From the NCBI GenBank assembly GCA_031292575.1, contig JARLGX010000032.1, positions 1 to 64,000 of the forward strand: 64,000 bases of DNA, read 5' to 3'. The notes below the pieces were generated by a model that had not been told where the DNA came from, did no database searches, and saw nothing but the letters and a program-made list of their open reading frames with translations. Shown here in pieces: positions 1 to 64,000 of this stretch; the first letter of the stretch is position 1, and the number at the start of each line of letters is the position of its first letter. This stretch comes from Paludibacter sp. (GTDB lineage Bacteria > Bacteroidota > Bacteroidia > Bacteroidales > Paludibacteraceae). Position numbers and translations under genes: made by a program.

Positions 1-33
1 CCATAATTAGCTGAGCAAAGTTTGTCACTGGTG

Positions 34-59
34 GGTGGGATTTTCTTTTTAATCCCACC
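34..59. terminator. hairpin, possible terminator or IS-associated repeat
   Basis: A 9-bp perfect stem (GGTGGGATT at 34-42 with AATCCCACC at 51-59) closes a T-rich 8-base loop. A second 9-bp hairpin with a related GGGATT core lies at 137-160. Either could be a terminator or a remnant structure of the IS that leaves the transposase fragment just downstream. No gene is visible before it in the window, so the role is open. Confidence 0.4.
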
Positions 60-136
60 GTTTGTACTATGAGGAATTGTATTCCGATAAACAAATTGGT
101 TTTTAAGACCGCATTACAAATGCTAAGAATACAAAA

Positions 137-160
137 GTTGGGATTGAAATAAATCCCAAC
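137..160. repeat. 9-bp inverted repeat before the transposase fragment
   Basis: GTTGGGATT (137-145) is matched by AATCCCAAC (152-160) around a 6-base loop. It shares the GGGATT/AATCCC core with the hairpin at 34-59. It lies directly upstream of the IS1182-type fragment and contains the stop codon (150-152) that ends the fragment's reading frame on the 5' side. Confidence 0.5.
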
Positions 161-164
161 AACA

Positions 165-509
165 GTGCGCAACTGTTTACATTTAAAGAATATATCCGGA
201 AGGACTTGGGGTGAATTTGCCGCTGATGTGGAACAGAACAACCAACGGGTAAAACAGAATCCGGCGTATTATAAACAGCGACAACAACTGGCCGAGCATC
301 CCTGGGGAACGCTCAAACGGCAACGGGGATTTGATTATGTATTGACACGTGGAAAGAAAAATGTATTAGGCGAGGTTAGTTTGGTGTTTATCGGCTACAA
401 TCTGAGCCGATTTATGCAAATAACAGAAGGAATCAACACCCTAAAAGAGCTTATTAAGGGAATGATAGCTCTGCTTTGTTGGAAAAGGGCTTGTTTTAAG
501 CCCATATAA
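165..509 (+). pseudogene. C-terminal fragment of an IS1182-type DDE transposase
   Basis: The 114-residue reading frame starts at a GTG but is open only from a stop at 150, so the N-terminal DNA-binding and most of the catalytic region are absent. What remains reads like the end of IS1182-family transposases: a YYKQRQQLAEHPWGTLKR block (the family pattern YKQRxxxVEHPFGTIKRQ, which contains the catalytic Glu), followed by GFDYVLT and a GYNLSRF motif. It is a decayed or truncated insertion sequence and is probably not functional. Hairpins upstream (34-59, 137-160) and an inverted repeat downstream (542-579) may be relics of the element. Confidence 0.8.
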
Positions 510-541
510 GCTTTTCAAAAAACAGACAAAAAATAGTAACA

Positions 542-579
542 GCTTCAAACTGTCTCCCACAAATGGGAGCTATTGAAGC
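542..579. repeat. imperfect inverted repeat after the IS fragment
   Basis: GCTTCAA (542-548) pairs with TTGAAGC (573-579), and CTCCCA (554-559) pairs with TGGGAG (564-569) inside it. It may be a terminator or the end of the IS1182-type relic. It separates the transposase fragment from the cassette-like gene pair. Confidence 0.4.
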
Positions 580-657
580 CTGAAACAATATAAATACCGG
601 AAAAAAGAGAGAACGAGCGGTTTTTGCGCAGACTCTCGTTATGCAATATTTAAAAAA

Positions 658-1284
658 ATGAAAACACAGATTAACTCTTATAAAGACGATTGGATTAAAA
701 TAAAGACAACTATTTCAAGAGAGAAGTCAATGATTGAATCCATAAGCGACAATAAATCATTAAACAAATTAGTTGATTTTTTAATAACAGCTGAAGATCA
801 TAGATTTAATTACCATTTGGGTTTTGATATTATTGCAATCATGAGAGCTATAAGAAATAAAATTCTCTTTAACAAAAATGAAGGTGCAAGCACTATTGAA
901 CAACAGCTAGTTAGAACAATCACTTGTGATTTTGAAAGATCCTATATTAGAAAAACAAAGGAAATCATATTTGCTTTGTTATTAAAGAAAATGGCGGATA
1001 AAAGAACCTTAGCTCTAATATATTTGAATATAGCCTACTATGGGACGAATTATGAAAATCTCGATAAAATACTACAAAAATTTAATTTAAAAAAAGGTGA
1101 TTATTTAAGCCATGATTCATGTTCGGAGATTGTATCTCGATTAAAATATCCCGAACCAAAAATGAAAATCAATGAGAAGATGAAATTAATTGAAAGACGA
1201 AAAATGTATTTGTTAAGATTATACGAGAAGCATTCTAACTATAAATTATTAAGAATTCATGGGAAATATCAAAACATATATTAA
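658..1284 (+). CDS. stand-alone GT51 (peptidoglycan transglycosylase) domain protein
   Basis: The 208-residue protein matches the glycosyltransferase family 51 core that polymerises lipid II. It has the AEDHRF motif with the catalytic Glu near residue 48, GFDIIAIMRAIRN, then EGASTIEQQLVR (family EGGSTITQQL), an RKTKEIIFALLL block, and IYLNIAYYG. Unlike MtgA or class A penicillin-binding proteins it has no N-terminal membrane anchor or signal peptide, and no transpeptidase domain. Its stop overlaps the next gene by 26 bp, which suggests translational coupling. Base composition is very AT-rich, and it sits between IS relics. The fold is well supported; a role in cell-wall synthesis is doubtful without an anchor. 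A repurposed role in defence or conflict is possible but unproven. Confidence 0.75.
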   Translation: MKTQINSYKDDWIKIKTTISREKSMIESISDNKSLNKLVDFLITAEDHRFNYHLGFDIIAIMRAIRNKILFNKNEGASTIEQQLVRTITCDFERSYIRKTKEIIFALLLKKMADKRTLALIYLNIAYYGTNYENLDKILQKFNLKKGDYLSHDSCSEIVSRLKYPEPKMKINEKMKLIERRKMYLLRLYEKHSNYKLLRIHGKYQNIY

Positions 1285-1945
1285 ACTATCTGAACGGGCA
1301 AAGAAAATCAATCAGTTATTTGACAATCCGAATAGCTTTGTATCTAATTATTTAGAATTAGGTCAATTAGAACAAAAATCATATATCAACTATGTTATTG
1401 TCAATAATAGTCCTTACATATTTAGAGAAATTCCTTTATTATATGAGCAAATAGTACAATATTTAGCCGATGAGTTAGGTCTTGGATTTGCAGATGTAAA
1501 ACTGATAGGCAGTGCAAAAACAGGTTTTTCAATTAGTCCAAAACCAAGTTTTGGAAATCCATTCACAGAAAATAGCGATTTAGACTTTACTGTAATTAAT
1601 GACGCTTTATTCGAAAATCTAAGGACTGAATTTGAACTATGGGCTGAAATGTATACAAATCAAATGTTATCGCCAAAAGACATTGAAAAACCATATTGGG
1701 ATGACAACTTAACTATTGTTCGAAAAAATATTGAACGGGGATTTATAGACACTTATAAAATTCCAAATCGTGATCCATTTCCATTGACAAGAAAGATAAA
1801 CGACTCACTTTTCTTGATTACATACAAACTCAATGAATTTCATGGAATTAAAAATAAAAAGTCTTCATTACGAGTTTATAAAGATGGAGTGACATTCTTG
1901 AATCAATTAAAATTAAACACAGAATCTGTTTTACGATATTTATAA
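1259..1945 (+). CDS. putative Pol-beta-superfamily nucleotidyltransferase
   Basis: The 228-residue protein has a nucleotidyltransferase-like signature. LIGSAKTGFSI gives the GS motif near residue 82, and NSDLDFTVI supplies the first two metal-binding acidic residues (DLD) near residue 107. The rest is helical and not recognised. The GS-to-DLD spacing is longer than in minimal MNT-type enzymes. The start overlaps the GT51 gene by 26 bp, so the two are very probably co-expressed. I do not recognise a named family. Options include a CD-NTase-like signal synthase, a tRNA- or protein-modifying AMP transferase, or an antitoxin-type enzyme; nothing in the sequence chooses among them. Confidence 0.55.
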   Translation: MGNIKTYIKLSERAKKINQLFDNPNSFVSNYLELGQLEQKSYINYVIVNNSPYIFREIPLLYEQIVQYLADELGLGFADVKLIGSAKTGFSISPKPSFGNPFTENSDLDFTVINDALFENLRTEFELWAEMYTNQMLSPKDIEKPYWDDNLTIVRKNIERGFIDTYKIPNRDPFPLTRKINDSLFLITYKLNEFHGIKNKKSSLRVYKDGVTFLNQLKLNTESVLRYL

Positions 1946-2357
1946 ATAAACATTGCATAACACACGCCTCGTATGTTCATTGGCTGGCTGACACACCTCA
2001 ATGGCAAGTCCGTTTTTTCTTTCTTCAAGTCCCTCTACTCAAGGAGAGGAACTTATTTCCCTTTGGTCGGACCATTGGTTCTTGGTAACCAAGCAGTCTG
2101 ACCGAGGGATATCCGTGCCTATAATAAAATAAAAACACAGTTCACAAACCCGCACCAGCGATTGTACAAATAATGAAATAAAACCTGTGCAATTTATAAG
2201 AATATACAGTATGAAATAAACAAAAGTAATTTTTAATTGTTTTTGAAATATTAAAACATATGATAATTCAAATTCCCCATACATGTGAATTGGTCTCACT
2301 CACACACTCACAATGAATGGTAATGCACAGGTTACAACTAAATATAATAATTATTTT
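1946..2357. other. 412-bp intergenic region with a large hairpin, no gene seen
   Basis: It contains the right inverted 10-mer (1952-1961) and a compound hairpin at 2065-2103 (inner stem TTGGTT/AACCAA, outer stem GGTCGGA against TCTGACC with one mismatch). A minus-strand open frame at 2039-2299 shows no recognisable family features and is judged non-coding. The rest is AT-rich leader for the FGE-fold gene. Confidence 0.5.
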
Positions 2358-3836
2358 ATGAAAACAAAAACAACAATTTTCCGCTCCGCTTTTGCGGTCG
2401 TGTTGCTATTGTTAGCAACCACACAGAGTTATGCAACGCTTAATTACACTATTAGCTTTACGGCTACCGGTGTTACTACCTCGGTTGGTAGTGTAGAAGT
2501 ACAAAACCTAACCAAAGGTACAACAGCAACTGTAGTGAGTGGCAATACCCTAACTTTAACAGATCAAACAACAGCAGTAGATGTTCTTAGTGCAGGTGAT
2601 GGGGGCATTCGTATCTCACAAAATGCCAATACCGGAACATTTATCATGACATTTTATACCAGCCAAGACGGTAACGCACAAGTGACTGCTTACGCCATTG
2701 ATGGCAGAAAAGTAACAGAACTAACCACTCGTTTTGAGTTGGGCTACAATTCCTTAAAGTTGTCATTGCCTACTGGTATTTACGTTATTTGTCTATCTGG
2801 AACAGGATATTCCTATTCTGCAAAACTACAAAGCCAAACAAGTGCTGCAACACAAGCCGTAATTAAATTTCTGAGTAATACAAAAGTGGAAGCTTCAGCT
2901 CCGCAGAAAAGCAAAGCAGGGCCAATAACAACAACGACAATGACTTATACTGCGGGCGACCAATTGCTTTATACTGCTACTTCAGGCACATACATAGCTT
3001 CTGTACCCGATGTACCTACCGGAAGCAAAACTACCAACTTTAATTTCGCTGCTATACCTACTTCTGCCATCCCAGCGGGCACTTTTATGATGGGCAGCCC
3101 GGTAACAGAAGTAAACAGAAATTCAGATGAAGCCCAATACCAAGTAACTCTTACTGCTTTCCGCATGAGTAAATATGAGATAACCAATACTCAGTATGCC
3201 GCCTTTTTAAATGCAAAAAATATTGGTAGTAACGGATTGTTTGTAGCAGGAGCATATCCTACCCAAGCTTTGATTTATGCGAGTTCGGGCATTAATGACT
3301 GGGGGTTGCATTATAGCGGCTCACAATGGGTACCTGTAACAGGTTACGAAAATGCTCCTGTGATTTATGTAACATGGTATGGTGCTGCGGAATATGCAAC
3401 TTATATAGGCGGGACTTTGCCTACTGAGGCGCAATGGGAATATGCTTGTCGTGCGGGTACTACCACTCCGTTTAATACAGGTGATTTTTTGACTAACCTG
3501 CAAGCTAATTATGATTGGGCATATCCTTATAACAATGGAACGAACACCGTAACTATTTATCCAGGCAAAACCCAAACTGTAGGAACTTACGCAGGAAATG
3601 CTTATGGCTTGTTTGATATGCACGGCAATGTGTGGGAATGGTGCTCTAACTGGTACGACATTTATCCCACTACCGCTCAGACCAACCCCACAGGTGCTAC
3701 TACAGGCTCTAACCGCGTGATTCGTGGTGGCGGCTGGCGTGAAAACGCGCAGGGGTGCCGCTCCGCTTATCGCAGTTACGGCGGCCCGTATAGTACAAGC
3801 TATTCTGCTGGTTTCAGGGTGGTTCTCGTCCCTTAG
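2358..3836 (+). CDS. secreted FGE/SUMF1-fold protein with an internal sorting-tail-like segment
   Basis: The start at 2358 places a clear signal peptide (KTK, then a hydrophobic run ending in SYA) at the N-terminus; the frame could begin at 2313 but that would bury it. Residues about 98-159 resemble a type IX secretion C-terminal sorting domain (YAIDGRKV, then LPTGIYVI), yet here they are internal. Residues about 235-490 form a formylglycine-generating-enzyme-like sulfatase-modifying domain: IPAGTFMMGSP, YEITNTQYAAFL, LPTEAQWEYACRAGT, GNVWEWCSNWYD, and a terminal RVIRGGGWREN...AGFRV. Most proteins with this domain are not sulfatase activators but binding or structural C-type-lectin-like folds. 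The last about 100 bp are GC-richer than the surroundings. The neighbours are IS remnants, so it may be accessory. Confidence 0.8.
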   Translation: MKTKTTIFRSAFAVVLLLLATTQSYATLNYTISFTATGVTTSVGSVEVQNLTKGTTATVVSGNTLTLTDQTTAVDVLSAGDGGIRISQNANTGTFIMTFYTSQDGNAQVTAYAIDGRKVTELTTRFELGYNSLKLSLPTGIYVICLSGTGYSYSAKLQSQTSAATQAVIKFLSNTKVEASAPQKSKAGPITTTTMTYTAGDQLLYTATSGTYIASVPDVPTGSKTTNFNFAAIPTSAIPAGTFMMGSPVTEVNRNSDEAQYQVTLTAFRMSKYEITNTQYAAFLNAKNIGSNGLFVAGAYPTQALIYASSGINDWGLHYSGSQWVPVTGYENAPVIYVTWYGAAEYATYIGGTLPTEAQWEYACRAGTTTPFNTGDFLTNLQANYDWAYPYNNGTNTVTIYPGKTQTVGTYAGNAYGLFDMHGNVWEWCSNWYDIYPTTAQTNPTGATTGSNRVIRGGGWRENAQGCRSAYRSYGGPYSTSYSAGFRVVLVP

Positions 3837-3934
3837 TTTACTATTGACGGGCTTTGATCTAAAAAAGAACTTAGTTGTGTCCATGCGAGAGGGGACGACC
3901 GAAACAAGAATACAACGAGGAAAAAACACTTAAT

Positions 3935-3950
3935 ATCCCGCATGCGGGAT
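3935..3950. repeat. perfect 16-bp palindrome
   Basis: ATCCCGCATGCGGGAT is a perfect palindrome about 100 bp after the FGE-fold gene and before the IS3-type remnant. It could be a terminator core or an IS boundary; no loop is present, so as RNA it would form only a strained hairpin. Confidence 0.4.
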
Positions 3951-4010
3951 GAATTTTGTTGGGAATAAGCACAATAGAACACCCGGGTAACCGTGGAAAC
4001 AAAAGACTAA

Positions 4011-4310
4011 ATCAGCAGACTCAAAGAACTACAAAAGGAGATTGAGCAACTCAAAAAGCTCCTACTCAAGAAAGACATTGAACAGCTAATGAACGATTCC
4101 TTTATGGAAATTGTAGCCAAGAAACTGGGCTACAAAAGCGTTCAGGAATTCAAAAAAAAAATCGACACCAGTCTCTAAATCAGTTGTATTGCAAAGGTTC
4201 AGCAATACGTACTTCCTGCAAGCGTGCAGGAAGTTTGTGATTGGTACGGTATGAACAGAGATGCTTTTTATAAGTATAGTAAACGATCTGTGAAACGAAA
4301 AACGGTAGTT
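4011..4310 (+). pseudogene. IS3-family transposase remnant (OrfA end and OrfB start)
   Basis: One frame reads ISRLKELQKEIEQLKKLLLKKDIEQL... and ends at TAA 4176-4178. It looks like the leucine-zipper C-terminal part of an IS3-type OrfA. After the stop the same frame continues with VQEVCDWYGMNRDAFYKYSKR, the typical start of OrfB, and then degenerates before the peptidase gene. A ten-A run (4152-4161) and a perfect 10-bp hairpin with a 4-base loop (4211-4234) lie at the junction, as in IS3 frameshift regions. Here, however, the two pieces share one frame. Both genes are truncated, so the copy is dead. Confidence 0.65.
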
Positions 4311-4333
4311 GCTTTAAGTGTAATTCTTAGGAT

Positions 4334-6385
4334 TTACCAAATTTTCACTCTAAGACTATCAGGTCGCCACATTTTATCTCCCTGTTTAACATTAAAGGTT
4401 GAATAGAATTCAGGCATATTGGACAATGGGCCGAGTACGCGCCATTTAGCAGGAGCGTGTTCGTTGCTTTTTATCTGGTTTGCCATGGCTTCGGGGCGCA
4501 TATTGAGCATCCAGGCCAATGCATAACCAAGAAAATAACGCTTGCTTGGATTCAATCCGGCAATAATTTCGTTGTCTTTGAATTGTTTCGTTTTTTTGAA
4601 AGCTTCATATCCCATAATCACACCACCTAGGTCGGCTATATTTTCACCTTGCGTCAATTCTCCGTTAATATGTAGGTTATCAACGGCTACGTAATCGTTG
4701 AATTGCTTTACAATCATTTTTGTCTTTCGGTTAAACTTTATTCGGTCTTCGTTTGTCCACCAGTTGCTCAAGTTGCCAAGTTCATTGTATTTACATCCCT
4801 GATCGTCGAAGCCATGTGTGATTTCATGTCCAAAAGTTGCACCTATAATTGAATAAAGCAAAGCATCATCGGCCATTTTGCTTTCGTATCCGGGAACTAT
4901 AATGTTACAACCCGGAATCACTATTTCGTTGTTCGACGGGTTGTAATATGCATTGTAGGTCTGAGGTTCCATGTCCCATTCCGTACGGTCGACCGGTTTG
5001 CCATACTTCTGCATCATATAATTGAATGCCCATTTATTTGCATTCATAACGTTTTTCACGTAGGAAGTGCGGTCAATCTGCATGGCACTCATATCTTTCC
5101 ATTTATTGGGATAACCCACTTTCATAATTACAGCATTTAGTTTTTTCAATGCTTTTTCCTTGGTGGTTGCACTCATCCAGTCGAGGGCTTTGATGCGTTC
5201 CGAAAAGACATTTTTAATGGCATTTCCTATTTCCACTAACTTTTCTTTGGTTCCTTTTGGCAAATATTCGTTTACATAAACTTGTCCAATCAGTTCTCCG
5301 AGTGAACCATCAGTCTGTTCCACCACCCGTTTCCATCTGGGTTTAGGCTCTTTTACACCTTTAAGAGTAGCAGTATAAAAATTGAAGTCTTCTGTAAATG
5401 TTTTATCATCCAAGTAACCTGCAAGCCCATTCAGCATTTGAAATTTCAGGTAATTCTTCCAGTCGGTTATCGTGTACTTTTTCAAATACGTGTTCAATGC
5501 GGTAAGAAATTCGGGCTGCCCTACTACAACACTGTCAACTTTTGTAAGTCCAGCTGTATTCATAAAGACTTTCCAATCAAGGTTCGGGGTTAATGTACTC
5601 AATGCGCCAAATGTCATTTTGTTGTAGTTAGCTAACGGATCACGGGTATCTTCACGTTTACGGGATGTTTTTGCCAAATCAGTTTCCATTTCCATCAACT
5701 TAGTAGCTGCCATCTTGGCGTTTGATTCGTTATATCCCAGAATTTTAAACATATTATCCACGTGCAAAACAAATTTTTCGCGAATGATTTTGGATTTGGT
5801 ATCGGTATCGAAATAAAAGCTCCTATCAGGAAGGCTCAATCCTCCCTGACTGATATATACCTGATATTTGCCACTGTTTTTATCATCCTGAGCAATATAC
5901 ATATTCAATAACGGACCAGCCGATACAGTATGAATATATGCAGCTTCCCTGATAATACCATTCATGTCTTTTATCTGATCTATTGTTGCAAAATCATTTT
6001 TCAGGTCGGTTATTCCTTTTGAATTTAACACCGTGCTATCCATCCCTGTGAAAAATAAATCGCCAATTTTTTTTTTTGCACTTCCCTTTTCTACCTGTTG
6101 AATTGCTGCCGACGTTTCACAAATTTTACGTATCTGTGCATTAATAGTATCCTGAATAAGTTGAAAAATTCCGTTACTTTGTTCGCTGGCCGGAATGGGG
6201 TTTTGTTTAAACCACCGACCATTAGCATATTGAAAAAAATCATCGCCGGCTTTCACGGTTGAATCAATATGCGTAGCAAGTGGATCATCGGCTGCGTTAG
6301 TTGGCTGTTTTGCTGACTTGCATGACAGAGTTGTGGTTAGCAATATGAGACCACATATAAGGGCATTAAAGAGAGATTTTTTCAT
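4334..6385 (-). CDS. M13-family zinc endopeptidase lipoprotein (neprilysin/PepO-like)
   Basis: The 683-residue protein is a full-length M13 metallopeptidase that cleaves oligopeptides outside the cytoplasm. The N-terminus is a lipoprotein signal with a lipobox ending TLSC (Cys near residue 22). The M13 N-domain follows (DDFFQYANGRW). The zinc site is HEITH in GHEITHGFDDQG near residue 520, and GENIADLGG near residue 585 supplies the third ligand and the catalytic-loop Asp. The NAYYNPSNNEIVIP substrate-binding motif precedes it. The C-terminus ends with the usual Trp (VKIW). It is transcribed alone, divergent from the methyltransferase gene, and its 3' end abuts the IS3 remnant. Confidence 0.95.
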   Translation of the reverse strand: MKKSLFNALICGLILLTTTLSCKSAKQPTNAADDPLATHIDSTVKAGDDFFQYANGRWFKQNPIPASEQSNGIFQLIQDTINAQIRKICETSAAIQQVEKGSAKKKIGDLFFTGMDSTVLNSKGITDLKNDFATIDQIKDMNGIIREAAYIHTVSAGPLLNMYIAQDDKNSGKYQVYISQGGLSLPDRSFYFDTDTKSKIIREKFVLHVDNMFKILGYNESNAKMAATKLMEMETDLAKTSRKREDTRDPLANYNKMTFGALSTLTPNLDWKVFMNTAGLTKVDSVVVGQPEFLTALNTYLKKYTITDWKNYLKFQMLNGLAGYLDDKTFTEDFNFYTATLKGVKEPKPRWKRVVEQTDGSLGELIGQVYVNEYLPKGTKEKLVEIGNAIKNVFSERIKALDWMSATTKEKALKKLNAVIMKVGYPNKWKDMSAMQIDRTSYVKNVMNANKWAFNYMMQKYGKPVDRTEWDMEPQTYNAYYNPSNNEIVIPGCNIIVPGYESKMADDALLYSIIGATFGHEITHGFDDQGCKYNELGNLSNWWTNEDRIKFNRKTKMIVKQFNDYVAVDNLHINGELTQGENIADLGGVIMGYEAFKKTKQFKDNEIIAGLNPSKRYFLGYALAWMLNMRPEAMANQIKSNEHAPAKWRVLGPLSNMPEFYSTFNVKQGDKMWRPDSLRVKIW

Positions 6386-6522
6386 AAAAAAAAATTTTGA
6401 CTATTTAAATTCGTAAATTATAGTTGTTGTTTCGGAACCATCTATTCTTAACTATTAGCATAAAGGGCGTAAATGTAATTATTTTAGTTTGTTTATACAT
6501 CTTTTATTATAAATATTTTTAC

Positions 6523-6544
6523 CATCTTTGTGGTTCCAAAGTTA
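6523..6544. promoter_or_regulatory. overlapping divergent -7 boxes
   Basis: On the minus strand TAACTTTG (6537-6544) fits the Bacteroidota -7 consensus TAnnTTTG for the M13 peptidase, about 150 nt before its start. On the plus strand CATCTTTG (6523-6530) is one base off the consensus and would serve the methyltransferase operon about 65 nt downstream. No good -33 TTTG at the expected spacing is obvious for either. Confidence 0.4.
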
Positions 6545-6595
6545 GCATAACAATTATTTCTGATAAATAAAATAACCTTTTAAATTTTTTATATT

Positions 6596-7573
6596 ATGAA
6601 CCCAGCTTCAATCAGAGAATTTGCAGCATCTTTTCAAAAAAGCAGAATCTTATTAAGTGCCTTTGAACTCGATATATTTACAAATATCGATGAGTCAGGG
6701 TCTACAAACAATCAGATTTCAACTAATCTACAGCTGGACGAACATGCCTGCATTCGGTTACTTAATGCATTGGTTTCGTTAGGTTTCCTCACTAAACAAA
6801 ACCAACTTTTTTTTAATACCGAAGATAGTTTTGATTTTCTTTCAAAAAAAAGTATAAACTATTTAGGTGGATTAATGCATTCAAATCATCTGTGGAATAC
6901 CTGGAATAACCTCACAAAGGTTGTAAAAACAGGTATTTCGGCACATTCAACCGAAATTAATGAGAGAGGAGAAGATTGGTTATTCTCGTTTATAAATGCC
7001 ATGCATGACCGTGCAAAAAAACAAGCCCCACAGCAATTGACCAATATCGATTTGACGGAAGTGAAAACAATACTTGATATTGGAGGTGGATCAGGAGCAT
7101 ATTCTATGGAGTTTGTTTCAAAGAAGCCGGAAATTAAAGCCACAGTTTTTGATTTGCCAAACGTTGTACCTATCACACAAAAGTTTATCAACCAAGAAGG
7201 TTTTTCAACTAAAATACAAACATATACAGGCGATTACACCATAGATGATTTACCTAAAGGATTTGATATTGTTTTTTTATCGGCAATTATTCATAGCAAT
7301 TCGTTGGAAGTAAATCAATACCTGATAAAGAAATGTTATAATGCATTGAACAAAAATGGGAAAATATTGATTCAGGATTGGATAATGAATAACGACAGAA
7401 CACAACCAACTGCTGGTGCCATTTTTGCTATAAATATGCTTGTTGGAACCGAAGCCGGTGATTGTTTTACAGAAAAGGAAGTAACAGATATGCTTGTTGT
7501 TGCCGGATTTAAAAATATTTCGCGGATTGAATTTGAAAACGGTATCAGTCAAATGATTGCCCAAAAAATTTAA
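6596..7573 (+). CDS. SAM-dependent O-methyltransferase (family 2, PF00891-like)
   Basis: The 325-residue protein has an N-terminal winged-helix dimerisation domain (residues about 10-95; LLSAFELDIFTNI, ACIRLLNALVSLGFL). A Rossmann methyltransferase domain follows, with motif I ILDIGGGSGAYS near residue 160 and FDLPNVV contacting the SAM ribose. This is the architecture of O-methyltransferases acting on small phenolic or polyketide substrates. The substrate cannot be told. The following ybjQ-type gene starts 33 bp downstream on the same strand and is probably in the same operon. Confidence 0.85.
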   Translation: MNPASIREFAASFQKSRILLSAFELDIFTNIDESGSTNNQISTNLQLDEHACIRLLNALVSLGFLTKQNQLFFNTEDSFDFLSKKSINYLGGLMHSNHLWNTWNNLTKVVKTGISAHSTEINERGEDWLFSFINAMHDRAKKQAPQQLTNIDLTEVKTILDIGGGSGAYSMEFVSKKPEIKATVFDLPNVVPITQKFINQEGFSTKIQTYTGDYTIDDLPKGFDIVFLSAIIHSNSLEVNQYLIKKCYNALNKNGKILIQDWIMNNDRTQPTAGAIFAINMLVGTEAGDCFTEKEVTDMLVVAGFKNISRIEFENGISQMIAQKI

Positions 7574-7606
7574 ATATGTCTTCATAAAAACATAAAAAAT
7601 TATAAC

Positions 7607-7945
7607 ATGATGAGAGAATCAATTTTAATAACCACCAGCACCTCGCTGGAGGGTTACAAAGTGACAAAACAATTAGGTTTAGTCCGTGGTATTACAGTAC
7701 GTTCAAGGAGTATCATCGGCAATATGGCCGGAGGTTTTATGACAATATTTGGAGGGAAAAGTACCATCTACACCGAATTGTGTGAAAAAGCCAGAGAAGA
7801 GGCGTTGGAATTAATGATAAAGCATGGTGAAGAACTGGGATGCAATGCCATAATAAATGTAAGATATGACGCAAATGATGTAATGAACGGATTAACTGAA
7901 GTTCTTGCCTATGGAACTGCCGTTGTTGTAAGTAAAATTGATTAA
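7607..7945 (+). CDS. YbjQ/UPF0145 family protein
   Basis: The 112-residue protein fits the YbjQ family (DUF74, sometimes called a heavy-metal-binding domain). It has LITTSTSLEGYKV, the central RSRSIIGNMAGGF and FGGKSTIY, the helix EKAREEALELMI, and the C-terminal CNAIINVRYD. These small proteins form pentameric rings; no biochemical role is established. The second Met (7610) could equally be the start. It follows the methyltransferase gene closely and is followed by a candidate terminator. Confidence 0.85.
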   Translation: MMRESILITTSTSLEGYKVTKQLGLVRGITVRSRSIIGNMAGGFMTIFGGKSTIYTELCEKAREEALELMIKHGEELGCNAIINVRYDANDVMNGLTEVLAYGTAVVVSKID

Positions 7946-8038
7946 CAAACCTGTTTGATTAATTTCATTTCTTTAGAAAATAAAAAACAGATATTTATTA
8001 GTAACTTGTTAAATCATCATTATTTTGAAATTTCAAGT

Positions 8039-8062
8039 CAAGGTGAATTGAATTTCACCTTG
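8039..8062 (+). terminator. candidate terminator hairpin
   Basis: CAAGGTGAA (8039-8047) pairs with TTCACCTTG (8054-8062) around a 6-base loop, and a T-rich run lies about ten bases further on. It sits about 95 bp after the ybjQ-type gene and would end that operon. Confidence 0.5.
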
Positions 8063-8181
8063 GAAATACTTTTTTAAAAATGATCTGGAATATTTTCAGG
8101 ATTTGGAAAAAGCGAATGAATTCTGAAAATATTGCATAGAAATTGTCGATCTTACAGCAATTAATTGTTATTTGTTTTAGC

Positions 8182-8189
8182 TATTTTTG
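8182..8189 (+). promoter_or_regulatory. -7 box for the helicase gene
   Basis: TATTTTTG fits TAnnTTTG and lies 31 nt before the helicase start codon. The -33 element is not clear. Confidence 0.4.
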
Positions 8190-8219
8190 CAGAAGCATAT
8201 AAAATAAGTACTACTTTCA

Positions 8220-10664
8220 ATGGAAAATACCTCTCCTTATTATCAACTTGCTCACGATTTTGCGTTGTTTACAAATCGTTCCATTTTTCTGACCGGAAAA
8301 GCCGGAACCGGCAAGACCACTTTTCTGCATAAGCTCAAAAAGGAAACAAAAAAACAAATAGCTGTGGTGGCACCAACAGGTGTAGCTGCCATCAATGCAG
8401 GCGGAACAACCATGCATTCATTCTTTCAGTTGCCGTTTACTCCTTTTATACCAACAGTTGAAGGTCGTAAAAATCTGATTGAAAAGATGAAAATGCAGGG
8501 TAATCGCCGAAAAGTGTTGCAAGAACTTGAACTGCTGGTTATTGACGAAATAAGTATGGTGCGTGCCGATGTGCTCGATTCTGTAGATACAATTCTGAGG
8601 CACGTTCGTTACAGGAATAATGAGCCATTCGGAGGAGTACAGGTAATTTTTATCGGGGATATGTTTCAGCTTTCGCCCGTTGCGACTGATGATGAATGGC
8701 GATTATTGAGCCAGTATTATTCAAGTCCGTATTTCTTTCATTCTCAATCAATAATGCAACAACAACCGGTTTATATCGAACTGGATAAAATTTTCCGTCA
8801 GACAAATAGTAGCTTTATTCAGGTGTTGAATGAAGTACGCAACAATTGTTTATCCGATACCGGCTTAAAACTATTACAAAGCCGCTACAATCCTTTGTTT
8901 GTACCACCAAGCGACGATACATACATTACACTCACCACGCATAATTACAAAGCCGATCAGATAAACGGCGAAGAGTTGGCTAAAATTAAAGGCAAAACTT
9001 ACACTTTTGAAGCTGAAATCCAGGGCGAATATCCCGAAAAGAGTTATCCTACCGAAAAGATACTTGAACTAAAAATAGGTGCGAAAGTAATGTTCCTGAA
9101 AAATGATACGGAAACTCCACGCCGATTCTTTAACGGGAAAATCGGGGTTATTGAAAGTGTTGAAGAAGAAACTATTAATATAAAATGCCCCGGTGATTTT
9201 GAAACCATCGAATTGGGAAAAGCTGTTTGGGAAAACATTCGTTATTCCACCAATCCTACCACCAAACAGATTGAGGAAAACGAACTAGGTAAATTTATTC
9301 AATATCCACTTCGGCTTGCATGGGCAATTACCATTCATAAAAGTCAGGGGTTAACTTTTGATAAAGCTGTAATTGATGCCGGAGCAGCCTTTGCAGCCGG
9401 ACAAGTTTATGTGGCTCTGAGCCGTTGCCGCTCGTTGGAAGGAATGGTTTTATTGAGTAAAATTAATCCTAACAGCATCCAAAATGATCGCCAGATTGTA
9501 GAGCATGAACGAAATAAATTGCCTGTCGAAGAACTTGAAATACAGTTAAATACTTCACGAAATCAGTATCGTAACTTTATCCTTTTTCAACTATACGATT
9601 TTAAAAATCTTGTTGGTCAATCAATGCGGCTTTTGAACGAAACCAAAGAAAATGAAACTTCGTTCAACGAAGAAACAATCCCTTTTTTGAATGATATTGT
9701 GCGTCAATCTAACAGTTTACAAGATGTGGCTGAAAAGTTTCAGGGTCAATTACAACGTATTCTCGACGAAAAACCTGTTCAAGAAGAGTTTTTACAAGAA
9801 AGATTGACTGCAGCCAGCAATTTTTTCAATGAGAAAACAGCCATGTTGCTTGAAACTTTAAGGCAATCTCCCTCAGTAACCGATAGCAAATTACATGCTT
9901 CTGATTACAATGATGGCATTCGTATGATTTTCTCTAATATAGCTCAGAAAGTCTTTTTAATGAAGGGATTGAAGGAGAAATTTACTGTGGAAGATTACTT
10001 TGTTTTGAAAAATACTTTTACCGTTCCTGATTTTACTGTAAATGCTTATGCTAAAACGAGTTCAAAACAAAAACTTACTTCACGACAGCCTGAACTGTAT
10101 AGAAAATTAATGCTTCTTCGCAACCAACTTTGTGAACCACGCGACTTACCTATTTATTTGGTTGCCGGAAGTCAAACGCTAAACGAAATGTCGGACTACT
10201 TACCTCAAAACGAGAAAGATTTGCTTCAAATAAGTGGTTTTGGACCGGCAAAAGTAGAAAAATACGGTAAAGCTTTTCTGGATGTGATCCTCTCCTATTG
10301 TAAAGAAAATAAACTTTCATCGCTCATGGACGAAAAAGAAAAGCGGAAAGAGAAAAAAGAGAAAAAACCTGTGGGCGAAACCATGCGCATTTCACTTGCC
10401 ATGTACAAAGGAGGTAAAACAATTGATGAAATTGCGTTCACCCGAAACTTAAATATGACAACTATTGTCGGACATTTAGAGCGGTATGTCATTAGTGGTG
10501 AATTAGACATAAACGATTTCATTACAACGGAAAAACGGCAAAAAGCATCAGAATTAATTCGGCAGGGAACTGAAACAGGCTCTATTTACGAAATGTTGAG
10601 TGTATTTTTAAATTATACTGAAGTTAAAATGTTTATGGCTTGGCTTAGGAGTGGAAAGAAATAA
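8220..10664 (+). CDS. PIF1-like SF1 DNA helicase with HRDC and C-terminal HTH domains
   Basis: The 814-residue protein has a superfamily 1B helicase core of PIF1 type. The Walker A motif is GKAGTGKTT near residue 22, and motif Ia is VVAPTGVAAINAGG, followed by TMHSFF. Walker B is LVIDEISM, motif III is FIGDMFQLSPV, and motifs V/VI are AITIHKSQGLTF and VYVALSRCRS around residues 365-405. The second half adds an HRDC domain (about residues 625-705, ISGFGPAKVEKYG) and a C-terminal helix-turn-helix of the RecQ-associated type (RISLAMYKGGKTIDEIA). It should unwind DNA 5' to 3', probably in repair or replication restart. It is monocistronic or leads into the GtrA/GT2 pair. Confidence 0.9.
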   Translation: MENTSPYYQLAHDFALFTNRSIFLTGKAGTGKTTFLHKLKKETKKQIAVVAPTGVAAINAGGTTMHSFFQLPFTPFIPTVEGRKNLIEKMKMQGNRRKVLQELELLVIDEISMVRADVLDSVDTILRHVRYRNNEPFGGVQVIFIGDMFQLSPVATDDEWRLLSQYYSSPYFFHSQSIMQQQPVYIELDKIFRQTNSSFIQVLNEVRNNCLSDTGLKLLQSRYNPLFVPPSDDTYITLTTHNYKADQINGEELAKIKGKTYTFEAEIQGEYPEKSYPTEKILELKIGAKVMFLKNDTETPRRFFNGKIGVIESVEEETINIKCPGDFETIELGKAVWENIRYSTNPTTKQIEENELGKFIQYPLRLAWAITIHKSQGLTFDKAVIDAGAAFAAGQVYVALSRCRSLEGMVLLSKINPNSIQNDRQIVEHERNKLPVEELEIQLNTSRNQYRNFILFQLYDFKNLVGQSMRLLNETKENETSFNEETIPFLNDIVRQSNSLQDVAEKFQGQLQRILDEKPVQEEFLQERLTAASNFFNEKTAMLLETLRQSPSVTDSKLHASDYNDGIRMIFSNIAQKVFLMKGLKEKFTVEDYFVLKNTFTVPDFTVNAYAKTSSKQKLTSRQPELYRKLMLLRNQLCEPRDLPIYLVAGSQTLNEMSDYLPQNEKDLLQISGFGPAKVEKYGKAFLDVILSYCKENKLSSLMDEKEKRKEKKEKKPVGETMRISLAMYKGGKTIDEIAFTRNLNMTTIVGHLERYVISGELDINDFITTEKRQKASELIRQGTETGSIYEMLSVFLNYTEVKMFMAWLRSGKK

Positions 10665-10730
10665 TTTTTTCTATCTTTGAACTTTCATTTTAAATGCTTA
10701 TATATTCACATTTTTACACCTACCCTATCT

Positions 10731-11150
10731 ATGATTTCTGATCTCTATAAAAAATATTCAAACTACGGAATAACCAGGTTTATTAAATATGGAATGGTTG
10801 GAGCGTTGGGTTTAGTAGTAGATATGGCTGTGTTTTACCTGATGAATAAAAAGCTTGGGATTAACTACGTTGTTTCAAATATTACAAGTTCGAGTTTGGC
10901 TGTAGTGCATAACTTTATATTAAACAGCTATTTCACTTTCAACGTTACTGACAAAAAACTGAAACGGTTTTTCTCTTTTTATGCCATCGCATTAGTTGGA
11001 ATGGGATTCAGTACAGGTCTTTTGGCTCTATTTATTGACCTATTGAAGCTGGATAGTATGATTTCAAAATTTATATCGATATTTGTCGTTGCTTTGCTTC
11101 AATATTTCTTCAACAAATCGCTTACTTTTAAGATTTATAAATCAAAATAA
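10731..11150 (+). CDS. GtrA-family membrane protein
   Basis: The start at 10731 is chosen because the 18 residues before it show no family similarity. The resulting 140-residue protein has four transmembrane helices. It carries the GtrA pattern FIKYGMVGALGLVVDMAVFYLM and the terminal FFNKSLTF. GtrA proteins are thought to move undecaprenyl-phosphate-linked sugars across the membrane or assist the partner glycosyltransferase. The stop codon is immediately followed by the ATG of the GT2 gene, which is the classic GtrA/GtrB pairing. Confidence 0.9.
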   Translation: MISDLYKKYSNYGITRFIKYGMVGALGLVVDMAVFYLMNKKLGINYVVSNITSSSLAVVHNFILNSYFTFNVTDKKLKRFFSFYAIALVGMGFSTGLLALFIDLLKLDSMISKFISIFVVALLQYFFNKSLTFKIYKSK

Positions 11151-12092
11151 ATGGAAACACTCAGTGTTATTGTACCTTGTTATAACGAAGAGGCTGTTAT
11201 CGCCGAATCGTACAGTCGACTGAAAAAGGTGCTGGATGGAATAACTGCGCTTCAAACCGAAATAATTTTTATTAATGACGGCAGCAAAGATCATACTGCT
11301 GAAATGCTCTCGGCCATTGCCTTAGCGGATAAACAAGTAAAAGTATTGCATTTCTCGCGTAACTTTGGTCATCAACCGGCTGTGACTGCTGGAATTCATT
11401 ACTGTACAAGCGATTTGGCTGTAATTATTGATGCTGATTTACAAGATCCACCTGAGCTGATTCCAGAACTGGTTGCAAGGCAAAAAAGCGAACAAGCTAA
11501 CGTGGTATATTGTGTCAGAGAAAAACGTAGAGGTGAGAGTTTCTTCAAAAAAATTTCTGCACGAATATTTTATCGTTCAATGAATTACTTATCGGAAGTT
11601 GATTTTCCACTCGATACAGGAGATTTCAGGTTAATTGACAGACAAGTAATGGATGAATTCAAGAAGTTTCGCGAAAAAGGAAAATATATTCGGGGCATTA
11701 TAAGCTGGATTGGATTTAAACAAGTGCCTTTTGTGTATCAACGTCAGGCTCGATTTGCCGGAGAAACAAAATATCCGCTGAGTAAAATGATTCAATTTGC
11801 ATCGACAGCCATGCTCTATTTCTCCAAGAAACCGTTGAAACTAGCTACAAGTCTTGGTTTTATTACTGTTTTAATTGGAATTATCTATGCACTCTATACT
11901 TTGATTGGAAAAATAGTTGGTTTTACCCATGCTCTTTCAGGTTGGAGTTCACTTATTATATTAATAATTTTCTTTGGTGGAGTTCAGCTACTTACAGTCG
12001 GAGTTTTAGGGCAATATATTGGGATTTTGTTTGATGAAGTCAAAGACAGACCTGAATATATAGTTGATAAAAAAGATAACTTTCAAGAGTAA
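11151..12092 (+). CDS. GT2 polyprenyl-phosphate glycosyltransferase (GtrB/DPM1-like)
   Basis: The 313-residue enzyme should transfer a hexose from a nucleotide sugar to undecaprenyl phosphate on the cytoplasmic face. The GT-A fold is shown by VIVPCYNEEAVI at the N-terminus, INDGSKD, IDADLQDPPELI (DxD-type metal site near residue 96) and DTGDFRLIDR. A KYPLSKM motif marks the membrane interface, and two transmembrane helices lie at residues about 235-295. It begins right after the GtrA stop, so the two are coupled. The sugar donor cannot be inferred. Confidence 0.92.
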   Translation: METLSVIVPCYNEEAVIAESYSRLKKVLDGITALQTEIIFINDGSKDHTAEMLSAIALADKQVKVLHFSRNFGHQPAVTAGIHYCTSDLAVIIDADLQDPPELIPELVARQKSEQANVVYCVREKRRGESFFKKISARIFYRSMNYLSEVDFPLDTGDFRLIDRQVMDEFKKFREKGKYIRGIISWIGFKQVPFVYQRQARFAGETKYPLSKMIQFASTAMLYFSKKPLKLATSLGFITVLIGIIYALYTLIGKIVGFTHALSGWSSLIILIIFFGGVQLLTVGVLGQYIGILFDEVKDRPEYIVDKKDNFQE

Positions 12093-12119
12093 ATTACTAA
12101 AAATCAATATGTTAAACTT

Positions 12120-12668
12120 ATGGGAAAACTGATTATCTTTGGAGTTTTAAGTCTGCTGATTGTTATTGCTTCCTGGCGGACATTATTCAGCGTCAAGAGT
12201 CATGGGTTTTACCGTTTTTTTAGCTGGGAATGCATGGCATGGATGATTACTATAAACGGTAAATACTGGTTTATCAATCTATTAAGTATAAATCAAATTG
12301 CATCGTGGATTTTGCTATTTTATTCTTTATACCTTGTATTGGCAGGATTTATTCTGATAAAAAGAACTGGGAAACCCGCAAGTTTTAGAGATGATAAAAA
12401 CTTATATAGTTTTGAAAAAACAACAGAATTAGTTGACATAGGCATATTTAAATATATCAGGCATCCACTTTACTCGTCCTTAATATTTCTTACTTGGGCA
12501 ATATTTCTTAAAAATCCAACAATATTATTGTTTGTTATTGGCTTGTTATCAACCAATTTCCTCTATTTTACATCAAAATTTGATGAAAAAGAGTGTTTAG
12601 TGTTCTTTGGTAAAAAATATTCTGACTATATGAAACAAACTAAAATGTTTATTCCTTTTATTTTTTGA
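12120..12668 (+). CDS. isoprenylcysteine methyltransferase-like membrane protein
   Basis: The 182-residue protein has about five hydrophobic segments and the ICMT/PEMT signature GIFKYIRHPLYSSLIFLTWA near residue 117. The C-terminal KYSDYMKQTKMFIP corresponds to the conserved YxxYxxxVxRFIP. In bacteria these integral membrane proteins are candidate SAM-dependent methyltransferases for lipids or small molecules, with no fixed substrate. It is 27 bp downstream of the GT2 gene and probably co-transcribed. Confidence 0.75.
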   Translation: MGKLIIFGVLSLLIVIASWRTLFSVKSHGFYRFFSWECMAWMITINGKYWFINLLSINQIASWILLFYSLYLVLAGFILIKRTGKPASFRDDKNLYSFEKTTELVDIGIFKYIRHPLYSSLIFLTWAIFLKNPTILLFVIGLLSTNFLYFTSKFDEKECLVFFGKKYSDYMKQTKMFIPFIF

Positions 12669-12741
12669 GTTATTGTTTTTATTGATATATTTTTAAAATT
12701 TTGCTAAATAACTTGAAAATCAAATAAATTAATTTATACTT

Positions 12742-13497
12742 ATGAAGAAAACAATCAAATGGATTTTAATTGTAGTATCCTCATTGTTAATTATATTAGC
12801 TTTGGTTACAAGCATTTTTTATTTTAAAGTTAAATCGGAAATGAAAGCTATGAATGTGCTTGACACAAAGGAAATTGCACCTGATATTTATGCTATTAAA
12901 GATTCATATGTGAATATGTTTTTAGTAAAAGACAGTGACAATTATGTGGCAATTGATGCTGGGAATGACATAAAAGTTGTTGAAATAGAGCTTAATAAAT
13001 TAAATATTAAACCTGAGAAAATTACCGCTGTATTATTAACTCATACCGATGGCGATCACGTGGCTGCACTTAAATTGTTTAAAAATGCAACTGTCTATTT
13101 ATCAAAGAATGAAGAGCAAATGATAAACGGAAAAACTGCAAGAATGATGAATTCTCATAATAAAATAGATTCAAAAACATATACGATTCTAAATGATCAA
13201 CAAACAATTAAAATCGGGAATCTCAATATTAAAGGAATTATGACTCCCGGACATACACCTGGTTCAATGAGCTATTTAATTGATGGTAAGTATTTATTTG
13301 TGGGTGACGCATTTGGATTAAAAAATGGCAAAATTGACAAACCCAATAAATTCTTTAGCATGGATATGAAAACAGCCGTTTTATCTTTATATAAAATAGC
13401 CAATCTGCCACAAGTTCAATATATTTTTACAGGGCATACCGGTTATAGCAATAATTACAAACATGCTATGAAAGATTGGAAAAAGATAAAAGAATAA
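12742..13497 (+). CDS. membrane-anchored metallo-beta-lactamase-fold hydrolase
   Basis: The 251-residue protein begins with one transmembrane helix (residues 6-28). An MBL domain follows with HTDGDH (the HxHxDH-type motif in which the first His pair is reduced to HTD), TPGHTPGSMSYLI, VGDAF and FTGHTGYS. The active site should face outward. This subgroup hydrolyses thioester, lactone or similar bonds, or has unknown substrates; there is no sign that it is a true beta-lactamase. It is followed by a strong hairpin terminator. Confidence 0.85.
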   Translation: MKKTIKWILIVVSSLLIILALVTSIFYFKVKSEMKAMNVLDTKEIAPDIYAIKDSYVNMFLVKDSDNYVAIDAGNDIKVVEIELNKLNIKPEKITAVLLTHTDGDHVAALKLFKNATVYLSKNEEQMINGKTARMMNSHNKIDSKTYTILNDQQTIKIGNLNIKGIMTPGHTPGSMSYLIDGKYLFVGDAFGLKNGKIDKPNKFFSMDMKTAVLSLYKIANLPQVQYIFTGHTGYSNNYKHAMKDWKKIKE

Positions 13498-13530
13498 CTT
13501 CACACGTCAGAACAACCCGTTATATCCTAT

Positions 13531-13569
13531 TTAAAAGCACTTCAGACGAATAGTCTAAAGTGCTTTTAA
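13531..13569. terminator. strong hairpin terminator
   Basis: A 12-bp stem, TTAAAAGCACTT (13531-13542) with AAGTGCTTTTAA (13558-13569), has an inner AGAC/GTCT stem. The T-rich arm makes it a good intrinsic terminator for the MBL-fold gene. Confidence 0.75.
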
Positions 13570-13714
13570 ATATTTTGTATTATTTATCGACGAATATATT
13601 CCGGGTTGATTTGATTATTTAAATTGTGGATTGAACAATCTTTTAAAATATATGTTGTAACATATAAAGTTATTACAAATAATTTTTCACCGAATTAAAG
13701 TCCCAATCAAATAA

Positions 13715-14011
13715 ATGTTTTCTGAAACAAAAAATCAAAAAATGAATAGTTCAAAACCCGTAACAATTGAAATGTTTTATACTTTAACTTGTCCAAATTG
13801 TAAAATTTTAAATCGAATGCTTGACGAAGTATTGCCTGAGTTTGAAGGTAAGTTTCAGTTTAAAAAATCAATGGCAAATTCACCAATAGGAATGATAAAA
13901 ACAATGAAATTAGGTATTAATTCAGTGCCTACATTACTGATAAACAATGAAATTGTATTTAAAGGAGCACCTACAAAACAAGAATTAATAAACAAACTAA
14001 AAATGTACTAG
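13715..14011 (+). CDS. small thioredoxin-like protein (CPNC active site)
   Basis: The 98-residue protein is a minimal thioredoxin/glutaredoxin fold with FYTLTCPNCKILNRMLDE (CxxC, residues about 29-32) and a cis-Pro loop (SVPTLLINNE). It has no signal peptide, so it is cytoplasmic. The second Met at 13742 could be the start. It heads a compact operon: the next gene starts 2 bp after its stop, followed by a methyltransferase, a DoxX-like protein and a MarR regulator. That suggests a thiol or electrophile stress unit. Confidence 0.8.
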   Translation: MFSETKNQKMNSSKPVTIEMFYTLTCPNCKILNRMLDEVLPEFEGKFQFKKSMANSPIGMIKTMKLGINSVPTLLINNEIVFKGAPTKQELINKLKMY

Positions 14012-14013
14012 AA

Positions 14014-14247
14014 ATGGAAGAAAAGAAAAAATTAAGATGCCCACTGGGCGTTCCGGGTGGGATTATTGCCACGTTGTTAGGTTTAATAGGTATTATTGCC
14101 AACAGTGTAAATTTTGAATGGATAGGCTTAATAACCTCCATAGCATTGTTTTTATTAGGTGCACCTTTCGTGCGCTTTGTGTTAATGGTTCATTCGGCCA
14201 ATGACCGTTTGGATGAGCTGGAACGTAGATTAAACGAAAAAAAATGA
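14014..14247 (+). CDS. small two-helix membrane protein, unknown function
   Basis: The 77-residue protein has a polar start (EEKKKLRCPLGVPGG) and two hydrophobic helices (about residues 16-33 and 36-57). The C-terminal helix is charged (DRLDELERRL). I do not recognise a family. Its end overlaps the start of the methyltransferase gene by 4 bp (ATGA), indicating translational coupling within the thioredoxin-MarR operon. Confidence 0.7.
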   Translation: MEEKKKLRCPLGVPGGIIATLLGLIGIIANSVNFEWIGLITSIALFLLGAPFVRFVLMVHSANDRLDELERRLNEKK

Positions 14248-14831
14248 CAGAAATTTGGAACCAACGCTATGCACAAGAAGAATTTGTATATGGCTTAAAA
14301 CCCAACGAATTTTATAAAGAGCAGCTGTTAAAACTTAAACCGGGTAAAATTCTATTTCCTGCTGAAGGAGAAGGTAGAAACGCGATTTTTGCAGCTCTAA
14401 ATGGGTGGGATGTAGTAGCTTTTGATAGTAGCAGTGAAGCTAAAAAGAAAGCTGAAAAATTGGCTATTGAAAATGATGTTGAGATAAAGTATCTTATTTC
14501 ATCAATGGAAGAAGTTGAATTTGAAGAAAATAGTTTTGACGCAATTGTGTTGATTTTTGCCCATACTGAAAACAGAGAGGAAAATCATCGTAAATTAATT
14601 CGTTTTTTGAAACCTGGAGGTACATTAATTCTCGAAGGTTTTTCTAAAAATCAACTTTCAAATAATTCGGGAGGACCGCGTAATTTAGCAATGCTTTTTT
14701 CGAAAGATGAATTAGAAACTGATTTCGCAGGGCTTAAAAATGTAATTATATCGGAATTGGATACGAAACTTGAAGAAGGATTTCTTCACAATGGAAATGC
14801 TTCGGTCATAAGAATAGTAGCAACCAAATGA
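14244..14831 (+). CDS. class I SAM-dependent methyltransferase, TehB/TPMT-like
   Basis: The 195-residue protein begins WNQRYAQEEFVYG and NEFYKEQL, as in the TehB/thiol methyltransferase group. It has a SAM loop ILFPAEGEGRNAIFAA near residue 35, an acidic turn VAFDSS, and a C-terminal LKPGGTLILEGF. Relatives methylate thiols, tellurite or other small soft nucleophiles. In this operon, next to a thioredoxin-like protein and a MarR regulator, detoxification by methylation is plausible but inferred. Confidence 0.8.
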   Translation: MTEIWNQRYAQEEFVYGLKPNEFYKEQLLKLKPGKILFPAEGEGRNAIFAALNGWDVVAFDSSSEAKKKAEKLAIENDVEIKYLISSMEEVEFEENSFDAIVLIFAHTENREENHRKLIRFLKPGGTLILEGFSKNQLSNNSGGPRNLAMLFSKDELETDFAGLKNVIISELDTKLEEGFLHNGNASVIRIVATK

Positions 14832-14866
14832 ATTTAAACACTATTATTAATTTAAATGAATAATGT

Positions 14867-15220
14867 ATGAAAACAGAAATCAGTAAAACAAGTAAAATTA
14901 TTGCTTGGGTAATTGCAGGATTGTTAACTGCACTGTATTTATTCAGTGCAAGTGGCAAATTATTTCTTCATCCAGAACAGATGGCACAAATGCACTTGGG
15001 TGACTGGCGCGTAATTATTGCTTTAGGCGAAATTACATCTGCCTTGTTATTTTTATTTCCAAAAACAAATAAAATAGGTTCATTTCTCTTGAGTTCGTAT
15101 ATGGGAGGAGCCATTATTATCCACATGACAGGCGGAATGAGTATTTTGCTGCCTTCTGTAGTACTAATTCTGGTATGGATTACCGCTATTCTTCGTAACC
15201 CAGAACTTATGAAATTGTAA
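14867..15220 (+). CDS. DoxX-like membrane protein
   Basis: The 117-residue protein has four hydrophobic helices and the DoxX-family pattern LFSASGKLF early on. RVIIALGEITSALLFLFP and IGSFLLSSYMGGAIIIHM follow. DoxX-like proteins are small inner-membrane proteins linked to redox or thiol homeostasis. It is followed after 4 bp by the MarR gene. Confidence 0.8.
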   Translation: MKTEISKTSKIIAWVIAGLLTALYLFSASGKLFLHPEQMAQMHLGDWRVIIALGEITSALLFLFPKTNKIGSFLLSSYMGGAIIIHMTGGMSILLPSVVLILVWITAILRNPELMKL

Positions 15221-15224
15221 ATTT

Positions 15225-15674
15225 ATGAAAATTGAAGATGAAATAAAAGGCCGGTTTCGGAATGATTACCACAAAGGGCTAATCAATATGACTTTTACGG
15301 TTAAGCAATTGAATTATACCTTCTTGCAAACCCTTAAAAAACACGAATTGACTGAACCCCAATATAATATTTTGAAAGTATTGAAAGGTTTTCATTCCGA
15401 AGGTCCATCTTCAATTGGATTTTTAAAAGAACGAATGCTCGATAAAAGCTCGGATGTCAGCCGAATTGTTGATAAACTTTTCGAAAAAGGGTTTATTGAC
15501 AGGAAGGAAAATCCAATAGACCGGCGACAAAAAGATGTAGAAATTACAGATCAGGGATTGGTCCTTTTATCAGGCATGGATGATTGTGAGAATACAGCCG
15601 ATACACTTTTAAAAAATCTGACAAATGAAGAAGTTCAGGAATTAAACAGACTCCTGGATAAAATCCGTGAATGA
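15225..15674 (+). CDS. MarR-family transcriptional regulator
   Basis: The 149-residue protein has the MarR winged helix. LTEPQYNILKVL leads into the HTH (SIGFLKERMLDKSSDVSRIVDKL), and the wing contains ENPIDRRQKDVEIT with the family DxRxxxxxLT pattern. MarR dimers usually repress their own operon and respond to phenolic or oxidising ligands. Its position as last gene of the thioredoxin-DoxX operon suggests local autoregulation, but I did not find a clear palindromic operator upstream of 13715. Confidence 0.9.
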   Translation: MKIEDEIKGRFRNDYHKGLINMTFTVKQLNYTFLQTLKKHELTEPQYNILKVLKGFHSEGPSSIGFLKERMLDKSSDVSRIVDKLFEKGFIDRKENPIDRRQKDVEITDQGLVLLSGMDDCENTADTLLKNLTNEEVQELNRLLDKIRE

Positions 15675-15738
15675 AACAACAATATAAACACATCTTTATC
15701 TGATAGTTGATTCAATCTAACAAACATAAATATTTTTT

Positions 15739-16422
15739 ATGGTTCAATACAACTTAACTCCTAAAAAATCGATTATTCTGGGCGGAATTTTACTTGTTAT
15801 ATTTCTTATATTTTTTCCTTCGCTGATTTATTTTGCTTTTGGTATTAAAAAACCAGAACATACTGTAAATTTAATTTTTTTCTCTGAATTATATAATTGG
15901 TTGTTTTTAGGATTAATCTATTTATATTCGGTTAAAATAGAAAAACAGAAATTTCTATTATGGACAGAGGTCAATTATCCTCAATCTTTTTATTTAAAAG
16001 CAGTTATCAAAATTTTTCTAATTTGTTTTGCAGGTTCTATCGTGATAGCTTTTCTCTTAAAATTATCAGGACTTTATACTGTTAATGCAAAAGCAATAGA
16101 ATTGGCAAAATTAATTCATCAGAATAAATTATTAGTATTTCTTGTACCACTTACAGCCGGATTTACCGAAGAAATCTTAATCAGGGGTTATTTATTGACA
16201 AGGTTAGAATTGTTTTTTGAAAACACTAATCTTGCAATTTTTATCTCTGCATTACTTTTTGGTATTGCACACCTTAATTATGGAACAGTATCCCAATTTA
16301 TTTTTCCAATATTTTTGGGAATTGTATATGCGTTTCATTATAAAAAATATAAAAGCATCAAAGTTCTGATTGCAAGTCATTTTTTGTGGGATTTAATGTT
16401 CTTGTACTTCAAAAGGGGTTAA
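15739..16422 (+). CDS. CPBP (CAAX-protease-like) intramembrane protease
   Basis: The 227-residue polytopic membrane protein has the three CPBP motifs. FTEEILIRGYLL (EExxxR) lies near residue 136, FGIAHLNYG (FxxxH) near residue 170, and SHFLWDLM near residue 212. These are glutamate-type intramembrane endopeptidases of the Rce1/Abi family. Bacterial members process peptides or confer immunity to bacteriocins. It is a single gene with its own short leader. Confidence 0.9.
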   Translation: MVQYNLTPKKSIILGGILLVIFLIFFPSLIYFAFGIKKPEHTVNLIFFSELYNWLFLGLIYLYSVKIEKQKFLLWTEVNYPQSFYLKAVIKIFLICFAGSIVIAFLLKLSGLYTVNAKAIELAKLIHQNKLLVFLVPLTAGFTEEILIRGYLLTRLELFFENTNLAIFISALLFGIAHLNYGTVSQFIFPIFLGIVYAFHYKKYKSIKVLIASHFLWDLMFLYFKRG

Positions 16423-16521
16423 ATATATGTTTTAATTGAACTTTATGAACACTTTCTAAGTTCATTTTAATTATACAATTTTTTAAAATAATTATGTAAC
16501 ATTGAAAGCAATTAAATAATA

Positions 16522-16529
16522 TAACTTTG
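16522..16529 (+). promoter_or_regulatory. Bacteroidota-type promoter for the thioredoxin-fold gene
   Basis: TAACTTTG fits the -7 consensus exactly and is 49 nt before the start codon. An ATTG at 16502-16505, 16 nt upstream, is a possible -33 element, slightly close. Confidence 0.55.
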
Positions 16530-16578
16530 TGCTATCTATTAAGTTATATTGTTAATAATGATACAATTAAAATAAATT

Positions 16579-17124
16579 ATGAAAAAGCTATTAATTTTAC
16601 CAATTGTACTTATCCTGTTTTTATATTCAGAGAGCGTACTTTCTCAACCTAAGGTTGGAGATATAGTCCATGCACTTACAAAATTAAAAATAATAAACAA
16701 TGATTTCCCTGATTTGGAAAATAAATTTGTATTTGTTGATTTCTGGGCAACTTATTGTATACCTGAAGTAAGGTCGTTGGAGCATCTCAATAAGTTGGCT
16801 GAAAGATTTAAAAACGAAGTAGTATTTCTGGCAATAACCGATGAAAACGAAGAGCATGTTCGTGGTTTTTTACAAAACCAACAATGGAATAATATATTCT
16901 TTGGGTTGGATGAAGAGCATGTTTACTTTAAAGATTTCTCAACCAAAGATATTCCTGTCTACTATTTAATTTCTCCCGATAAAATTATTTTATCAACCGG
17001 CGTTTCTGATGGATTAGCTGATTATAAGCTTGATTCCATAGTAAATAAAGTAGACTCATTAAGGCAGATTAAAACCTCCGAATTAATATTCCACCAGAAA
17101 TACATTGAGGCTTTGAAGCATTAA
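16579..17124 (+). CDS. secreted TlpA-like thioredoxin-fold protein lacking the resolving Cys
   Basis: The 181-residue protein has a signal peptide (residues 1-22) and a TlpA/ResA-like fold: VFVDFWATYC, VVFLAITDE, the insert helix EEHVRGFL, and cis-Pro in IPVYYLI. The usual WCxxC is YCIPE: the first Cys remains near residue 60 and the second is replaced by Glu. A dithiol disulfide exchange is therefore not possible. It could act as a monothiol, a peroxiredoxin-like sensor or a binding protein. It is monocistronic and ends at a terminator shared with the convergent SPFH gene. Confidence 0.8.
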   Translation: MKKLLILPIVLILFLYSESVLSQPKVGDIVHALTKLKIINNDFPDLENKFVFVDFWATYCIPEVRSLEHLNKLAERFKNEVVFLAITDENEEHVRGFLQNQQWNNIFFGLDEEHVYFKDFSTKDIPVYYLISPDKIILSTGVSDGLADYKLDSIVNKVDSLRQIKTSELIFHQKYIEALKH

Positions 17125-17140
17125 GAATATTACTTTTAAA

Positions 17141-17181
17141 AATAATCTCCTATCCAGTTTTTATTCGAATGGGAGATTATT
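17141..17181. terminator. bidirectional terminator between convergent genes
   Basis: A 13-bp stem with one G-T wobble is formed by 17141-17153 and 17169-17181, with A/T-rich flanks on both sides. It separates the thioredoxin-fold gene and the SPFH gene, whose 3' ends face each other. Confidence 0.7.
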
Positions 17182-17193
17182 AATTTTAATTGA

Positions 17194-18063
17194 TTACTTT
17201 TCTTTTGGCTTTCGTTCCAAAGGTAAAATACCTCCAGCCATTTCTCCAATAATGTTGACTAGTTCGCTACCTTTAGGAATGACAATTTTGGCATTATTAG
17301 AAAGCGATGTTTCCACTGCTTGTAATTTTCTTAATAACTGCGCATTACCTACAAAATACTTATCGGCAGCTTCATTAACCAACCTGATAGCTTCGGCTTC
17401 ACCTTCAGCGTGTAGAATTTTGGATTGTTTATATCCTTCGGCTTCTTTAATTTTGGCACGTTTTATTCCGTCGGCAACTGTTTCGGCAGCAGTAGCAGAA
17501 TCAATAGCTGCAATCTTCTCATTTTCAGCTTTCACTACCTTATTCATAGTTTCCTGCACATCTTTTGGCGGATCAATTTCTTTTAATTCTGTCCGCACAA
17601 TTTCAATTCCCCAACTTTGAGTTTCGTTGTGCAATGTATTATAAAGTTCGGCATTTATTTTGCCCCGTTCACTATTTGCCGATTTAAGCGTTAATGTACC
17701 AATAATGTTACGAAGCGTTGTACGAGCTAGATTTACTATTTGCCATCGATAATTATTGACATTGTAAATGGCTCCTTTTACACTTTCCTCTTCAGCTTTT
17801 ACCCTGAAATAGACCTGAGCATCAACACTTGCATTTAGATTATCGTTTGTTATTATTTCCTGCGGATCGGCATTTACCATTTGTTCTGTAACATTTACCA
17901 CATACATTTTATCAATAACCGGAATAATCCAGTGAAAACCTGGGTTTGCAAACTTAATATACTTTCCAAGTCTTTCAATTAAGCCTCGTTCGGTTGGACG
18001 TACAATTTTAATTCCAATGAAAAATACAAGGACTACAAAAATTATCACATACCAAATAATCAT
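17194..18063 (-). CDS. SPFH/Band 7 membrane protein (stomatin-like, QmcA type)
   Basis: The 289-residue protein has an N-terminal transmembrane helix (residues 3-20), then VRPTERGLIERLGKY and PGFHWIIPVIDKM. The SPFH core continues with VDAQVYFRV and LRNIIGTLTLKS. A long Ala/Glu-rich coiled coil (residues about 170-240, KAENEKIAAIDSATAAE) follows. Such proteins form oligomeric cages on membrane microdomains, often regulating proteases or membrane fluidity. No NfeD-type partner gene is adjacent. Confidence 0.9.
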   Translation of the reverse strand: MIIWYVIIFVVLVFFIGIKIVRPTERGLIERLGKYIKFANPGFHWIIPVIDKMYVVNVTEQMVNADPQEIITNDNLNASVDAQVYFRVKAEEESVKGAIYNVNNYRWQIVNLARTTLRNIIGTLTLKSANSERGKINAELYNTLHNETQSWGIEIVRTELKEIDPPKDVQETMNKVVKAENEKIAAIDSATAAETVADGIKRAKIKEAEGYKQSKILHAEGEAEAIRLVNEAADKYFVGNAQLLRKLQAVETSLSNNAKIVIPKGSELVNIIGEMAGGILPLERKPKEK

Positions 18064-18479
18064 TTTAATTCCCTTTCTTTACTTTGAATGAATAAATTAA
18101 ATTAGCTGTTTAAATAATGAAAATAAATTACAGTAAAATTACAGCAATTATTTATGGAATGTATTATATTTCAATGTTTATTTTTATGTTAGTGGTTTAA
18201 TTCATGCAGATTAACATTTATAAAATCTTGGTTCGAATTTAAAATTATTTACTTAGTTCATTAATAAATCTGAGTCTTAGTCAATAATTACACCGATGAT
18301 ATCAATTTATGCACGTGATAGTAGGAATATATATCTAATTTTGTTTTGTCAATAAATCAGCTCTATTTTTCAACTTACATTAAACCATTTATGCTTTAAG
18401 CTGTCAAACATACATTATCTAATAACAATATAGAGTTCAAAAAAATCTGGTTAAAAAATTTATAAATAACTATTATTTT
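18064..18479. other. 416-bp divergent intergenic region
   Basis: It lies between the SPFH gene (minus) and the pectate lyase gene (plus). It is very AT-rich. TAATTTTG at 18336-18343 fits the -7 consensus toward the lyase but lies about 135 nt before its start. I see no RNA gene, riboswitch or clear operator. Confidence 0.4.
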
Positions 18480-19703
18480 ATGGGAATTACAACAAAATGC
18501 TGCAACAAAAAGTATTTTTTAAAAACATCAATTGTGCTTGTGCTGACTTCTTTTTCTTGTTTAGGTTTTGCGCAAAAAAAAACTGAAGAACAAAAATTTA
18601 CAACTATTGATTATGCACCTTTTTCCGATAACACAGGTCATTGGTACATTATTGCCGATAAACACAATATGATTAACGCTTTGCCAGACAAGCCCCGTTA
18701 TAAACCCACTGAAATAGAAAATATTGCAGATAACATGCTTCTGTTCCAAAAAAACAACGGAGGTTGGCCAAAAAATTATGATTACTTTGCGATATTAACG
18801 CCTGAGCAAAAAGAAATAGTAAAGGCAAATAAAAACCTTACAAATACAACATTCGATAACGGATGTACCTATACTCAAATTGCGGCTTTAGCCATAGCTT
18901 ATAAGGCTACAGGAATTGAAAAATATAAAACCGGAGCAATAAAAGGATTGGAATTTGTTTTGAAAGCGCAATATGCTAACGGTGGATGGCCTCAATATTA
19001 TCCAATTGAAAAAGATAATTATAGCAGTCATATTACCTATAACGATGATGCCATGTTGGGAATTATGCAATTGTTGAAAGATATTTTGGATGGTAAACCG
19101 CAATATGCTTTAGTTGATAATAAACTTAGGGCAAAGCTTCAATATGCTTATAATAAAGGATTGGATTGCATTATAAAAACCCAAATTGTTGATGATGGTA
19201 AACCAACAGCATGGTGTCAGCAATATGATGAAGTAACATTACAACCAGCTTGGGCGCGTAAATTTGAACCGCCATGCATTTGCAATAAAGAAAGTGCCTC
19301 ATTGGTTAAGTTTTTGATGACTATTAATCATCCAAACAAAGAAGTTGTTAATGCCATTCAAAATGCAGTTATATGGTTTGATGAATCTATTATTCATAAT
19401 ACAATTATAAAAACGATTGATGCACCTCGTGTTCAGACTCCTTATAAAATTTCTACACACGATAGAATTGTTGTAATTGACTCTACTGCTCCCGCTATCT
19501 GGACACGTTATTATGAACTTAAAACACACCGCCCAATGTTTTGCAACCGCGATAGCAAGGTAGTATATTCACTGAGCGAAGTGGCGCGCGAAAGACGTGA
19601 TGGTTACGGCTGGTACAATTATGAACCTCAAAAGGTATTAAATAAATATCCAAAATGGCAACAAAAATGGGCTATCGATAAAGATGTTTTAAGAAACAAG
19701 TAA
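18480..19703 (+). CDS. pelA: secreted pectate lyase, family PL10 (PelA-like)
   Basis: The 407-residue protein carries a signal peptide ending at GFAQ (about residue 31) and a PL10-type (alpha/alpha)-toroid catalytic domain. Recognisable blocks are NMLLFQKNNGGWPKNYDY, NTTFDNGCTYTQI (calcium and substrate Asp), YANGGWPQYYP, SHITYNDDAM, TAWCQQYDEVTLQPAWAR and the late RDGYGWYN. It cleaves de-esterified homogalacturonan by beta-elimination, giving unsaturated oligogalacturonides. These feed the uronate genes 30-45 kb away in the window. It stands alone, away from the other pectin genes. Confidence 0.92.
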   Translation: MGITTKCCNKKYFLKTSIVLVLTSFSCLGFAQKKTEEQKFTTIDYAPFSDNTGHWYIIADKHNMINALPDKPRYKPTEIENIADNMLLFQKNNGGWPKNYDYFAILTPEQKEIVKANKNLTNTTFDNGCTYTQIAALAIAYKATGIEKYKTGAIKGLEFVLKAQYANGGWPQYYPIEKDNYSSHITYNDDAMLGIMQLLKDILDGKPQYALVDNKLRAKLQYAYNKGLDCIIKTQIVDDGKPTAWCQQYDEVTLQPAWARKFEPPCICNKESASLVKFLMTINHPNKEVVNAIQNAVIWFDESIIHNTIIKTIDAPRVQTPYKISTHDRIVVIDSTAPAIWTRYYELKTHRPMFCNRDSKVVYSLSEVARERRDGYGWYNYEPQKVLNKYPKWQQKWAIDKDVLRNK

Positions 19704-19720
19704 TGTATTTTTATCAAGAA

Positions 19721-19750
19721 AATCCCAGTGCTTTAAAAGGTGCTGGGATT
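19721..19750. terminator. hairpin between convergent genes
   Basis: AATCCCAG (19721-19728) pairs with CTGGGATT (19743-19750), followed by a T-rich stretch on the plus side. It is placed between the pectate lyase gene and the convergent nucleosidase gene. Confidence 0.6.
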
Positions 19751-19777
19751 AATTTTTATCTTTCACTCCTACCTATT

Positions 19778-20536
19778 TCAATCTTTAAGAATATTCGTTA
19801 AATCAATATATTCTTTTAATATTGACAGCGAATAATCACCTGCATGTTGATTTACAAATCCAATCGCAGAAATATGAGCTTTTTCATCAGCAGTATCGGA
19901 AATAACACGTACTACAATAAGCGGCACTCCATAATCATCACAAACCTGAGCTACAGCAGCACCTTCCATCTCTACGCAAACTACCGATGGCAGATTTTTA
20001 ATCAGAGCATGTTTCATTTCCGTACTCGAAATAAACAAATCACCACTTGCGATATCACCTGTTAGCAGCCTTGGACTTGTAATATCCTGTTCGGCAAGTA
20101 TTTTCCGGAATTCCTTATTATTTTTCAAAAAAGTATGCACAGCCTGAGCCATAGTGTCTACGTTCTGTTGTGGTGTCTCGTATGAAGTTTTACCTGTTAA
20201 TGGAATCTCAAAACGTCTCATCAACGGACGTGCATCCATATCATGTTGAAACAGTCGTTGCCCAATCACAATATCTCCCACATTTAATTCCGGCGAAATA
20301 GCTCCGGCAACACCGGTAAAAACGATACGATCAACTTTAAAATCTAAAATCATATTGGTAGCAGTAGTTGCCGCAGCCACCTTTCCCCAACGCGAAAACA
20401 CTGCCACAACTTCCTGACCGAACAAATTACCCCGATAATAAATTCTGCTGCCTCGCTCAACAATTTCTTTGTCATCGATTGATGCAATTATTTTGTCCAT
20501 TTCTTCGGGCATGGCACCCATTATTCCAAGAAGCAT
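19778..20536 (-). CDS. mtnN: 5'-methylthioadenosine/S-adenosylhomocysteine nucleosidase
   Basis: The 252-residue enzyme hydrolyses MTA and SAH to adenine and the thioribose product, recycling methyl-transfer by-products. Seen motifs are GIMGAMPEEM at the start with the catalytic-base Glu region, VFTGVAGAIS, the GDIASGDLFIS phosphorylase-like loop, CVEMEGAAVAQVC (ribose-binding Met-Glu) and VVRVISDTAD with the catalytic Asp. It is about 20 residues longer than the Escherichia coli enzyme because of a middle insertion. It is cytoplasmic. Confidence 0.95.
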   Translation of the reverse strand: MLLGIMGAMPEEMDKIIASIDDKEIVERGSRIYYRGNLFGQEVVAVFSRWGKVAAATTATNMILDFKVDRIVFTGVAGAISPELNVGDIVIGQRLFQHDMDARPLMRRFEIPLTGKTSYETPQQNVDTMAQAVHTFLKNNKEFRKILAEQDITSPRLLTGDIASGDLFISSTEMKHALIKNLPSVVCVEMEGAAVAQVCDDYGVPLIVVRVISDTADEKAHISAIGFVNQHAGDYSLSILKEYIDLTNILKD

Positions 20537-20587
20537 AGTATATTTAATTTATATCGTAATTCATAATTCTAAATTATACACTGTAAA

Positions 20588-21817
20588 CTATGAATTAATC
20601 ATTGTAATACGTTGATAAAGTGTTGGATGCGAATAATGGAAGAATACATACAATGGATGTGGCATCAAGTTTCCTAATGAAGTTGCAGTTAGTTTTTTTA
20701 ATCCAGATGTTAATTGTGGCGCATACCCATATTTTGCTGCAAATGCATCAGCCTGATATTCAAATTTACGCGATAAAACATTCATGGCAATATCCAACAC
20801 CAATGAAATAGGCGAATACAATATGCTAAAAGCTAAGGCATTGAGATGGAATGAAGCAACGCTCCCACCCAATGCTTGGGCAAAGGCATCACTTTTCAGA
20901 ATGTATCCGAAAGCAAAAAACAGCATCAAAGTATATGGAATGGAAATCATGAAATTTATCAGCGTATGTTTATGCTTATAATGCCCAACCTCATGAGCCA
21001 GTACAGCCACAATTTCTTCCACGGTCATTTTGTCCATCAACGTATCATACAATACGATACGTTTCTTTGAACCTAATCCGCTGAAATATGCATTGGCTTT
21101 GGTAGACCGCTTAGAACCATCAATTACAAAGATATTATCCAGTTTAAAGCCTGTTTTTAACGCAAACTTTTCAATTTCTATGCGCAATTCACCTTCACCA
21201 AGTGGGGTTTGTTTGTTAAACAACGGAACAATAATTTGTGAATAAAACATCGTCATAAATAAACTAAATGCTGTAACCACTGCCCATGCAAGTAACCAGA
21301 AATAAGTTGGGGTCAGCGTGTAAATCCAAATTACTACAAACAGAATTCCACCGCCTAAAATCAATGTCATTCCATACCCTTTCAATTTGTCAAGAATAAA
21401 AAGTTTTGGAGTAACTTTATTAAACCCAAACTTTTGCTCAATTACAAACGTATCATACCAATCAAAAGGTATGCTTATAATATCATTGGCAAAAAATAGA
21501 ATGCCAAAGAAAATAATTGGAGTCCAAATAGCATTTTGTACATAGTGCACAACTAAATTATTAACCCAGGCAAAACCACCAAAAGCAAACATTGATAGAA
21601 TAACAATAAAACTAAAACTGCTTGTCAACATTCCAAAACGAGAGTTTGTGCGGAAATAATCCTGTTGTTTGGCATATTTTTCCGAATCATAAATGTCACG
21701 CAACAAAGGTGGTAGCTCTTTGCCCGATTCTTTGATATTTAAAAATGCCAGATAGCGTTCCAGTGCAAAATCTGCAATGAGGATAACAATAATTATAATG
21801 AAAAGAATTTGTGCCAT
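20588..21817 (-). CDS. M48A zinc metalloprotease (Ste24/CAAX prenyl protease 1-like)
   Basis: The start at 21817 (MAQILFIIII) is preferred over the upstream Met at 21850, which adds a polar segment before the first membrane helix. The about 409-residue protein is polytopic. It carries the zinc motif HEVGHYKHKH near residue 270 and the third ligand in FEYQADAFAAKYGY near residue 350. It follows the Ste24/M48A domain order (EQKFGFN, SKRSTKANAYFSG). Bacterial relatives degrade or clip membrane proteins. Its gene is followed 51 bp later by mtnN. Confidence 0.92.
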   Translation of the reverse strand: MAQILFIIIIVILIADFALERYLAFLNIKESGKELPPLLRDIYDSEKYAKQQDYFRTNSRFGMLTSSFSFIVILSMFAFGGFAWVNNLVVHYVQNAIWTPIIFFGILFFANDIISIPFDWYDTFVIEQKFGFNKVTPKLFILDKLKGYGMTLILGGGILFVVIWIYTLTPTYFWLLAWAVVTAFSLFMTMFYSQIIVPLFNKQTPLGEGELRIEIEKFALKTGFKLDNIFVIDGSKRSTKANAYFSGLGSKKRIVLYDTLMDKMTVEEIVAVLAHEVGHYKHKHTLINFMISIPYTLMLFFAFGYILKSDAFAQALGGSVASFHLNALAFSILYSPISLVLDIAMNVLSRKFEYQADAFAAKYGYAPQLTSGLKKLTATSLGNLMPHPLYVFFHYSHPTLYQRITMINS

Positions 21818-21891
21818 GTTGAGGATTTTTGAATTGTGTTCATAAAACACAAAAGCAGATTTATTGTTGATTTAGAGAAAAATACTGCACT

Positions 21892-22560
21892 TTAATAGTT
21901 TCGGTGTCCGAAAATTGAACTTCCAATACGAACCAAGGTACTACCTTCTTCGACAGCAATTTGATAATCATCGGACATTCCCATAGAAAGTTCACAAAAT
22001 GCTGGTTCTGAAGAAAAATATGCAGTTTTTAGTTGGTCAAATAAAGTTTTCAATCCATGAAATTCTGCTCGAATTTGTTCCCGATTATCCGTATAAGTGG
22101 CCATTCCCATTAAACCACAAATCCGAATGTTTTTTAAATCTTTCCAAGCTTCCTGTTCAAGCGTATCAATTAATTCTTCAGCCGAAAAACCAAACTTTGT
22201 TTCTTCCCTGGCTATATGAATTTGAAGCAAACAATCAACTATTTTTCCAACTTTTTGAGCTTGTTTGTCAATTTCTACCAATAATTTATAGGAATCGACT
22301 CCATGAATCAAATCAACAAAAGGAACAATGTATTTTATTTTATTTGTTTGTAAATGACCAATAAAATGCCAGAAAATATCGACAGGGAGTGTTTCATGTT
22401 TGTCACACATTTCCTGCACTTTACTTTCCCCGAAAATTCGCTCACCACAATTGTAAGCTTCCAAAACAATTTCATTTGGATGAAATTTGGACACACAAAC
22501 CAAGCGTACATGTGGTGGAATATGCACCCTGATTGCTTGTATATTTTGTTGTAGAGACAT
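21892..22560 (-). CDS. YggS/PLPBP pyridoxal-phosphate homeostasis protein
   Basis: The 222-residue protein is a fold-type III PLP-binding protein that buffers pyridoxal phosphate. VRLVCVSKFHPNEIVLEAY carries the PLP Lys. GESKVQEMCDKHE, WHFIGHLQTNKIK, LLQIHIAREETKFGF, ICGLMGMATYTDN, LSMGMSDDYQIAVEEGSTLVRIGSSIFG are the family blocks. It is complete. It lies between DUF4494 and the M48 protease, all on the minus strand. Confidence 0.95.
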   Translation of the reverse strand: MSLQQNIQAIRVHIPPHVRLVCVSKFHPNEIVLEAYNCGERIFGESKVQEMCDKHETLPVDIFWHFIGHLQTNKIKYIVPFVDLIHGVDSYKLLVEIDKQAQKVGKIVDCLLQIHIAREETKFGFSAEELIDTLEQEAWKDLKNIRICGLMGMATYTDNREQIRAEFHGLKTLFDQLKTAYFSSEPAFCELSMGMSDDYQIAVEEGSTLVRIGSSIFGHRNY

Positions 22561-22641
22561 TTTTTATTTTATAGTTGGAAAAAGAAGTAGTCTATAGTTA
22601 TAAATAGTACAAACAACAAGCTTTTTCCTGTCAACCAGATA

Positions 22642-23073
22642 TTATTCAGCTTCGTATTTATACACATCCATAATCGTTGTTTCCACAATCGAAGCTACTT
22701 CGTAATCTGCCATCGATCCCTTCATACCTTCCTGCAAACCATCCCAAGCTTCTTTAACATTATTGGCCTGCACCATCATGGTTGAAGCAGTCCGTTTTTC
22801 AATACCTTTTTCTTCATCGAGTGAAATAAACATCACTTTACTTCGGTACCATTTATCGCCATTTTCGTTCTGAAACATTTCACTTATACGTGCACGGCGA
22901 ATGTTCGAGACTACAAATTCCCCACTAATAAAAGGCTGCATTTCAGCAATAATTCGGGCTTCAGCTTCAGTAAACGATAATGCATCAACCAAATAAGCTT
23001 CATTTACTTTAACTATTTTGCCTTCTTCAGCAGTTTTCTCGTATTTAATTTTACATTCAAACCAGTTGTGCAT
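22642..23073 (-). CDS. DUF4494 family protein
   Basis: The 143-residue cytoplasmic protein matches DUF4494, a family largely limited to Bacteroidota: MHNWFECKIKYEKT, EAYLVDALSFTEAEARI, and WYRSKVMFISLDEEKGIEKRT. No function is known. It has a clear -7 promoter upstream and probably forms a transcription unit with the YggS gene, which starts 81 bp downstream. Confidence 0.85.
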   Translation of the reverse strand: MHNWFECKIKYEKTAEEGKIVKVNEAYLVDALSFTEAEARIIAEMQPFISGEFVVSNIRRARISEMFQNENGDKWYRSKVMFISLDEEKGIEKRTASTMMVQANNVKEAWDGLQEGMKGSMADYEVASIVETTIMDVYKYEAE

Positions 23074-23134
23074 ACTTTTTATTATATTAAAAATGAATAG
23101 TTTATAATTATTTTGAATCGTTTTTTTTATAATA

Positions 23135-23142
23135 CAAAGATA
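23135..23142 (-). promoter_or_regulatory. -7 box for the DUF4494 gene
   Basis: The minus strand reads TATCTTTG, an exact TAnnTTTG match, 61 nt before the DUF4494 start codon. No matching -33 TTTG is seen at normal spacing. Confidence 0.5.
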
Positions 23143-23177
23143 AGGATTTCTTTCAGAAATTGAAGCCTTAAAAAAAC

Positions 23178-23226
23178 AAATAACACCATATAAGCCTAAA
23201 ACAAGTTGACTTATGTGGTGTTATTT
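23178..23226 (-). terminator. strong terminator after hppA
   Basis: A 17-bp stem, 23178-23194 against 23210-23226 with one wobble position, has a 15-base loop and A/T-rich flanks. It lies 17 bp after the stop of the pyrophosphatase gene and separates it from the DUF4494 promoter. Confidence 0.8.
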
Positions 23227-23243
23227 AAACGGGTAGTTAAAAA

Positions 23244-25721
23244 CTATGCTCTCTCTTCAGATTTTTCGCGAAGTGGAATTCTCATTTTGTAGAATGAACG
23301 CCAAACGAATATTAAAGCAATAATTAAAAATCCGGCACCAATAAAAGCACTGTAATCCGAACCAATTCCATGACTTGCGTCAATCTTCATTTTCAGCGCT
23401 ATTTCAGTGGCCAATAATCCGAATAACGTTGAAAATTTAATAATTGGATTGAGCGATACTGATGAAGTGTCTTTGAAAGGATCACCTACTGTATCACCAA
23501 TAACTACAGCTTCGTGTAAAGGGGTGTTTCTCTCTTTTAAATCTACCTCTACGACCTTTTTAGCATTATCCCACGAACCTCCGGCATCGGCCATATAAAT
23601 AGCCTGAAATAATCCGAATGTTGCTATTGAGATAAGATAAGCAACAAAGAAATTACTATCAAAAAATGCAAAACCAAGTGTAAAGGAAATTAATGCTACA
23701 AATATATTCCACATCCCTGTTTGAGCATATTGCGTACAAATTTTAACCACTTCTTTTGAATCTTCTATATCAGCTTCTTTTTTATTTAAGTCAAATGTAC
23801 TTTTTATAAATTCAACTGCACGGTAAGCTCCTGTTGTAACTGCTTGCATAGACGCACCACTAAACCAGTAAACAACTGCACCACCACATATTAAACCAAG
23901 TAAGATAGGTGCTGAAGTCAACGAAACACTCAGCAGACCTTTACTTTCTAGAAGTAAAATAATAGAGAAAATCATGGTAGTGGCACCTACTACGGCTGTA
24001 CCAATTAATACCGGTTTAGCAGTAGCTTTAAAGGTATTACCTGCCGAGTCATTCGCTTCCAAATAGTGTTTACCCAACTCAAAATCAGGAGTAAACCCGA
24101 AATCTTTTTCAATTTCTTCTTTAATTCCATCAATTTGGTCAATTTGAGATAATTCGAAGATGGATTGCGCATTATCTGTTACTGGACCATAGCTGTCAAC
24201 GGCAATTGTTACCGGTCCCATACACAGAAAGCCGAATGCAACTAAACCAAAAGCAAAAATAGATGCATGAGGTCCAAGAATGGACGTAAGACCAAGTTGA
24301 CTAATGAAATAAGCAGCAGCCATAAGTCCTACAATTAATATACCAGTCCAAAAAGCTCCAAAATTGCCCGATACAATACCCGAAAGAATATTCAATGAAG
24401 GTCCACCTTCGCGCGAAGCAGTTACAATTTCCTTAACGTGAGTTGAATGCGAGCTGGTAAATAATTTTGTAAACTCTGGAATCAACACGGCAGCCAACGT
24501 TCCACAACTGATAATTCCGGCCAATTTCCACCATAAGGTTGCATCAGCAGGATTTCCGGTTATTTGAGCTAAATCGCCAACAAGTAAATGACTCATAAAA
24601 AAAGATGTTGAAATACTCAAAATAGCAGCAATCCATATAAGTCGCATCAATGGTTCTTCAAAGTTGAACATTTTTAATTTTTTGTATTTACGCTTTGAAA
24701 TTTCCTGATTGATAAAATAAGAAATACCCGACATTAAATCCATCAAAAAGCGCATTCCAAATATCCAAACAATCAGTTTTGCCTGAATATCACCGATCAA
24801 CTTGGGTTGATTAGGAAATGCAAATGGTACAGCAAGCGTAATAAACGTGATTAATGCAACACCGGTTACGCCATAAGTTTCAAATCCATCGGCAGTTGGA
24901 CCAACACTATCACCAGCATTGTCGCCAGTACAATCGGCAATAACGCCCGGGTTACGAGGATCATCTTCTTTTACCTTGAAAACCACTTTCATCAAATCGG
25001 AACCAATATCAGCTATTTTAGTAAATATACCCCCGGCTATTCGGAGCACACTGGCACCTAACGATTCGCCAATGGCAAAACCAAGGAAACATATACCAAC
25101 TATTTCACGAGGAACGAATAAAAGTATGATAACCATCATCACTAATTCCATTGAAATAAGAAATAAACCCACGCTCATTCCTGCACGCAATGGAATGTTT
25201 ACAACATCCCAAGGTTTTGCACGAAGTGATGCAAATGCTGTACGTGAATTAGCATAAGTGTTTATGCGAATACCATACCAGGCCACTGCATACGAGCCAC
25301 CCATGCCCAAAATGGAGTAAAACAACACGTATAATAACGTACCAACCGATTTTCCCTGAAGTACCAAAAAGTAGTACGACATAATTACTGCAACAAACGC
25401 AAAAAGCATTAACAAAAATTTCCCTTGTTGCAATAAATAAGTTCGACAAGTTTGATAGATGGTTTCGGAAACCTTAAGCATAGAACTATGCGCTTTTTGT
25501 TTCTTTACTTGTGAAAATAAAAATAAGCTGATGCTTAGTGTAAAGCAAATTACCAATGCTCCAAAGAACAAAAAATCCCATGCTTTGATTACTTGTCCGA
25601 AAATGTGAAATTCGCCGGAATGTAAGTCCGGAATGGCGATGTCTGCCTCGCTGGCATAAGTTTTAGCTGATGTAATTAATGCCACAGAAAGCATCAATGC
25701 AGCCCGTTTGAACTGTTTCAT
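23244..25721 (-). CDS. hppA: membrane-bound ion-pumping pyrophosphatase
   Basis: The 825-residue protein couples hydrolysis of pyrophosphate to H+ or Na+ export. It has about 16 membrane helices. The catalytic loop is DDPRNPGVIADCTGDNAGDSVG with the conserved Asp pairs. EGGPSLNILSGIVSGN, the VAVDSYGPVTDNAQSI helix and the late MADAGGSWDNAKK, GDTVGDPFKDTSSVSLNPIIK are also present. The K-binding determinant region reads GNTFKATAK. A Lys there (family position 460) is typical of potassium-independent pumps, although the neighbouring position is Ala rather than the usual Thr. An N-terminal Sec-type helix precedes the core. It is monocistronic. Confidence 0.95.
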   Translation of the reverse strand: MKQFKRAALMLSVALITSAKTYASEADIAIPDLHSGEFHIFGQVIKAWDFLFFGALVICFTLSISLFLFSQVKKQKAHSSMLKVSETIYQTCRTYLLQQGKFLLMLFAFVAVIMSYYFLVLQGKSVGTLLYVLFYSILGMGGSYAVAWYGIRINTYANSRTAFASLRAKPWDVVNIPLRAGMSVGLFLISMELVMMVIILLFVPREIVGICFLGFAIGESLGASVLRIAGGIFTKIADIGSDLMKVVFKVKEDDPRNPGVIADCTGDNAGDSVGPTADGFETYGVTGVALITFITLAVPFAFPNQPKLIGDIQAKLIVWIFGMRFLMDLMSGISYFINQEISKRKYKKLKMFNFEEPLMRLIWIAAILSISTSFFMSHLLVGDLAQITGNPADATLWWKLAGIISCGTLAAVLIPEFTKLFTSSHSTHVKEIVTASREGGPSLNILSGIVSGNFGAFWTGILIVGLMAAAYFISQLGLTSILGPHASIFAFGLVAFGFLCMGPVTIAVDSYGPVTDNAQSIFELSQIDQIDGIKEEIEKDFGFTPDFELGKHYLEANDSAGNTFKATAKPVLIGTAVVGATTMIFSIILLLESKGLLSVSLTSAPILLGLICGGAVVYWFSGASMQAVTTGAYRAVEFIKSTFDLNKKEADIEDSKEVVKICTQYAQTGMWNIFVALISFTLGFAFFDSNFFVAYLISIATFGLFQAIYMADAGGSWDNAKKVVEVDLKERNTPLHEAVVIGDTVGDPFKDTSSVSLNPIIKFSTLFGLLATEIALKMKIDASHGIGSDYSAFIGAGFLIIALIFVWRSFYKMRIPLREKSEERA

Positions 25722-26135
25722 AAATACTATTAATAATTTAAAGTTGAAATAATTTAACTGAATAAAAAAATAAAAAAAAATCTCTCAAAATTAATCAATC
25801 TTATTTATTTATCCTCTTTTTTTAAGATAAAAAGAGTTGGTCAAATTTATGTTTAAAAGCATAATTTATCTCCATTATAGTATCTTTCTGACTTAAAAAA
25901 TATCATTTTTAATTTGATCAATAAAAAAAGTATATAATCTGTATAAATACTAATAAATCCAGAGTGTGACTAAAAGATTTAACAACGCATTATTCTTTAA
26001 TTTTAAAGAAAAAATGAGTTATAGCTATATTTAAACTACAAAAAGGAATTTTTTGCTAATGCTGCTGCATTGATGGTTTAAATTCAATATTTCGATTAAT
26101 TTATTGTAACTTTGCAAACAATTTGATAAAAAATT
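25722..26135. other. 414-bp divergent intergenic region between hppA and ruvX
   Basis: It is AT-rich and contains divergent -7 boxes: TAAATTTG on the minus strand (25842-25849) for hppA, and TAACTTTG on the plus strand (26107-26114) for ruvX. An A/T hairpin-like CTCTTTTT/AAAAAGAG pair lies near 25813-25836. I see no RNA gene. Confidence 0.4.
26107..26114 (+). promoter_or_regulatory. -7 box for ruvX
   Basis: TAACTTTG is an exact match to the Bacteroidota -7 consensus, 21 nt before the ruvX start codon. Confidence 0.55.
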
Positions 26136-26555
26136 ATGGGACGGATTCTTGCCATTGATTATGGTCGAAAACGCGTTGGACTCGCAGTTACTGACTTGCT
26201 TCACATAACTGCCAATGGTTTGGATACAATTCCGGCTCATGAAGTGTTGCTATATTTGCAAAAATACATTGACAGAGAGCCTGTAGATAAGTTTGTGGTT
26301 GGATTACCAAAGCAAATGAATGGAGAGGATTCTGATTCGATGCAATATATCAGGCCTTTTGTAGTGAGTTTGCAACGTCGCTTTCCTGATATTGAACTAA
26401 TTTATGTTGACGAACGTTTTACATCCGTTTTGGCTCATAAAACTATGATTGAGGCAGGTTTAAAGAAAAAAGACCGGCAAAATAAAGAATTAGTAGATAA
26501 AATTTCTGCAACAATTATTCTACAATCATACCTTGAATCAATTCATTCCTATTAA
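26136..26555 (+). CDS. ruvX: RuvX/YqgF putative Holliday junction resolvase / rRNA maturation nuclease
   Basis: The 139-residue protein has an RNase H-like fold: RILAIDYGRKRVGLAVTD with the first catalytic Asp, VVGLPKQMNGEDS, IELIYVDERFTSVLA with the catalytic Glu, and DKISATIILQSYL with the C-terminal Asp. In E. coli the homologue processes the 5' end of 16S rRNA; a resolvase role is also proposed. It precedes def by 73 bp, an arrangement common in Bacteroidota. Confidence 0.95.
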   Translation: MGRILAIDYGRKRVGLAVTDLLHITANGLDTIPAHEVLLYLQKYIDREPVDKFVVGLPKQMNGEDSDSMQYIRPFVVSLQRRFPDIELIYVDERFTSVLAHKTMIEAGLKKKDRQNKELVDKISATIILQSYLESIHSY

Positions 26556-26628
26556 AAAAATTTTAAAAATTAAATGTAGTGAGTTATCGTTTATCACAAA
26601 TACTGACTACTGAAAATTATAATTAATA

Positions 26629-27180
26629 ATGATTTTACCTATTTATACTTATGGTAATGCTGTATTAAGAAAACATACTGAAAAAATTACCGCAGAATAT
26701 CCCGGATTGGAAACTTTGATAACCAATATGTATGAAACCATGTACCATGCCGAAGGTGTAGGTTTAGCTGCACCTCAAGTGGGTCTATCAATACGTTTGG
26801 TTGTAATAGATTTAGCACCGTTCAAGGAAGATGACCCTGAGTTAGGAGCATTTAAAACCGTGATGATTAACCCAATTATTACCGAAAGAAGCGCACAAGA
26901 AGTTTCCGGTGAAGAAGGTTGTTTAAGCATCCCCGGAATACATGAGACGGTAATGCGTGCCGAAAGAATTAAAATAGAATATCTGGATGCTGATTTTAAG
27001 GAACATTTTGAAGAATTTGATGGTTACAAGGCGCGTGTTATACAACACGAGTATGACCATCTGGAAGGACATTTATTTACAGATAAAGTTACACCAATTC
27101 GTCGTCAGTTGTTAAAATCGAGATTGACTAATATTGTAAAAGGAAAAGCAAGCTGTAGTTATAAAGTGAAAATTGCTTAA
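26629..27180 (+). CDS. def: peptide deformylase
   Basis: The 183-residue enzyme removes the N-formyl group from new proteins. Motif 1 is GVGLAAPQVG, motif 2 is EEGCLSIPG with the metal Cys, and motif 3 is QHEYDHLEGHLFTD (HExxH metal site, general-base Glu). Length and spacing are those of a functional type 2 (Gram-positive-like/Bacteroidota) deformylase. It is probably co-transcribed with ruvX and ends at an AT-rich hairpin. Confidence 0.97.
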   Translation: MILPIYTYGNAVLRKHTEKITAEYPGLETLITNMYETMYHAEGVGLAAPQVGLSIRLVVIDLAPFKEDDPELGAFKTVMINPIITERSAQEVSGEEGCLSIPGIHETVMRAERIKIEYLDADFKEHFEEFDGYKARVIQHEYDHLEGHLFTDKVTPIRRQLLKSRLTNIVKGKASCSYKVKIA

Positions 27181-27202
27181 TTGAATTTTGAAAATAATCA
27201 GT

Positions 27203-27229
27203 TTCAATTAAATATTTTTATTAATTGAA
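27203..27229. terminator. AT-rich hairpin between convergent def and msrBA
   Basis: TTCAATTAA (27203-27211) pairs with TTAATTGAA (27221-27229). The stem is AT-only, so it is a weak candidate, but it is placed where both convergent genes need to end. Confidence 0.4.
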
Positions 27230-27245
27230 GGCCGGAAAGTACAAA

Positions 27246-28190
27246 TTAAAATATTTTTCGGTAAATATGGCAATATGGTGTTCCGTGTTTTTTTTCGTAA
27301 TACTCCTGATGATAATCTTCAGCTTTCCAGAATTCGGGTGCAGGCTTTAAAATTGTTGCCACTTTATACCCTTTTTGAGTTAATATCCCAATATATTTTT
27401 CAGCCATAATCTTCTGATTTTCTGATGTATAAAAAATAACCGATCGATATTGATCACCAATATCGGGACCTTGTCCACCAACCTGAGTGAAATCATGCGT
27501 TTCAAAAAAAAGTTTTATCATATCTTCGTATGATGTTTTCGTCTTATCGAAAACAACTTCGGTTGTTTCTACATGTCCGGTTCTACCAGTACATACCTCC
27601 TGATAAGTTGGATTTTTAGTATGCCCCCCCATATAACCAACTGTGGTTGAAATAACTCCTATTGCTTTCATAAAATGATATTGCGTTCCCCAAAAACATC
27701 CTGAAGCAAAATAGGCTGTTTCCTGATTATTTTCTTCTGCTTTCATAACTTTATCCGGTATAAATTTCATTGATATAGAATTAACACAATAACGCGTATT
27801 TTTAGGAGTAAAGCCTTCGTTTAAAAATACATGTCCTAAATGTGCACCACAATTAGCACAGACAATTTCTGTTCGTTGTCCATCTGCATCGGGAATTCTT
27901 TTTACAGCTCCAGGAATTGCATCATCAAAACTCGGCCAACCGCAATGTGCATCAAACTTATCATTAGAACGATAAAGTGGAGCATTGCATTGTTTGCAAA
28001 CGTATGTTCCTTTTGAAAAAACAGTATCATATTCGCCAGTAAAAGGTCTTTCAGTGGCTTTGTGTAAAATAACGGCTTGTTCCTCGGGAGTAAGTGAATT
28101 ATATTTCATCTTTTTTACTTGTTGATTGCATGCTGTTTGGCTAAAAAACAAAAACATGCCCATGATTATTATTGAAAGTGTAGTTTTCAT
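27246..28190 (-). CDS. bifunctional methionine sulfoxide reductase MsrB-MsrA, lipoprotein
   Basis: The 314-residue protein has a lipoprotein signal (FFSQTAC, Cys near residue 21), then an MsrB domain (about 30-150) and an MsrA domain (about 160-310). MsrB shows two zinc CxxC pairs (CKQC, CANC), HCGWPSFDDA and RYCVNSISMKF with the catalytic Cys. MsrA shows ASGCFWGTQYHF with the catalytic Cys, GYMGGHTKNPTYQEVCTGRTGHVE and YHQEYYEK. It should repair both methionine sulfoxide stereoisomers in envelope proteins. No partner thioredoxin domain is fused to it; a secreted reductant is needed. Confidence 0.95.
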   Translation of the reverse strand: MKTTLSIIIMGMFLFFSQTACNQQVKKMKYNSLTPEEQAVILHKATERPFTGEYDTVFSKGTYVCKQCNAPLYRSNDKFDAHCGWPSFDDAIPGAVKRIPDADGQRTEIVCANCGAHLGHVFLNEGFTPKNTRYCVNSISMKFIPDKVMKAEENNQETAYFASGCFWGTQYHFMKAIGVISTTVGYMGGHTKNPTYQEVCTGRTGHVETTEVVFDKTKTSYEDMIKLFFETHDFTQVGGQGPDIGDQYRSVIFYTSENQKIMAEKYIGILTQKGYKVATILKPAPEFWKAEDYHQEYYEKKHGTPYCHIYRKIF

Positions 28191-28259
28191 TTTCTGTTTA
28201 TCTTAATGTGCTAAATAAACAGATGAATGCTTTTTTTGTTCGGAGATAAATAACAAAAC

Positions 28260-28290
28260 AATAAACGCCTTCGATAGAAAGGCGCTTATT
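28260..28290 (-). terminator. terminator after the DUF4293 gene
   Basis: A 12-bp stem (28260-28271 with 28279-28290) has one position that is a G-U wobble in minus-strand RNA. It lies 18 bp after the DUF4293 stop, and A-rich plus-strand sequence follows, giving U-rich RNA. Confidence 0.65.
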
Positions 28291-28308
28291 TAAGATAAAG
28301 TCTGAGGT

Positions 28309-28776
28309 TTATCTTAACCGATCTAATGATTTCACTAACTTTTCATCTTTTCCAATTGACCCAATGGCTAAATAACACAAAATGAGGTTTATAAGCGGAA
28401 ACAAGGCAGTAATTCGCAAATGCCAATCGGCATGCAAGCGCACGCAAGCCGGCCATAAATACAATAACAAAAAGAAATAATAGCTGATTATAAAAACCAT
28501 ATTAATTACTGTCAGCCTGATTTGCTTTACTCTATTTTTGTAAGAAAAAATAGTAATTAATGCCAAAACCGGAACAACAACTGAAACAGCTGTCAATAAC
28601 CAAACTGCTGAATCTACTACATTGCCAGTTGGTTTAATAAGCGAAATACCCCTAAAGTCAACAAGATAAATCAAATTGTCAACCTTATTTATCAAATCCG
28701 CAATTGGAGAAAAGATTATGAATCCTGATAAAACTACTATTGCCAGTAAATAGAGTGTTTGAATACGTTGTAACAT
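28309..28776 (-). CDS. DUF4293 family membrane protein
   Basis: The start at 28776 (MLQRIQTLYLLAIVVLSG) is chosen because DUF4293 proteins begin with MLQRIQT; the frame is open to 28833. The about 155-residue protein has four membrane helices with a periplasmic loop after the first. No function is known; the family is typical of Bacteroidota. It begins 7 bp after the stop of the wlbA-like gene, so it is probably read from the same transcript. Confidence 0.8.
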   Translation of the reverse strand: MLQRIQTLYLLAIVVLSGFIIFSPIADLINKVDNLIYLVDFRGISLIKPTGNVVDSAVWLLTAVSVVVPVLALITIFSYKNRVKQIRLTVINMVFIISYYFFLLLYLWPACVRLHADWHLRITALFPLINLILCYLAIGSIGKDEKLVKSLDRLR

Positions 28777-28783
28777 AAAAAGT

Positions 28784-29809
28784 TTATTTAATTTTTTTCC
28801 ACTGAGCATCCCGAACAGCATAAATGCGTTCAATGATTTCTACTACTTTAAGACCTTCCAAAACGTTGGTAGTAATATTTCCTTTATCATTAAGTTTTTC
28901 AATCACATTTTCAATCACATAATGATGATTTTGAGCTGAACCTTTATACAGTCCATAGTCATTTGGCGGATTGGATGGATTTAATTCAGGCATCACATAA
29001 TCTTTTATATGACAATAACTTACCTCATTCATATATTGCCCTGAAACTTTAACTGTTCCTTTTGAGCCGAGGATTGTAATGCTACTTTCCAAATTTGTAT
29101 CCCAAACAGCAGTTGAATAGTTTAAGCATCCTATACCGCCATTGATAAAGTTGAAAGTCACTAACCCACTATCTTCAAAATCAGTCAAATCTTTGTGGCT
29201 AAAATCAGCAAATTTTCCACAAATATTTTGAATATCACCAAACAACCAATACATAATATCAATAAAGTGTGAAAACTGTGTGAATAATGTTCCACCATCC
29301 AAGTTTGCATCACCATGCCAGTTTCCGTTTTTATAATAGCGGTCATCACGATTCCAAAAACAATCGAGTTTCACAATAAAAATATCACCAAGTACTTTAT
29401 TATCAATCAATTCCTTTAGCCAGACAGATGGTGGTGAATATCTATTTTGCATGACACTAAAAACATGACGCGACATTTCCAACGACTTAAAAAGAATTTT
29501 TTCAGCATCTAATTTTGTCAAAGCAATCGGTTTTTCCAACACCACATGTTTTCTTGCTTTCAGAGCTTTTATTGCATAATCGGCATGAGAACCATTGGGA
29601 GTACAAATGTTTATTACATCAATATCAAGATTTGCATTCAACAAATCATCAAAATTAGTGAAGTATTTTTCGGATATATTTTCTAAGCCAAGTTCTTCTT
29701 TTGACAAAATATCGCACACTGCAACTAACTCAGAATCAGTATTTTCCCGAATCATTTCTGCATGACGTTTACCTATATGCCCCTGTCCTATTACCGCAAA
29801 TTTTATCAT
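28784..29809 (-). CDS. wlbA: UDP-GlcNAcA 3-dehydrogenase-type Gfo/Idh oxidoreductase (WlbA/WbpB-like)
   Basis: The start at 29809 (MIKFAVIGQGHIGKRH) is preferred over the upstream Met, which only adds a polar extension. The enzyme has an N-terminal NAD Rossmann motif (VIGQGHIGKRHAEMI), then TPNGSHADYAIKAL and VLEKPIALT with the catalytic Lys. The C-terminal alpha/beta domain includes NGNWHGDANLDGGTLFTQFSHFID. Next to a hexapeptide acetyltransferase and a DegT aminotransferase, it should oxidise C3 of UDP-N-acetylglucosaminuronate. That is the first modifying step toward 2,3-diacetamido uronic acids of surface glycans. Confidence 0.85.
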   Translation of the reverse strand: MIKFAVIGQGHIGKRHAEMIRENTDSELVAVCDILSKEELGLENISEKYFTNFDDLLNANLDIDVINICTPNGSHADYAIKALKARKHVVLEKPIALTKLDAEKILFKSLEMSRHVFSVMQNRYSPPSVWLKELIDNKVLGDIFIVKLDCFWNRDDRYYKNGNWHGDANLDGGTLFTQFSHFIDIMYWLFGDIQNICGKFADFSHKDLTDFEDSGLVTFNFINGGIGCLNYSTAVWDTNLESSITILGSKGTVKVSGQYMNEVSYCHIKDYVMPELNPSNPPNDYGLYKGSAQNHHYVIENVIEKLNDKGNITTNVLEGLKVVEIIERIYAVRDAQWKKIK

Positions 29810-29831
29810 TTTGCTTTCAGTATTTTTTTGC

Positions 29832-30413
29832 TTATTTAATTCGTATAACTTTTCCATTTTTCAATTCATACTCCTGTCCGGTTTCAGGGCAAAAAGCTTT
29901 ATTTTCTGAATTAAAATTTAGTTTCTGACCATTTTCACTTACCCAACCGGTTTGTTTGGCGGGATTGCCAACAACTAAAGCAAAAGCTTTTACGGGTTTT
30001 GTAATAACTGAACCGGCACCAATCAACGCGTATTCCCCAATTTCATTTCCACAAATCACGGTTGCATTTGCTCCAATACTTGCTCCTTTACGAACAATAG
30101 TTTTAACAAATTCATTTTTTCGGTTTACATGGCTTCTCGGATTAATTACATTGGTAAAAACCATTGATGGTCCCAGAAAAACATCATCTTCACAAATTAC
30201 ACCGGTATAAACCGATACATTATTTTGCACTTTGACATTGTTGCCAAGCCTTACTTCAGGCGAAATTACTACATTTTGCCCGATATTACAAGTTTCACCA
30301 ATCACACAACCTGACATAATATGTGAAAAGTGCCATATTTTTGTTCCATGTCCTATTTCACAATAAGCATCTATAATTGCAGTTTCGTGAGCAAAATAGT
30401 CGTTCATAGTCAT
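29832..30413 (-). CDS. wlbB: hexapeptide-repeat N-acetyltransferase (WlbB/WbpD-like)
   Basis: The 193-residue protein is a left-handed beta-helix acyltransferase. It begins FAHETAIIDAYCEIGHGTKIWHF and continues in hexapeptide repeats (IGETCNIGQNVVI, GASIGANATVICG). In the pathway it acetylates the 3-amino group of UDP-GlcNAc(3N)A with acetyl-CoA. The overlong conserved FTNVINPRSH segment matches WbpD relatives. It lies between the oxidoreductase and aminotransferase genes on the same strand. Confidence 0.87.
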   Translation of the reverse strand: MTMNDYFAHETAIIDAYCEIGHGTKIWHFSHIMSGCVIGETCNIGQNVVISPEVRLGNNVKVQNNVSVYTGVICEDDVFLGPSMVFTNVINPRSHVNRKNEFVKTIVRKGASIGANATVICGNEIGEYALIGAGSVITKPVKAFALVVGNPAKQTGWVSENGQKLNFNSENKAFCPETGQEYELKNGKVIRIK

Positions 30414-30488
30414 TCTAAAGTTTCAACTGTTTTCTACTAATAAATTCAATGTTTACGCAAATCATAATGATTAAATTGAGATTTTATG

Positions 30489-31616
30489 TTATTTCAAAAA
30501 TTCAAGAACATTTGAAGTTATATATTCCAATTGTCTCTCTGAAAGCTCTGTGTGCATAGGCAACGAAAGTACAGATTTGCTAAGCCTTTCAGCGTTTGGA
30601 AAATCGCCTGACATGTACCGATCATTTTGATACGCCTTTTGGAGATGTAATGGCACCGGATAATAGATCATAGTCGGAATACCTTTGTCACTGAGAAGCC
30701 TTTGTAATTCAGCTCTTTCTACATCAATCAATTTCAATGTATATTGATGATAAACGTGCGTTGAATTTACAGAACGGGTTGGAATTATCAATTTATCATT
30801 GTTTGCAAATGCCGCATTATAATATGCAGCAGCAGCTAGCCTGTTAGCTATATATTCATCTAAATGCTTTAATTTCACATTAAGTACAGCCGCTTGAATT
30901 GAGTCTAATCGCGAATTAACTCCTATCATATCATGATGATAACGCTCTACCATGCCATGATTTGCAACAGCTCTCATTATAGCGGCAAGCGCATCATTAT
31001 TGGTAAATATTGCACCACCATCACCAAAACATCCCAAATTTTTAGAAGGGAAAAAGGAAGTACAGCCAATGTCGCCCATGCAACCAGATTGAACCTGAGC
31101 ACTATCCGAAAACATGTATTTTGATCCAATTGATTGACAGGCATCTTCAACTACAAAAAGATTATGTTCTTTAGCCAATGACAAAATTTCTTGCATATTG
31201 GCATTCTGACCAAATAGATGTACCGGAACAATGGCTTTAGTTTTGGAAGTAAGTGCTTTTCTGACCGAATCAATTGAGATATTAAACGTGTCATATTCTA
31301 CATCTACCAAAATTGGTGTTAAACCTAACAATGCAATTACTTCGGCAGTAGCAATAAAAGTAAAAGCAGGTATAATAACTTCATCTCCCGCTTTTAATCC
31401 CAATGCCATGAAAGCTATTTGAAGTGCATCGGTACCATTTCCAACCGGAATAACATGTTTTACATTCAAATAAGATTCTAAATTATGCTGAAAATCAACA
31501 ACTTTAGAACCTTTTATAAATGAAGTTGAATCAATAACTTCTTGAATTCCATCATCAATTTGAGTCTTAATTTTTTCATATTGACTTTTCAAGTCAACCA
31601 TTTGGATTTTATGCAT
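30489..31616 (-). CDS. wlbC: DegT/DnrJ/EryC1 sugar aminotransferase (WlbC/WbpE-like)
   Basis: The 375-residue PLP enzyme is of the sugar aminotransferase family: MVDLKSQYEKIKTQID, VIPVGNGTDALQIAFMALGLKAGDEVI, FTFIATAEVIALLG, VEDACQSIGS, and the PLP-Lys site FFPSKNLGCFGDGGAIFT. It should transaminate the 3-keto sugar made by the adjacent oxidoreductase. It is the first gene of the wlbC-wlbB-wlbA-DUF4293 set. No epimerase or glycosyltransferase of the pathway is nearby. Confidence 0.9.
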   Translation of the reverse strand: MHKIQMVDLKSQYEKIKTQIDDGIQEVIDSTSFIKGSKVVDFQHNLESYLNVKHVIPVGNGTDALQIAFMALGLKAGDEVIIPAFTFIATAEVIALLGLTPILVDVEYDTFNISIDSVRKALTSKTKAIVPVHLFGQNANMQEILSLAKEHNLFVVEDACQSIGSKYMFSDSAQVQSGCMGDIGCTSFFPSKNLGCFGDGGAIFTNNDALAAIMRAVANHGMVERYHHDMIGVNSRLDSIQAAVLNVKLKHLDEYIANRLAAAAYYNAAFANNDKLIIPTRSVNSTHVYHQYTLKLIDVERAELQRLLSDKGIPTMIYYPVPLHLQKAYQNDRYMSGDFPNAERLSKSVLSLPMHTELSERQLEYITSNVLEFLK

Positions 31617-31665
31617 AGGGTACTTACCATTAAGCTTTTAAAGCCTGAAAACGGCACATTTTTTA

Positions 31666-32658
31666 CTATTTCTGTTCTAAAACAAATTCAACTTCCTGAG
31701 GTGAAATTCTGATATTGGAAATATGAGAAGAATTATTCTTAATTCTCAACATTTGTTTACTTTGGCTTGATGACTTTAAATCGTTATAATCTAAATATAT
31801 TTGAATATCATCCGGTGAAAAAGTATTAAACTGACTTAAACCAACTTTGTATGTAGCAGTTACAAAAGCGGGAAAAGCTCTGATTGATAAGTTATCAGGA
31901 CAATTAATATTTGTAATTGGTATTTGCACTTTTCTTTCGGTAAATGGCTCCACAAAAATGCTCACCCTTGTATATTTTGCTGAATATTGGAGGCGGTCGT
32001 TGAGTTTTAATTTACACTTATACATCGCTGTATCATTAACGTTTTTCAACTCCAGCAACTCTGTTGGGATTGACTTTAGCGAATTGAGCAGTTTTTTTTC
32101 ACCAAAGACAGTTACTTCACTTGGTTCAAGTCGTATGCCTTCGCTCAACATATATTGAGGTGCCAATTCAATTTTAGATATAAGCTTTATGGGCAAAGTT
32201 TTTACACTTAGACGCTCATATTGAATTAACAATGAATCGGGATGAACTTCAAGTATTGTAGTTGTGCTCTGTAAATGCATATACCTGCTAATTCGTCCAC
32301 CGAGTTGATCCGAAGTAATCAGAATTTCTCCTTTTTGGTAAAAGTTTCTGCTTAAATCAATTGATATAGGACTTTGATGATTACTTTGGTAATAAAAAAG
32401 TTTTACGCCCTGATCTTTTATATTTACAGTAATTTCTCTGGGCGGGGAATTTGTTATTGCGTAATTTATCGGTAGCCCTACATATCGCACAGGAATAGTA
32501 ATTGTGGTTTCATGTTCTTTTCCCAACGAATGGACAAACCAAAAGGCTGAAGACAAGGCAAGAAAAAACAAAAAGCTTAAAATATCTTTTGATAAAAAGA
32601 ATGATTTAAGCTTTTGCAAGTAATACTTTAGAAAGTTTATGACGCTGTTATCGGCCAT
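31666..32658 (-). CDS. YbbR-like domain protein
   Basis: The 330-residue protein has one N-terminal membrane helix (about residues 27-44) and an extracytoplasmic region with YbbR-type repeats: ITIPVRYVGLPINY, LPIKLISKIELAPQYMLSEGIRLEPSEVTVFG, and RISPQEVEFVLEQ. In Firmicutes such proteins (CdaR) regulate a diadenylate cyclase; in Bacteroidota the gene sits after yajC and its role is unknown. It starts 9 bp after the yajC stop. The usual next gene in the phylum, coaE, is not present here. Confidence 0.85.
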   Translation of the reverse strand: MADNSVINFLKYYLQKLKSFFLSKDILSFLFFLALSSAFWFVHSLGKEHETTITIPVRYVGLPINYAITNSPPREITVNIKDQGVKLFYYQSNHQSPISIDLSRNFYQKGEILITSDQLGGRISRYMHLQSTTTILEVHPDSLLIQYERLSVKTLPIKLISKIELAPQYMLSEGIRLEPSEVTVFGEKKLLNSLKSIPTELLELKNVNDTAMYKCKLKLNDRLQYSAKYTRVSIFVEPFTERKVQIPITNINCPDNLSIRAFPAFVTATYKVGLSQFNTFSPDDIQIYLDYNDLKSSSQSKQMLRIKNNSSHISNIRISPQEVEFVLEQK

Positions 32659-32667
32659 GAAAATAGC

Positions 32668-33003
32668 TTATTTTGACGGAGATTGGATATCTTCAGCAGT
32701 AGCAAAAACTGAATTTTTATCAACTTTAATGCGTACATTATCTGCTATTTCTACGGTAACAGTAGTTTCTTTAATATCTTTCACTTTACCATAAATACCA
32801 CCTGAAGTGACAACTGAATCACCCGGTTTCATAGCTTCACGTTGTTTTTTAATTTCCTTTTGACGTTTGCTTTGTGGACGAATCATGAAGAAATAGAAAA
32901 CAACAAAAATCAACACCATCATCAAAATGCCTGAATAACTGCTCATGCCACCTGCTCCCGGAGCTCCCGGAGCTGCTTGTAATAAAATACTTAATAGATT
33001 CAT
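32668..33003 (-). CDS. yajC: YajC, Sec translocase accessory subunit
   Basis: The 111-residue protein has a Gly/Pro-rich N-terminus, one membrane helix (about 22-43), and the YajC signature FFMIRPQSKRQKEIKKQREAMKPGDSVVTSGGIYGKVKDI. It associates with SecDF and helps protein export. It lies in the conserved nusB-yajC-ybbR order. Confidence 0.95.
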   Translation of the reverse strand: MNLLSILLQAAPGAPGAGGMSSYSGILMMVLIFVVFYFFMIRPQSKRQKEIKKQREAMKPGDSVVTSGGIYGKVKDIKETTVTVEIADNVRIKVDKNSVFATAEDIQSPSK

Positions 33004-33046
33004 ATTCTTTCTTTTTTTATTTATTTATAGTTACAAAAATAGTTTA

Positions 33047-33997
33047 TTATTTTTTATTATCGCTAAACATGACCACTTTAATCAATTTATTTTCTTTTTT
33101 CAGGTGAGTTACAATGTTGTCAAGTACTCCATTAATGAAAGTTCCGCTCTTATCGGTACTATACGTTTTTGCAATTTCAATATATTCATTCAAAGTAACA
33201 TTCACCGGAATTGTAGGGAAGTCCATTAATTCCGCCAAAGCCACTTCCATAATCACGATATCCATAAAAGCAATACGATCAATTTCCCAATTTTTTGTAT
33301 TCTCATCAATCATTTGACGCAGAACTGCTCCTTTAGTCAAAACACTTCTCATCAGTTTGGTTGCAAATTCGGCATCTTCTTCATCTTTGAACATGGGTAG
33401 CAAAACTTGTTCAGCTCCTTGTGCAAAATCAAACCGTTTGATAGTTTTTATAATAAAACTTACTACCATTTCAATGTCATCAGTCCAGTAAATATTTTGG
33501 TCTTGAATTGAATCATCCAATGCTTCACTCTGAAGAATTATTTTTTTGAAAATCTTACGCCAAATGTCTTTGTCAGCAGCATAATCTGCAACAGGAGCAT
33601 TCATGTATTCCAAATAAAAATCAGTAGAAATGATTTCTTCAAATAAAATTTTAATGATTTCAGAATCGTTCACCCACGACAGTTTATGAGCTTTTAAATA
33701 TTCATTAAACTGCGTGTTTTTCGAAAGTTGAGCAACAAATGAGTTGTCAATAAATCGTGTATTTGGATTTAAATCCTCAGTGGTAGGGCGAAGTCTGTTT
33801 CGTTTTGTTTCAATGCGATCTGCTGCAAATCGGGTAATTTCAATAGATAGTTGGAGCAAGTGATAGTACAGATCGTAGGTCTTTTCTATACTGTGAAACA
33901 ATTCTTTTTCGGCTACAGGCAACGATTTGCTGTCGCTTTTGTAATAGGAATATAAGATTTGGACAATCTTAATACGCAATAATACTCGATTAATCAT
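33047..33997 (-). CDS. nusB: transcription antitermination factor NusB (long Bacteroidota form)
   Basis: The 316-residue protein ends with the NusB fold (about residues 190-300: NTKNWEIDRIAFMDIVIMEVALAELMDFPTIPVNVTLNEYIEIAKTYSTDKSGTFINGVLD, split here by helices). It begins with the related RVLLRIKIVQILYSYY. The roughly 150-residue N-terminal part is the lineage-typical extension. NusB with NusE binds boxA RNA and prevents termination in rRNA operons. It heads the yajC-ybbR cluster and has its own promoter. Confidence 0.92.
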   Translation of the reverse strand: MINRVLLRIKIVQILYSYYKSDSKSLPVAEKELFHSIEKTYDLYYHLLQLSIEITRFAADRIETKRNRLRPTTEDLNPNTRFIDNSFVAQLSKNTQFNEYLKAHKLSWVNDSEIIKILFEEIISTDFYLEYMNAPVADYAADKDIWRKIFKKIILQSEALDDSIQDQNIYWTDDIEMVVSFIIKTIKRFDFAQGAEQVLLPMFKDEEDAEFATKLMRSVLTKGAVLRQMIDENTKNWEIDRIAFMDIVIMEVALAELMDFPTIPVNVTLNEYIEIAKTYSTDKSGTFINGVLDNIVTHLKKENKLIKVVMFSDNKK

Positions 33998-34091
33998 ATA
34001 TACGTGAACGCATTTGTTTAATGCATAATTAATAATGCATAATTCATTATTTAAGAAATTCTATTTTAAAATCAAATTTCTAATTTTGGTG

Positions 34092-34099
34092 CAAAGATA
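34092..34099 (-). promoter_or_regulatory. -7 box for the nusB-yajC-ybbR operon
   Basis: The minus strand reads TATCTTTG, an exact consensus match, about 95 nt before the nusB start. Confidence 0.5.
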
Positions 34100-34176
34100 G
34101 TACATTTTCCTATTAATATTTGTAATAGCATCCAACAAACTCAATTATGAAATACGAATCGTAAATCGCAACCAAC

Positions 34177-34575
34177 TTAAACCAGCCATGGAAAGCGAAA
34201 ACAAGTCTCATTATACAGACAATAATCAGCTATTCCATTTACTGCAAGTGTTTTAACCAGTTTAGCTTCAGAAAGCAATTCTTTTGCAAACTCGAGCGTA
34301 GTACCGGTTTTTACCCTGTCGTCGACCAATAGAATTCTCTTTCCTTTAAAGTCAAAATCAATTTCAGCCAGTAATTTCGGTTTATCATACAATTTATTCT
34401 GCATTGCATCGCGTAAATTTAACTTCAGCAGATGATATTCACATCCTAAACGTTGATTAATCATGGCAGCAGGGATAATTCCGCCATTGGCAATTGCCAC
34501 CACCATATCAAATGTTTCGGGGATTTCAATGGTTCTCACACGCTCCATTACTTCTACAAAAGGTTTTGTTTCCAT
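34177..34575 (-). CDS. PRTase-fold phosphoribosyltransferase-like protein
   Basis: The 132-residue protein has the type I PRTase fold: VVAIANGGIIPAAMI early on, and the PRPP-binding motif RILLVDDRVKTGTTLEFAKELL near residue 80. It is shorter than hypoxanthine-guanine enzymes and lacks a clear base-binding hood, so the substrate is uncertain. The ECF S-component-like gene 56 bp upstream on the same strand suggests the pair scavenges a nucleobase or related ring compound. Confidence 0.8.
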   Translation of the reverse strand: METKPFVEVMERVRTIEIPETFDMVVAIANGGIIPAAMINQRLGCEYHLLKLNLRDAMQNKLYDKPKLLAEIDFDFKGKRILLVDDRVKTGTTLEFAKELLSEAKLVKTLAVNGIADYCLYNETCFRFPWLV

Positions 34576-34631
34576 TGAATTATTTTCAATTAATATGAAT
34601 TGGCCTCACACGGTTCACTGACACTTAAAAA

Positions 34632-35141
34632 TTACCATTTCGAAATAGCTTTCAGAACAAAATAACCGCCAATCAATTGAAGTAAAATTCCAGGGAATCC
34701 AATACGAATATCTTGCACGGCAGCCATAAAGCTTCCGGTTAGTGCAAATTCAGCTATCATACCAATTCCCTGATAGAAAAGGATTACAGCCAACAGGTTT
34801 TGTAATTTAATTTGTTTGGTTCGTTGCGCCAGATAAGCAGCAGCTGTAGCAAGCAAAGCAGATTTTATAAGAATAATTGGAAGCATTTCTGCTGCCGGCA
34901 TTCCAAAAAGTGCATGATTAATTATGGGAGAAGCTACGGCAGTAAGTAAACCGGTAAAAAAACCGTATTTGTAGGCTGCGATTAAAGTAAAGAAATAGAT
35001 TGGCAATAACATTTGACCGCCAAATGGAAATAAGTGGCAAAGTTGTGGTAATACTATGTTACCCGCAATAAAAAGCAATGCGAATAAATAAGATTTAAGT
35101 TCAACAACTTTAAGCGAATGAAGTTTAATTGCAGATTCCAT
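34632..35141 (-). CDS. ECF-transporter S-component-like membrane protein
   Basis: The 169-residue hydrophobic protein has about five to six helices with LPQLCHLFPFGGQMLLPIYFF and YKYGFFTGLLTAVASPIINHALFG. This arrangement is typical of substrate-binding S components of energy-coupling factor importers. No A or T components are adjacent, so it would share a common energising module encoded elsewhere. The ligand is unknown. TATTTTTG on the minus strand (35261-35268) is a candidate -7 box. Confidence 0.7.
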   Translation of the reverse strand: MESAIKLHSLKVVELKSYLFALLFIAGNIVLPQLCHLFPFGGQMLLPIYFFTLIAAYKYGFFTGLLTAVASPIINHALFGMPAAEMLPIILIKSALLATAAAYLAQRTKQIKLQNLLAVILFYQGIGMIAEFALTGSFMAAVQDIRIGFPGILLQLIGGYFVLKAISKW

Positions 35142-35576
35142 GATTTGATTGTATTTAAATAAATTATTATTAATGCATTACTTGATTTCAATTTTTTTAA
35201 AACAAAAAAAGCAGAATTTCATGATTACATTAGCTTTTCTATTTATTTGAAATTGAATTACAAAAATAAGTATTTATTTTGTTTTTCCTTTCAATAGACG
35301 CGTGAAAATTACCTAAATTCAGAATTTACTAAATATAAATAATATTCCGTCTATTCTCAAAATAGCATTCTTTCATTTCCCCTCCCGAAATATTTATAAA
35401 TAATGACGTAAGTTTAACCCTGCAGATTACATTTATGAAAATAATTTTCATGTAAATCAACAAAAAAGATATATTTGTTTGATATATTCAAAAAAAATGC
35501 AGAAATTTGGGGATTCATTAGTTATTCGTAATTAATAATGCACAATTAATAATTGTTCGAAAAAATCAGGAGCATT
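35142..35576. other. 435-bp divergent intergenic region
   Basis: It is very AT-rich, between the S-component gene (minus) and the DUF3276 gene (plus). Candidate -7 boxes are TATTTTTG on the minus strand (35261-35268) and TATATTTG on the plus strand (35470-35477). AGGAG at 35568-35572 is a short-spaced ribosome site that fixes the DUF3276 start. I looked for a riboswitch before the transporter gene and saw none I could name. Confidence 0.4.
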
Positions 35577-35969
35577 ATGGAAGTAGAAAAAAAGAAATTT
35601 GAAATTGAGAAGAAGGATAACGAAATTATTTATTCTAAGGCTATTAAAGCCGGAAAGAGGATTTATTATCTGGATGTAAAGAAAAGCAGAAACGAAGATT
35701 TATTTTTAGCTATCACTGAAAGTAAGAAAAAAGTAGTTGGACACGAAGATGATGTACAAGTTACTTACGAAAAACATAAAATTTTTCTATACAAAGAAGA
35801 TTTCGATAAATTTATAGAAGGATTAGAAGATGTTGTGGCTTTTATAAAGCGTGAGCAAGGTGAAGCTCCACAACGGGAGTATTATTCACAAGAAATCGAT
35901 GAACTTGAAAATTCGGTTATTTCTGAAGAAACAAAATCGAAAAGCTTCTTTGATAAGTTTAAATTTTAA
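35577..35969 (+). CDS. PUR-alpha-like DUF3276 protein
   Basis: The start at 35577 is favoured by AGGAG just upstream; the frame is open from 35553. The about 130-residue acidic, Lys-rich protein has the DUF3276/PUR single-stranded nucleic acid-binding fold: IIYSKAIKAGKRIYYLDVKKSRNEDLFLAITESKKK and KHKIFLYKEDFDKFIEGLEDVVAFI. Related proteins from Bacteroidota and spirochaetes bind single-stranded DNA or RNA. It is monocistronic and ends at a large hairpin. Confidence 0.88.
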   Translation: MEVEKKKFEIEKKDNEIIYSKAIKAGKRIYYLDVKKSRNEDLFLAITESKKKVVGHEDDVQVTYEKHKIFLYKEDFDKFIEGLEDVVAFIKREQGEAPQREYYSQEIDELENSVISEETKSKSFFDKFKF

Positions 35970-35996
35970 AAAACGATAAAAACACTATTGAGCCAG

Positions 35997-36038
35997 GAAC
36001 CAAGACAAAAATTCAACTTTTGTTTTGGCTCTTGGTTC
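35997..36038 (+). terminator. hairpin after the DUF3276 gene
   Basis: GAACCAAG (35997-36004) pairs with CTTGGTTC (36031-36038), with an inner ACAAAA/TTTTGT stem and a one-sided bulge. It is followed by a T run. It ends only 23 bp before the threonine aldolase start, so it could also act as a leader structure for that gene. Confidence 0.6.
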
Positions 36039-36061
36039 TTTATTTCAATCAATATATATTC

Positions 36062-37078
36062 ATGAAATCTTTTGCCAGTGATAATTATTCGGGCATTCAT
36101 CCCGAAATCTTTGATGCTATTCAACGGGCTAACAACAATCACCAAATTTCGTATGGTGATGATCAATTTACCAAAGAAGCAAATACCTTATTTGAAAATG
36201 AATTTGGAAATGTACAAGTGCTCTATACTTTTAATGGCACAGGTGCTAATGTAACCTGCCTAAAATGCTGCACTTTACCATTTCAGGCGGTTATTTGTTC
36301 AGAATATGCGCACATTCTGGCCGACGAATGCGGAGCACCTACCCAAAGTATTGGCTGCTCGCTCCTACCCATCAAAACTGAGGATGGTAAACTAACTCCC
36401 GAAATGATAAAACCTTTGCTGAACCGCATTGGCAATGTTCATAATACCCAACCAAAAGTTATTTCTATTAGTCAAAGTACAGAGCTGGGAACTGTATATT
36501 CAATCAAAGAACTGAAAACACTTTGCGACTTTGCCCATGCCAACGGAATGTATATTCATTTGGATGGTGCCCGCATATCCAATGCTGTAGCTGCTTTGGG
36601 CGTAAGTCTAAAAACTGCTACTGTAGATTGCGGTGTGGATATTATGAGTTTTGGCGGAACAAAAAATGGGCTGATGATTGGTGAAGCTGTGTTGATATTT
36701 AACGAAAGCCTAAAGGCTAATGCACCGTACTATCATAAACAAACAGCACAACTATTTTCTAAAAACCGTTTTATCGCGGCTCAATTCACAGCTTTACTAA
36801 CCAACAATTTATGGTTAAGAATGGCTACACACGCCAATAAGATGGCACACTTGCTGGCCAATGAAGTAAGTAACCTGCCAGGTGTAAAAATAAACCGAAG
36901 TGTGGATGCTAATGCTGTATTTGTGATTATACCTGAACATGTAATTCAACCTTTACGCGCTCAATATCCTTTCTACGAATGGGATGCCGAAACTCACGAA
37001 CAACGATGGATGTGTTCATTTGATACCACCGAAGAGGAGGTAAAAGAATTTGCTCAGGCATTGAAACAAGTGTTGTAA
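36062..37078 (+). CDS. low-specificity L-threonine aldolase
   Basis: The start at 36062 (MKSFASDNYSGIHPEI) is chosen over 36020, whose extra residues overlap the upstream hairpin. The 338-residue fold-type I PLP enzyme cleaves threonine and allo-threonine to glycine and acetaldehyde. Seen are SDNYSGIHPE, FNGTGANVTCLKC, the His stacking region EYAHILADECGAP, HLDGARISNA and the PLP-Lys site MSFGGTKNGLMIGE. It ends at a bidirectional terminator. Confidence 0.93.
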   Translation: MKSFASDNYSGIHPEIFDAIQRANNNHQISYGDDQFTKEANTLFENEFGNVQVLYTFNGTGANVTCLKCCTLPFQAVICSEYAHILADECGAPTQSIGCSLLPIKTEDGKLTPEMIKPLLNRIGNVHNTQPKVISISQSTELGTVYSIKELKTLCDFAHANGMYIHLDGARISNAVAALGVSLKTATVDCGVDIMSFGGTKNGLMIGEAVLIFNESLKANAPYYHKQTAQLFSKNRFIAAQFTALLTNNLWLRMATHANKMAHLLANEVSNLPGVKINRSVDANAVFVIIPEHVIQPLRAQYPFYEWDAETHEQRWMCSFDTTEEEVKEFAQALKQVL

Positions 37079-37096
37079 AGACATATTTATTTTAAT

Positions 37097-37131
37097 AAAA
37101 CAGGCTGAATCAAGTTGATTCAGCCTGTTTT
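37097..37131. terminator. strong bidirectional terminator
   Basis: A perfect 15-bp stem (37097-37111 with 37117-37131) with a 5-base loop is flanked by A and T runs. It serves the convergent threonine aldolase gene and the long minus-strand uronate train that ends with gnd. Confidence 0.88.
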
Positions 37132-37150
37132 TCATTTACAATTTTGGGAC

Positions 37151-38605
37151 TTAGACTACATACGTTGTAGAAGCAGTATCTCCACCACGGCCTGTCCAGT
37201 TAGTATGGAAGAATTCGCCACGTGGACGGTCAATGCGTTCGTAAGTATGTGCTCCAAAGTAATCACGTTGAGCCTGCAACAAGTTGGCTGGCAAATGTTC
37301 AGTGCGCAATCCGTCGAAGTAGCAAAGTGCCGAAGTCAACGCCGGAACCGGAATTCCATTGGTCAGTGCAGAGGCACAAACCCTGCGCCATCCGGCTTGC
37401 GCTTTTTCTACGATTTCTTTGAAATGTGGATCGAGCAACAAGTTCTCCAGTCCGGGATTAGTGTCAAATGCTTTTTTAATATCACCTAAAAATACGGAAC
37501 GGATAATGCATCCCCCACGCCACATCAATGCGATGCCACCCAGATTTAAATTCCAGCCATATTCTTTGGCAGCTTCCATCATCAAATTATAACCTTGTGC
37601 ATACGAAATGATTTTTGCCCCAAATAAAGCATCTTTAATGTCGGAAATCATTTGTGCCTTGTCGCCAGTGAAATTTACTTTCGGTCCCTGAATGGCTTTC
37701 GAAGCCAAAACACGCATATCTTTTTGAGCAGACAGACAACGGGCAAAAACAGATTCGCCAATCAGTGTCAATGGAATACCAAAGTCAAGAGCGGATACGG
37801 CAGTCCATTTACCTGTTCCTTTTTGTCCGGCAGCATCAAGAATTTTTTCAACTAAAGGTTCACCCTTTTCGTCTTTAAATCCAAGAATATCACGGGTAAT
37901 TTCAATCAGATATGAATCCAGATCACCTTCATTATAGGCTTTGAAAACATCGTGCATTTCGTCGGCACTCAATCCAAGTAAATCTTTCATCACCTGATAA
38001 GCTTCTGTAATAATTTGCATGTCGCCATACTCGATACCGTTGTGAACCATTTTCACAAAGTGTCCGGCACCACCTTCGCCAACCCAGTCGCAGCAAGGAG
38101 TTCCATCTTCCACTTTGGCTGAAACTGCCTGAAAAATTTCTTTTACAGCTGGCCAGGCTGCAGGCGAACCACCCGGCATCATAGATGGACCAAGCAAAGC
38201 ACCTTCTTCACCACCCGAAACCCCAGTTCCAATATAAAGCAACCCTTTGCTCTCAACATATTTAGTACGACGAATGGTATCGGGATAGTGCGAATTGCCA
38301 CCATCGATAATAATATCGCCGGCTTCCAAATGAGGAATCAGTAGTTCGATAAAATCATCAACTGCCTGACCGGCTTTCACCAACATCATTACTTTGCGTG
38401 GTTTTTCTAATGAATCGCAAAGTTGCTCGATAGAATGTGTTCCAATGAATTTTTTCCCGGCACCACGTCCGTTAATGAACTGATCTACTTTTTCAACCGT
38501 ACGATTGTAAACTGCTACGGTGTAACCTTTACTTTCCATGTTCAATACCAGGTTTTCGCCCATTACGGCCAACCCGATTAATCCGATATCTGCTTTTTGT
38601 TTCAT
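37151..38605 (-). CDS. gnd: 6-phosphogluconate dehydrogenase, decarboxylating
   Basis: The 484-residue enzyme makes ribulose-5-phosphate from 6-phosphogluconate with NADP. IGLIGLAVMGENLVLNMESKGYTVAVYNRT is the nucleotide motif (the usual AVMGxN), IIDGGNSHYPDT the conserved signature, and GTGVSGGEEGALLGPSMMPGG and KMVHNGIEYGDMQ include the catalytic Lys. It is the last gene of the minus-strand train. Its start is preceded by a CCCTTTAGGG-type repeat. The association hints at gluconate or uronate flux into the pentose phosphate pathway. Confidence 0.96.
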   Translation of the reverse strand: MKQKADIGLIGLAVMGENLVLNMESKGYTVAVYNRTVEKVDQFINGRGAGKKFIGTHSIEQLCDSLEKPRKVMMLVKAGQAVDDFIELLIPHLEAGDIIIDGGNSHYPDTIRRTKYVESKGLLYIGTGVSGGEEGALLGPSMMPGGSPAAWPAVKEIFQAVSAKVEDGTPCCDWVGEGGAGHFVKMVHNGIEYGDMQIITEAYQVMKDLLGLSADEMHDVFKAYNEGDLDSYLIEITRDILGFKDEKGEPLVEKILDAAGQKGTGKWTAVSALDFGIPLTLIGESVFARCLSAQKDMRVLASKAIQGPKVNFTGDKAQMISDIKDALFGAKIISYAQGYNLMMEAAKEYGWNLNLGGIALMWRGGCIIRSVFLGDIKKAFDTNPGLENLLLDPHFKEIVEKAQAGWRRVCASALTNGIPVPALTSALCYFDGLRTEHLPANLLQAQRDYFGAHTYERIDRPRGEFFHTNWTGRGGDTASTTYVV

Positions 38606-38607
38606 AA

Positions 38608-38640
38608 ATAAGACCCCTTAATTCCCTAAAGGGAAAATTT
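38608..38640. repeat. CCCTAAAGGG-type repeat in the gnd leader
   Basis: ACCCCTTAATTCCCTAAAGGG lies immediately before the gnd start codon. It belongs to a family of related elements in this window (40853-40872, 45039-45072, 45183-45206, 46037-46057, 56308-56333), each next to the start or end of a minus-strand gene. Confidence 0.55.
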
Positions 38641-38694
38641 TAGTTAGTATTAATTGTTTCTTAAATAGTAAGTTATTAATGAGTCAATTGTAAA

Positions 38695-39813
38695 TCAATT
38701 AAATCCTATTTGCTTTAATTTTCTCATAATTTTTTCATCTATATTCTTTGCCAAAATGGTAAATGCAGGAAACTCTCTGCGAGTTGGATAATCACCACGT
38801 AACTGCTCAAAAAGTGCTACATTTTTTCTGAAGTTACTATCATCATTCCGAATATCGTATGTGTGCAATATCACTTTAGAAATAATTTCCTGTTCGCTCA
38901 ATCCTTCACCATCAATTTCAATTGTAGGATTAGTCGGTAATTCAACCCCTGAAGGCTGCCAGTTGTTCAATCCAAGCCCAAAAAAATTGTTGATAGCCTG
39001 CACACTCATCGTGGTTCCTGCTGCTTTTCCATCTTTGGAATATCCAGCAATATGTGGAGTAGCAATTTCGGTTAATCTGAGTAATTCTAAGTCAATATTA
39101 GGTTCATTCTCCCAACAATCGCACACAAATCCCGAAATTTTTTCTGCTTTCAACGCTGCTTTTACAGCATTCGTTTCAACCACTTCACCCCTGCAGGAAT
39201 TTATCAGAATAGGTTTTTTGCTTAATGAATTTAAGAACAACTCATTGCTCATGTGAAAAGTGGCATCTTCGCCTTTTATATTTAATGGGACATGCAACGT
39301 GATAATATCGGCTTCTTGCAGAACCTGTTGCAAGCTTACAAACTTTTCAGAACCTTCAGCCCGTTCACGCGGAGGGTCATTAAGCAGCACTTTCATCCCG
39401 AGCATCTCGCAAATGCGGGCCACTTTACTTCCCACATTGCCCACTCCTACTACACCGATGCATTTTTCGTTCAGTGCCCAGCCTTTACGTTCAGCGAGTA
39501 CAAACAAAGTAGATGCAATGTATTGCTCCACCGATTTGGAGTTGCAACCCGGTGCATTTGTCCACTTTATTCCTGATTTTTGGCAATAATCGGTATCGAT
39601 ATGATCAAAACCGATGGTAGCCGTAGCAATAAATTTTACCGAAGAACCGGCAAGTAATTTCTCGTTACAAATTGTGCGGGTACGTGTTACGATGGCATCA
39701 GCGTCTTTCACTACTTCAGATGTTGTTTTGGAACCAGGCAGATAAATTACCTCAGCCACATTTTCGAATGCTCCCCGAATGTATGGAATTTTATCGTCAA
39801 TAATAATCTTCAT
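38695..39813 (-). CDS. pdxB: erythronate-4-phosphate dehydrogenase
   Basis: The start at 39813 (MKIIIDDKIPYIRGAF) is the family start; the frame is open to 39933 without similarity. The 372-residue NAD enzyme acts in pyridoxal phosphate synthesis. Features are the D-2-hydroxyacid dehydrogenase core: FIATATIGFDHID, the GxGxxG motif IGVVGVGNVGSKVA, NSCRGEVVE, and catalytic His in ATPHIAGYSKDGKA. The C-terminal PdxB dimerisation domain follows. It lies 41 bp after the Gfo/Idh gene. Confidence 0.93.
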   Translation of the reverse strand: MKIIIDDKIPYIRGAFENVAEVIYLPGSKTTSEVVKDADAIVTRTRTICNEKLLAGSSVKFIATATIGFDHIDTDYCQKSGIKWTNAPGCNSKSVEQYIASTLFVLAERKGWALNEKCIGVVGVGNVGSKVARICEMLGMKVLLNDPPRERAEGSEKFVSLQQVLQEADIITLHVPLNIKGEDATFHMSNELFLNSLSKKPILINSCRGEVVETNAVKAALKAEKISGFVCDCWENEPNIDLELLRLTEIATPHIAGYSKDGKAAGTTMSVQAINNFFGLGLNNWQPSGVELPTNPTIEIDGEGLSEQEIISKVILHTYDIRNDDSNFRKNVALFEQLRGDYPTRREFPAFTILAKNIDEKIMRKLKQIGFN

Positions 39814-39854
39814 TATCCAATATGAGTTTTTACTATAATTATTCAGGTAAACTT

Positions 39855-40844
39855 TTATTTTTTGTAATACGATTTTACAATCTCTTCCATCACATAACTT
39901 GTCCTTGCTGCCGAATACATGGTGCTGACACATTCATTTTCGCCCCGCAGAGTTTCAACCACTTGTTTTATCAGAAAAAACGAGATGTTTTCAGGATTCT
40001 GGAAACTAAATCTTTCTGTACCATTTTGTGTTATTAACTCCACGTCGCCTTTGTCAAAGCATGGAAATTTAATTTTACCATTCATCCCTACTATTTCAAT
40101 GCTATCTTCTTCCGATTGTTTATCAACGACAAAACACCAGCTTCCGGTTCCAACGACCCCTGAACCAAAATTAAAAACCGCAGAAACCGTATCTTCAGCC
40201 TGATAATATCCGGCTATATTACGGGCAATTCCACTGACATTTATAATTGCTCCAAATACAAAATCAAGAAAATCGAACTGGTGCGATGCCAAATCATAGA
40301 AATGACCTCCACCTCCAATTGCGGGATTTACATGCCAATGTTGCTTGTTTTGAAACCGATCCTGCTCACCAAAAGCTTTATGTAGCTTGACATGTACAGA
40401 TAGTGGCTTTCCAATTACATGAGTATCAATTATCTCTTTCACTTTCAGAAAAGCCGGAAGCGTGCGACGGTAATACGCCACAAAAAGTGGCATTCCTGTT
40501 TCTTCTGATACCCTGATCATTTCCCTGCACTCGGCATAATTCTTTGCCATAGGCTTTTCGACATAAACAGGCTTACCTGCCTTCATAACTTCGATGGCAT
40601 ACGATGCATGCGAATCAGGGGGCGTGGCTACATATACGGCATTTACTTCGGTATCACTAATCAGGTCAAGACCATCTGTATAAAATTTTGGAACATTATG
40701 GCGCTTCGCATAATCCTGAGCTAAAAACTCATTACGCCTCATAACAGCCACAAGTTTTGAGTGTTCAACTTTATTAAATGCAGGTCCGCTTTTAAGTTCA
40801 GTAACATTGCCACACCCAATTATTCCCCAATTTATTTTTTTCAT
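39855..40844 (-). CDS. Gfo/Idh/MocA-family sugar dehydrogenase
   Basis: The 329-residue protein has an N-terminal Rossmann domain (INWGIIGCGNVTELKSGPAF). It also has the catalytic block PVYVEKPMAKNYAECREM with Lys, and a C-terminal domain with GGGHFYDLASHQFDFLDFVFG. The substrate is probably a sugar or sugar acid, since the gene sits between pdxB and the LarA-like gene in a hexuronate operon. It cannot be pinned down from sequence alone. Confidence 0.88.
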   Translation of the reverse strand: MKKINWGIIGCGNVTELKSGPAFNKVEHSKLVAVMRRNEFLAQDYAKRHNVPKFYTDGLDLISDTEVNAVYVATPPDSHASYAIEVMKAGKPVYVEKPMAKNYAECREMIRVSEETGMPLFVAYYRRTLPAFLKVKEIIDTHVIGKPLSVHVKLHKAFGEQDRFQNKQHWHVNPAIGGGGHFYDLASHQFDFLDFVFGAIINVSGIARNIAGYYQAEDTVSAVFNFGSGVVGTGSWCFVVDKQSEEDSIEIVGMNGKIKFPCFDKGDVELITQNGTERFSFQNPENISFFLIKQVVETLRGENECVSTMYSAARTSYVMEEIVKSYYKK

Positions 40845-40852
40845 AATAAGTT

Positions 40853-40872
40853 CCCCTTTTTTAGGGTTGGGG
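40853..40872. repeat. CCCCTTTTTTAGGG repeat upstream of the Gfo/Idh gene
   Basis: The plus strand reads CCCCTTTTTTAGGGTTGGGG just 8 bp beyond the Gfo/Idh start codon. It is a diverged copy of the family seen before gnd, uxuA and the SDR gene. Confidence 0.45.
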
Positions 40873-40885
40873 GTTTGTTAGTATC

Positions 40886-42175
40886 TTAGTATTTAAATCT
40901 TTCTTTAAACGCCCACAAACCCAAGGCGGGATTTGATATGTAAAAGATTTCTTCCCCATTAGGCAAGGTATTATACCCTTCTTTCAAGCCATCAAAATTA
41001 TACTTCGTCTTCATCTTATCAATGTCAGCATATTTAAAACCAACACTTTCAATTTCCTGTCGCGTAAGATTTCCGGTTTCTTTTCCGGGGCAATAGGTTA
41101 TGTTAAATCTTCCTTCGGACGAACCGTGAATAAGATGCGCAGCTGCACTCAGGTTATTTCTCAAATCTTCATTCTCGTCACAGGCTTTAAGTGTCTGAGG
41201 TGTTCCAAAATAACCGTATTTACGAATAAGGCGGTCAATTTCTTTGTCTTCGCCAAATTCTTTCAAAGCCGGAGCCAACACAATCAGTTCACCACCATCG
41301 TCAATAGCCATTCGTGTACGATAAATCGATTTATTGCCAAGCCATGTGCTCTTAAATTCAGTTGGATCGAGATAAACCAGTACTTTTTTCAACGGTTTGT
41401 CCAACATCTCAAAGTTAACCAACAAAGCCAATTTTGCTGCTTTGTCGAACACTTCAAAATCATCACCAATAAACAAACCACGGCATTTTATTTTTCCATC
41501 TGTTTTATCCAATCCAACTACGGTTTGCACATACACAATCGGCAAATTATTAGTAAAATGTTCCGAAGCATAATTAAAAATACGCCGTACCGGTGTATCA
41601 GCGTGCCCCATCATGCGTTCCATACCATAAGCTGCACCGACAAAATGGCTTTTGTTTATTCCTTCAACACCACCCGTACCTACAAAGACATTCTTGTTGT
41701 AATTGGCCATACCCACTACTTCGTGAGGAACAACCTGACCAATAGACAAAATTAAATCGAAATTACCTTCCAAAAGTAGTTTATTTACCTGAGCCGGCCA
41801 AGGAAATTCCACTGCTCCACCCGAAACTTCTTTCACAAATTCTGCCGGTACAATTCCAACAGTCACCACATCATTGCGCCAATCGTGTTCGCGAATAAGT
41901 GTAGCAGGCATTGTTCCAAACATGTGCGATATCTGATGGTCAGTCATTGCTGTGTGTGTGCCCAAAGCCGGCAATACATCTGTTAAAGCTTCGCCATAAT
42001 ACTGCCATGTAAACTCTGTCAGTTCACCGGCACGACTTGGTAAGCGTGTATAGTCGGGAGGAATAGCAAGCACTTTGTGCTTCTTTCCCATCTTTTCCAA
42101 CGCTTCAAAAAGACCTTTTTTCAGGTCATCGGCGTTAAGTTCGAGGTCTGTTGAACCAATTGAATAGTACATCAT
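40886..42175 (-). CDS. LarA-superfamily (DUF2088) protein, nickel-pincer racemase-like
   Basis: The 429-residue protein resembles lactate racemase LarA. The N-domain has IPPDYTRLPSRAGELT, close to the pyrophosphate/nucleotide-like PDxTRP loop. ALGTHTAMTD carries the first active-site His, and VVPHEVVGM the second. NYNKNVFVGTGGVEGINKSHF carries the Lys and His expected to hold the pincer cofactor. LarA homologues include racemases and epimerases of several 2-hydroxy acids. In a uronate operon an epimerase or racemase of a sugar acid is plausible. No larB, larC or larE cofactor genes are in the window. Confidence 0.8.
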   Translation of the reverse strand: MMYYSIGSTDLELNADDLKKGLFEALEKMGKKHKVLAIPPDYTRLPSRAGELTEFTWQYYGEALTDVLPALGTHTAMTDHQISHMFGTMPATLIREHDWRNDVVTVGIVPAEFVKEVSGGAVEFPWPAQVNKLLLEGNFDLILSIGQVVPHEVVGMANYNKNVFVGTGGVEGINKSHFVGAAYGMERMMGHADTPVRRIFNYASEHFTNNLPIVYVQTVVGLDKTDGKIKCRGLFIGDDFEVFDKAAKLALLVNFEMLDKPLKKVLVYLDPTEFKSTWLGNKSIYRTRMAIDDGGELIVLAPALKEFGEDKEIDRLIRKYGYFGTPQTLKACDENEDLRNNLSAAAHLIHGSSEGRFNITYCPGKETGNLTRQEIESVGFKYADIDKMKTKYNFDGLKEGYNTLPNGEEIFYISNPALGLWAFKERFKY

Positions 42176-42188
42176 ATTCTGTTATGTA

Positions 42189-42218
42189 TTAGGCGAAGGC
42201 TTAGGCTTAGGCTTAGGG
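42189..42218. repeat. hexamer array, left arm
   Basis: Five consecutive 6-bp units, three of them TTAGGC, one GAAGGC and one TTAGGG, in perfect 6-bp phase. Confidence 0.9.
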
Positions 42219-42233
42219 TGAGATTTAATTTAA

Positions 42234-42599
42234 TTATTTTTCTAAATAATGAATCAACGCATTTATTTCTTCAATTAACTTTTTATATCGTGTAATTAGA
42301 CTTTCGCTTGTTTCAATGGGTAAATATTTCTGATTTTCAGCAACCAATATTTGGCTCATTGATTCATAAGCACTTCCTCTTGCTATTTTGTAAAAACGAG
42401 TTTTATCTTTTGGTTCAAATCTTCCATAACCTTCTGCTAAATTATGAACAACTGAATTTGCAGCACGTTTTAATTGGTCAGTAAGTGCATAACGTTCTTC
42501 GGAAGGAAATTTCTTTATTAAATGATATACTTCAACAAGCAAACTGAATGACTGTTGCCAAACGCTCATATCCCGAAAATCATTGAATTTCTTATCCAT
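42234..42599 (-). CDS. four-helix-bundle S23/IVP-like protein
   Basis: The 121-residue protein fits the S23 ribosomal-RNA intervening-sequence family: FRDMSVWQQSFSLLVEVYHLIKKFP, YALTDQLKRAANSVVHNLAEGYGR, FYKIARGSAYESMSQI. It is a soluble four-helix bundle, related in fold to the Avd accessory protein of diversity-generating retroelements; no retroelement is present here. Its function is unknown. It is inserted in the same orientation as the uronate operon and bounded by inverted hexamer arrays. Confidence 0.9.
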   Translation of the reverse strand: MDKKFNDFRDMSVWQQSFSLLVEVYHLIKKFPSEERYALTDQLKRAANSVVHNLAEGYGRFEPKDKTRFYKIARGSAYESMSQILVAENQKYLPIETSESLITRYKKLIEEINALIHYLEK

Positions 42600-42646
42600 A
42601 AAACAGTTTTTCTGATATTAAGTTTTTCTTCACTTCACTTTCAATA

Positions 42647-42676
42647 GCCTAAGCCTGTGCCTAAGCCTGTGCCTAA
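42647..42676. repeat. hexamer array, right arm
   Basis: Five 6-bp units alternating GCCTAA and GCCTGT, in perfect phase. It is the inverted counterpart of the array at 42189-42218 and touches the kdgK stop codon. Confidence 0.9.
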
Positions 42677-42677
42677 G

Positions 42678-43754
42678 TTACCTCTTCACTCTCGCATTTC
42701 CGCCCCAGATACTCCAGATTTGGTCTTCGTCAGCAGGTTGTGCATAGTCGGTTAAGAATGTGGTTGCCAATGCACCAGAAGCCCAACCGAATTGTGCCCA
42801 TTTTTCTGATTCCCACCCTTTCAGGATAGCGTAAAGCATACCACCCACAAAACCATCGCCACCGCCAATTCGGTCAAGCACATTGATTTTACGTGGTTCA
42901 ATCACATTCCAGGTTTCTCCATCAAGCATAATAGCACCCCAAAGATGTTCGTTGGTGCTGATTACCTGACGCAATGTAGTTGCATAAACCGAAGCATTGG
43001 GGAAAGCCTGTTTTACACGTCCAATCATACCCTTGAACCCTTCAATTTGGGCTTCAATGCCTTTTCCTCCTGCTTCAGGGCCTTCAATACCCAAACAAAG
43101 CTGGAAATCTTCTTCATTCCCAATTAAAATATCAGACACAGAAGCAATTTCAGTAAAAATATCGCGTAATTCCTTGTCACGACCTTTCCAAAAAGAAGCA
43201 CGGTAGTTTAAATCAAATGAAATGCGTGTTCCTGTTTTTTTAGCGTAACGGGCCAATTGCAGACAGAATTCGCTTGTTTCGACTGATAAAGCAGCAATTA
43301 ATCCGGATAAATGCAAAATCTGAACACCTTCTTTTTCAAAGATACGGCCTAAATCAAAATCTTTTACATTCAATGTTCGTCCTACTTCACCGGCACGGTC
43401 GTTCAACACCCGTGGTCCTCTTGAACCGAAGCCACTATCAGCAATATTAAACTGATGACGATAGCCCCAGGGATCGCCCTGAGCTACTTCGGGTCCTTCA
43501 TAATCCATGTGGCGGCTTTTCAGATCACTTTTAATCATTTGTGCAATCGGACTGTCTTTCACGAAAGTAGTCAATACTTTTACCGGAAGTCCCAGGTAAG
43601 AGGAAATACTGGCAACATTTGTTTCGGCACTCGAAACCTCCATTTGAAATAATTTGCTGCTCTGAACAGGTTGTCCATTTACAGGCGTAATGCGAACACC
43701 CATACTGGTGGCTACCATTAATGAGTATTTAAAATCTTTTTTTAGTGTTATCAT
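42678..43754 (-). CDS. kdgK: 2-dehydro-3-deoxygluconokinase (PfkB family)
   Basis: The 358-residue sugar kinase phosphorylates KDG to KDPG. PfkB features are the sugar-binding region SSAETNVASISSYLGLPVKVLTTF, FDLNYRASFWKGRD, ILIGNEEDF, and the C-terminal ATP/anion-hole motif DRIGGGDGFVGGMLYAIL with the catalytic Asp near residue 298. It is slightly longer than average. It follows uxuA, the enzyme that makes its substrate. The IVS-like element begins right after its stop. Confidence 0.93.
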   Translation of the reverse strand: MITLKKDFKYSLMVATSMGVRITPVNGQPVQSSKLFQMEVSSAETNVASISSYLGLPVKVLTTFVKDSPIAQMIKSDLKSRHMDYEGPEVAQGDPWGYRHQFNIADSGFGSRGPRVLNDRAGEVGRTLNVKDFDLGRIFEKEGVQILHLSGLIAALSVETSEFCLQLARYAKKTGTRISFDLNYRASFWKGRDKELRDIFTEIASVSDILIGNEEDFQLCLGIEGPEAGGKGIEAQIEGFKGMIGRVKQAFPNASVYATTLRQVISTNEHLWGAIMLDGETWNVIEPRKINVLDRIGGGDGFVGGMLYAILKGWESEKWAQFGWASGALATTFLTDYAQPADEDQIWSIWGGNARVKR

Positions 43755-43764
43755 GATTTATTTA

Positions 43765-43800
43765 TTAGTTGATTGGTTAATTCGCTAATTAGTTAATTGG
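43765..43800. repeat. TTAATTGG-type tandem-like repeat
   Basis: The spacer between kdgK and uxuA holds three imperfect 12-bp units built from TTAGTT, GATTGG, TTAATT and AATTGG words. It resembles a simple-sequence array like the hexamer arms further along, but with a different unit. Confidence 0.4.
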
Positions 43801-43846
43801 TTTAAGTTGTTCCTTATACAATCAATCGTAAATATAAAATTGTAAA

Positions 43847-45016
43847 TCAAAACAATGTTCTTGATATTCCCATTTCCAATCCCCGCAACTCGGCCATGCC
43901 TCTCAGCATACCGATAGCCGAATAACCCGGATTAGTTTTCTTATGCAAATCGTCTAACATTTGATGTCCATGATCCGGTCGCATCGGGATATTGCGTTTG
44001 TAAGTGTACTGAACCACGAGCAAGGCTTTCATGGCTTCATACATATCCACATCACCTTCCAGGTGGTTATCTTCAAAGAAATCGCCATCACTATCGCGCC
44101 GGGTACTGCGGAAATGCACGTAGTACAAACGCTCTCCAAATTCGCGTAACATTGACGTCAAATCGTTTACCGACGAAACTCCAAACGAACCTGTACATAA
44201 ACATATTCCATTAGATAAACTCGGAACTGCGGCAAAAAGTTTACGAACATCTTCGGCTGTACTTAATATACGTGGCAACCCTAAAATTGAACGAGGCGGA
44301 TCATCAGGATGAATAGCCATTTGTACGCCAACCTGATCGGCAACATGTGTAATTTCGTTGATGAAATAAAATAAATTATTTCTCAATTGATCTTCATTAA
44401 CATTGGCATAAGTATCCAATGCAGCCTGAAATTGTTCTAAAGAAAAGCTTTCTTCAGCTCCCGGAAGTCCGGCAATCATATTTCGGGTCAGCTTTTCTTT
44501 TTCAGCTTCGCTCATTCCGTCGAATCGCGCTTTTGCTTTCGAAATTTGATCGACGGTATAATCTTTCTCGGCATTCGGACGTTTCAGAATATACAAGTCA
44601 AAAGCTACAAATGCTGCCATTTCAAAACGCAATGCTTTTGAACGGTCAGGCATCTCGTAAGCCAGATCGGTACGGGTCCAGTCTAAAATAGGCATGAAAT
44701 TGTAAGTCACAATTTTGATATCACATTCAGCTAAATTTTGAATGGTTTGTTTGTAGTTTTCAATGTATTGCTTGTAATTGCCGGTTCTTTTCTTTATATC
44801 TTCGTGTACCGGAACACTTTCCACCACCGACCAGATTAAACCTGCTTCAGCAATCATTCTTTTGCGGTACAAAATGGCCTCTACAGGCCAAACCTCACCA
44901 TTTGGAATTTGATGTAAAGCCGTTACAATATCGGTTGCACCAGCCTGACGAATGTCCCATAATGATACCGGATCATTTGGTCCGTACCATCTCCACGATT
45001 GTTTACATAAATACAT
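43847..45016 (-). CDS. uxuA: D-mannonate dehydratase
   Basis: The 389-residue TIM-barrel enzyme dehydrates D-mannonate to KDG using a divalent metal. The start [36 protein letters not shown] is diagnostic. [58 protein letters not shown] and MRPDHGHQM supply metal ligands (His, Cys, His, Asp). It lies between the SDR oxidoreductase and kdgK, so substrate and product enzymes flank it. Repeat elements fill its 195-bp leader. Confidence 0.97.
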
Positions 45017-45211
45017 AATCTAAATATGACCACTGTCCCCTAAAGGTGAATGAAGTTAGTCCATTCTCCTTTAGAATATCAGAGGATTTTTCTAAATAAA
45101 TTTCTAATACCTTAAATTAATAAATTCCCTAACCTATAATGGAAATTTTATTATTATTTTTTTAAATAACATTCTAATCCAAACTCCCCCTTTAGGGGCT
45201 GGAGGTCGTTT
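45017..45211. repeat. leader of uxuA with two CCCCTAAAGG-type elements
   Basis: CCCCTAAAGGTGAATGAAGT at 45039-45058, partly mirrored by TCTCCTTTAGA at 45062-45072, and CCCCCTTTAGGGGCTGG at 45186-45202 mark the two ends of this spacer. Between them the sequence is AT-rich without a gene. Confidence 0.5.
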
Positions 45212-46024
45212 CTAAATACAGAAAACATCAAAACCACCATCAATAACGGTTAATGTGCCTGTTACGAATTTTGAAGCATCGCTGGCTAACCAATGTAATG
45301 TTCCAAGCAATTCTTCAGGTTCCCCAAATCGTCCAAATGGTGTATGTGCAATAATGGTGTTTCCACGTGCAGTTAACGAACCATCAGAATTAGTTAATAA
45401 AGCTCTGTTTTGTTCGGAAATGAAAAAGCCGGGAGCCATTGCATTCACGCGCAATCCTTCGCCGTATTTTGTAGCCAATTCTATGGCTAAATACTTTGTA
45501 AAATTGGTAACTGCGGCTTTTGCAGCCCCATAACCGACCACACGGGTCAGCGGACGTAAAGCCGATTCGGAAGAAATATTGATGATATTTCCCTGTTTTT
45601 GGTCGGTCATTACTTTAGCAAAAACCATTGTTGGGATTACAGTACCAAATAAATTTAAATCCACTACGGTTTTGAATGCAGCCACATCTAAATCAAAAAT
45701 TGTTTTATCGGGTCCAATCGTAGCACCGGGCATATTTCCACCGGCTCCATTAATCAATACATCTATGCGGCCATACTTTGCCAAAATATCGTTCGAGTTT
45801 TGTTCTAAAAGCTCTTTATTGTTAACATCCGATTGAAGAAACAGAGCTTCCTGCCCTTTAGCCAATATGCCATTTACAAGTTTGTCGCCGGTTTCTTTAT
45901 TTCGCGCCAGGACAACTACTTTTGCACCTTGTTCAGCCAGGTATTCCACCATACAACTTCCCAAAACACCGGTTCCGCCGGTAATTACTATTACGCGGTC
46001 TTTTATATCAAATAGGTTTCTCAT
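45212..46024 (-). CDS. uxuB: SDR-type D-mannonate oxidoreductase (fructuronate reductase)
   Basis: The 270-residue short-chain dehydrogenase has the cofactor motif VITGGTGVLGSCMVEYL, NGAGGNMPGA, ISSESALRP and the catalytic YGAAKAAV (Tyr, Lys). It continues with MAPGFFISEQNRALL. It interconverts D-fructuronate and D-mannonate; in Bacteroidota this SDR replaces the long-chain UxuB of E. coli. Assignment rests on its place between uxaE and uxuA as well as on family similarity. The symbol denotes function, not homology to E. coli UxuB. Confidence 0.88.
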   Translation of the reverse strand: MRNLFDIKDRVIVITGGTGVLGSCMVEYLAEQGAKVVVLARNKETGDKLVNGILAKGQEALFLQSDVNNKELLEQNSNDILAKYGRIDVLINGAGGNMPGATIGPDKTIFDLDVAAFKTVVDLNLFGTVIPTMVFAKVMTDQKQGNIINISSESALRPLTRVVGYGAAKAAVTNFTKYLAIELATKYGEGLRVNAMAPGFFISEQNRALLTNSDGSLTARGNTIIAHTPFGRFGEPEELLGTLHWLASDASKFVTGTLTVIDGGFDVFCI

Positions 46025-46036
46025 TTTTTTATCCTT

Positions 46037-46057
46037 TTACCCCCAATTCCTAAAGGA
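46037..46057. repeat. TACCCCCAATTCCTAAAGGA repeat before the SDR gene
   Basis: It lies 13 bp beyond the SDR start codon and belongs to the CCCCTAA-type family of the neighbouring leaders. Confidence 0.45.
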
Positions 46058-46137
46058 AGACAATATTACTCTATTCTTCTAACTCTTTGTAGCAAGAACG
46101 AATAATCAAATTTTACTTCAAAACTCAGGGGTTTTTT

Positions 46138-47385
46138 TTACAGATTAAACAACCGTTTCAAATGACGATCGAAGATATTTTCTTCTACGCAATTTCCAAT
46201 TATGTCAGCATATTTTTCCAACAAATCGGTATAGCTATTTCCCATTTCAGAAGCCACTTTGTAAGCCACATGTATTAATTGACGGAAGTTAGGATTATAA
46301 TCGGCATGACCGGGTATATGACGAAGTGTGTTGGCATATTTTTCACTTGTCCACGCATTTACTTCTTCAACCGAAGGTAATTTGGAATCATCAATATCAA
46401 TCACATCTGCATAAGGTGCACATAATTCATCTTTACGATTAAATGAATTGGCGTAAATCTGTTTTGCCAAAACCAACCCTTCGCCACCTGCAACTGCCAA
46501 GCCAATTACTTCTTCAAGCCAGGTTGTTCCAGCGGTTTTCAAGTGGAGTCCTTTGTTATATTTCTTGATAACATGAGCCATTACAGGATAAATGGAGAAT
46601 TTATCGCTCCCGGAATGTATGCTCAATTTCAATTCTTCCGGCAATCCGAATTCTTTCACAGCAAAATCAATAACCAATACATCTTCTTCAAATTCTTTGG
46701 CAAATTGAGTTACATCCCCCGTATAATCGACACCTTTATTAAAACGGCCTGTAAATTTTGGAGCAATAGTTTGGGCAGGAACACCTTTATCAGCAAGCAT
46801 TTTCAAAATAAATAACAATTCAATTGGAGTTTGAGGTGTTTCCACTTCATCCATCGAAACCTCGGTGATAAAATTACCCTCACCTTTCGATTTTTTAAGA
46901 AAGTTGTAAATATCAGCTGCTTGTTGCGTGGCAGCAAGAAATTTTCCAGCGATATTTTCCAACAACTCAACTGTAACCAATAATGGATGATCAACTCCCG
47001 GAAGTTCAAGCTTTCCAATATATTTGTGGCACGAAGCTACAAACGCAGTAATATCCTCTTTTTTACTTTCTTTTCCAATAAACGCTGCAACATCCAATGT
47101 GAAAAAGTCAGAAGAATCTACAAATGGTGCAACATTACTTAAATTGATATGGTCGGCATCCACAAAATACTGTCCAGTAAATCCTAACGTTTTTACAGCA
47201 TTATCTGCTTCTATACGAACATCTTCGGGTTTTGTATGAACATACGTGTGTTCACGATTCGATTTATTCCAAACCGGACTAATGTCCAAACCAAATTTGT
47301 TTGCAGTCATGATAGCACGAAGCTGAGCTTCGCCCTGATGCGAAAAACGATCGCCAGTACCAATACTGAATTTTCCTAATTTCAT
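46138..47385 (-). CDS. uxaE: tagaturonate/fructuronate epimerase UxaE
   Basis: The 415-residue protein fits the UxaE family (PF16257): FSIGTGDRFSHQGEAQLRAI at the start, NKSNREHTYVHTKPEDVR, YFVDADHINLSNV, ELKLSIHSGSDKFSIYPV and HLKTAGTTWLEEVIG. The family converts D-tagaturonate directly to D-fructuronate, letting galacturonate enter the glucuronate branch without the altronate route. It is the first metabolic gene after the LacI regulator, 32 bp downstream. Confidence 0.92.
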   Translation of the reverse strand: MKLGKFSIGTGDRFSHQGEAQLRAIMTANKFGLDISPVWNKSNREHTYVHTKPEDVRIEADNAVKTLGFTGQYFVDADHINLSNVAPFVDSSDFFTLDVAAFIGKESKKEDITAFVASCHKYIGKLELPGVDHPLLVTVELLENIAGKFLAATQQAADIYNFLKKSKGEGNFITEVSMDEVETPQTPIELLFILKMLADKGVPAQTIAPKFTGRFNKGVDYTGDVTQFAKEFEEDVLVIDFAVKEFGLPEELKLSIHSGSDKFSIYPVMAHVIKKYNKGLHLKTAGTTWLEEVIGLAVAGGEGLVLAKQIYANSFNRKDELCAPYADVIDIDDSKLPSVEEVNAWTSEKYANTLRHIPGHADYNPNFRQLIHVAYKVASEMGNSYTDLLEKYADIIGNCVEENIFDRHLKRLFNL

Positions 47386-47417
47386 AATCTTTGAATTTTA
47401 TTATTGTTTTTATAAAT

Positions 47418-48491
47418 TTATTCTGTAAAATGTATATAATCTTCTATATTTTCTTTGATTAATATGTCGATGGGAACGTAATTTACTTTTTTTATTTCCT
47501 GACGGAAAATTAGCTCCCTACACATATCTCTAACCGTAAAATATGCTTGTTTATCAGGGCGTTGAGCAATAAGGAAAGAAATCACACCTTGCTGTAAATA
47601 TGTAACATTCTGGGTCAATAAATCGTAACCAATTAAACGAACTTTAGTATGATTTAACTCATCCAGATGTTTAGCCAGTCGATAAACTCTTGAGTTAAAT
47701 GTAATTGCCGCCTTAATATCCAAATGCGTAGTAAAAACCTCATTTAACAGATTTTTATTTGCTTCTTCATCGTTGTTATTAAACTCTAAATTTATAATTT
47801 CAAAATGATTTTCAAGTTTATTGTCTTGAATATATTGCATAAATCCATTATTTCTGGCAAGTGTTTGGTTCGAAACAGAACCCTTCCGATGTGTACGAAT
47901 AACCAATATCTGAGCTCCATTTTGTAATGAATTAAGAAGCAATTTTGCTGCAATATAACCACTGCTAAATGAGTTTTGCCCATAATAAGTTAAATAATCA
48001 ACGTCCTCAATCATAGAATCAATAAATGAATAAGGAATACGACGTTTAGTCAATTCATCAATAAAAGCAGATGATTCGTTTCTAAATATAGGAGCAATAA
48101 TAACCGCATCTGGTTCATTTTTAAGAATATCATTAGATACATTCACAAATGAGCGTGTATCGTATTGATTAAAATATTGTTTTTCAATGCGTACATTATA
48201 ATGTGAAAAATCCTGAGCAGCCAGATTGAAACCTTTATCAACATTTTCCCAATAATCACCCACTACGTACGATGGAAATAAGCAAACAAACCGGTATTGT
48301 TTTTTTGATGCAAGTGAACGAGCAAACAAATTAGGTTTATAATTCATCTCATCGAGTACCTTTGTTACAGCTTCTCTACTTTTAGCAGATACATCTCCCC
48401 GTTCGTGAAGCACGCGATCAACCGTTCCCTCTGAAACACCTGCGAGTAATGCAATGTCTTTAATGCGAATTTTTGGATTCAAATCATGCAT
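47418..48491 (-). CDS. LacI-family regulator of the hexuronate operon
   Basis: The 357-residue protein has an N-terminal LacI HTH (IRIKDIALLAGVSEGTVDRVLHERGDVSAKSREAV) and hinge (YKPNLFARSLASKK). A periplasmic-binding-protein-like sensor domain follows. The GTVDRVL recognition helix differs from the common STVSRAL and matches the CG-centred operators found upstream. It heads the operon lacI-uxaE-uxuB-uxuA-kdgK and is likely autoregulated. The ligand is presumably a uronate intermediate. Confidence 0.92.
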   Translation of the reverse strand: MHDLNPKIRIKDIALLAGVSEGTVDRVLHERGDVSAKSREAVTKVLDEMNYKPNLFARSLASKKQYRFVCLFPSYVVGDYWENVDKGFNLAAQDFSHYNVRIEKQYFNQYDTRSFVNVSNDILKNEPDAVIIAPIFRNESSAFIDELTKRRIPYSFIDSMIEDVDYLTYYGQNSFSSGYIAAKLLLNSLQNGAQILVIRTHRKGSVSNQTLARNNGFMQYIQDNKLENHFEIINLEFNNNDEEANKNLLNEVFTTHLDIKAAITFNSRVYRLAKHLDELNHTKVRLIGYDLLTQNVTYLQQGVISFLIAQRPDKQAYFTVRDMCRELIFRQEIKKVNYVPIDILIKENIEDYIHFTE

Positions 48492-48513
48492 ATAGATTTC
48501 AAATTATTATTCC

Positions 48514-48525
48514 GTGTTCGTACAC
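48514..48525. promoter_or_regulatory. LacI-type operator O1
   Basis: GTGTTCGTACAC is a near-palindrome with a central CG, as LacI-family operators have. It is embedded in TTCCGTGTTCGTACACAG and lies 23 nt before the regulator start codon, downstream of the -7 box, where binding would block transcription. Confidence 0.72.
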
Positions 48526-48540
48526 AGAATGAATTTCGCA

Positions 48541-48548
48541 CAAAAGTA
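48541..48548 (-). promoter_or_regulatory. -7 box of the uronate operon
   Basis: The minus strand reads TACTTTTG (TAnnTTTG) between the two operators, 50 nt before the regulator start codon. Confidence 0.55.
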
Positions 48549-48585
48549 ATATATATTTTGTAAATATAAAATCATTTTTGTCGTC

Positions 48586-48597
48586 GTGTGCGAACAC
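48586..48597. promoter_or_regulatory. LacI-type operator O2 (inverted copy)
   Basis: GTGTGCGAACAC; its reverse complement with flanks, TTCCGTGTTCGCACAC, matches O1 at 15 of 16 positions. Centre-to-centre distance to O1 is 72 bp, close to seven helical turns, and the promoter lies between them. This suggests cooperative binding or looping. Confidence 0.72.
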
Positions 48598-48862
48598 GGA
48601 AGAGAAATTGCAATCATAGGCGTATAATAAACTGCTTAATAAGTGCGCGTTACGAATATGGAATCTGATTTCAGAATCATTGTTTTTATTGAAAAAATTG
48701 AAAATTATTTTATCACATTAGTTTTAGTTGGGACTTATTATACTTTTTATACTTTCAACAAAAGTAAATTTAAATAAAATGAGACCTTAATCTGCCTCTT
48801 TTAATCATCTATGAATTTAGACTAAAAGAAAATGTACTCAGATTTACAGAGAAAATCAGGTA
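48598..48862. other. rest of the intergenic region upstream of the LacI operators
   Basis: AT-rich spacer between the glycerate kinase gene (stop at 48863, minus strand) and O2. I see no gene, RNA or clear terminator hairpin in it. Confidence 0.4.
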
Positions 48863-50179
48863 TTATTCTATCAGTATCGCTATCAAATCCATAACATTGG
48901 TACGTGTGGAGCCGGTGATTAAATGTCCGCCGGTTTTTTCGAAGAAGTGATACGAATCAAAATCAGGTAAATAATTTTGGGGAAGTATGTTTTTAGCTAA
49001 AGCATCCGGGCAGGTATTGCCATCAACTATTGCACCGGCAGCATCGGTTGGACCATCATTTCCATCGGTACCGGCTGATAAGAGCGTGATTTCCTTGGTG
49101 CCCAACAGCAGACAAGCGGCTACGAGCGCGAAATGTTGATTTCGGCCACCCAACCCGAGACCTGTTACCTGCAGGGTTGTTTCTCCGCCAAAAAGCAAAC
49201 AAACCGACCGTTGATGCATGATGTTGCGTTGAATGTTCAGTGCCAAGTCAACCACATATTTGGCGGCTTTGGTGGTATCTCCAACCAATTCCGAAGTCAT
49301 TATAATCGTTTTATAACCCAATTCTGTTGCTTTATTTCCGGCAGCTTCCAACGCTATTTTATTACTTCCGATAATAAAATTACGTGTGTTTTCAAAAATC
49401 GGATCATCCGCTTTGGGCGTTTCGGGTATCTTGCCTTCCATTCCTTTTGTCAGGTGAAGTAAAACAGGTTGAGGAATTTTTTCAGTCAAATCATATTTCT
49501 TCAAAATGCGTATGGCCTCCTCAAATGTACCTGAATCGGGCGAAGTTGGTCCGGAGGCAATCACTTCCAACGAATCGCCCACAACATCGGATAAAATCAG
49601 ACTGACCAACGTGGCCGGATAAACAATTCGGGCTAATTGACCGCCTTTTACATTCGAAACATGCTTACGGACGGTATTCATTTCTTTAATATCCGCGCCG
49701 CTTTTTAGTAGCAGTTGGTTCAATTCTATCAAGTCATTCTGACCAATGCCTTCGGGCAAATCAGCAAGAAGCGAAGATCCGCCTCCCGAAATCAGGCAAA
49801 TAACCAGGTCGTCTTTTTGGGCGTTTTTCATTAATTGTACGATAGCAGCAGTTGCCTGAAATCCAAAATTGTCGGGTGTTGGATGTCCGGCTTCGGTAAC
49901 CTGAATTTTTGCCAGTTCACAACCATGACCGTGCTTTACAATAACATGTCCATCCGTAATTCTATTGCCCAATATCAATTCCACTTCCTTGGCCATCAAC
50001 GCGCTTGCTTTGCCGGCACCGATTACAAATATCCGCTTAATTTTATCGAGCGGGATAGAAATATCATAAATGGAAAGAATATTGTTTTCTATTTTAAGAC
50101 TTTTGTGTATCATTTTATCGGGCAATACACTTTCTACGCCCGCCCTGAAAATTTGATCAACACAATCTTTTGCATTCAT
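48863..50179 (-). CDS. glycerate 2-kinase, MOFRL/GckA family
   Basis: The 438-residue protein has a DUF4147 N-domain and a C-terminal MOFRL domain. Features are FVIGAGKASALMAKEVE, VTEAGHPTPDNFGFQAT, CLISGGGSSLLADLPEGI, ILSDVVGDSLEVIASGPTSPD, and LFGGETTLQVTGLGLGGRNQHFAL with SAGTDGNDGPTDAAGAIVDG. It phosphorylates glycerate at C2 (older annotations say hydroxypyruvate reductase). It begins 11 bp after the GntP permease gene, suggesting uptake and use of a glycerate-yielding sugar acid. Confidence 0.92.
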   Translation of the reverse strand: MNAKDCVDQIFRAGVESVLPDKMIHKSLKIENNILSIYDISIPLDKIKRIFVIGAGKASALMAKEVELILGNRITDGHVIVKHGHGCELAKIQVTEAGHPTPDNFGFQATAAIVQLMKNAQKDDLVICLISGGGSSLLADLPEGIGQNDLIELNQLLLKSGADIKEMNTVRKHVSNVKGGQLARIVYPATLVSLILSDVVGDSLEVIASGPTSPDSGTFEEAIRILKKYDLTEKIPQPVLLHLTKGMEGKIPETPKADDPIFENTRNFIIGSNKIALEAAGNKATELGYKTIIMTSELVGDTTKAAKYVVDLALNIQRNIMHQRSVCLLFGGETTLQVTGLGLGGRNQHFALVAACLLLGTKEITLLSAGTDGNDGPTDAAGAIVDGNTCPDALAKNILPQNYLPDFDSYHFFEKTGGHLITGSTRTNVMDLIAILIE

Positions 50180-50190
50180 TTGAAATTAAT

Positions 50191-51522
50191 TTAAAGAATA
50201 AATAATGAAGCAATCCAAATACAGGCAAACACGGTAATTCCCATGACAATTGTGGCCGTTGAATAAACTTTCAGGGTAATATTGGAATCCATATCCGAAA
50301 ATTTGGTAATAACCCAGAAATAGGCATCGTTGGCATGTGAAATCATCATCGAACCGGCACTCATTGCCAGAATAGCAAACAATCGTCCCATTTCAGTGTC
50401 CAATCCCAACATTGCAAGCATGGGTTCGATAAACGAAGCTGCTGTTATAATGGCAACCGTTGATGAACCCTGGGCGGTTTTTAGTAAAAATGTTATGAGA
50501 AAAGGAACGGCTAAACCTAAACCTGTTTTGCTCAGAAATAATCCTGCTTCCTGACCAATTCCCGTTTCTTTTATCACCACTCCAAACATTCCACCACCGG
50601 CAACCACAATTAAAATGGGTCCTGCTTTTTCGATGGCAGCTTCTAAAATGGAATTCAAATGGCTGACGGTTGTATTAGACAACAGCAAAAGCGAAAAAAT
50701 AATACCCACAAAGAGTGCCAGAATGGGCTGACCAACAAATTGAATGGATTTAAATACGAAATTCTGGTCTTTCCACCCAAATGCACTCATTAATGCAGCA
50801 ATTGCAATCAGCAACAATGGAACCACGATGGGCAATAACGACAAAAATACCGAGGGAAGTTTTCGTGAATCCATTTCAAGGCTTTCTTCATCGATTATTG
50901 CGGGAATATATCCTTTGTTTTTTGTCATTCCTTTTGTCCAGAAATAAGCCGCCAATGTTCCCGGAATGGCAAAAATAATTCCGGCAATGATATAATGCCC
51001 TAGATTCACTTTCATGATTCCGGCAGCAGCCAACGCTCCCGGATGAATGGGCACTAAACAATGAACAGAATAAAGCGAAACAGCTAACACAATGGCAATA
51101 AATGGCATAGCTATTTTAGTTTTGGCACTGAACGATTTAGCCAAGCCACTCAGAATAATAAATCCCGAATCACAAAAGATTGGAAGCCCCGCCAGAAAAC
51201 CTGTCATTCCGAGTGCTGCCGGAGCATGTTTTTCACCCGTTTTCGAAAGCATATAATTAGCAATGCTCAAAGCTCCACCTGTTTTCTCGAGCACCACGGC
51301 AATGACCACCCCAAATATTATCAGCAAGCCGATGGAGCCCATTGTGTTTCCAAACCCGTCTTTCAGTATTTTGAAAATATCAGCATGAGGAAGTGCTGTA
51401 ACTGCTAAAAACAGGGATACTGTGAAAAGCGAAATAAAGGCATTCAGCTTTAATTTTGACGTTAAATATATGATGGCAATTATGCTGAAAAGAACTAAAA
51501 ATGACGTATATAGAATGCTCAT
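50191..51522 (-). CDS. GntP-family sugar-acid permease
   Basis: The 443-residue polytopic transporter has about 12-14 helices and GntP family blocks: GFGNTMGSIGLLIIFGVVIAVVLEKTGGA, FLAGLPIFCDSGFIIL, HCLVPIHPGALAAAG, KTAQGSSTVAIITAASFIEPML and SHANDAYFWVITKF. GntP members are proton symporters for gluconate and related acids. Adjacent to glycerate kinase, gluconate, glycerate or an aldonate is a likely substrate. Confidence 0.93.
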   Translation of the reverse strand: MSILYTSFLVLFSIIAIIYLTSKLKLNAFISLFTVSLFLAVTALPHADIFKILKDGFGNTMGSIGLLIIFGVVIAVVLEKTGGALSIANYMLSKTGEKHAPAALGMTGFLAGLPIFCDSGFIILSGLAKSFSAKTKIAMPFIAIVLAVSLYSVHCLVPIHPGALAAAGIMKVNLGHYIIAGIIFAIPGTLAAYFWTKGMTKNKGYIPAIIDEESLEMDSRKLPSVFLSLLPIVVPLLLIAIAALMSAFGWKDQNFVFKSIQFVGQPILALFVGIIFSLLLLSNTTVSHLNSILEAAIEKAGPILIVVAGGGMFGVVIKETGIGQEAGLFLSKTGLGLAVPFLITFLLKTAQGSSTVAIITAASFIEPMLAMLGLDTEMGRLFAILAMSAGSMMISHANDAYFWVITKFSDMDSNITLKVYSTATIVMGITVFACIWIASLFIL

Positions 51523-51537
51523 ACAGGTTGTTTGAAT

Positions 51538-52272
51538 TTAATTGATTGATATCAATGAAGCTGCATCTTTATCCAGAAAGAGCCACGTTGCCGGATGATT
51601 TCTTAAAACAGAAGCCGGCACTTCTGGCGAAATTTCGTCTTGAATCATTTTTTTTACGGCTTCCGCTTTTCGTAAATCAGGCACACTGCAAATAATACTT
51701 TTCGATTTCATAATTTGTTTGATTGACATGCTTATGGCTTGTTTGGGAACATCATTTATTGTCGGAAACCAGCCTTCGCCCATTTGCTGGCGACGGCAGG
51801 CTTCATCAAGTTCTACGACCAAATAAGCTGAATCAGTTTCAAAATCGGCAGGAGGATCGTTAAATGCCAAATGACTATTCTCGCCAATTCCCACAAAAGC
51901 CACATCAATCGGGTGATTTGTAATTATTTTTTCTAACCTGGCACATTCTTCATTCGGATTGTCACTTCCATTTACATAATTGAATTCCATAGGTGAAACA
52001 ATATCTACTAATCTGTTTTTTAAATAGTTGCGAAATGAAGCCGGGTGCAATTCTGATATTCCTATATATTCGTCAAGATGAAACCCTCTGACCTTCGACC
52101 AATCAATGTCCTGTTTTACCAGTTCGCCCAACATTTCAAACTGTGAAGCACCTGTTGCGACAATAATATTGGCTTCTCCGTTTTCCAAGATAGCTTTACG
52201 AATCAATTCTGCTCCAAGTTGAGCTGCTTTTTTACCAAGTACTTGTTTGTTTTCTGAAATTATTGTTTCCAT
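51538..52272 (-). CDS. NagB/6-phosphogluconolactonase-like isomerase
   Basis: The 244-residue protein has the NagB fold: [40 protein letters not shown] (catalytic Asp-Glu), [20 protein letters not shown] and [11 protein letters not shown]. In true glucosamine-6-phosphate deaminases the loop is GIGxDGHIAFNEP; here it is GENSH with Ser for the conserved Gly. Located between a GntP permease and a uronate transporter, it may act on a different phosphosugar than glucosamine-6-phosphate. A deaminase or lactonase role is open. Confidence 0.82.
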
Positions 52273-52292
52273 AATATTTATTTTGAATGAAA

Positions 52293-53609
52293 TTAAGAAT
52301 TTGAAAATTCTGAATGAATAGATTTCAGATTATCGTCTAATGGAGTCATTGTTGGCATAAGTAAATGTACAAATCCCAAAATGAAAAGATACGATAAACC
52401 GGCAATAACAAAAGCCCAGAAATAGCCCGAATTATTCGCTGTGTCTAAAACCGAACCCAAAGCAATATCGGCAATTATTGCAACAGCCACTCCAATCATT
52501 TTACCAATGCCAATAACGGATGCAGTTGCTTTTTTCGGAAAAACATCTGAAACTAATGTATAACCATTCACCGACCAGGCTTGGTGACCCGCAGCAGCCA
52601 GACCAATTAAAAAGACTGCAAGCCATTTGCCGGCAATTACCGGTACAAAAGTGACAGGTAAAATAATAATGGCACAGGCCAACATGGTAATTTTTCTGGC
52701 TTTGTTAATTGACCAGCCTTTTTTGATTAAAGCTCCTGAAATATAACCTCCTAAGAGACTGCCACTATCGGCCATTACAAAAATAATGAGAAATGGAATT
52801 CCTATATTTTTAATGTCCACGCCAAACTGTTCGCCAAGAAACTTAGCTCCCCAGAAAAGATAGAACCACCAAACACCATCAGTAACAGTGGTTAACGAAA
52901 ATGCCCACGTTTCCCGTTTAGGCAAAAGCTTTAACCATGGGATTTTTTCTTTGGTTTCTACTTCTGAATCGCTGTTTATATAAGCCAATTCCTCTTTTGA
53001 TACTTTAGGATGGACTTCCGGTTTTTGGTAAGTTATTAGCCATAAAAATACCCATACAGAACTCAGCACTCCGGTAATAAGAAACGGAATTTGCCAGTTT
53101 TTTCCTTCAACAGAAACAATTGCACCAACTACGAAAGGTGCTATAATAGCTCCAACACTGGTTGATGCATCAAAAATACCGGTTGCAAAAGCCCGGTCTT
53201 TTTTCGGAAACCATTCACCGACTGTTTTTATTGCGGCAGGGAAATTTCCCGACTCGCCAATTCCCAATCCGAAACGTGCTGTTATAAAACCAATTAAACT
53301 GAATGCCGGACGGATAGCAGCATGTAACATTCCAAAAATGCTCCAAACCACAATGGAAATAGTATATCCGACTTTTGTTCCGAGACGATCAATAATACTT
53401 CCCATGAATAATAATCCGACACCATAGGCTATTTTAAACGAAACCATTATGGCGGCATAATCTTTATTTGACCAGTCGAACATTTTTTGTAAAATGGGAG
53501 CCATAACTCCAATAATGCTCCGGTCGAAATAATTGATGGTGGTAGCCATGAAAACCAAAGCAAGAATCCGGTAACGGTAATTGCCTGTTTTTGGATTAAC
53601 TGTATTCAT
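52293..53609 (-). CDS. MFS hexuronate-type transporter (ACS family)
   Basis: The 438-residue protein has 12 membrane helices with the ExuT/anion-cation symporter pattern. It starts [31 protein letters not shown], then [61 protein letters not shown]. Members import galacturonate or glucuronate with protons. It is placed with secreted pectin-degrading enzymes, so uptake of their monomeric uronates fits. Confidence 0.92.
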
Positions 53610-53639
53610 GTGTAATTGCTTATCTATTTGATTTTTAAA

Positions 53640-54881
53640 CTACTTTTTAAATTTCAAATTATAATAGGCAGCAAGAAACCGCATACCAAATGTAGTTCCT
53701 ACATCGCGTTGGGTAATTGTATTTTCACCTTTTCTTGAACGAACACGGGTATCAATCACAGCGCCCCGCAAATTCGGATCGGGATGAGTTTGGCTAAACC
53801 GGTTTACAAGCAACCAGTTGGCACTGCGTTCGTAATTCGGAATAAATTCAGTAAATCCATATCCTGCCAACCGAATCCAGATAATTCCGGCAAATGCAGT
53901 AGCAGAGCCACACACGGAACTTTTATCGGACTTGCCATTCAGGAAATTATCGTAATAAATGGTACCATCTTTTGTTTGAACCCCGGCATAAAGACGTGCC
54001 GTGCGGGCGGCTGATTCCAGATACTTTTTGTCTTTTGTCAGGTCATACGCATCAAGCAATGATTCGGCATACCAAAGATTAAACCGCGGATGAAAAGATT
54101 TCTTTTCGATGCTATTCGGCGTAAAATTCATCCAGGCACCTTCGGGAGTTTGTTTGTCTAAAATGCTGTTACAAAGAAGAATATAGGCATTCAAAAAGAC
54201 AGTATCTCCGGTATATTCATAAACGTCTTTAAACGGCGATCCTTCGGTATTTGGACGGGCAACATCATATAAATCCTGATTTTTTTTATCGGGATGAAAA
54301 GGACTGTTATCTTTCAATATTTCAGCCGTTTTAATGTCGGCAAAATCATAACAAACGCCTTTTTCGGGATAGTACATCTTGTTTTTCAACCATTTAATTG
54401 CTGAAGTTGCCACATTTGCATACTTTTTATCACCGGTTACTTTTGTCAGTTCAAAAAGGCCGTGCGTTCCATCGGTAGTGGTAGCAAATACCACCTGGTT
54501 TTCACCAACATCGTCGCCATGAACCGCCCTGATCATACCTGCAAACCTTGGATCATTTTTGATTTCGAGACTAATCCACCAGTCACCGGCTTTTTTTGCG
54601 GCATCCAAATATTTTTTATCGCCCGTAATTTTATACGTATCGAGCAGTCCAAGAATGATTTGACCCGTGTGCCACGGCACTTCGTACGGATACCATTTGC
54701 CATCAATTAAGTTATAATCGCAGCGCGATTTGCCATCTTTATCCAACACCACGTCAGATGAATACGTTGCCATTTCATTTATAGCTTTGATAAGTTTCTC
54801 AGAACTAATGCCCTGAGCCGAAACGGTTGAATGAATAATTGCCGCCAGGCAAAGCATGAATAGGAATTTTATTTTTGTCAT
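53640..54881 (-). CDS. secreted alpha/alpha-barrel protein, candidate uronide hydrolase
   Basis: The 413-residue protein has a signal peptide (ending VSAQ) and repeated helix pairs of the six-hairpin glycosidase type: HTGQIILGLLDTYKITGDKKYLDAAKKAGDWWI, GTHGLFELTKVTGDKKYANVATSAIKWL, FNLWYAESLLDAYDLTKDKKYLESAARTARLYAG. I do not recognise a specific CAZy family; GH88/GH105-like unsaturated uronyl hydrolases and PL-type toroids share this fold. A hydrolytic role on pectic oligosaccharides follows only from its place between GH28 and the uronate transporter. Confidence 0.7.
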   Translation of the reverse strand: MTKIKFLFMLCLAAIIHSTVSAQGISSEKLIKAINEMATYSSDVVLDKDGKSRCDYNLIDGKWYPYEVPWHTGQIILGLLDTYKITGDKKYLDAAKKAGDWWISLEIKNDPRFAGMIRAVHGDDVGENQVVFATTTDGTHGLFELTKVTGDKKYANVATSAIKWLKNKMYYPEKGVCYDFADIKTAEILKDNSPFHPDKKNQDLYDVARPNTEGSPFKDVYEYTGDTVFLNAYILLCNSILDKQTPEGAWMNFTPNSIEKKSFHPRFNLWYAESLLDAYDLTKDKKYLESAARTARLYAGVQTKDGTIYYDNFLNGKSDKSSVCGSATAFAGIIWIRLAGYGFTEFIPNYERSANWLLVNRFSQTHPDPNLRGAVIDTRVRSRKGENTITQRDVGTTFGMRFLAAYYNLKFKK

Positions 54882-54890
54882 TTTAGTTGG

Positions 54891-56387
54891 TTATTTTAGT
54901 TCAATATCAGTACAATGTATTTGTTTTAGCAGATCAATAGCCGGAATGCCGGTTTTAAAAGTGTCGGAGATTTTTGCACGAATCACATCGTCGAAAACCA
55001 TAAGCGGACGGGCATCGCTGTTTTTCAGATCAAAAGTAATATTCGTGAGTTTAAGCCCTCTGACATGACGTACATACAATGCACTGGAAGGCAAGTACCC
55101 AAACATGGTAGCTTCGGGATATTCGGCGGGCAACTCTTCCACTTTTGCTGCCGCATCTTCGGCAGTTCCACCGCCCGTAGCAATAAAATGTATATCCGAC
55201 AAGGTAATGTTTTCAACGTTCCCGCCTTCCACACCCATGATTGACGAACTGAATTTGCCTGATGAACGGGCAATTACATTGGAAATATTAATTCCGTTCA
55301 TTTTTCCGATTCCGGGTTGAGGTGCTTCCGCGTAATGTTTTCGGGCGCGGTTGCCCAATCGAACAAAAATAGGAACTTGCGGACTGTCAATGACTAAACT
55401 GGAGATATTAATATTTTCCATTAATCCGCCATCAACGATTTCCAGCACAAGTCCTGCAGTGCCTTCCGGCGAACCCGAAATATTAGTTTTAATTTCCGAA
55501 GGACGGATAACACAATTGCTGATGCTTACATTGCGAAACCCGGTCGTGGATTCTGTGCCAAATTTCAACGCATTGCAATGACTGCTGAGCACGCAGTTGG
55601 AAACAACGATATTCTCTGAAATCCTGTCACAAGTACTTTTAAAAGTGATTCCATCATCATCTGTATCACCAATAATGTTGTTGATAACAACGTTTCGACA
55701 GCCATCAATATCCATCATGTCATTGTTGTGATTGGAATGGTTGAACACGTTGATGCCTTCAATGCGCAAATCGTCGCAGCGGATGTACGACTGCATCCAC
55801 ATGGCTGAGTTACGCAGTTCAATCCCAGTTACTCTTACTTTTTGGCAACCGGCAATCCACAACAGGTAGGGACGGTTCCTGTATTTGTCGGGCTTAATTT
55901 TAGTTTTAACCTTAAATGAACTGCCACGGCCATCGATTGTTCCGGTGCCTTCTATCCCGATATTCACGGCGTTACGAGCAAAAATTAATGACTGTGAAAC
56001 CCACGTATCACCAAAAAATCGAAAATCGAGTTGATTGTGCGGGTAATCGGCAATATTGGTAGATCCGATAATTCCGGCACCTTTGTCTACAAAAAGCGTG
56101 ACATTACTTTTCAAATAAATGGTTCCGGTAACAAACTGACCGTTAGCAAAAACAACCCTTCCGCCCGTAACGGTGCAACTATCTATGGCTGATTGAATTG
56201 CCTTCGTGTCAATAGTAAGTCCATCGCCTTTTGCGCCGAATGCTTTTACATTATAATCAATTGCGTTGGCCGGATGTATGAGCACAACGAAAACGGCGAG
56301 TAATAGAAGCCCCCTAACCCCCGAAGGGGGAACAGAGAGGTGTTTTTTGAAATAAAAAATACCTTTGTAATCAAAATTCATAGTCAT
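54891..56387 (-). CDS. GH28 polygalacturonase-family glycosidase
   Basis: The 498-residue secreted right-handed beta-helix protein has a hydrophobic signal (residues about 27-42) and the GH28 entrance motif YNVKAFGAKGDGLTIDTKAIQSAID. Catalytic-region blocks are NNDMMDIDGCRNV (for NxD) and GDTDDDGITFKS (for GDDC). The canonical GHG motif is replaced by SSHCNALKFGTES, so this is a diverged subfamily, perhaps active on rhamnogalacturonan or substituted galacturonan. The N-terminal coding sequence contains a CCCCTAACCCCCGAAGGGGG repeat, unusual inside a gene. Confidence 0.88.
   Translation of the reverse strand: MTMNFDYKGIFYFKKHLSVPPSGVRGLLLLAVFVVLIHPANAIDYNVKAFGAKGDGLTIDTKAIQSAIDSCTVTGGRVVFANGQFVTGTIYLKSNVTLFVDKGAGIIGSTNIADYPHNQLDFRFFGDTWVSQSLIFARNAVNIGIEGTGTIDGRGSSFKVKTKIKPDKYRNRPYLLWIAGCQKVRVTGIELRNSAMWMQSYIRCDDLRIEGINVFNHSNHNNDMMDIDGCRNVVINNIIGDTDDDGITFKSTCDRISENIVVSNCVLSSHCNALKFGTESTTGFRNVSISNCVIRPSEIKTNISGSPEGTAGLVLEIVDGGLMENINISSLVIDSPQVPIFVRLGNRARKHYAEAPQPGIGKMNGINISNVIARSSGKFSSSIMGVEGGNVENITLSDIHFIATGGGTAEDAAAKVEELPAEYPEATMFGYLPSSALYVRHVRGLKLTNITFDLKNSDARPLMVFDDVIRAKISDTFKTGIPAIDLLKQIHCTDIELK
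56308..56333. repeat. CCCCTAACCCCCGAAGGGGG repeat inside the GH28 N-terminus
   Basis: The element encodes residues around 19-27 (SVPPSGVRG) just before the signal hydrophobic stretch. It is the only copy of the family in this window that lies within a reading frame. The true start could therefore be further downstream, but no Met follows before the hydrophobic segment. Confidence 0.6.
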
Positions 56388-56396
56388 GTTTGTTTG

Positions 56397-59300
56397 TTAT
56401 TGCTTTAACTTTTTGCTTAGAGAATAGCTTTTGGGAAGGACGCCAAATTGTTCTTTGAATAACTTGCTAAAATACCGGGCATCGGAGAAGCCTACTTTCT
56501 CAGCCACTTCGGTTACATTGTAAGTGGTCGATTCTAAAAGCAAAGCCGCTCGTTTTAACCGGAATTGCTTTATGTATTCAGCCGGCGATTGATTGACTAA
56601 GGTTTGAAAACGCCGGTAAAGCATTGAACGGGTGATATTCAGGCTTTCGGCCAGCTCGTCAACTCCAAAATTCTCATTGGCAAGATGCTCTTCAATCAGG
56701 TTGATTGTATTGGATAAAAACAAATCGGTGTCGGCGGATATTTCTACTTCTTTCGGATTCACAATCAGTTCCTGTTTAAGCCTTTCCTTCACTTTCGACC
56801 TCATTTTCAACAAAGATTGTATGCGTACTTTCAGGAAAGAAACATCAAAAGGCTTGCTGACAAAGGCATCGGCACCATTTTCATACGCCTGCATTTTATC
56901 ATCTTCCGAGCTCAATCCCGAAAGCATAATGACCATGATATGATTTGTAAATGAATCGTTTTTGAGCTCCTGGCAAAAGTTGTAACCAATGGTAACATTC
57001 ACAAACATGATTTCGGATACGATTAAATCGGGGTGCTTCACCTGAATGGCTTTTTTCACATCGGGTATGGTTGAGAAAACTTCAATTTGAAACATATCTC
57101 CCAATTCACTTTTGAGATATTGCAATAAATTTTCGTCGGAATCAACACAATAAATCAGTGGCAAATGGGTGTTATTCTTTTTCTTGGACAATACATAAGC
57201 ATGTTTCTCAATTCCAATATGTTGGGTGGTGTACAACGGGAAAACTTCGGATTTTTCAACGGGTTGAACTGCCCGTAATTTCTGCAGGTAACTTTCGCCG
57301 ATTGAAATGAAAAACTTAAACTCACTCCCCTGACCCGGGTTACTTTGAACCGAAATTTTACTTTCGTGCAATTCAAGAAAATCCTTTACCAGGGATAAAC
57401 CAATGCCTGTACCGCGCAATTGTGAATTTGAACTTGTCAGGTCTTCCGACCAGAAACGTTCAAAAATCCGTTCGTGATTTTCTTTGGCAATGCCAATGCC
57501 ACTGTCTGAAATGGAAATCCATATTTTATTATCGTTGGCATCCACCGTGCAATTAAACTGAATAGTTCCTCCCTGATTGGTAAATTTAATGGCATTCGAA
57601 AGCAAATTGAACAGCACCATTTCAATTTTTTCAGCATCTACAATCACCAATTGAGTTGTAACATTGGTATTGAAAGTAAAATTCAACCCTTTTTCATCAG
57701 CCAACGCTTTAAATGTTTCGTACACCAATTTTGAAAATTGAATGATATCCAACTCCACTAATTTCAGACTTGCTTTCCCAATATCAATCTTGCGGAACTC
57801 AACTAATTGCCTGACAAAGTGCGATAACCGTTTGGCATTGGTTTGAATGACGTAAAGACTTTCTTTGATTTTATCGGCAGGTAATTCGTCAAAGTTGCTG
57901 ATGATATTCGTTAACGGAGCATGCAATAAGCTGAGTGGCGTTTTAATGGTATTCAGAATATTATGATAATAGCGTATCTTCCATTGCGTCATTTCCTCTT
58001 TTTGCTTCATTAGTTTATAAGCAAAAATCGAACGTGAAATAATGGTTACGGCAATTATTAAAAAGATAAGATACAACGAGTAAGCCCACCAGGTTTTCCA
58101 GGGCGCGGGCAGGACTTTAATGTTCAGTGTTCGGATATTATTCATCCATATACCTGAACTGTTGGTCGCTTTCAGCTGGAATTGGTAGTTGCCCGGAGTT
58201 AAATTTGAATACGAAGTCAGTCTGCGTTGAACATCTGTATAAACCCAGGTAGAATCGAATCCAAGCAACCTGTAGGCATATTTTGTAGATTGAGCGTCCA
58301 ACAACTGAACGGACGAAAATTCGATGGAAAATTGAAAATCACGATAGGTAAGGGTAATTTCCTGCGTTTGATTAATGTCTTTTGAAATGTGTTTGTCATC
58401 GACAAAAAGCGGTTTCCCCAGAATTGAAAATCTTGAAATACATGGTTTTACATCAAACGTATCGGGATGTATGTTTTGAGGATCAAATACAATCAGTCCA
58501 CTTACGCCACCCAGAAAAACCGATCCATCATGACTGATTGTTTCGCCAAATATGTATTGGGCTTTAGCGATAAACGCGTTCGGAATGGGTTCATAATATT
58601 CAGCTTTTTCGTTCCTGATTTTATAAATGCCTTTGATGGTGCTTACCCAGATATTTCCCTGTTTATCTTCCAGAAATCCTTTTACATAAAACCCTTGTTT
58701 CAAACTTTCGTTTTGAAGCGGTTTAACTGTATTTTGCTTTGTATTCAGCATGAAAATTCCTTTTGAAGTTCCAATCAGGATATTTCCGTTTTTGTATTCC
58801 TGAATAGCAGTAATAAACACATTCCCAAAGAGTTGGTTGGGATAGTTTCGTAAACTTTTCACACTGAAATTATCGCCGGTGGTGGTTAAACAAAACAACC
58901 CCAGTTCATCGGAACTAAACCAAATAGCACCGGATTTATCGCAAATAATACTCCGGTGCCGACTTTCGTCCAACTCGGAAGATTGAATTTTATATAACTG
59001 ATTTGTTTTCGCTTTAATAACTCCGATGCCGCCTTCGGTAAAACCAAGCCAGACATTAGAAAACTTATCTTTGCAAGAAGAGTTTACATATCGCAAACCA
59101 TACTTGTTAAGTTGTTTTTCCAAAGTAGCATCGCTATAGAATCGCTTAGTTTTAATATTAAAAAAACGCAGGGTCGATTTCGTACTCAATAAAAGCACGT
59201 TAGGTTCAATCTCAATTATATTTTGAATTTTATTGTCACGGATAAGATTTGTAGGCGTTTCATTATCCAAAAACCGTGTGATTTGATAGGTATTTGCCGA

Positions 59301-60431
59301 TTTATTTATCCAGCGAAATTTATCAATTCCGTTAGCTGTTGCCATCCACACATTGTCATCTTTATCGGTCAATATCGACGAAATGGTATTGTGAGAAGGT
59401 GTATTGGCATTGGTCGGGCTATTCTTAATGCTTAGAAACTCCGGTTTCTTAGGAGTCGGGACAACGTAAAATCCGTCTAAACTTCCAATCCATACATTCG
59501 ATAATTTATCCTGAAAAATAGATATAATGGTGTTTTTGATTTCACTTTTGTTCATTTTGTCAATCCACCAGGTTTCAATTTGGTTGGGATGAACACCCGA
59601 TTCTTCCAACGAGAACCGAACAATTCCTTGTCCGCGAGAGCCAAACCATACTTCATTTCCAATTCCGGCAACACAAATAGCTTCGGTATTGTCAATCATT
59701 TTGGTGAAAGGCTTATCCGATAAAAGTTCTTTGGCACTTTTTCTAAGCACTATCTCATTGATACATACCCACACATATTGATATTTATCTATAAAAATAT
59801 TGTGAACATTGCCGCCTTTTATCAGCGTTTTTATTCGAAGTGGCACTTCAGAAATGGATGTGCTGGCATTGAAATTATCAATAACAATGTCATCCAGTCC
59901 GTTTTCAGTGGCAATTAAGAATTCGTTGCCGGCAACAGGCTGAATATCACTGATTTTATTTCCGGATAATCCTTTTGAAAGGGACAACCTGCGAACTAAT
60001 TTATGAGCGGAGTTGAAAATATAAACGCCCAGGTTTGTGGCTACCCATAAATTTCCCTGCTTATCTTCGGCAAAGGAATTTACATAGGTTTTCATGTCGA
60101 TAGGCGAAATCGGGTTCAGCGTATTATCAGACTGACTGTAAGAGTAAGCTCCAAAACGTGTACCTATCAGAATGTTACCTTTTGAATCGTTGTATAATGA
60201 ATTTATTTCATCGGAGGATAAATCTGAATTAAATATCGATTCTAATCCGTACCCATCAAAACGTCCCAATCCATCATCGGTGCCTAACCACAAAAAACCG
60301 GATTTGTCTTGTAAAATAGCACTTATCTTATTGGTAGACATTCCATTTACATACTTTACAGGCTGTATTTGCGCCATGACAAAACAGTGTATAGTGGTAA
60401 ATAGAACAACTAAACAAGACTTCAGATTCAT
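56397..60431 (-). CDS. hybrid two-component regulator (HTCS) with altered phosphoacceptors
   Basis: The start at 60431 gives a signal peptide (NLKSCLVVLFTT...VMAQ); the frame is open to 60491. The about 1344-residue protein has a periplasmic two-propeller sensor (Reg_prop repeats such as DKSGFLWLGTDDGLGRFDGYG), a Y_Y_Y domain (about 680-760), one membrane helix (about 781-805), a histidine-kinase module, a REC domain (about 1088-1205) and a C-terminal AraC HTH (ITRSMLYRRFQTLVNQSPAEYIKQFRL). Where HTCS proteins read NISHExRTPL, this one reads NILNTIKTPL, with Asn827 at the phosphoacceptor position. The REC phosphoacceptor Asp is Glu1140 (IVSEIM). The ATP lid motifs (FNLLSNAIKF, DSGIGI, GTGIGLSLV) are intact. 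It should control the surrounding pectin genes. Confidence 0.92.
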   Translation of the reverse strand: MNLKSCLVVLFTTIHCFVMAQIQPVKYVNGMSTNKISAILQDKSGFLWLGTDDGLGRFDGYGLESIFNSDLSSDEINSLYNDSKGNILIGTRFGAYSYSQSDNTLNPISPIDMKTYVNSFAEDKQGNLWVATNLGVYIFNSAHKLVRRLSLSKGLSGNKISDIQPVAGNEFLIATENGLDDIVIDNFNASTSISEVPLRIKTLIKGGNVHNIFIDKYQYVWVCINEIVLRKSAKELLSDKPFTKMIDNTEAICVAGIGNEVWFGSRGQGIVRFSLEESGVHPNQIETWWIDKMNKSEIKNTIISIFQDKLSNVWIGSLDGFYVVPTPKKPEFLSIKNSPTNANTPSHNTISSILTDKDDNVWMATANGIDKFRWINKSANTYQITRFLDNETPTNLIRDNKIQNIIEIEPNVLLLSTKSTLRFFNIKTKRFYSDATLEKQLNKYGLRYVNSSCKDKFSNVWLGFTEGGIGVIKAKTNQLYKIQSSELDESRHRSIICDKSGAIWFSSDELGLFCLTTTGDNFSVKSLRNYPNQLFGNVFITAIQEYKNGNILIGTSKGIFMLNTKQNTVKPLQNESLKQGFYVKGFLEDKQGNIWVSTIKGIYKIRNEKAEYYEPIPNAFIAKAQYIFGETISHDGSVFLGGVSGLIVFDPQNIHPDTFDVKPCISRFSILGKPLFVDDKHISKDINQTQEITLTYRDFQFSIEFSSVQLLDAQSTKYAYRLLGFDSTWVYTDVQRRLTSYSNLTPGNYQFQLKATNSSGIWMNNIRTLNIKVLPAPWKTWWAYSLYLIFLIIAVTIISRSIFAYKLMKQKEEMTQWKIRYYHNILNTIKTPLSLLHAPLTNIISNFDELPADKIKESLYVIQTNAKRLSHFVRQLVEFRKIDIGKASLKLVELDIIQFSKLVYETFKALADEKGLNFTFNTNVTTQLVIVDAEKIEMVLFNLLSNAIKFTNQGGTIQFNCTVDANDNKIWISISDSGIGIAKENHERIFERFWSEDLTSSNSQLRGTGIGLSLVKDFLELHESKISVQSNPGQGSEFKFFISIGESYLQKLRAVQPVEKSEVFPLYTTQHIGIEKHAYVLSKKKNNTHLPLIYCVDSDENLLQYLKSELGDMFQIEVFSTIPDVKKAIQVKHPDLIVSEIMFVNVTIGYNFCQELKNDSFTNHIMVIMLSGLSSEDDKMQAYENGADAFVSKPFDVSFLKVRIQSLLKMRSKVKERLKQELIVNPKEVEISADTDLFLSNTINLIEEHLANENFGVDELAESLNITRSMLYRRFQTLVNQSPAEYIKQFRLKRAALLLESTTYNVTEVAEKVGFSDARYFSKLFKEQFGVLPKSYSLSKKLKQ

Positions 60432-60539
60432 AAAACGTGACTTTTTGACAAAGATAATGATTAATGTAAGAAACAAAAAAACAGTGAACAAGATTATTTT
60501 ATCACATGCTTTTGGAGCGGATTACTTTAAAAAAGAACA

Positions 60540-61643
60540 TTAATCTTTTGCATATAATTGATACATTTCGGTGCCGGCAAGCAAAAACGCCCCCACACCA
60601 TACACGTCGGTAGAATTTCCATCAACGATACGCGGAGCATTTCCTACAGGTTGAATATATCCCAGCCTTCCTTCGTCATTGACATAAGAAGTGAGCGTAT
60701 TCCAGGCTTTTATGGTTGGTTGCATATAGACTTTCTTGTCGAGTAAGCCATTGCGTATGCCCCATGCAAAACCGTAGCAGAAAAATGCTGACGCGCTGTT
60801 TTCGGGCATTGGAAAGGATTTAGGGTCGAGTAAACTGGCATGCCACGAACCTTTTGAGTCCTGGAGTTTTAAAATTACGCCGGCCATTTCTTTGAAAATA
60901 TTTTCGTAGTACGGTCTGTTTGGATAATCTTTGGGCAGGTTATCCAAAATGTTGGGAATAGCTGCAAACACCCATCCGTTGCCACGTCCCCAAAACTGCT
61001 TTGCTCCATTTGGCTCTACTAAATTTATACGGGCATTATCGCGGTAATAAAGTTTGTTTTTCGTGTCAAACAATGAATCGGTGCAGGTTTTGAACTCGGA
61101 TTCCATAAAATCCATATATTCTTTTTTACCGGTTAAAGTGTACATGGCAGCGTAAACCGGCGGTGCCATAAACAATGCATCGCACCATGACCAACGTTCG
61201 TTTTTTCCAATCGAATCCGTTTTTTGCATCGGAGCTTTTGACGGATGATCAACTACATAATCCAACCGGTCGATGGTAGGAACAAGGATTTGACGATTTC
61301 CAAACTTTTTGAATAACTCGATATACATTTGCGCCACACAAATATCATCGGCATGATAAATTCGTTTGTTCACATTCCAGCTATTCTTTTTCCCCTGATT
61401 CATCAGAAAATCAAAGTATGCTTTATTATTGGTGAGTTTAGCCCATTCAACCAAACCTTTATACCAAGCGCCATTTGTCCAGTCTAAGTCATTGTGAATC
61501 ACATTCGGCTGATTGGCGATTTGCCAGTCCGCCACTTTATTGCAAATGTTTTTGACCTCATTTTGTTTCCGTTCCGCAAGTGTTGAACACGAAACTGTCA
61601 GGGTGGCGATGGCACCTAAAAATAATACAAAAATATTTCTCAT
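60540..61643 (-). CDS. GH105 unsaturated rhamnogalacturonyl/uronyl hydrolase, lipoprotein
   Basis: The 367-residue protein has a lipobox (TLTVSC) and the GH105 (alpha/alpha)6 barrel. DDICVAQMYIELF, ERWSWCDALFMAPPVYAAMYTLTGKKEYMDF with the catalytic Asp, KQFWGRGNGWVFAAIPNIL, SKGSWHASLLDPKSFP and ENSASAFFCYGFAWGIRNGLLD follow. It removes the unsaturated uronic acid from the non-reducing end of lyase products. It is between the heparinase-fold gene and the HTCS gene, on the same strand, with 12 bp to the gene upstream. Confidence 0.92.
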   Translation of the reverse strand: MRNIFVLFLGAIATLTVSCSTLAERKQNEVKNICNKVADWQIANQPNVIHNDLDWTNGAWYKGLVEWAKLTNNKAYFDFLMNQGKKNSWNVNKRIYHADDICVAQMYIELFKKFGNRQILVPTIDRLDYVVDHPSKAPMQKTDSIGKNERWSWCDALFMAPPVYAAMYTLTGKKEYMDFMESEFKTCTDSLFDTKNKLYYRDNARINLVEPNGAKQFWGRGNGWVFAAIPNILDNLPKDYPNRPYYENIFKEMAGVILKLQDSKGSWHASLLDPKSFPMPENSASAFFCYGFAWGIRNGLLDKKVYMQPTIKAWNTLTSYVNDEGRLGYIQPVGNAPRIVDGNSTDVYGVGAFLLAGTEMYQLYAKD

Positions 61644-61655
61644 ATATCCTTCAAT

Positions 61656-63521
61656 TTACTTCCAATCATCAATTGGTTTTAATACTGTTTTTTCTTCATT
61701 TGTCTTTTCCGGAAGCAATTTCACGCGTAAAGTTTCCTTTTGATGAGCGGGCAACTGAACTTCATATCCTACGATTATTGTGTTCGGATTCTCGGCGTCA
61801 TAATCGGTTGTTGGCGCGGTACTCCATGTTTTAAGTTTCACCGGAACATTCGCAATCACTTCCAATTGCATTTTTTTCCCTTTTTGTTCCAATTCAATGT
61901 GATTCCCGATAATTGTTGCTTTTGCCGGCGTTACCATTCGCCATTGAATTACAACCGGTTTATCTGAACTTTCAACCTCGTCCTGTATCAGAACGTATTT
62001 CTTATCTACAATAGCCAATCCGCGTTTGGCCGATTTTAACCGTCCAGCATACATTGCAGTGGTATTCAAAACCCCAAACATAAATTCAGGATTGTTCGAT
62101 GACTTTACAATTTCAACCTTTCCCGTAACATCAAACAATTGATTATCAACTGTTATAACATTGTGGGCAAAATTATTATACCTGAATATCGTCCAACGCG
62201 GACTTTTTTGTGAGTTGTCCCATAAATCAATGCCTTTGCTTTCGATAGTATTATACGACTGTGGACCAAAATCCATTGCCCAACGCAAACCCATGGCATC
62301 CATTACAAATGAACCTTCGTCTAAATGGTTGTGTGTGTTTGATTTAGGACTTCCGCCTTTTACACCTAAGTAGATTCCTTTTTCTTCATCCCAGCTTGAA
62401 CGCATAAGGCACACCGGAGTTTCTCCGCGTCCAACATACATATTTTCGATTGGCAATGGCACATTTTTTAAGGCCATTTTCGCGCCCCAAATGATTGAAG
62501 CCGGCAAGAATCTGTTTTCAGCATGGAAAAAGTAATTCTTCTTATTCTGCAATTGCAAAAGTTCGTAACGTACCAAACCTGGATTCTCCAATTTGTCGGC
62601 AAACCAGAATAAAGATACATTCAGACGCAAATCGCCACCGCTATCACCGTAATTAAATGGCTTTTCCTTTTGTCCAATCATGTTAATGATATAGTTTGGC
62701 GACTGCATAAATCCCTGAATTTTACTGAGTTCAAAATCAGTTCCAAAAATCTTTTCAATAGCACTCAAAAAGAGTACGTTGTAACTTGTTCCAAAATTCC
62801 AATAGCCATATCCTTCGGGATAAGCGCCATCCGGGCCGTAAGCCGCCATGGGCAATTTTATGGATTGAACGGAACGATTGAGAATTTCCGAAGCAAGTGG
62901 TTTGTTGTTTTCCCAAACTGCCAACGCTCCATAAGCCATGGCGGTGTTGCACACCTGGTTCCAGTTATTATCGCGGGTCAACCAACTGTTATATTCATTA
63001 TTCATCGACGGCATTAATCCTTTATTTATAATTGCCTCACGGATAATGTCTTTTGATTGCTGGGGTAGGTAATCGAACAACCAATCGTAGCCAATAGAAA
63101 CAGCCGTGGTCATTTCAGCGATGTCTAAAAAATGAATTGGATTCCAATCTGTAAAGTTGCATACTGCAAGTAATTCTTTTTCAGCACGCTTAGCATATTT
63201 CTCATTATTGGTGGTGCGGAAAGCATACGAAAGCATAAAAATACGGAACAATGATTCCCTCGACGTATCAAGAAGTCGTTTGCCAATCAGAATGCGTTTA
63301 AGCGGTTGTTGCTTCAAAATGCTGTCAGCGCCCATCAGTACATTTTTCTGGATGCTGCTCCAACTTTCATTTTCTGCAATCTGCTTGTTCAAAAGGGTTT
63401 CTTCTCCTTTAAGCATCAATATGCGTGGATGGTCGGGTATTGCTGATTCAGGGGAAATATTCTGAGCCGCCACCGGATAAAATCCAACCAGGGAAAGCAA
63501 TATAAAATAAAGTATCTTCAT
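61656..63521 (-). CDS. heparinase II/III-family secreted polysaccharide lyase-like protein
   Basis: The start at 63521 (MKILYFILLSLVGFYPVAAQ) gives a good signal peptide; the frame is open to 63542. The 621-residue protein has an N-terminal alpha/alpha toroid (RLLDTSRESLFRIFMLSYAF, DIAEMTTAVSIGYDWLFDYL, NNWNQVCNTAMAYGALAV, YGPDGAYPEGYGYWNFGTSY) and a C-terminal beta-sandwich heparinase II/III domain (GSPKSNTHNHLDEGSFVMDAMGLRWAMDFG). The NTHNHLD His and the toroid Tyr/His are expected catalytic residues. The substrate may be a uronate-containing glycan; family number not assigned. Confidence 0.9.
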   Translation of the reverse strand: MKILYFILLSLVGFYPVAAQNISPESAIPDHPRILMLKGEETLLNKQIAENESWSSIQKNVLMGADSILKQQPLKRILIGKRLLDTSRESLFRIFMLSYAFRTTNNEKYAKRAEKELLAVCNFTDWNPIHFLDIAEMTTAVSIGYDWLFDYLPQQSKDIIREAIINKGLMPSMNNEYNSWLTRDNNWNQVCNTAMAYGALAVWENNKPLASEILNRSVQSIKLPMAAYGPDGAYPEGYGYWNFGTSYNVLFLSAIEKIFGTDFELSKIQGFMQSPNYIINMIGQKEKPFNYGDSGGDLRLNVSLFWFADKLENPGLVRYELLQLQNKKNYFFHAENRFLPASIIWGAKMALKNVPLPIENMYVGRGETPVCLMRSSWDEEKGIYLGVKGGSPKSNTHNHLDEGSFVMDAMGLRWAMDFGPQSYNTIESKGIDLWDNSQKSPRWTIFRYNNFAHNVITVDNQLFDVTGKVEIVKSSNNPEFMFGVLNTTAMYAGRLKSAKRGLAIVDKKYVLIQDEVESSDKPVVIQWRMVTPAKATIIGNHIELEQKGKKMQLEVIANVPVKLKTWSTAPTTDYDAENPNTIIVGYEVQLPAHQKETLRVKLLPEKTNEEKTVLKPIDDWK

Positions 63522-63577
63522 GTGTAAATAATTGTCAGCCAAGTATAAAGGAGAAATTGCGACTTTTCAATCGTATT

Positions 63578-64000
63578 TTACCTGTAATTCTTCAAATTCT
63601 TTTTAATAATATTCATGGTTCTATCCGGTTCTTCCACGTTTCGCGGATAGTAATAATAAATCAGTTGATCAATATCCATTTTTAATAATTCGGGCATGCC
63701 TTTTTCCAATAAAGGAATATTCGACTTTGGTAAATTGTGATTTTCCATTAATAACATGGATTTCATATTGTTGGCATGAGCTGCATCGATAAACCGCTGA
63801 CCCTGATTACCTAACAAGGTTTTTCCTTTTTCTTCCAACTGTCCGCCATCAGCTTCATTCCACGGTCTGCCATCGGCGCCGAAATAATCAAGATATTGAA
63901 TTTTTGCCAATTTCTTAATCGTTTCATCATCAAAACTGGCGTAGATAAAGAAAGAAGTCGTTTTGTCGGGAAATTTGGTTTTGATGTGTTTGTTTATTCG
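63578..64000 (-). CDS. partial gene, unknown protein cut by the window edge
   Basis: The frame is open from the stop at 63578 through the end of the window, so the start lies beyond 64000; 140 C-terminal residues are visible. A TTG at 63908-63910 is not a convincing start, because the upstream residues (FPDKTTSFFIYASFDDETIKKL) read as protein. The visible part includes YFGADGRPWNEADGG, FIDAAHANNMKSMLLMENHNL and LIYYYYPRNVEEPDRTMNII, suggestive of the end of a TIM-barrel-like protein. I do not recognise the family. It is co-oriented with the heparinase-fold gene, 56 bp upstream. Confidence 0.65.
   Translation of the reverse strand, partial: RINKHIKTKFPDKTTSFFIYASFDDETIKKLAKIQYLDYFGADGRPWNEADGGQLEEKGKTLLGNQGQRFIDAAHANNMKSMLLMENHNLPKSNIPLLEKGMPELLKMDIDQLIYYYYPRNVEEPDRTMNIIKKNLKNYR

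Follow-up and report, generated by a model that had tools for sequence, protein, structure and literature searches.

Putative IVS-like elements in operon gaps: S23 genes between inverted tandem arrays in Bacteroidota

The S23 gene described here follows a kdgK-like gene and precedes a larA-like one in their operon, has the same orientation as both and lies between two tandem arrays that are inverted to each other. Similar arrangements were found at many other operon junctions. Across the sequences compared we see S23 ORFs with inverted arrays set against the flanking stop and start codons, in sense orientation, at junctions whose content turns over between species and with array units shared across sites. 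We believe that this is probably a selfish element similar to the rRNA intervening sequences (IVS). Judging from the genomes examined, it would usually reside between the genes of an operon, depend on the host transcript and have a stem cut by RNase III. To our knowledge, S23 proteins have been without a function since their discovery in rRNA intervening sequences. The S23 genes examined here sit in mRNA junctions with a matching array as partner, a way of life that they have in common with another orphan family, GxxExxY. As at least one PF05635 (S23) match was present in 157 of the 198 Bacteroidota genomes drawn, the effects on operon expression could be wide. We found these S23 junction elements to be a large class that is undescribed in the open-licence literature searched (titles and abstract openings), where no account was found of S23 genes that lie between inverted arrays at mRNA junctions.

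The element in the kdgK-larA gap

The window (the whole 64,000-nt stretch analysed) contains on its minus strand, in this order, the genes for a kdgK-like PfkB kinase, an S23/IVP protein and a larA-like LarA-family epimerase, in an operon stretch that also has uxuA and a D-mannonate oxidoreductase gene (Table 1). The "kdgK" product is a PfkB-family kinase that scores under every curated NCBIfam cut-off listed, and "larA" codes for a LarA relative (NPN_18, putative Ni-dependent hexonate epimerase, 652 bits vs. a cut-off of 500). The S23 identity of the ORF in between, proposed in a first-pass annotation of the sequence, was borne out by profile search (PF05635, E 1.3e-32; TIGR02436, E 2.3e-31), and the nearest solved chain to the protein is 2gsc_A (E 1.1e-16).

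Table 1. Coordinates of the element and of its two host genes in the window.
Feature	Position	Strand	Remarks
Whole element, array to array	42189..42676	- (operon sense)	
5' arm of the sense RNA, TTAGGCACAGGC units	42648..42676	-	1 bp past the kdgK-like stop codon
3' arm of the sense RNA, inverted TTAGGC array	42189..42217	-	end 13 bp short of the larA-like ATG
S23/IVP four-helix-bundle gene, 121 aa	42234..42599	-	PF05635, TIGR02436
Upstream host gene, PfkB-family kinase (kdgK-like)	42678..43754	-	
Downstream host gene, LarA-family putative hexonate epimerase	40886..42175	-	

The same annotation had described inverted hexamer arrays around the gene, 1 bp after a stop codon and 13 bp before a start codon, and the coordinates agree with both distances. 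The two arms, of 29 nt each and 430 nt apart, are complementary at 25/29 positions (86%), and TRF reported TTAGGC with period 6 over exactly the 3' arm and a 12-nt double unit at 42647-42677. In the window genome, TTAGGCNNNGGCTTAGGC appears at the two kdgK-larA arrays only. The upstream flank scored 38 against the reverse complement of the downstream flank, a value reached by none of 2000 dinucleotide shuffles (maximum 27) and the best among the 57 genes of the window (runner-up 27). Folding of the minus-strand RNA, a check that the annotation had suggested, gave a predicted structure with the arms paired (z -2.77, 0/100 shuffles as stable). A known RNA family was rejected, as Rfam models had no match up to E 1 between positions 40500 and 44500. 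In the neighbouring uxuA-kdgK gap of this operon (43764-43802) there is also a gene-less 8-nt tandem array (ATTAGTTA), whose unit is similar to the GGTTGATT arrays of other S23 elements.

S23 genes and their arrays in the window genome and beyond

The window genome has seven PF05635 genes, one of them between leuC and leuD, with inverted flanks of differing sequence; the array units include GTGTTTC, GGTTGATT, TTAGGC, AACAGTA, GCCAATAT, and AAGAGGT. Six of the seven could be scored and reached 30 to 63 (control 95th percentile 25), including one (L002) for which the repeat search gave no inverted pair and yet the flank score was 37. The seventh (L001) contains an internal stop, has a 26-nt pair that is 77% complementary and is outside the 98 genes scored among relatives.

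PF05635 was present in 33 out of 40 related genomes, and the stronger matches of these 33 were surveyed: 129 S23 matches at the genus and order level, which gave 105 full-length genes, 98 of them with 200-nt flanks. Inverted pairing of a gene's own flanks exceeded the 95th percentile of mismatched flanks in 78/98 and the 99th in 40/98 (in direct orientation, 23 and 9, respectively), while in 20 of the 98 inverted flanks were undetected when own-partner and mismatched-flank scores were compared. The 95th percentile was also exceeded by 16 of 30 genes in a phylum-wide set and by 47/80 (7/80 direct) in a wider scan (80 loci retained from 548 relatives of a single S23 protein, not an even sample). 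L207 seems to be the element of L021 again, so that the sets overlap slightly. The inverted-array layout recurs across Bacteroidota, and among the loci of the wider scan are some from bins labelled Gastranaerophilales, Anaerolineales, Ignavibacteria, and Alphaproteobacteria; clear arms are found in some other-phylum bins (L237, L235, L240, L242, L253) and not in others (L257, L261, L263), with bin contamination possible.

The first-pass expectation that inverted arrays would flank S23 genes elsewhere was supported, and the idea of TTAGGC as the general unit had to be rejected, since other S23 genes bear other units and lineages differ in theirs. A specific target had been suggested too, and among the S23 loci we saw no single target site; a 23S motif was found near none of the S23 loci of the wider scan. 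Among 128 elements, the arms had a clear period of 7 nt in 41, of 8 nt in 10, of 9 nt in 5, of 12 nt in 2 and of 6 nt in 1, and no clear period in 69; any clear period was seen in 2/169 control segments. On the sense strand, the 5' arm shows a strong polarity, with G outnumbering C in 108 of the 128 elements and C outnumbering G in 6.

Another explanation would be that unrelated microsatellites happen to flank an S23 gene. In 464 kb of control sequence (the window and 400 kb from a single relative) a strict array detector did find 10 intergenic arrays, nine of them besides the window element, among them one inverted pair without S23; of the two S23 genes in that sequence, only one had an array called next to it. 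However, the inverted pairing between own partners is far above that of mismatched flanks, shuffles and other genes, and we find chance flanking hardly credible.

We also compared G-U pairs in the sense arms, which numbered 145 vs. 124 (p 0.22) at a score threshold of 26 and 89 vs. 53 (p 0.003) at 40. The sense excess is limited to the better arms and to one substitution class, so that mutation bias can account for it, and with three thresholds tried we dropped this asymmetry as a proof of RNA pairing.

Orientation, placement and turnover at operon junctions

Among the S23 elements for which both neighbours were called, 91/95 are co-directional with both, three with the downstream gene only, one with the upstream gene only, and none runs against both. 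Counted by site cluster (n = 50), the figures are 45, 3, and 1, plus one without an upstream call. Ordinary gene triples have the same sense as both neighbours in 215/334 cases and run against both in 15/334, a significantly weaker bias (Fisher p 1.5e-4 by site). Comparable values were obtained phylum-wide (28/30 co-directional with both) and in the wider scan (72/80, one against both). This near-exclusive sense orientation points to an element that requires the host transcript; the bias could also be mere selection for expression. The placement is tight as well. Relative to the end of the upstream stop codon, the 5' arm begins at -1 nt (median, n = 74), and the distance from the end of the 3' arm to the following ATG is 12 nt (median, n = 73). 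In 29/76 cases the upstream stop codon is wholly inside the arm. The element often provides the stop codon of the upstream gene, for example at L133, and this was seen for the stops of leuC and kdgK.

We have followed two junctions across species. The kdgK-larA junction (array types assigned by eye, cargo by HMM) was recovered from 30 of 38 positive genomes, 29 of them with kdgK in view. Three of these 29 species have S23 with TTAGGC arrays (L142 being split over two frames), nine have ATTTAC arrays around an S23 gene that belongs to a different subfamily (in L128 and L130 no complete ORF begins with ATG) and six have ATTTAC hairpins without a recognisable S23 gene, one of which (L145) retains the S23 ends by eye. 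The rest are one ACATAGG hairpin, two CCCCTAAA hairpins, three short palindromes, three short gaps, and two other long gaps. A quick gene tree with several weak branches requires at least 14 state changes for these 29 species, and in it the window species is sister (100% SH-aLRT) to a species with the other S23 subfamily at this junction. At leuC-leuD (loci from 30 of 47 positive genomes), four S23 genes and one shortened derivative have GCCAAT arrays, and 13 species have instead a GxxExxY gene, always in sense and with two types of unit (L293 is split over two frames and L301 is without an ATG-started ORF). There are also two CCCCTAAA hairpins and 10 empty gaps of 12-21 nt, and the fewest state changes on a similarly quick tree with several weak branches are 16. 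In the junction after larA we found S23 in 3/30 and GxxExxY in 2/30. The empty site in relatives that the first-pass annotation had called for is present at both junctions, as short gaps in three species at kdgK-larA and as the 10 empty gaps at leuC-leuD.

It is in this context that an operon-specific regulator, by which S23 and the stem would tune the expression of kdgK and larA, has to be considered. Purifying selection on S23 (see below) and the position tight against stop and start would fit such a role, but relatives have nothing, a hairpin without a gene or some other content at the kdgK-larA junction (at least 14 state changes among the 29 species), and S23 genes are found at ca. 50 unrelated sites, which makes this explanation very improbable.

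Gene-less hairpins recur around these junctions. Those of the GCCAAT/ATTGGC type are found in L006 (2478-2536) and in the gap after leuD of relatives; by eye, GCCAAT or ATTGGC follows leuD in 12/30 species, including species with an empty leuC-leuD gap. Other recurrent gene-less hairpins (CCCCTAAA...; GTAGAGACGCG...) appear at the same junctions in L149, L150, L153, L154, L292, and L298 and also in other gaps.

The second cargo, GxxExxY, matches TIGR04256 (E 1.3e-38) and PF13366 PDDEXK_3 (E 1.1e-39), belongs to the PD-(D/E)XK nuclease superfamily and was present in 21/30 genomes. For 26 of 30 genes flanks were available: 22/26 are co-directional with both neighbours and one is against both, and inverted flanks exceed the 95th percentile in 16/26 and the 99th in eight (direct, nine). 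These genes are like the S23 elements in their junctions, their sense orientation and their inverted array-like flanks, and unlike them in that the cargo is an unrelated protein of a nuclease superfamily. The occurrence of proteins unrelated to each other in a common setting speaks for the inverted arrays as the core of the element. The initial picture of an S23 element in an operon gap stands, but its scope was too narrow, as the junctions also accommodate another cargo family and hairpins without a gene. The S23-like setting of GxxExxY, in sense and between inverted arrays, can be seen in the leuC-leuD loci L287-L316.

Movement, mechanism and known systems

Pairs of loci without similarity in their outer flanks were used as a test of co-travel. 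An array unit is common, in the same orientation, to 29 of 34 different-site pairs (not independent of each other) with a protein similarity of at least 0.7, and in reversed orientation to 4/34, while it is common to 0.2% of the 3104 pairs with a protein similarity below 0.2. The overall correlation between protein and array is 0.107, a value reached by 0/500 permutations. As similar S23 proteins at different sites have array units in common, the array and its gene apparently travel with each other. Two cases look like moved copies: L124 and L123 are 89% identical over the gene and some of the 3' arm and have nothing alike outside (ca. 100 nt 5' of L123 are N), and L131 has two copies in neighbouring junctions of one operon, with 82% identity over 390 nt. 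Judging from a dN/dS of ca. 0.07 (30 of 56 pairs had measurable dS), the S23 ORFs are under purifying selection. Near-identical recent copies were not seen among the elements examined, and synonymous divergence is alike for elements and host genes and saturated (median ratios 1.06 and 1.00), so that recent movement is unsupported and dating the transfer by this means was given up.

A DNA-level transposable element might behave in much the same way. Its array ends would be bound by the cargo protein, S23 or GxxExxY, and be moved by a nuclease or recombinase that comes from the host or acts in trans, its gene-less hairpins would be MITE-like, RNA pairing would be incidental and the sense bias would reflect selection for cargo expression. 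Array units that track the protein lineage, hairpins that have no gene but share the units and lie at the same or adjoining junctions, the nuclease superfamily of GxxExxY and a window genome devoid of reverse transcriptase would all be in keeping with this, but there is no transposase-like gene inside the element, the ends vary between lineages and none of the 95 elements is antisense to both neighbours, a stronger bias than would be expected of most transposons. The gene-less hairpins show no orientation and so have no bearing on the sense rule. On balance we consider a DNA-level transposable element rather unlikely. A retroelement of the DGR/Avd type was discarded, since the 99.6% complete window genome had no reverse transcriptase (PF00078) match, in a search whose control was positive in 3 of 14 known genomes.

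The IVS-like selfish element that we favour would work as follows. In the polycistronic mRNA the arms would pair into a stem of ca. 30 bp with a loop of ca. 430 nt holding the S23 frame, and a double-strand RNase, by analogy with 23S IVS RNase III, would cut this stem and free the S23 message from the host operon transcript. The element would thereby be expressed from the host operon and the flanking messages would be released intact. If the analogy holds, both arms should be cut, the S23 message should be free and the messages on either side should be separate. Movement would be rare and at the DNA level, and S23 may bind its own array in the process, these two being the least certain steps. 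Speaking against this reading are the 20 of 98 S23 genes without inverted flanks, the failure to find near-identical recent copies, the missing reverse transcriptase and the S23 protein of Coxiella, which is apparently not made. A broader view, which we offer tentatively as possible and somewhat below even chances, is that a selfish class of very large size lives mainly in operon gaps, within polycistronic mRNA. In it, S23 or the GxxExxY nuclease would lie between inverted arrays recognised by the protein lineage, and the elements would be cut out as RNA and home to operon junctions; the 23S IVS would then be a relative that ended up in rRNA, and the orphan heptamer arrays would be gene-less remains.

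The closest known system is indeed the 23S rRNA IVS. According to passages of PMC4990558, that of Coxiella burnetii (helix 45) measures 428-444 nt, has a 28-bp stem and tandem heptamers ahead of the S23 start codon and is cut by RNase III, the S23 protein apparently not being made. As far as these passages go, the sense S23 ORF, the terminal inverted repeats, the size of ca. 430 nt and the tandem heptamers before the start are common to both, whereas the elements described here lie between two mRNA cistrons and have many array units and varied neighbours. The window element itself has the PF05635 ORF, inverted repeats capable of forming a stem and sense orientation to the host transcript, and lies between protein genes instead of in a 23S or 16S rRNA gene, so that the IVS-like layout outside rRNA noticed at the outset is upheld. 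Another parallel are the TAACTGA heptamer arrays of Beggiatoaceae, Cyanobacteria, and Bacteroidetes, spread without a known mechanism (PMC4679880). In the available text of that article they are also tandem 7-mers in gaps, often right before a start codon and spread over long range, but they are mostly direct, have one unit and no inverted partner is reported; the word S23 is absent from the same available text.

Compared with insertion sequences and MITEs, no transposase was found in the gene-bearing form, in which the S23 ORF stands alone between the arms. REP/RAYT and MITE-type palindromic repeats are likewise short gap hairpins that include gene-less derivatives of a gene-bearing form, but our element has neither RAYT nor transposase and its ends are lineage-specific tandem arrays. 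A viral origin was rejected, as no relative was found in viral contigs (one protein query) or in 50,697 phage records. Among plasmid records 40/72,556 matched S23, and most of the named genera were cyanobacterial.
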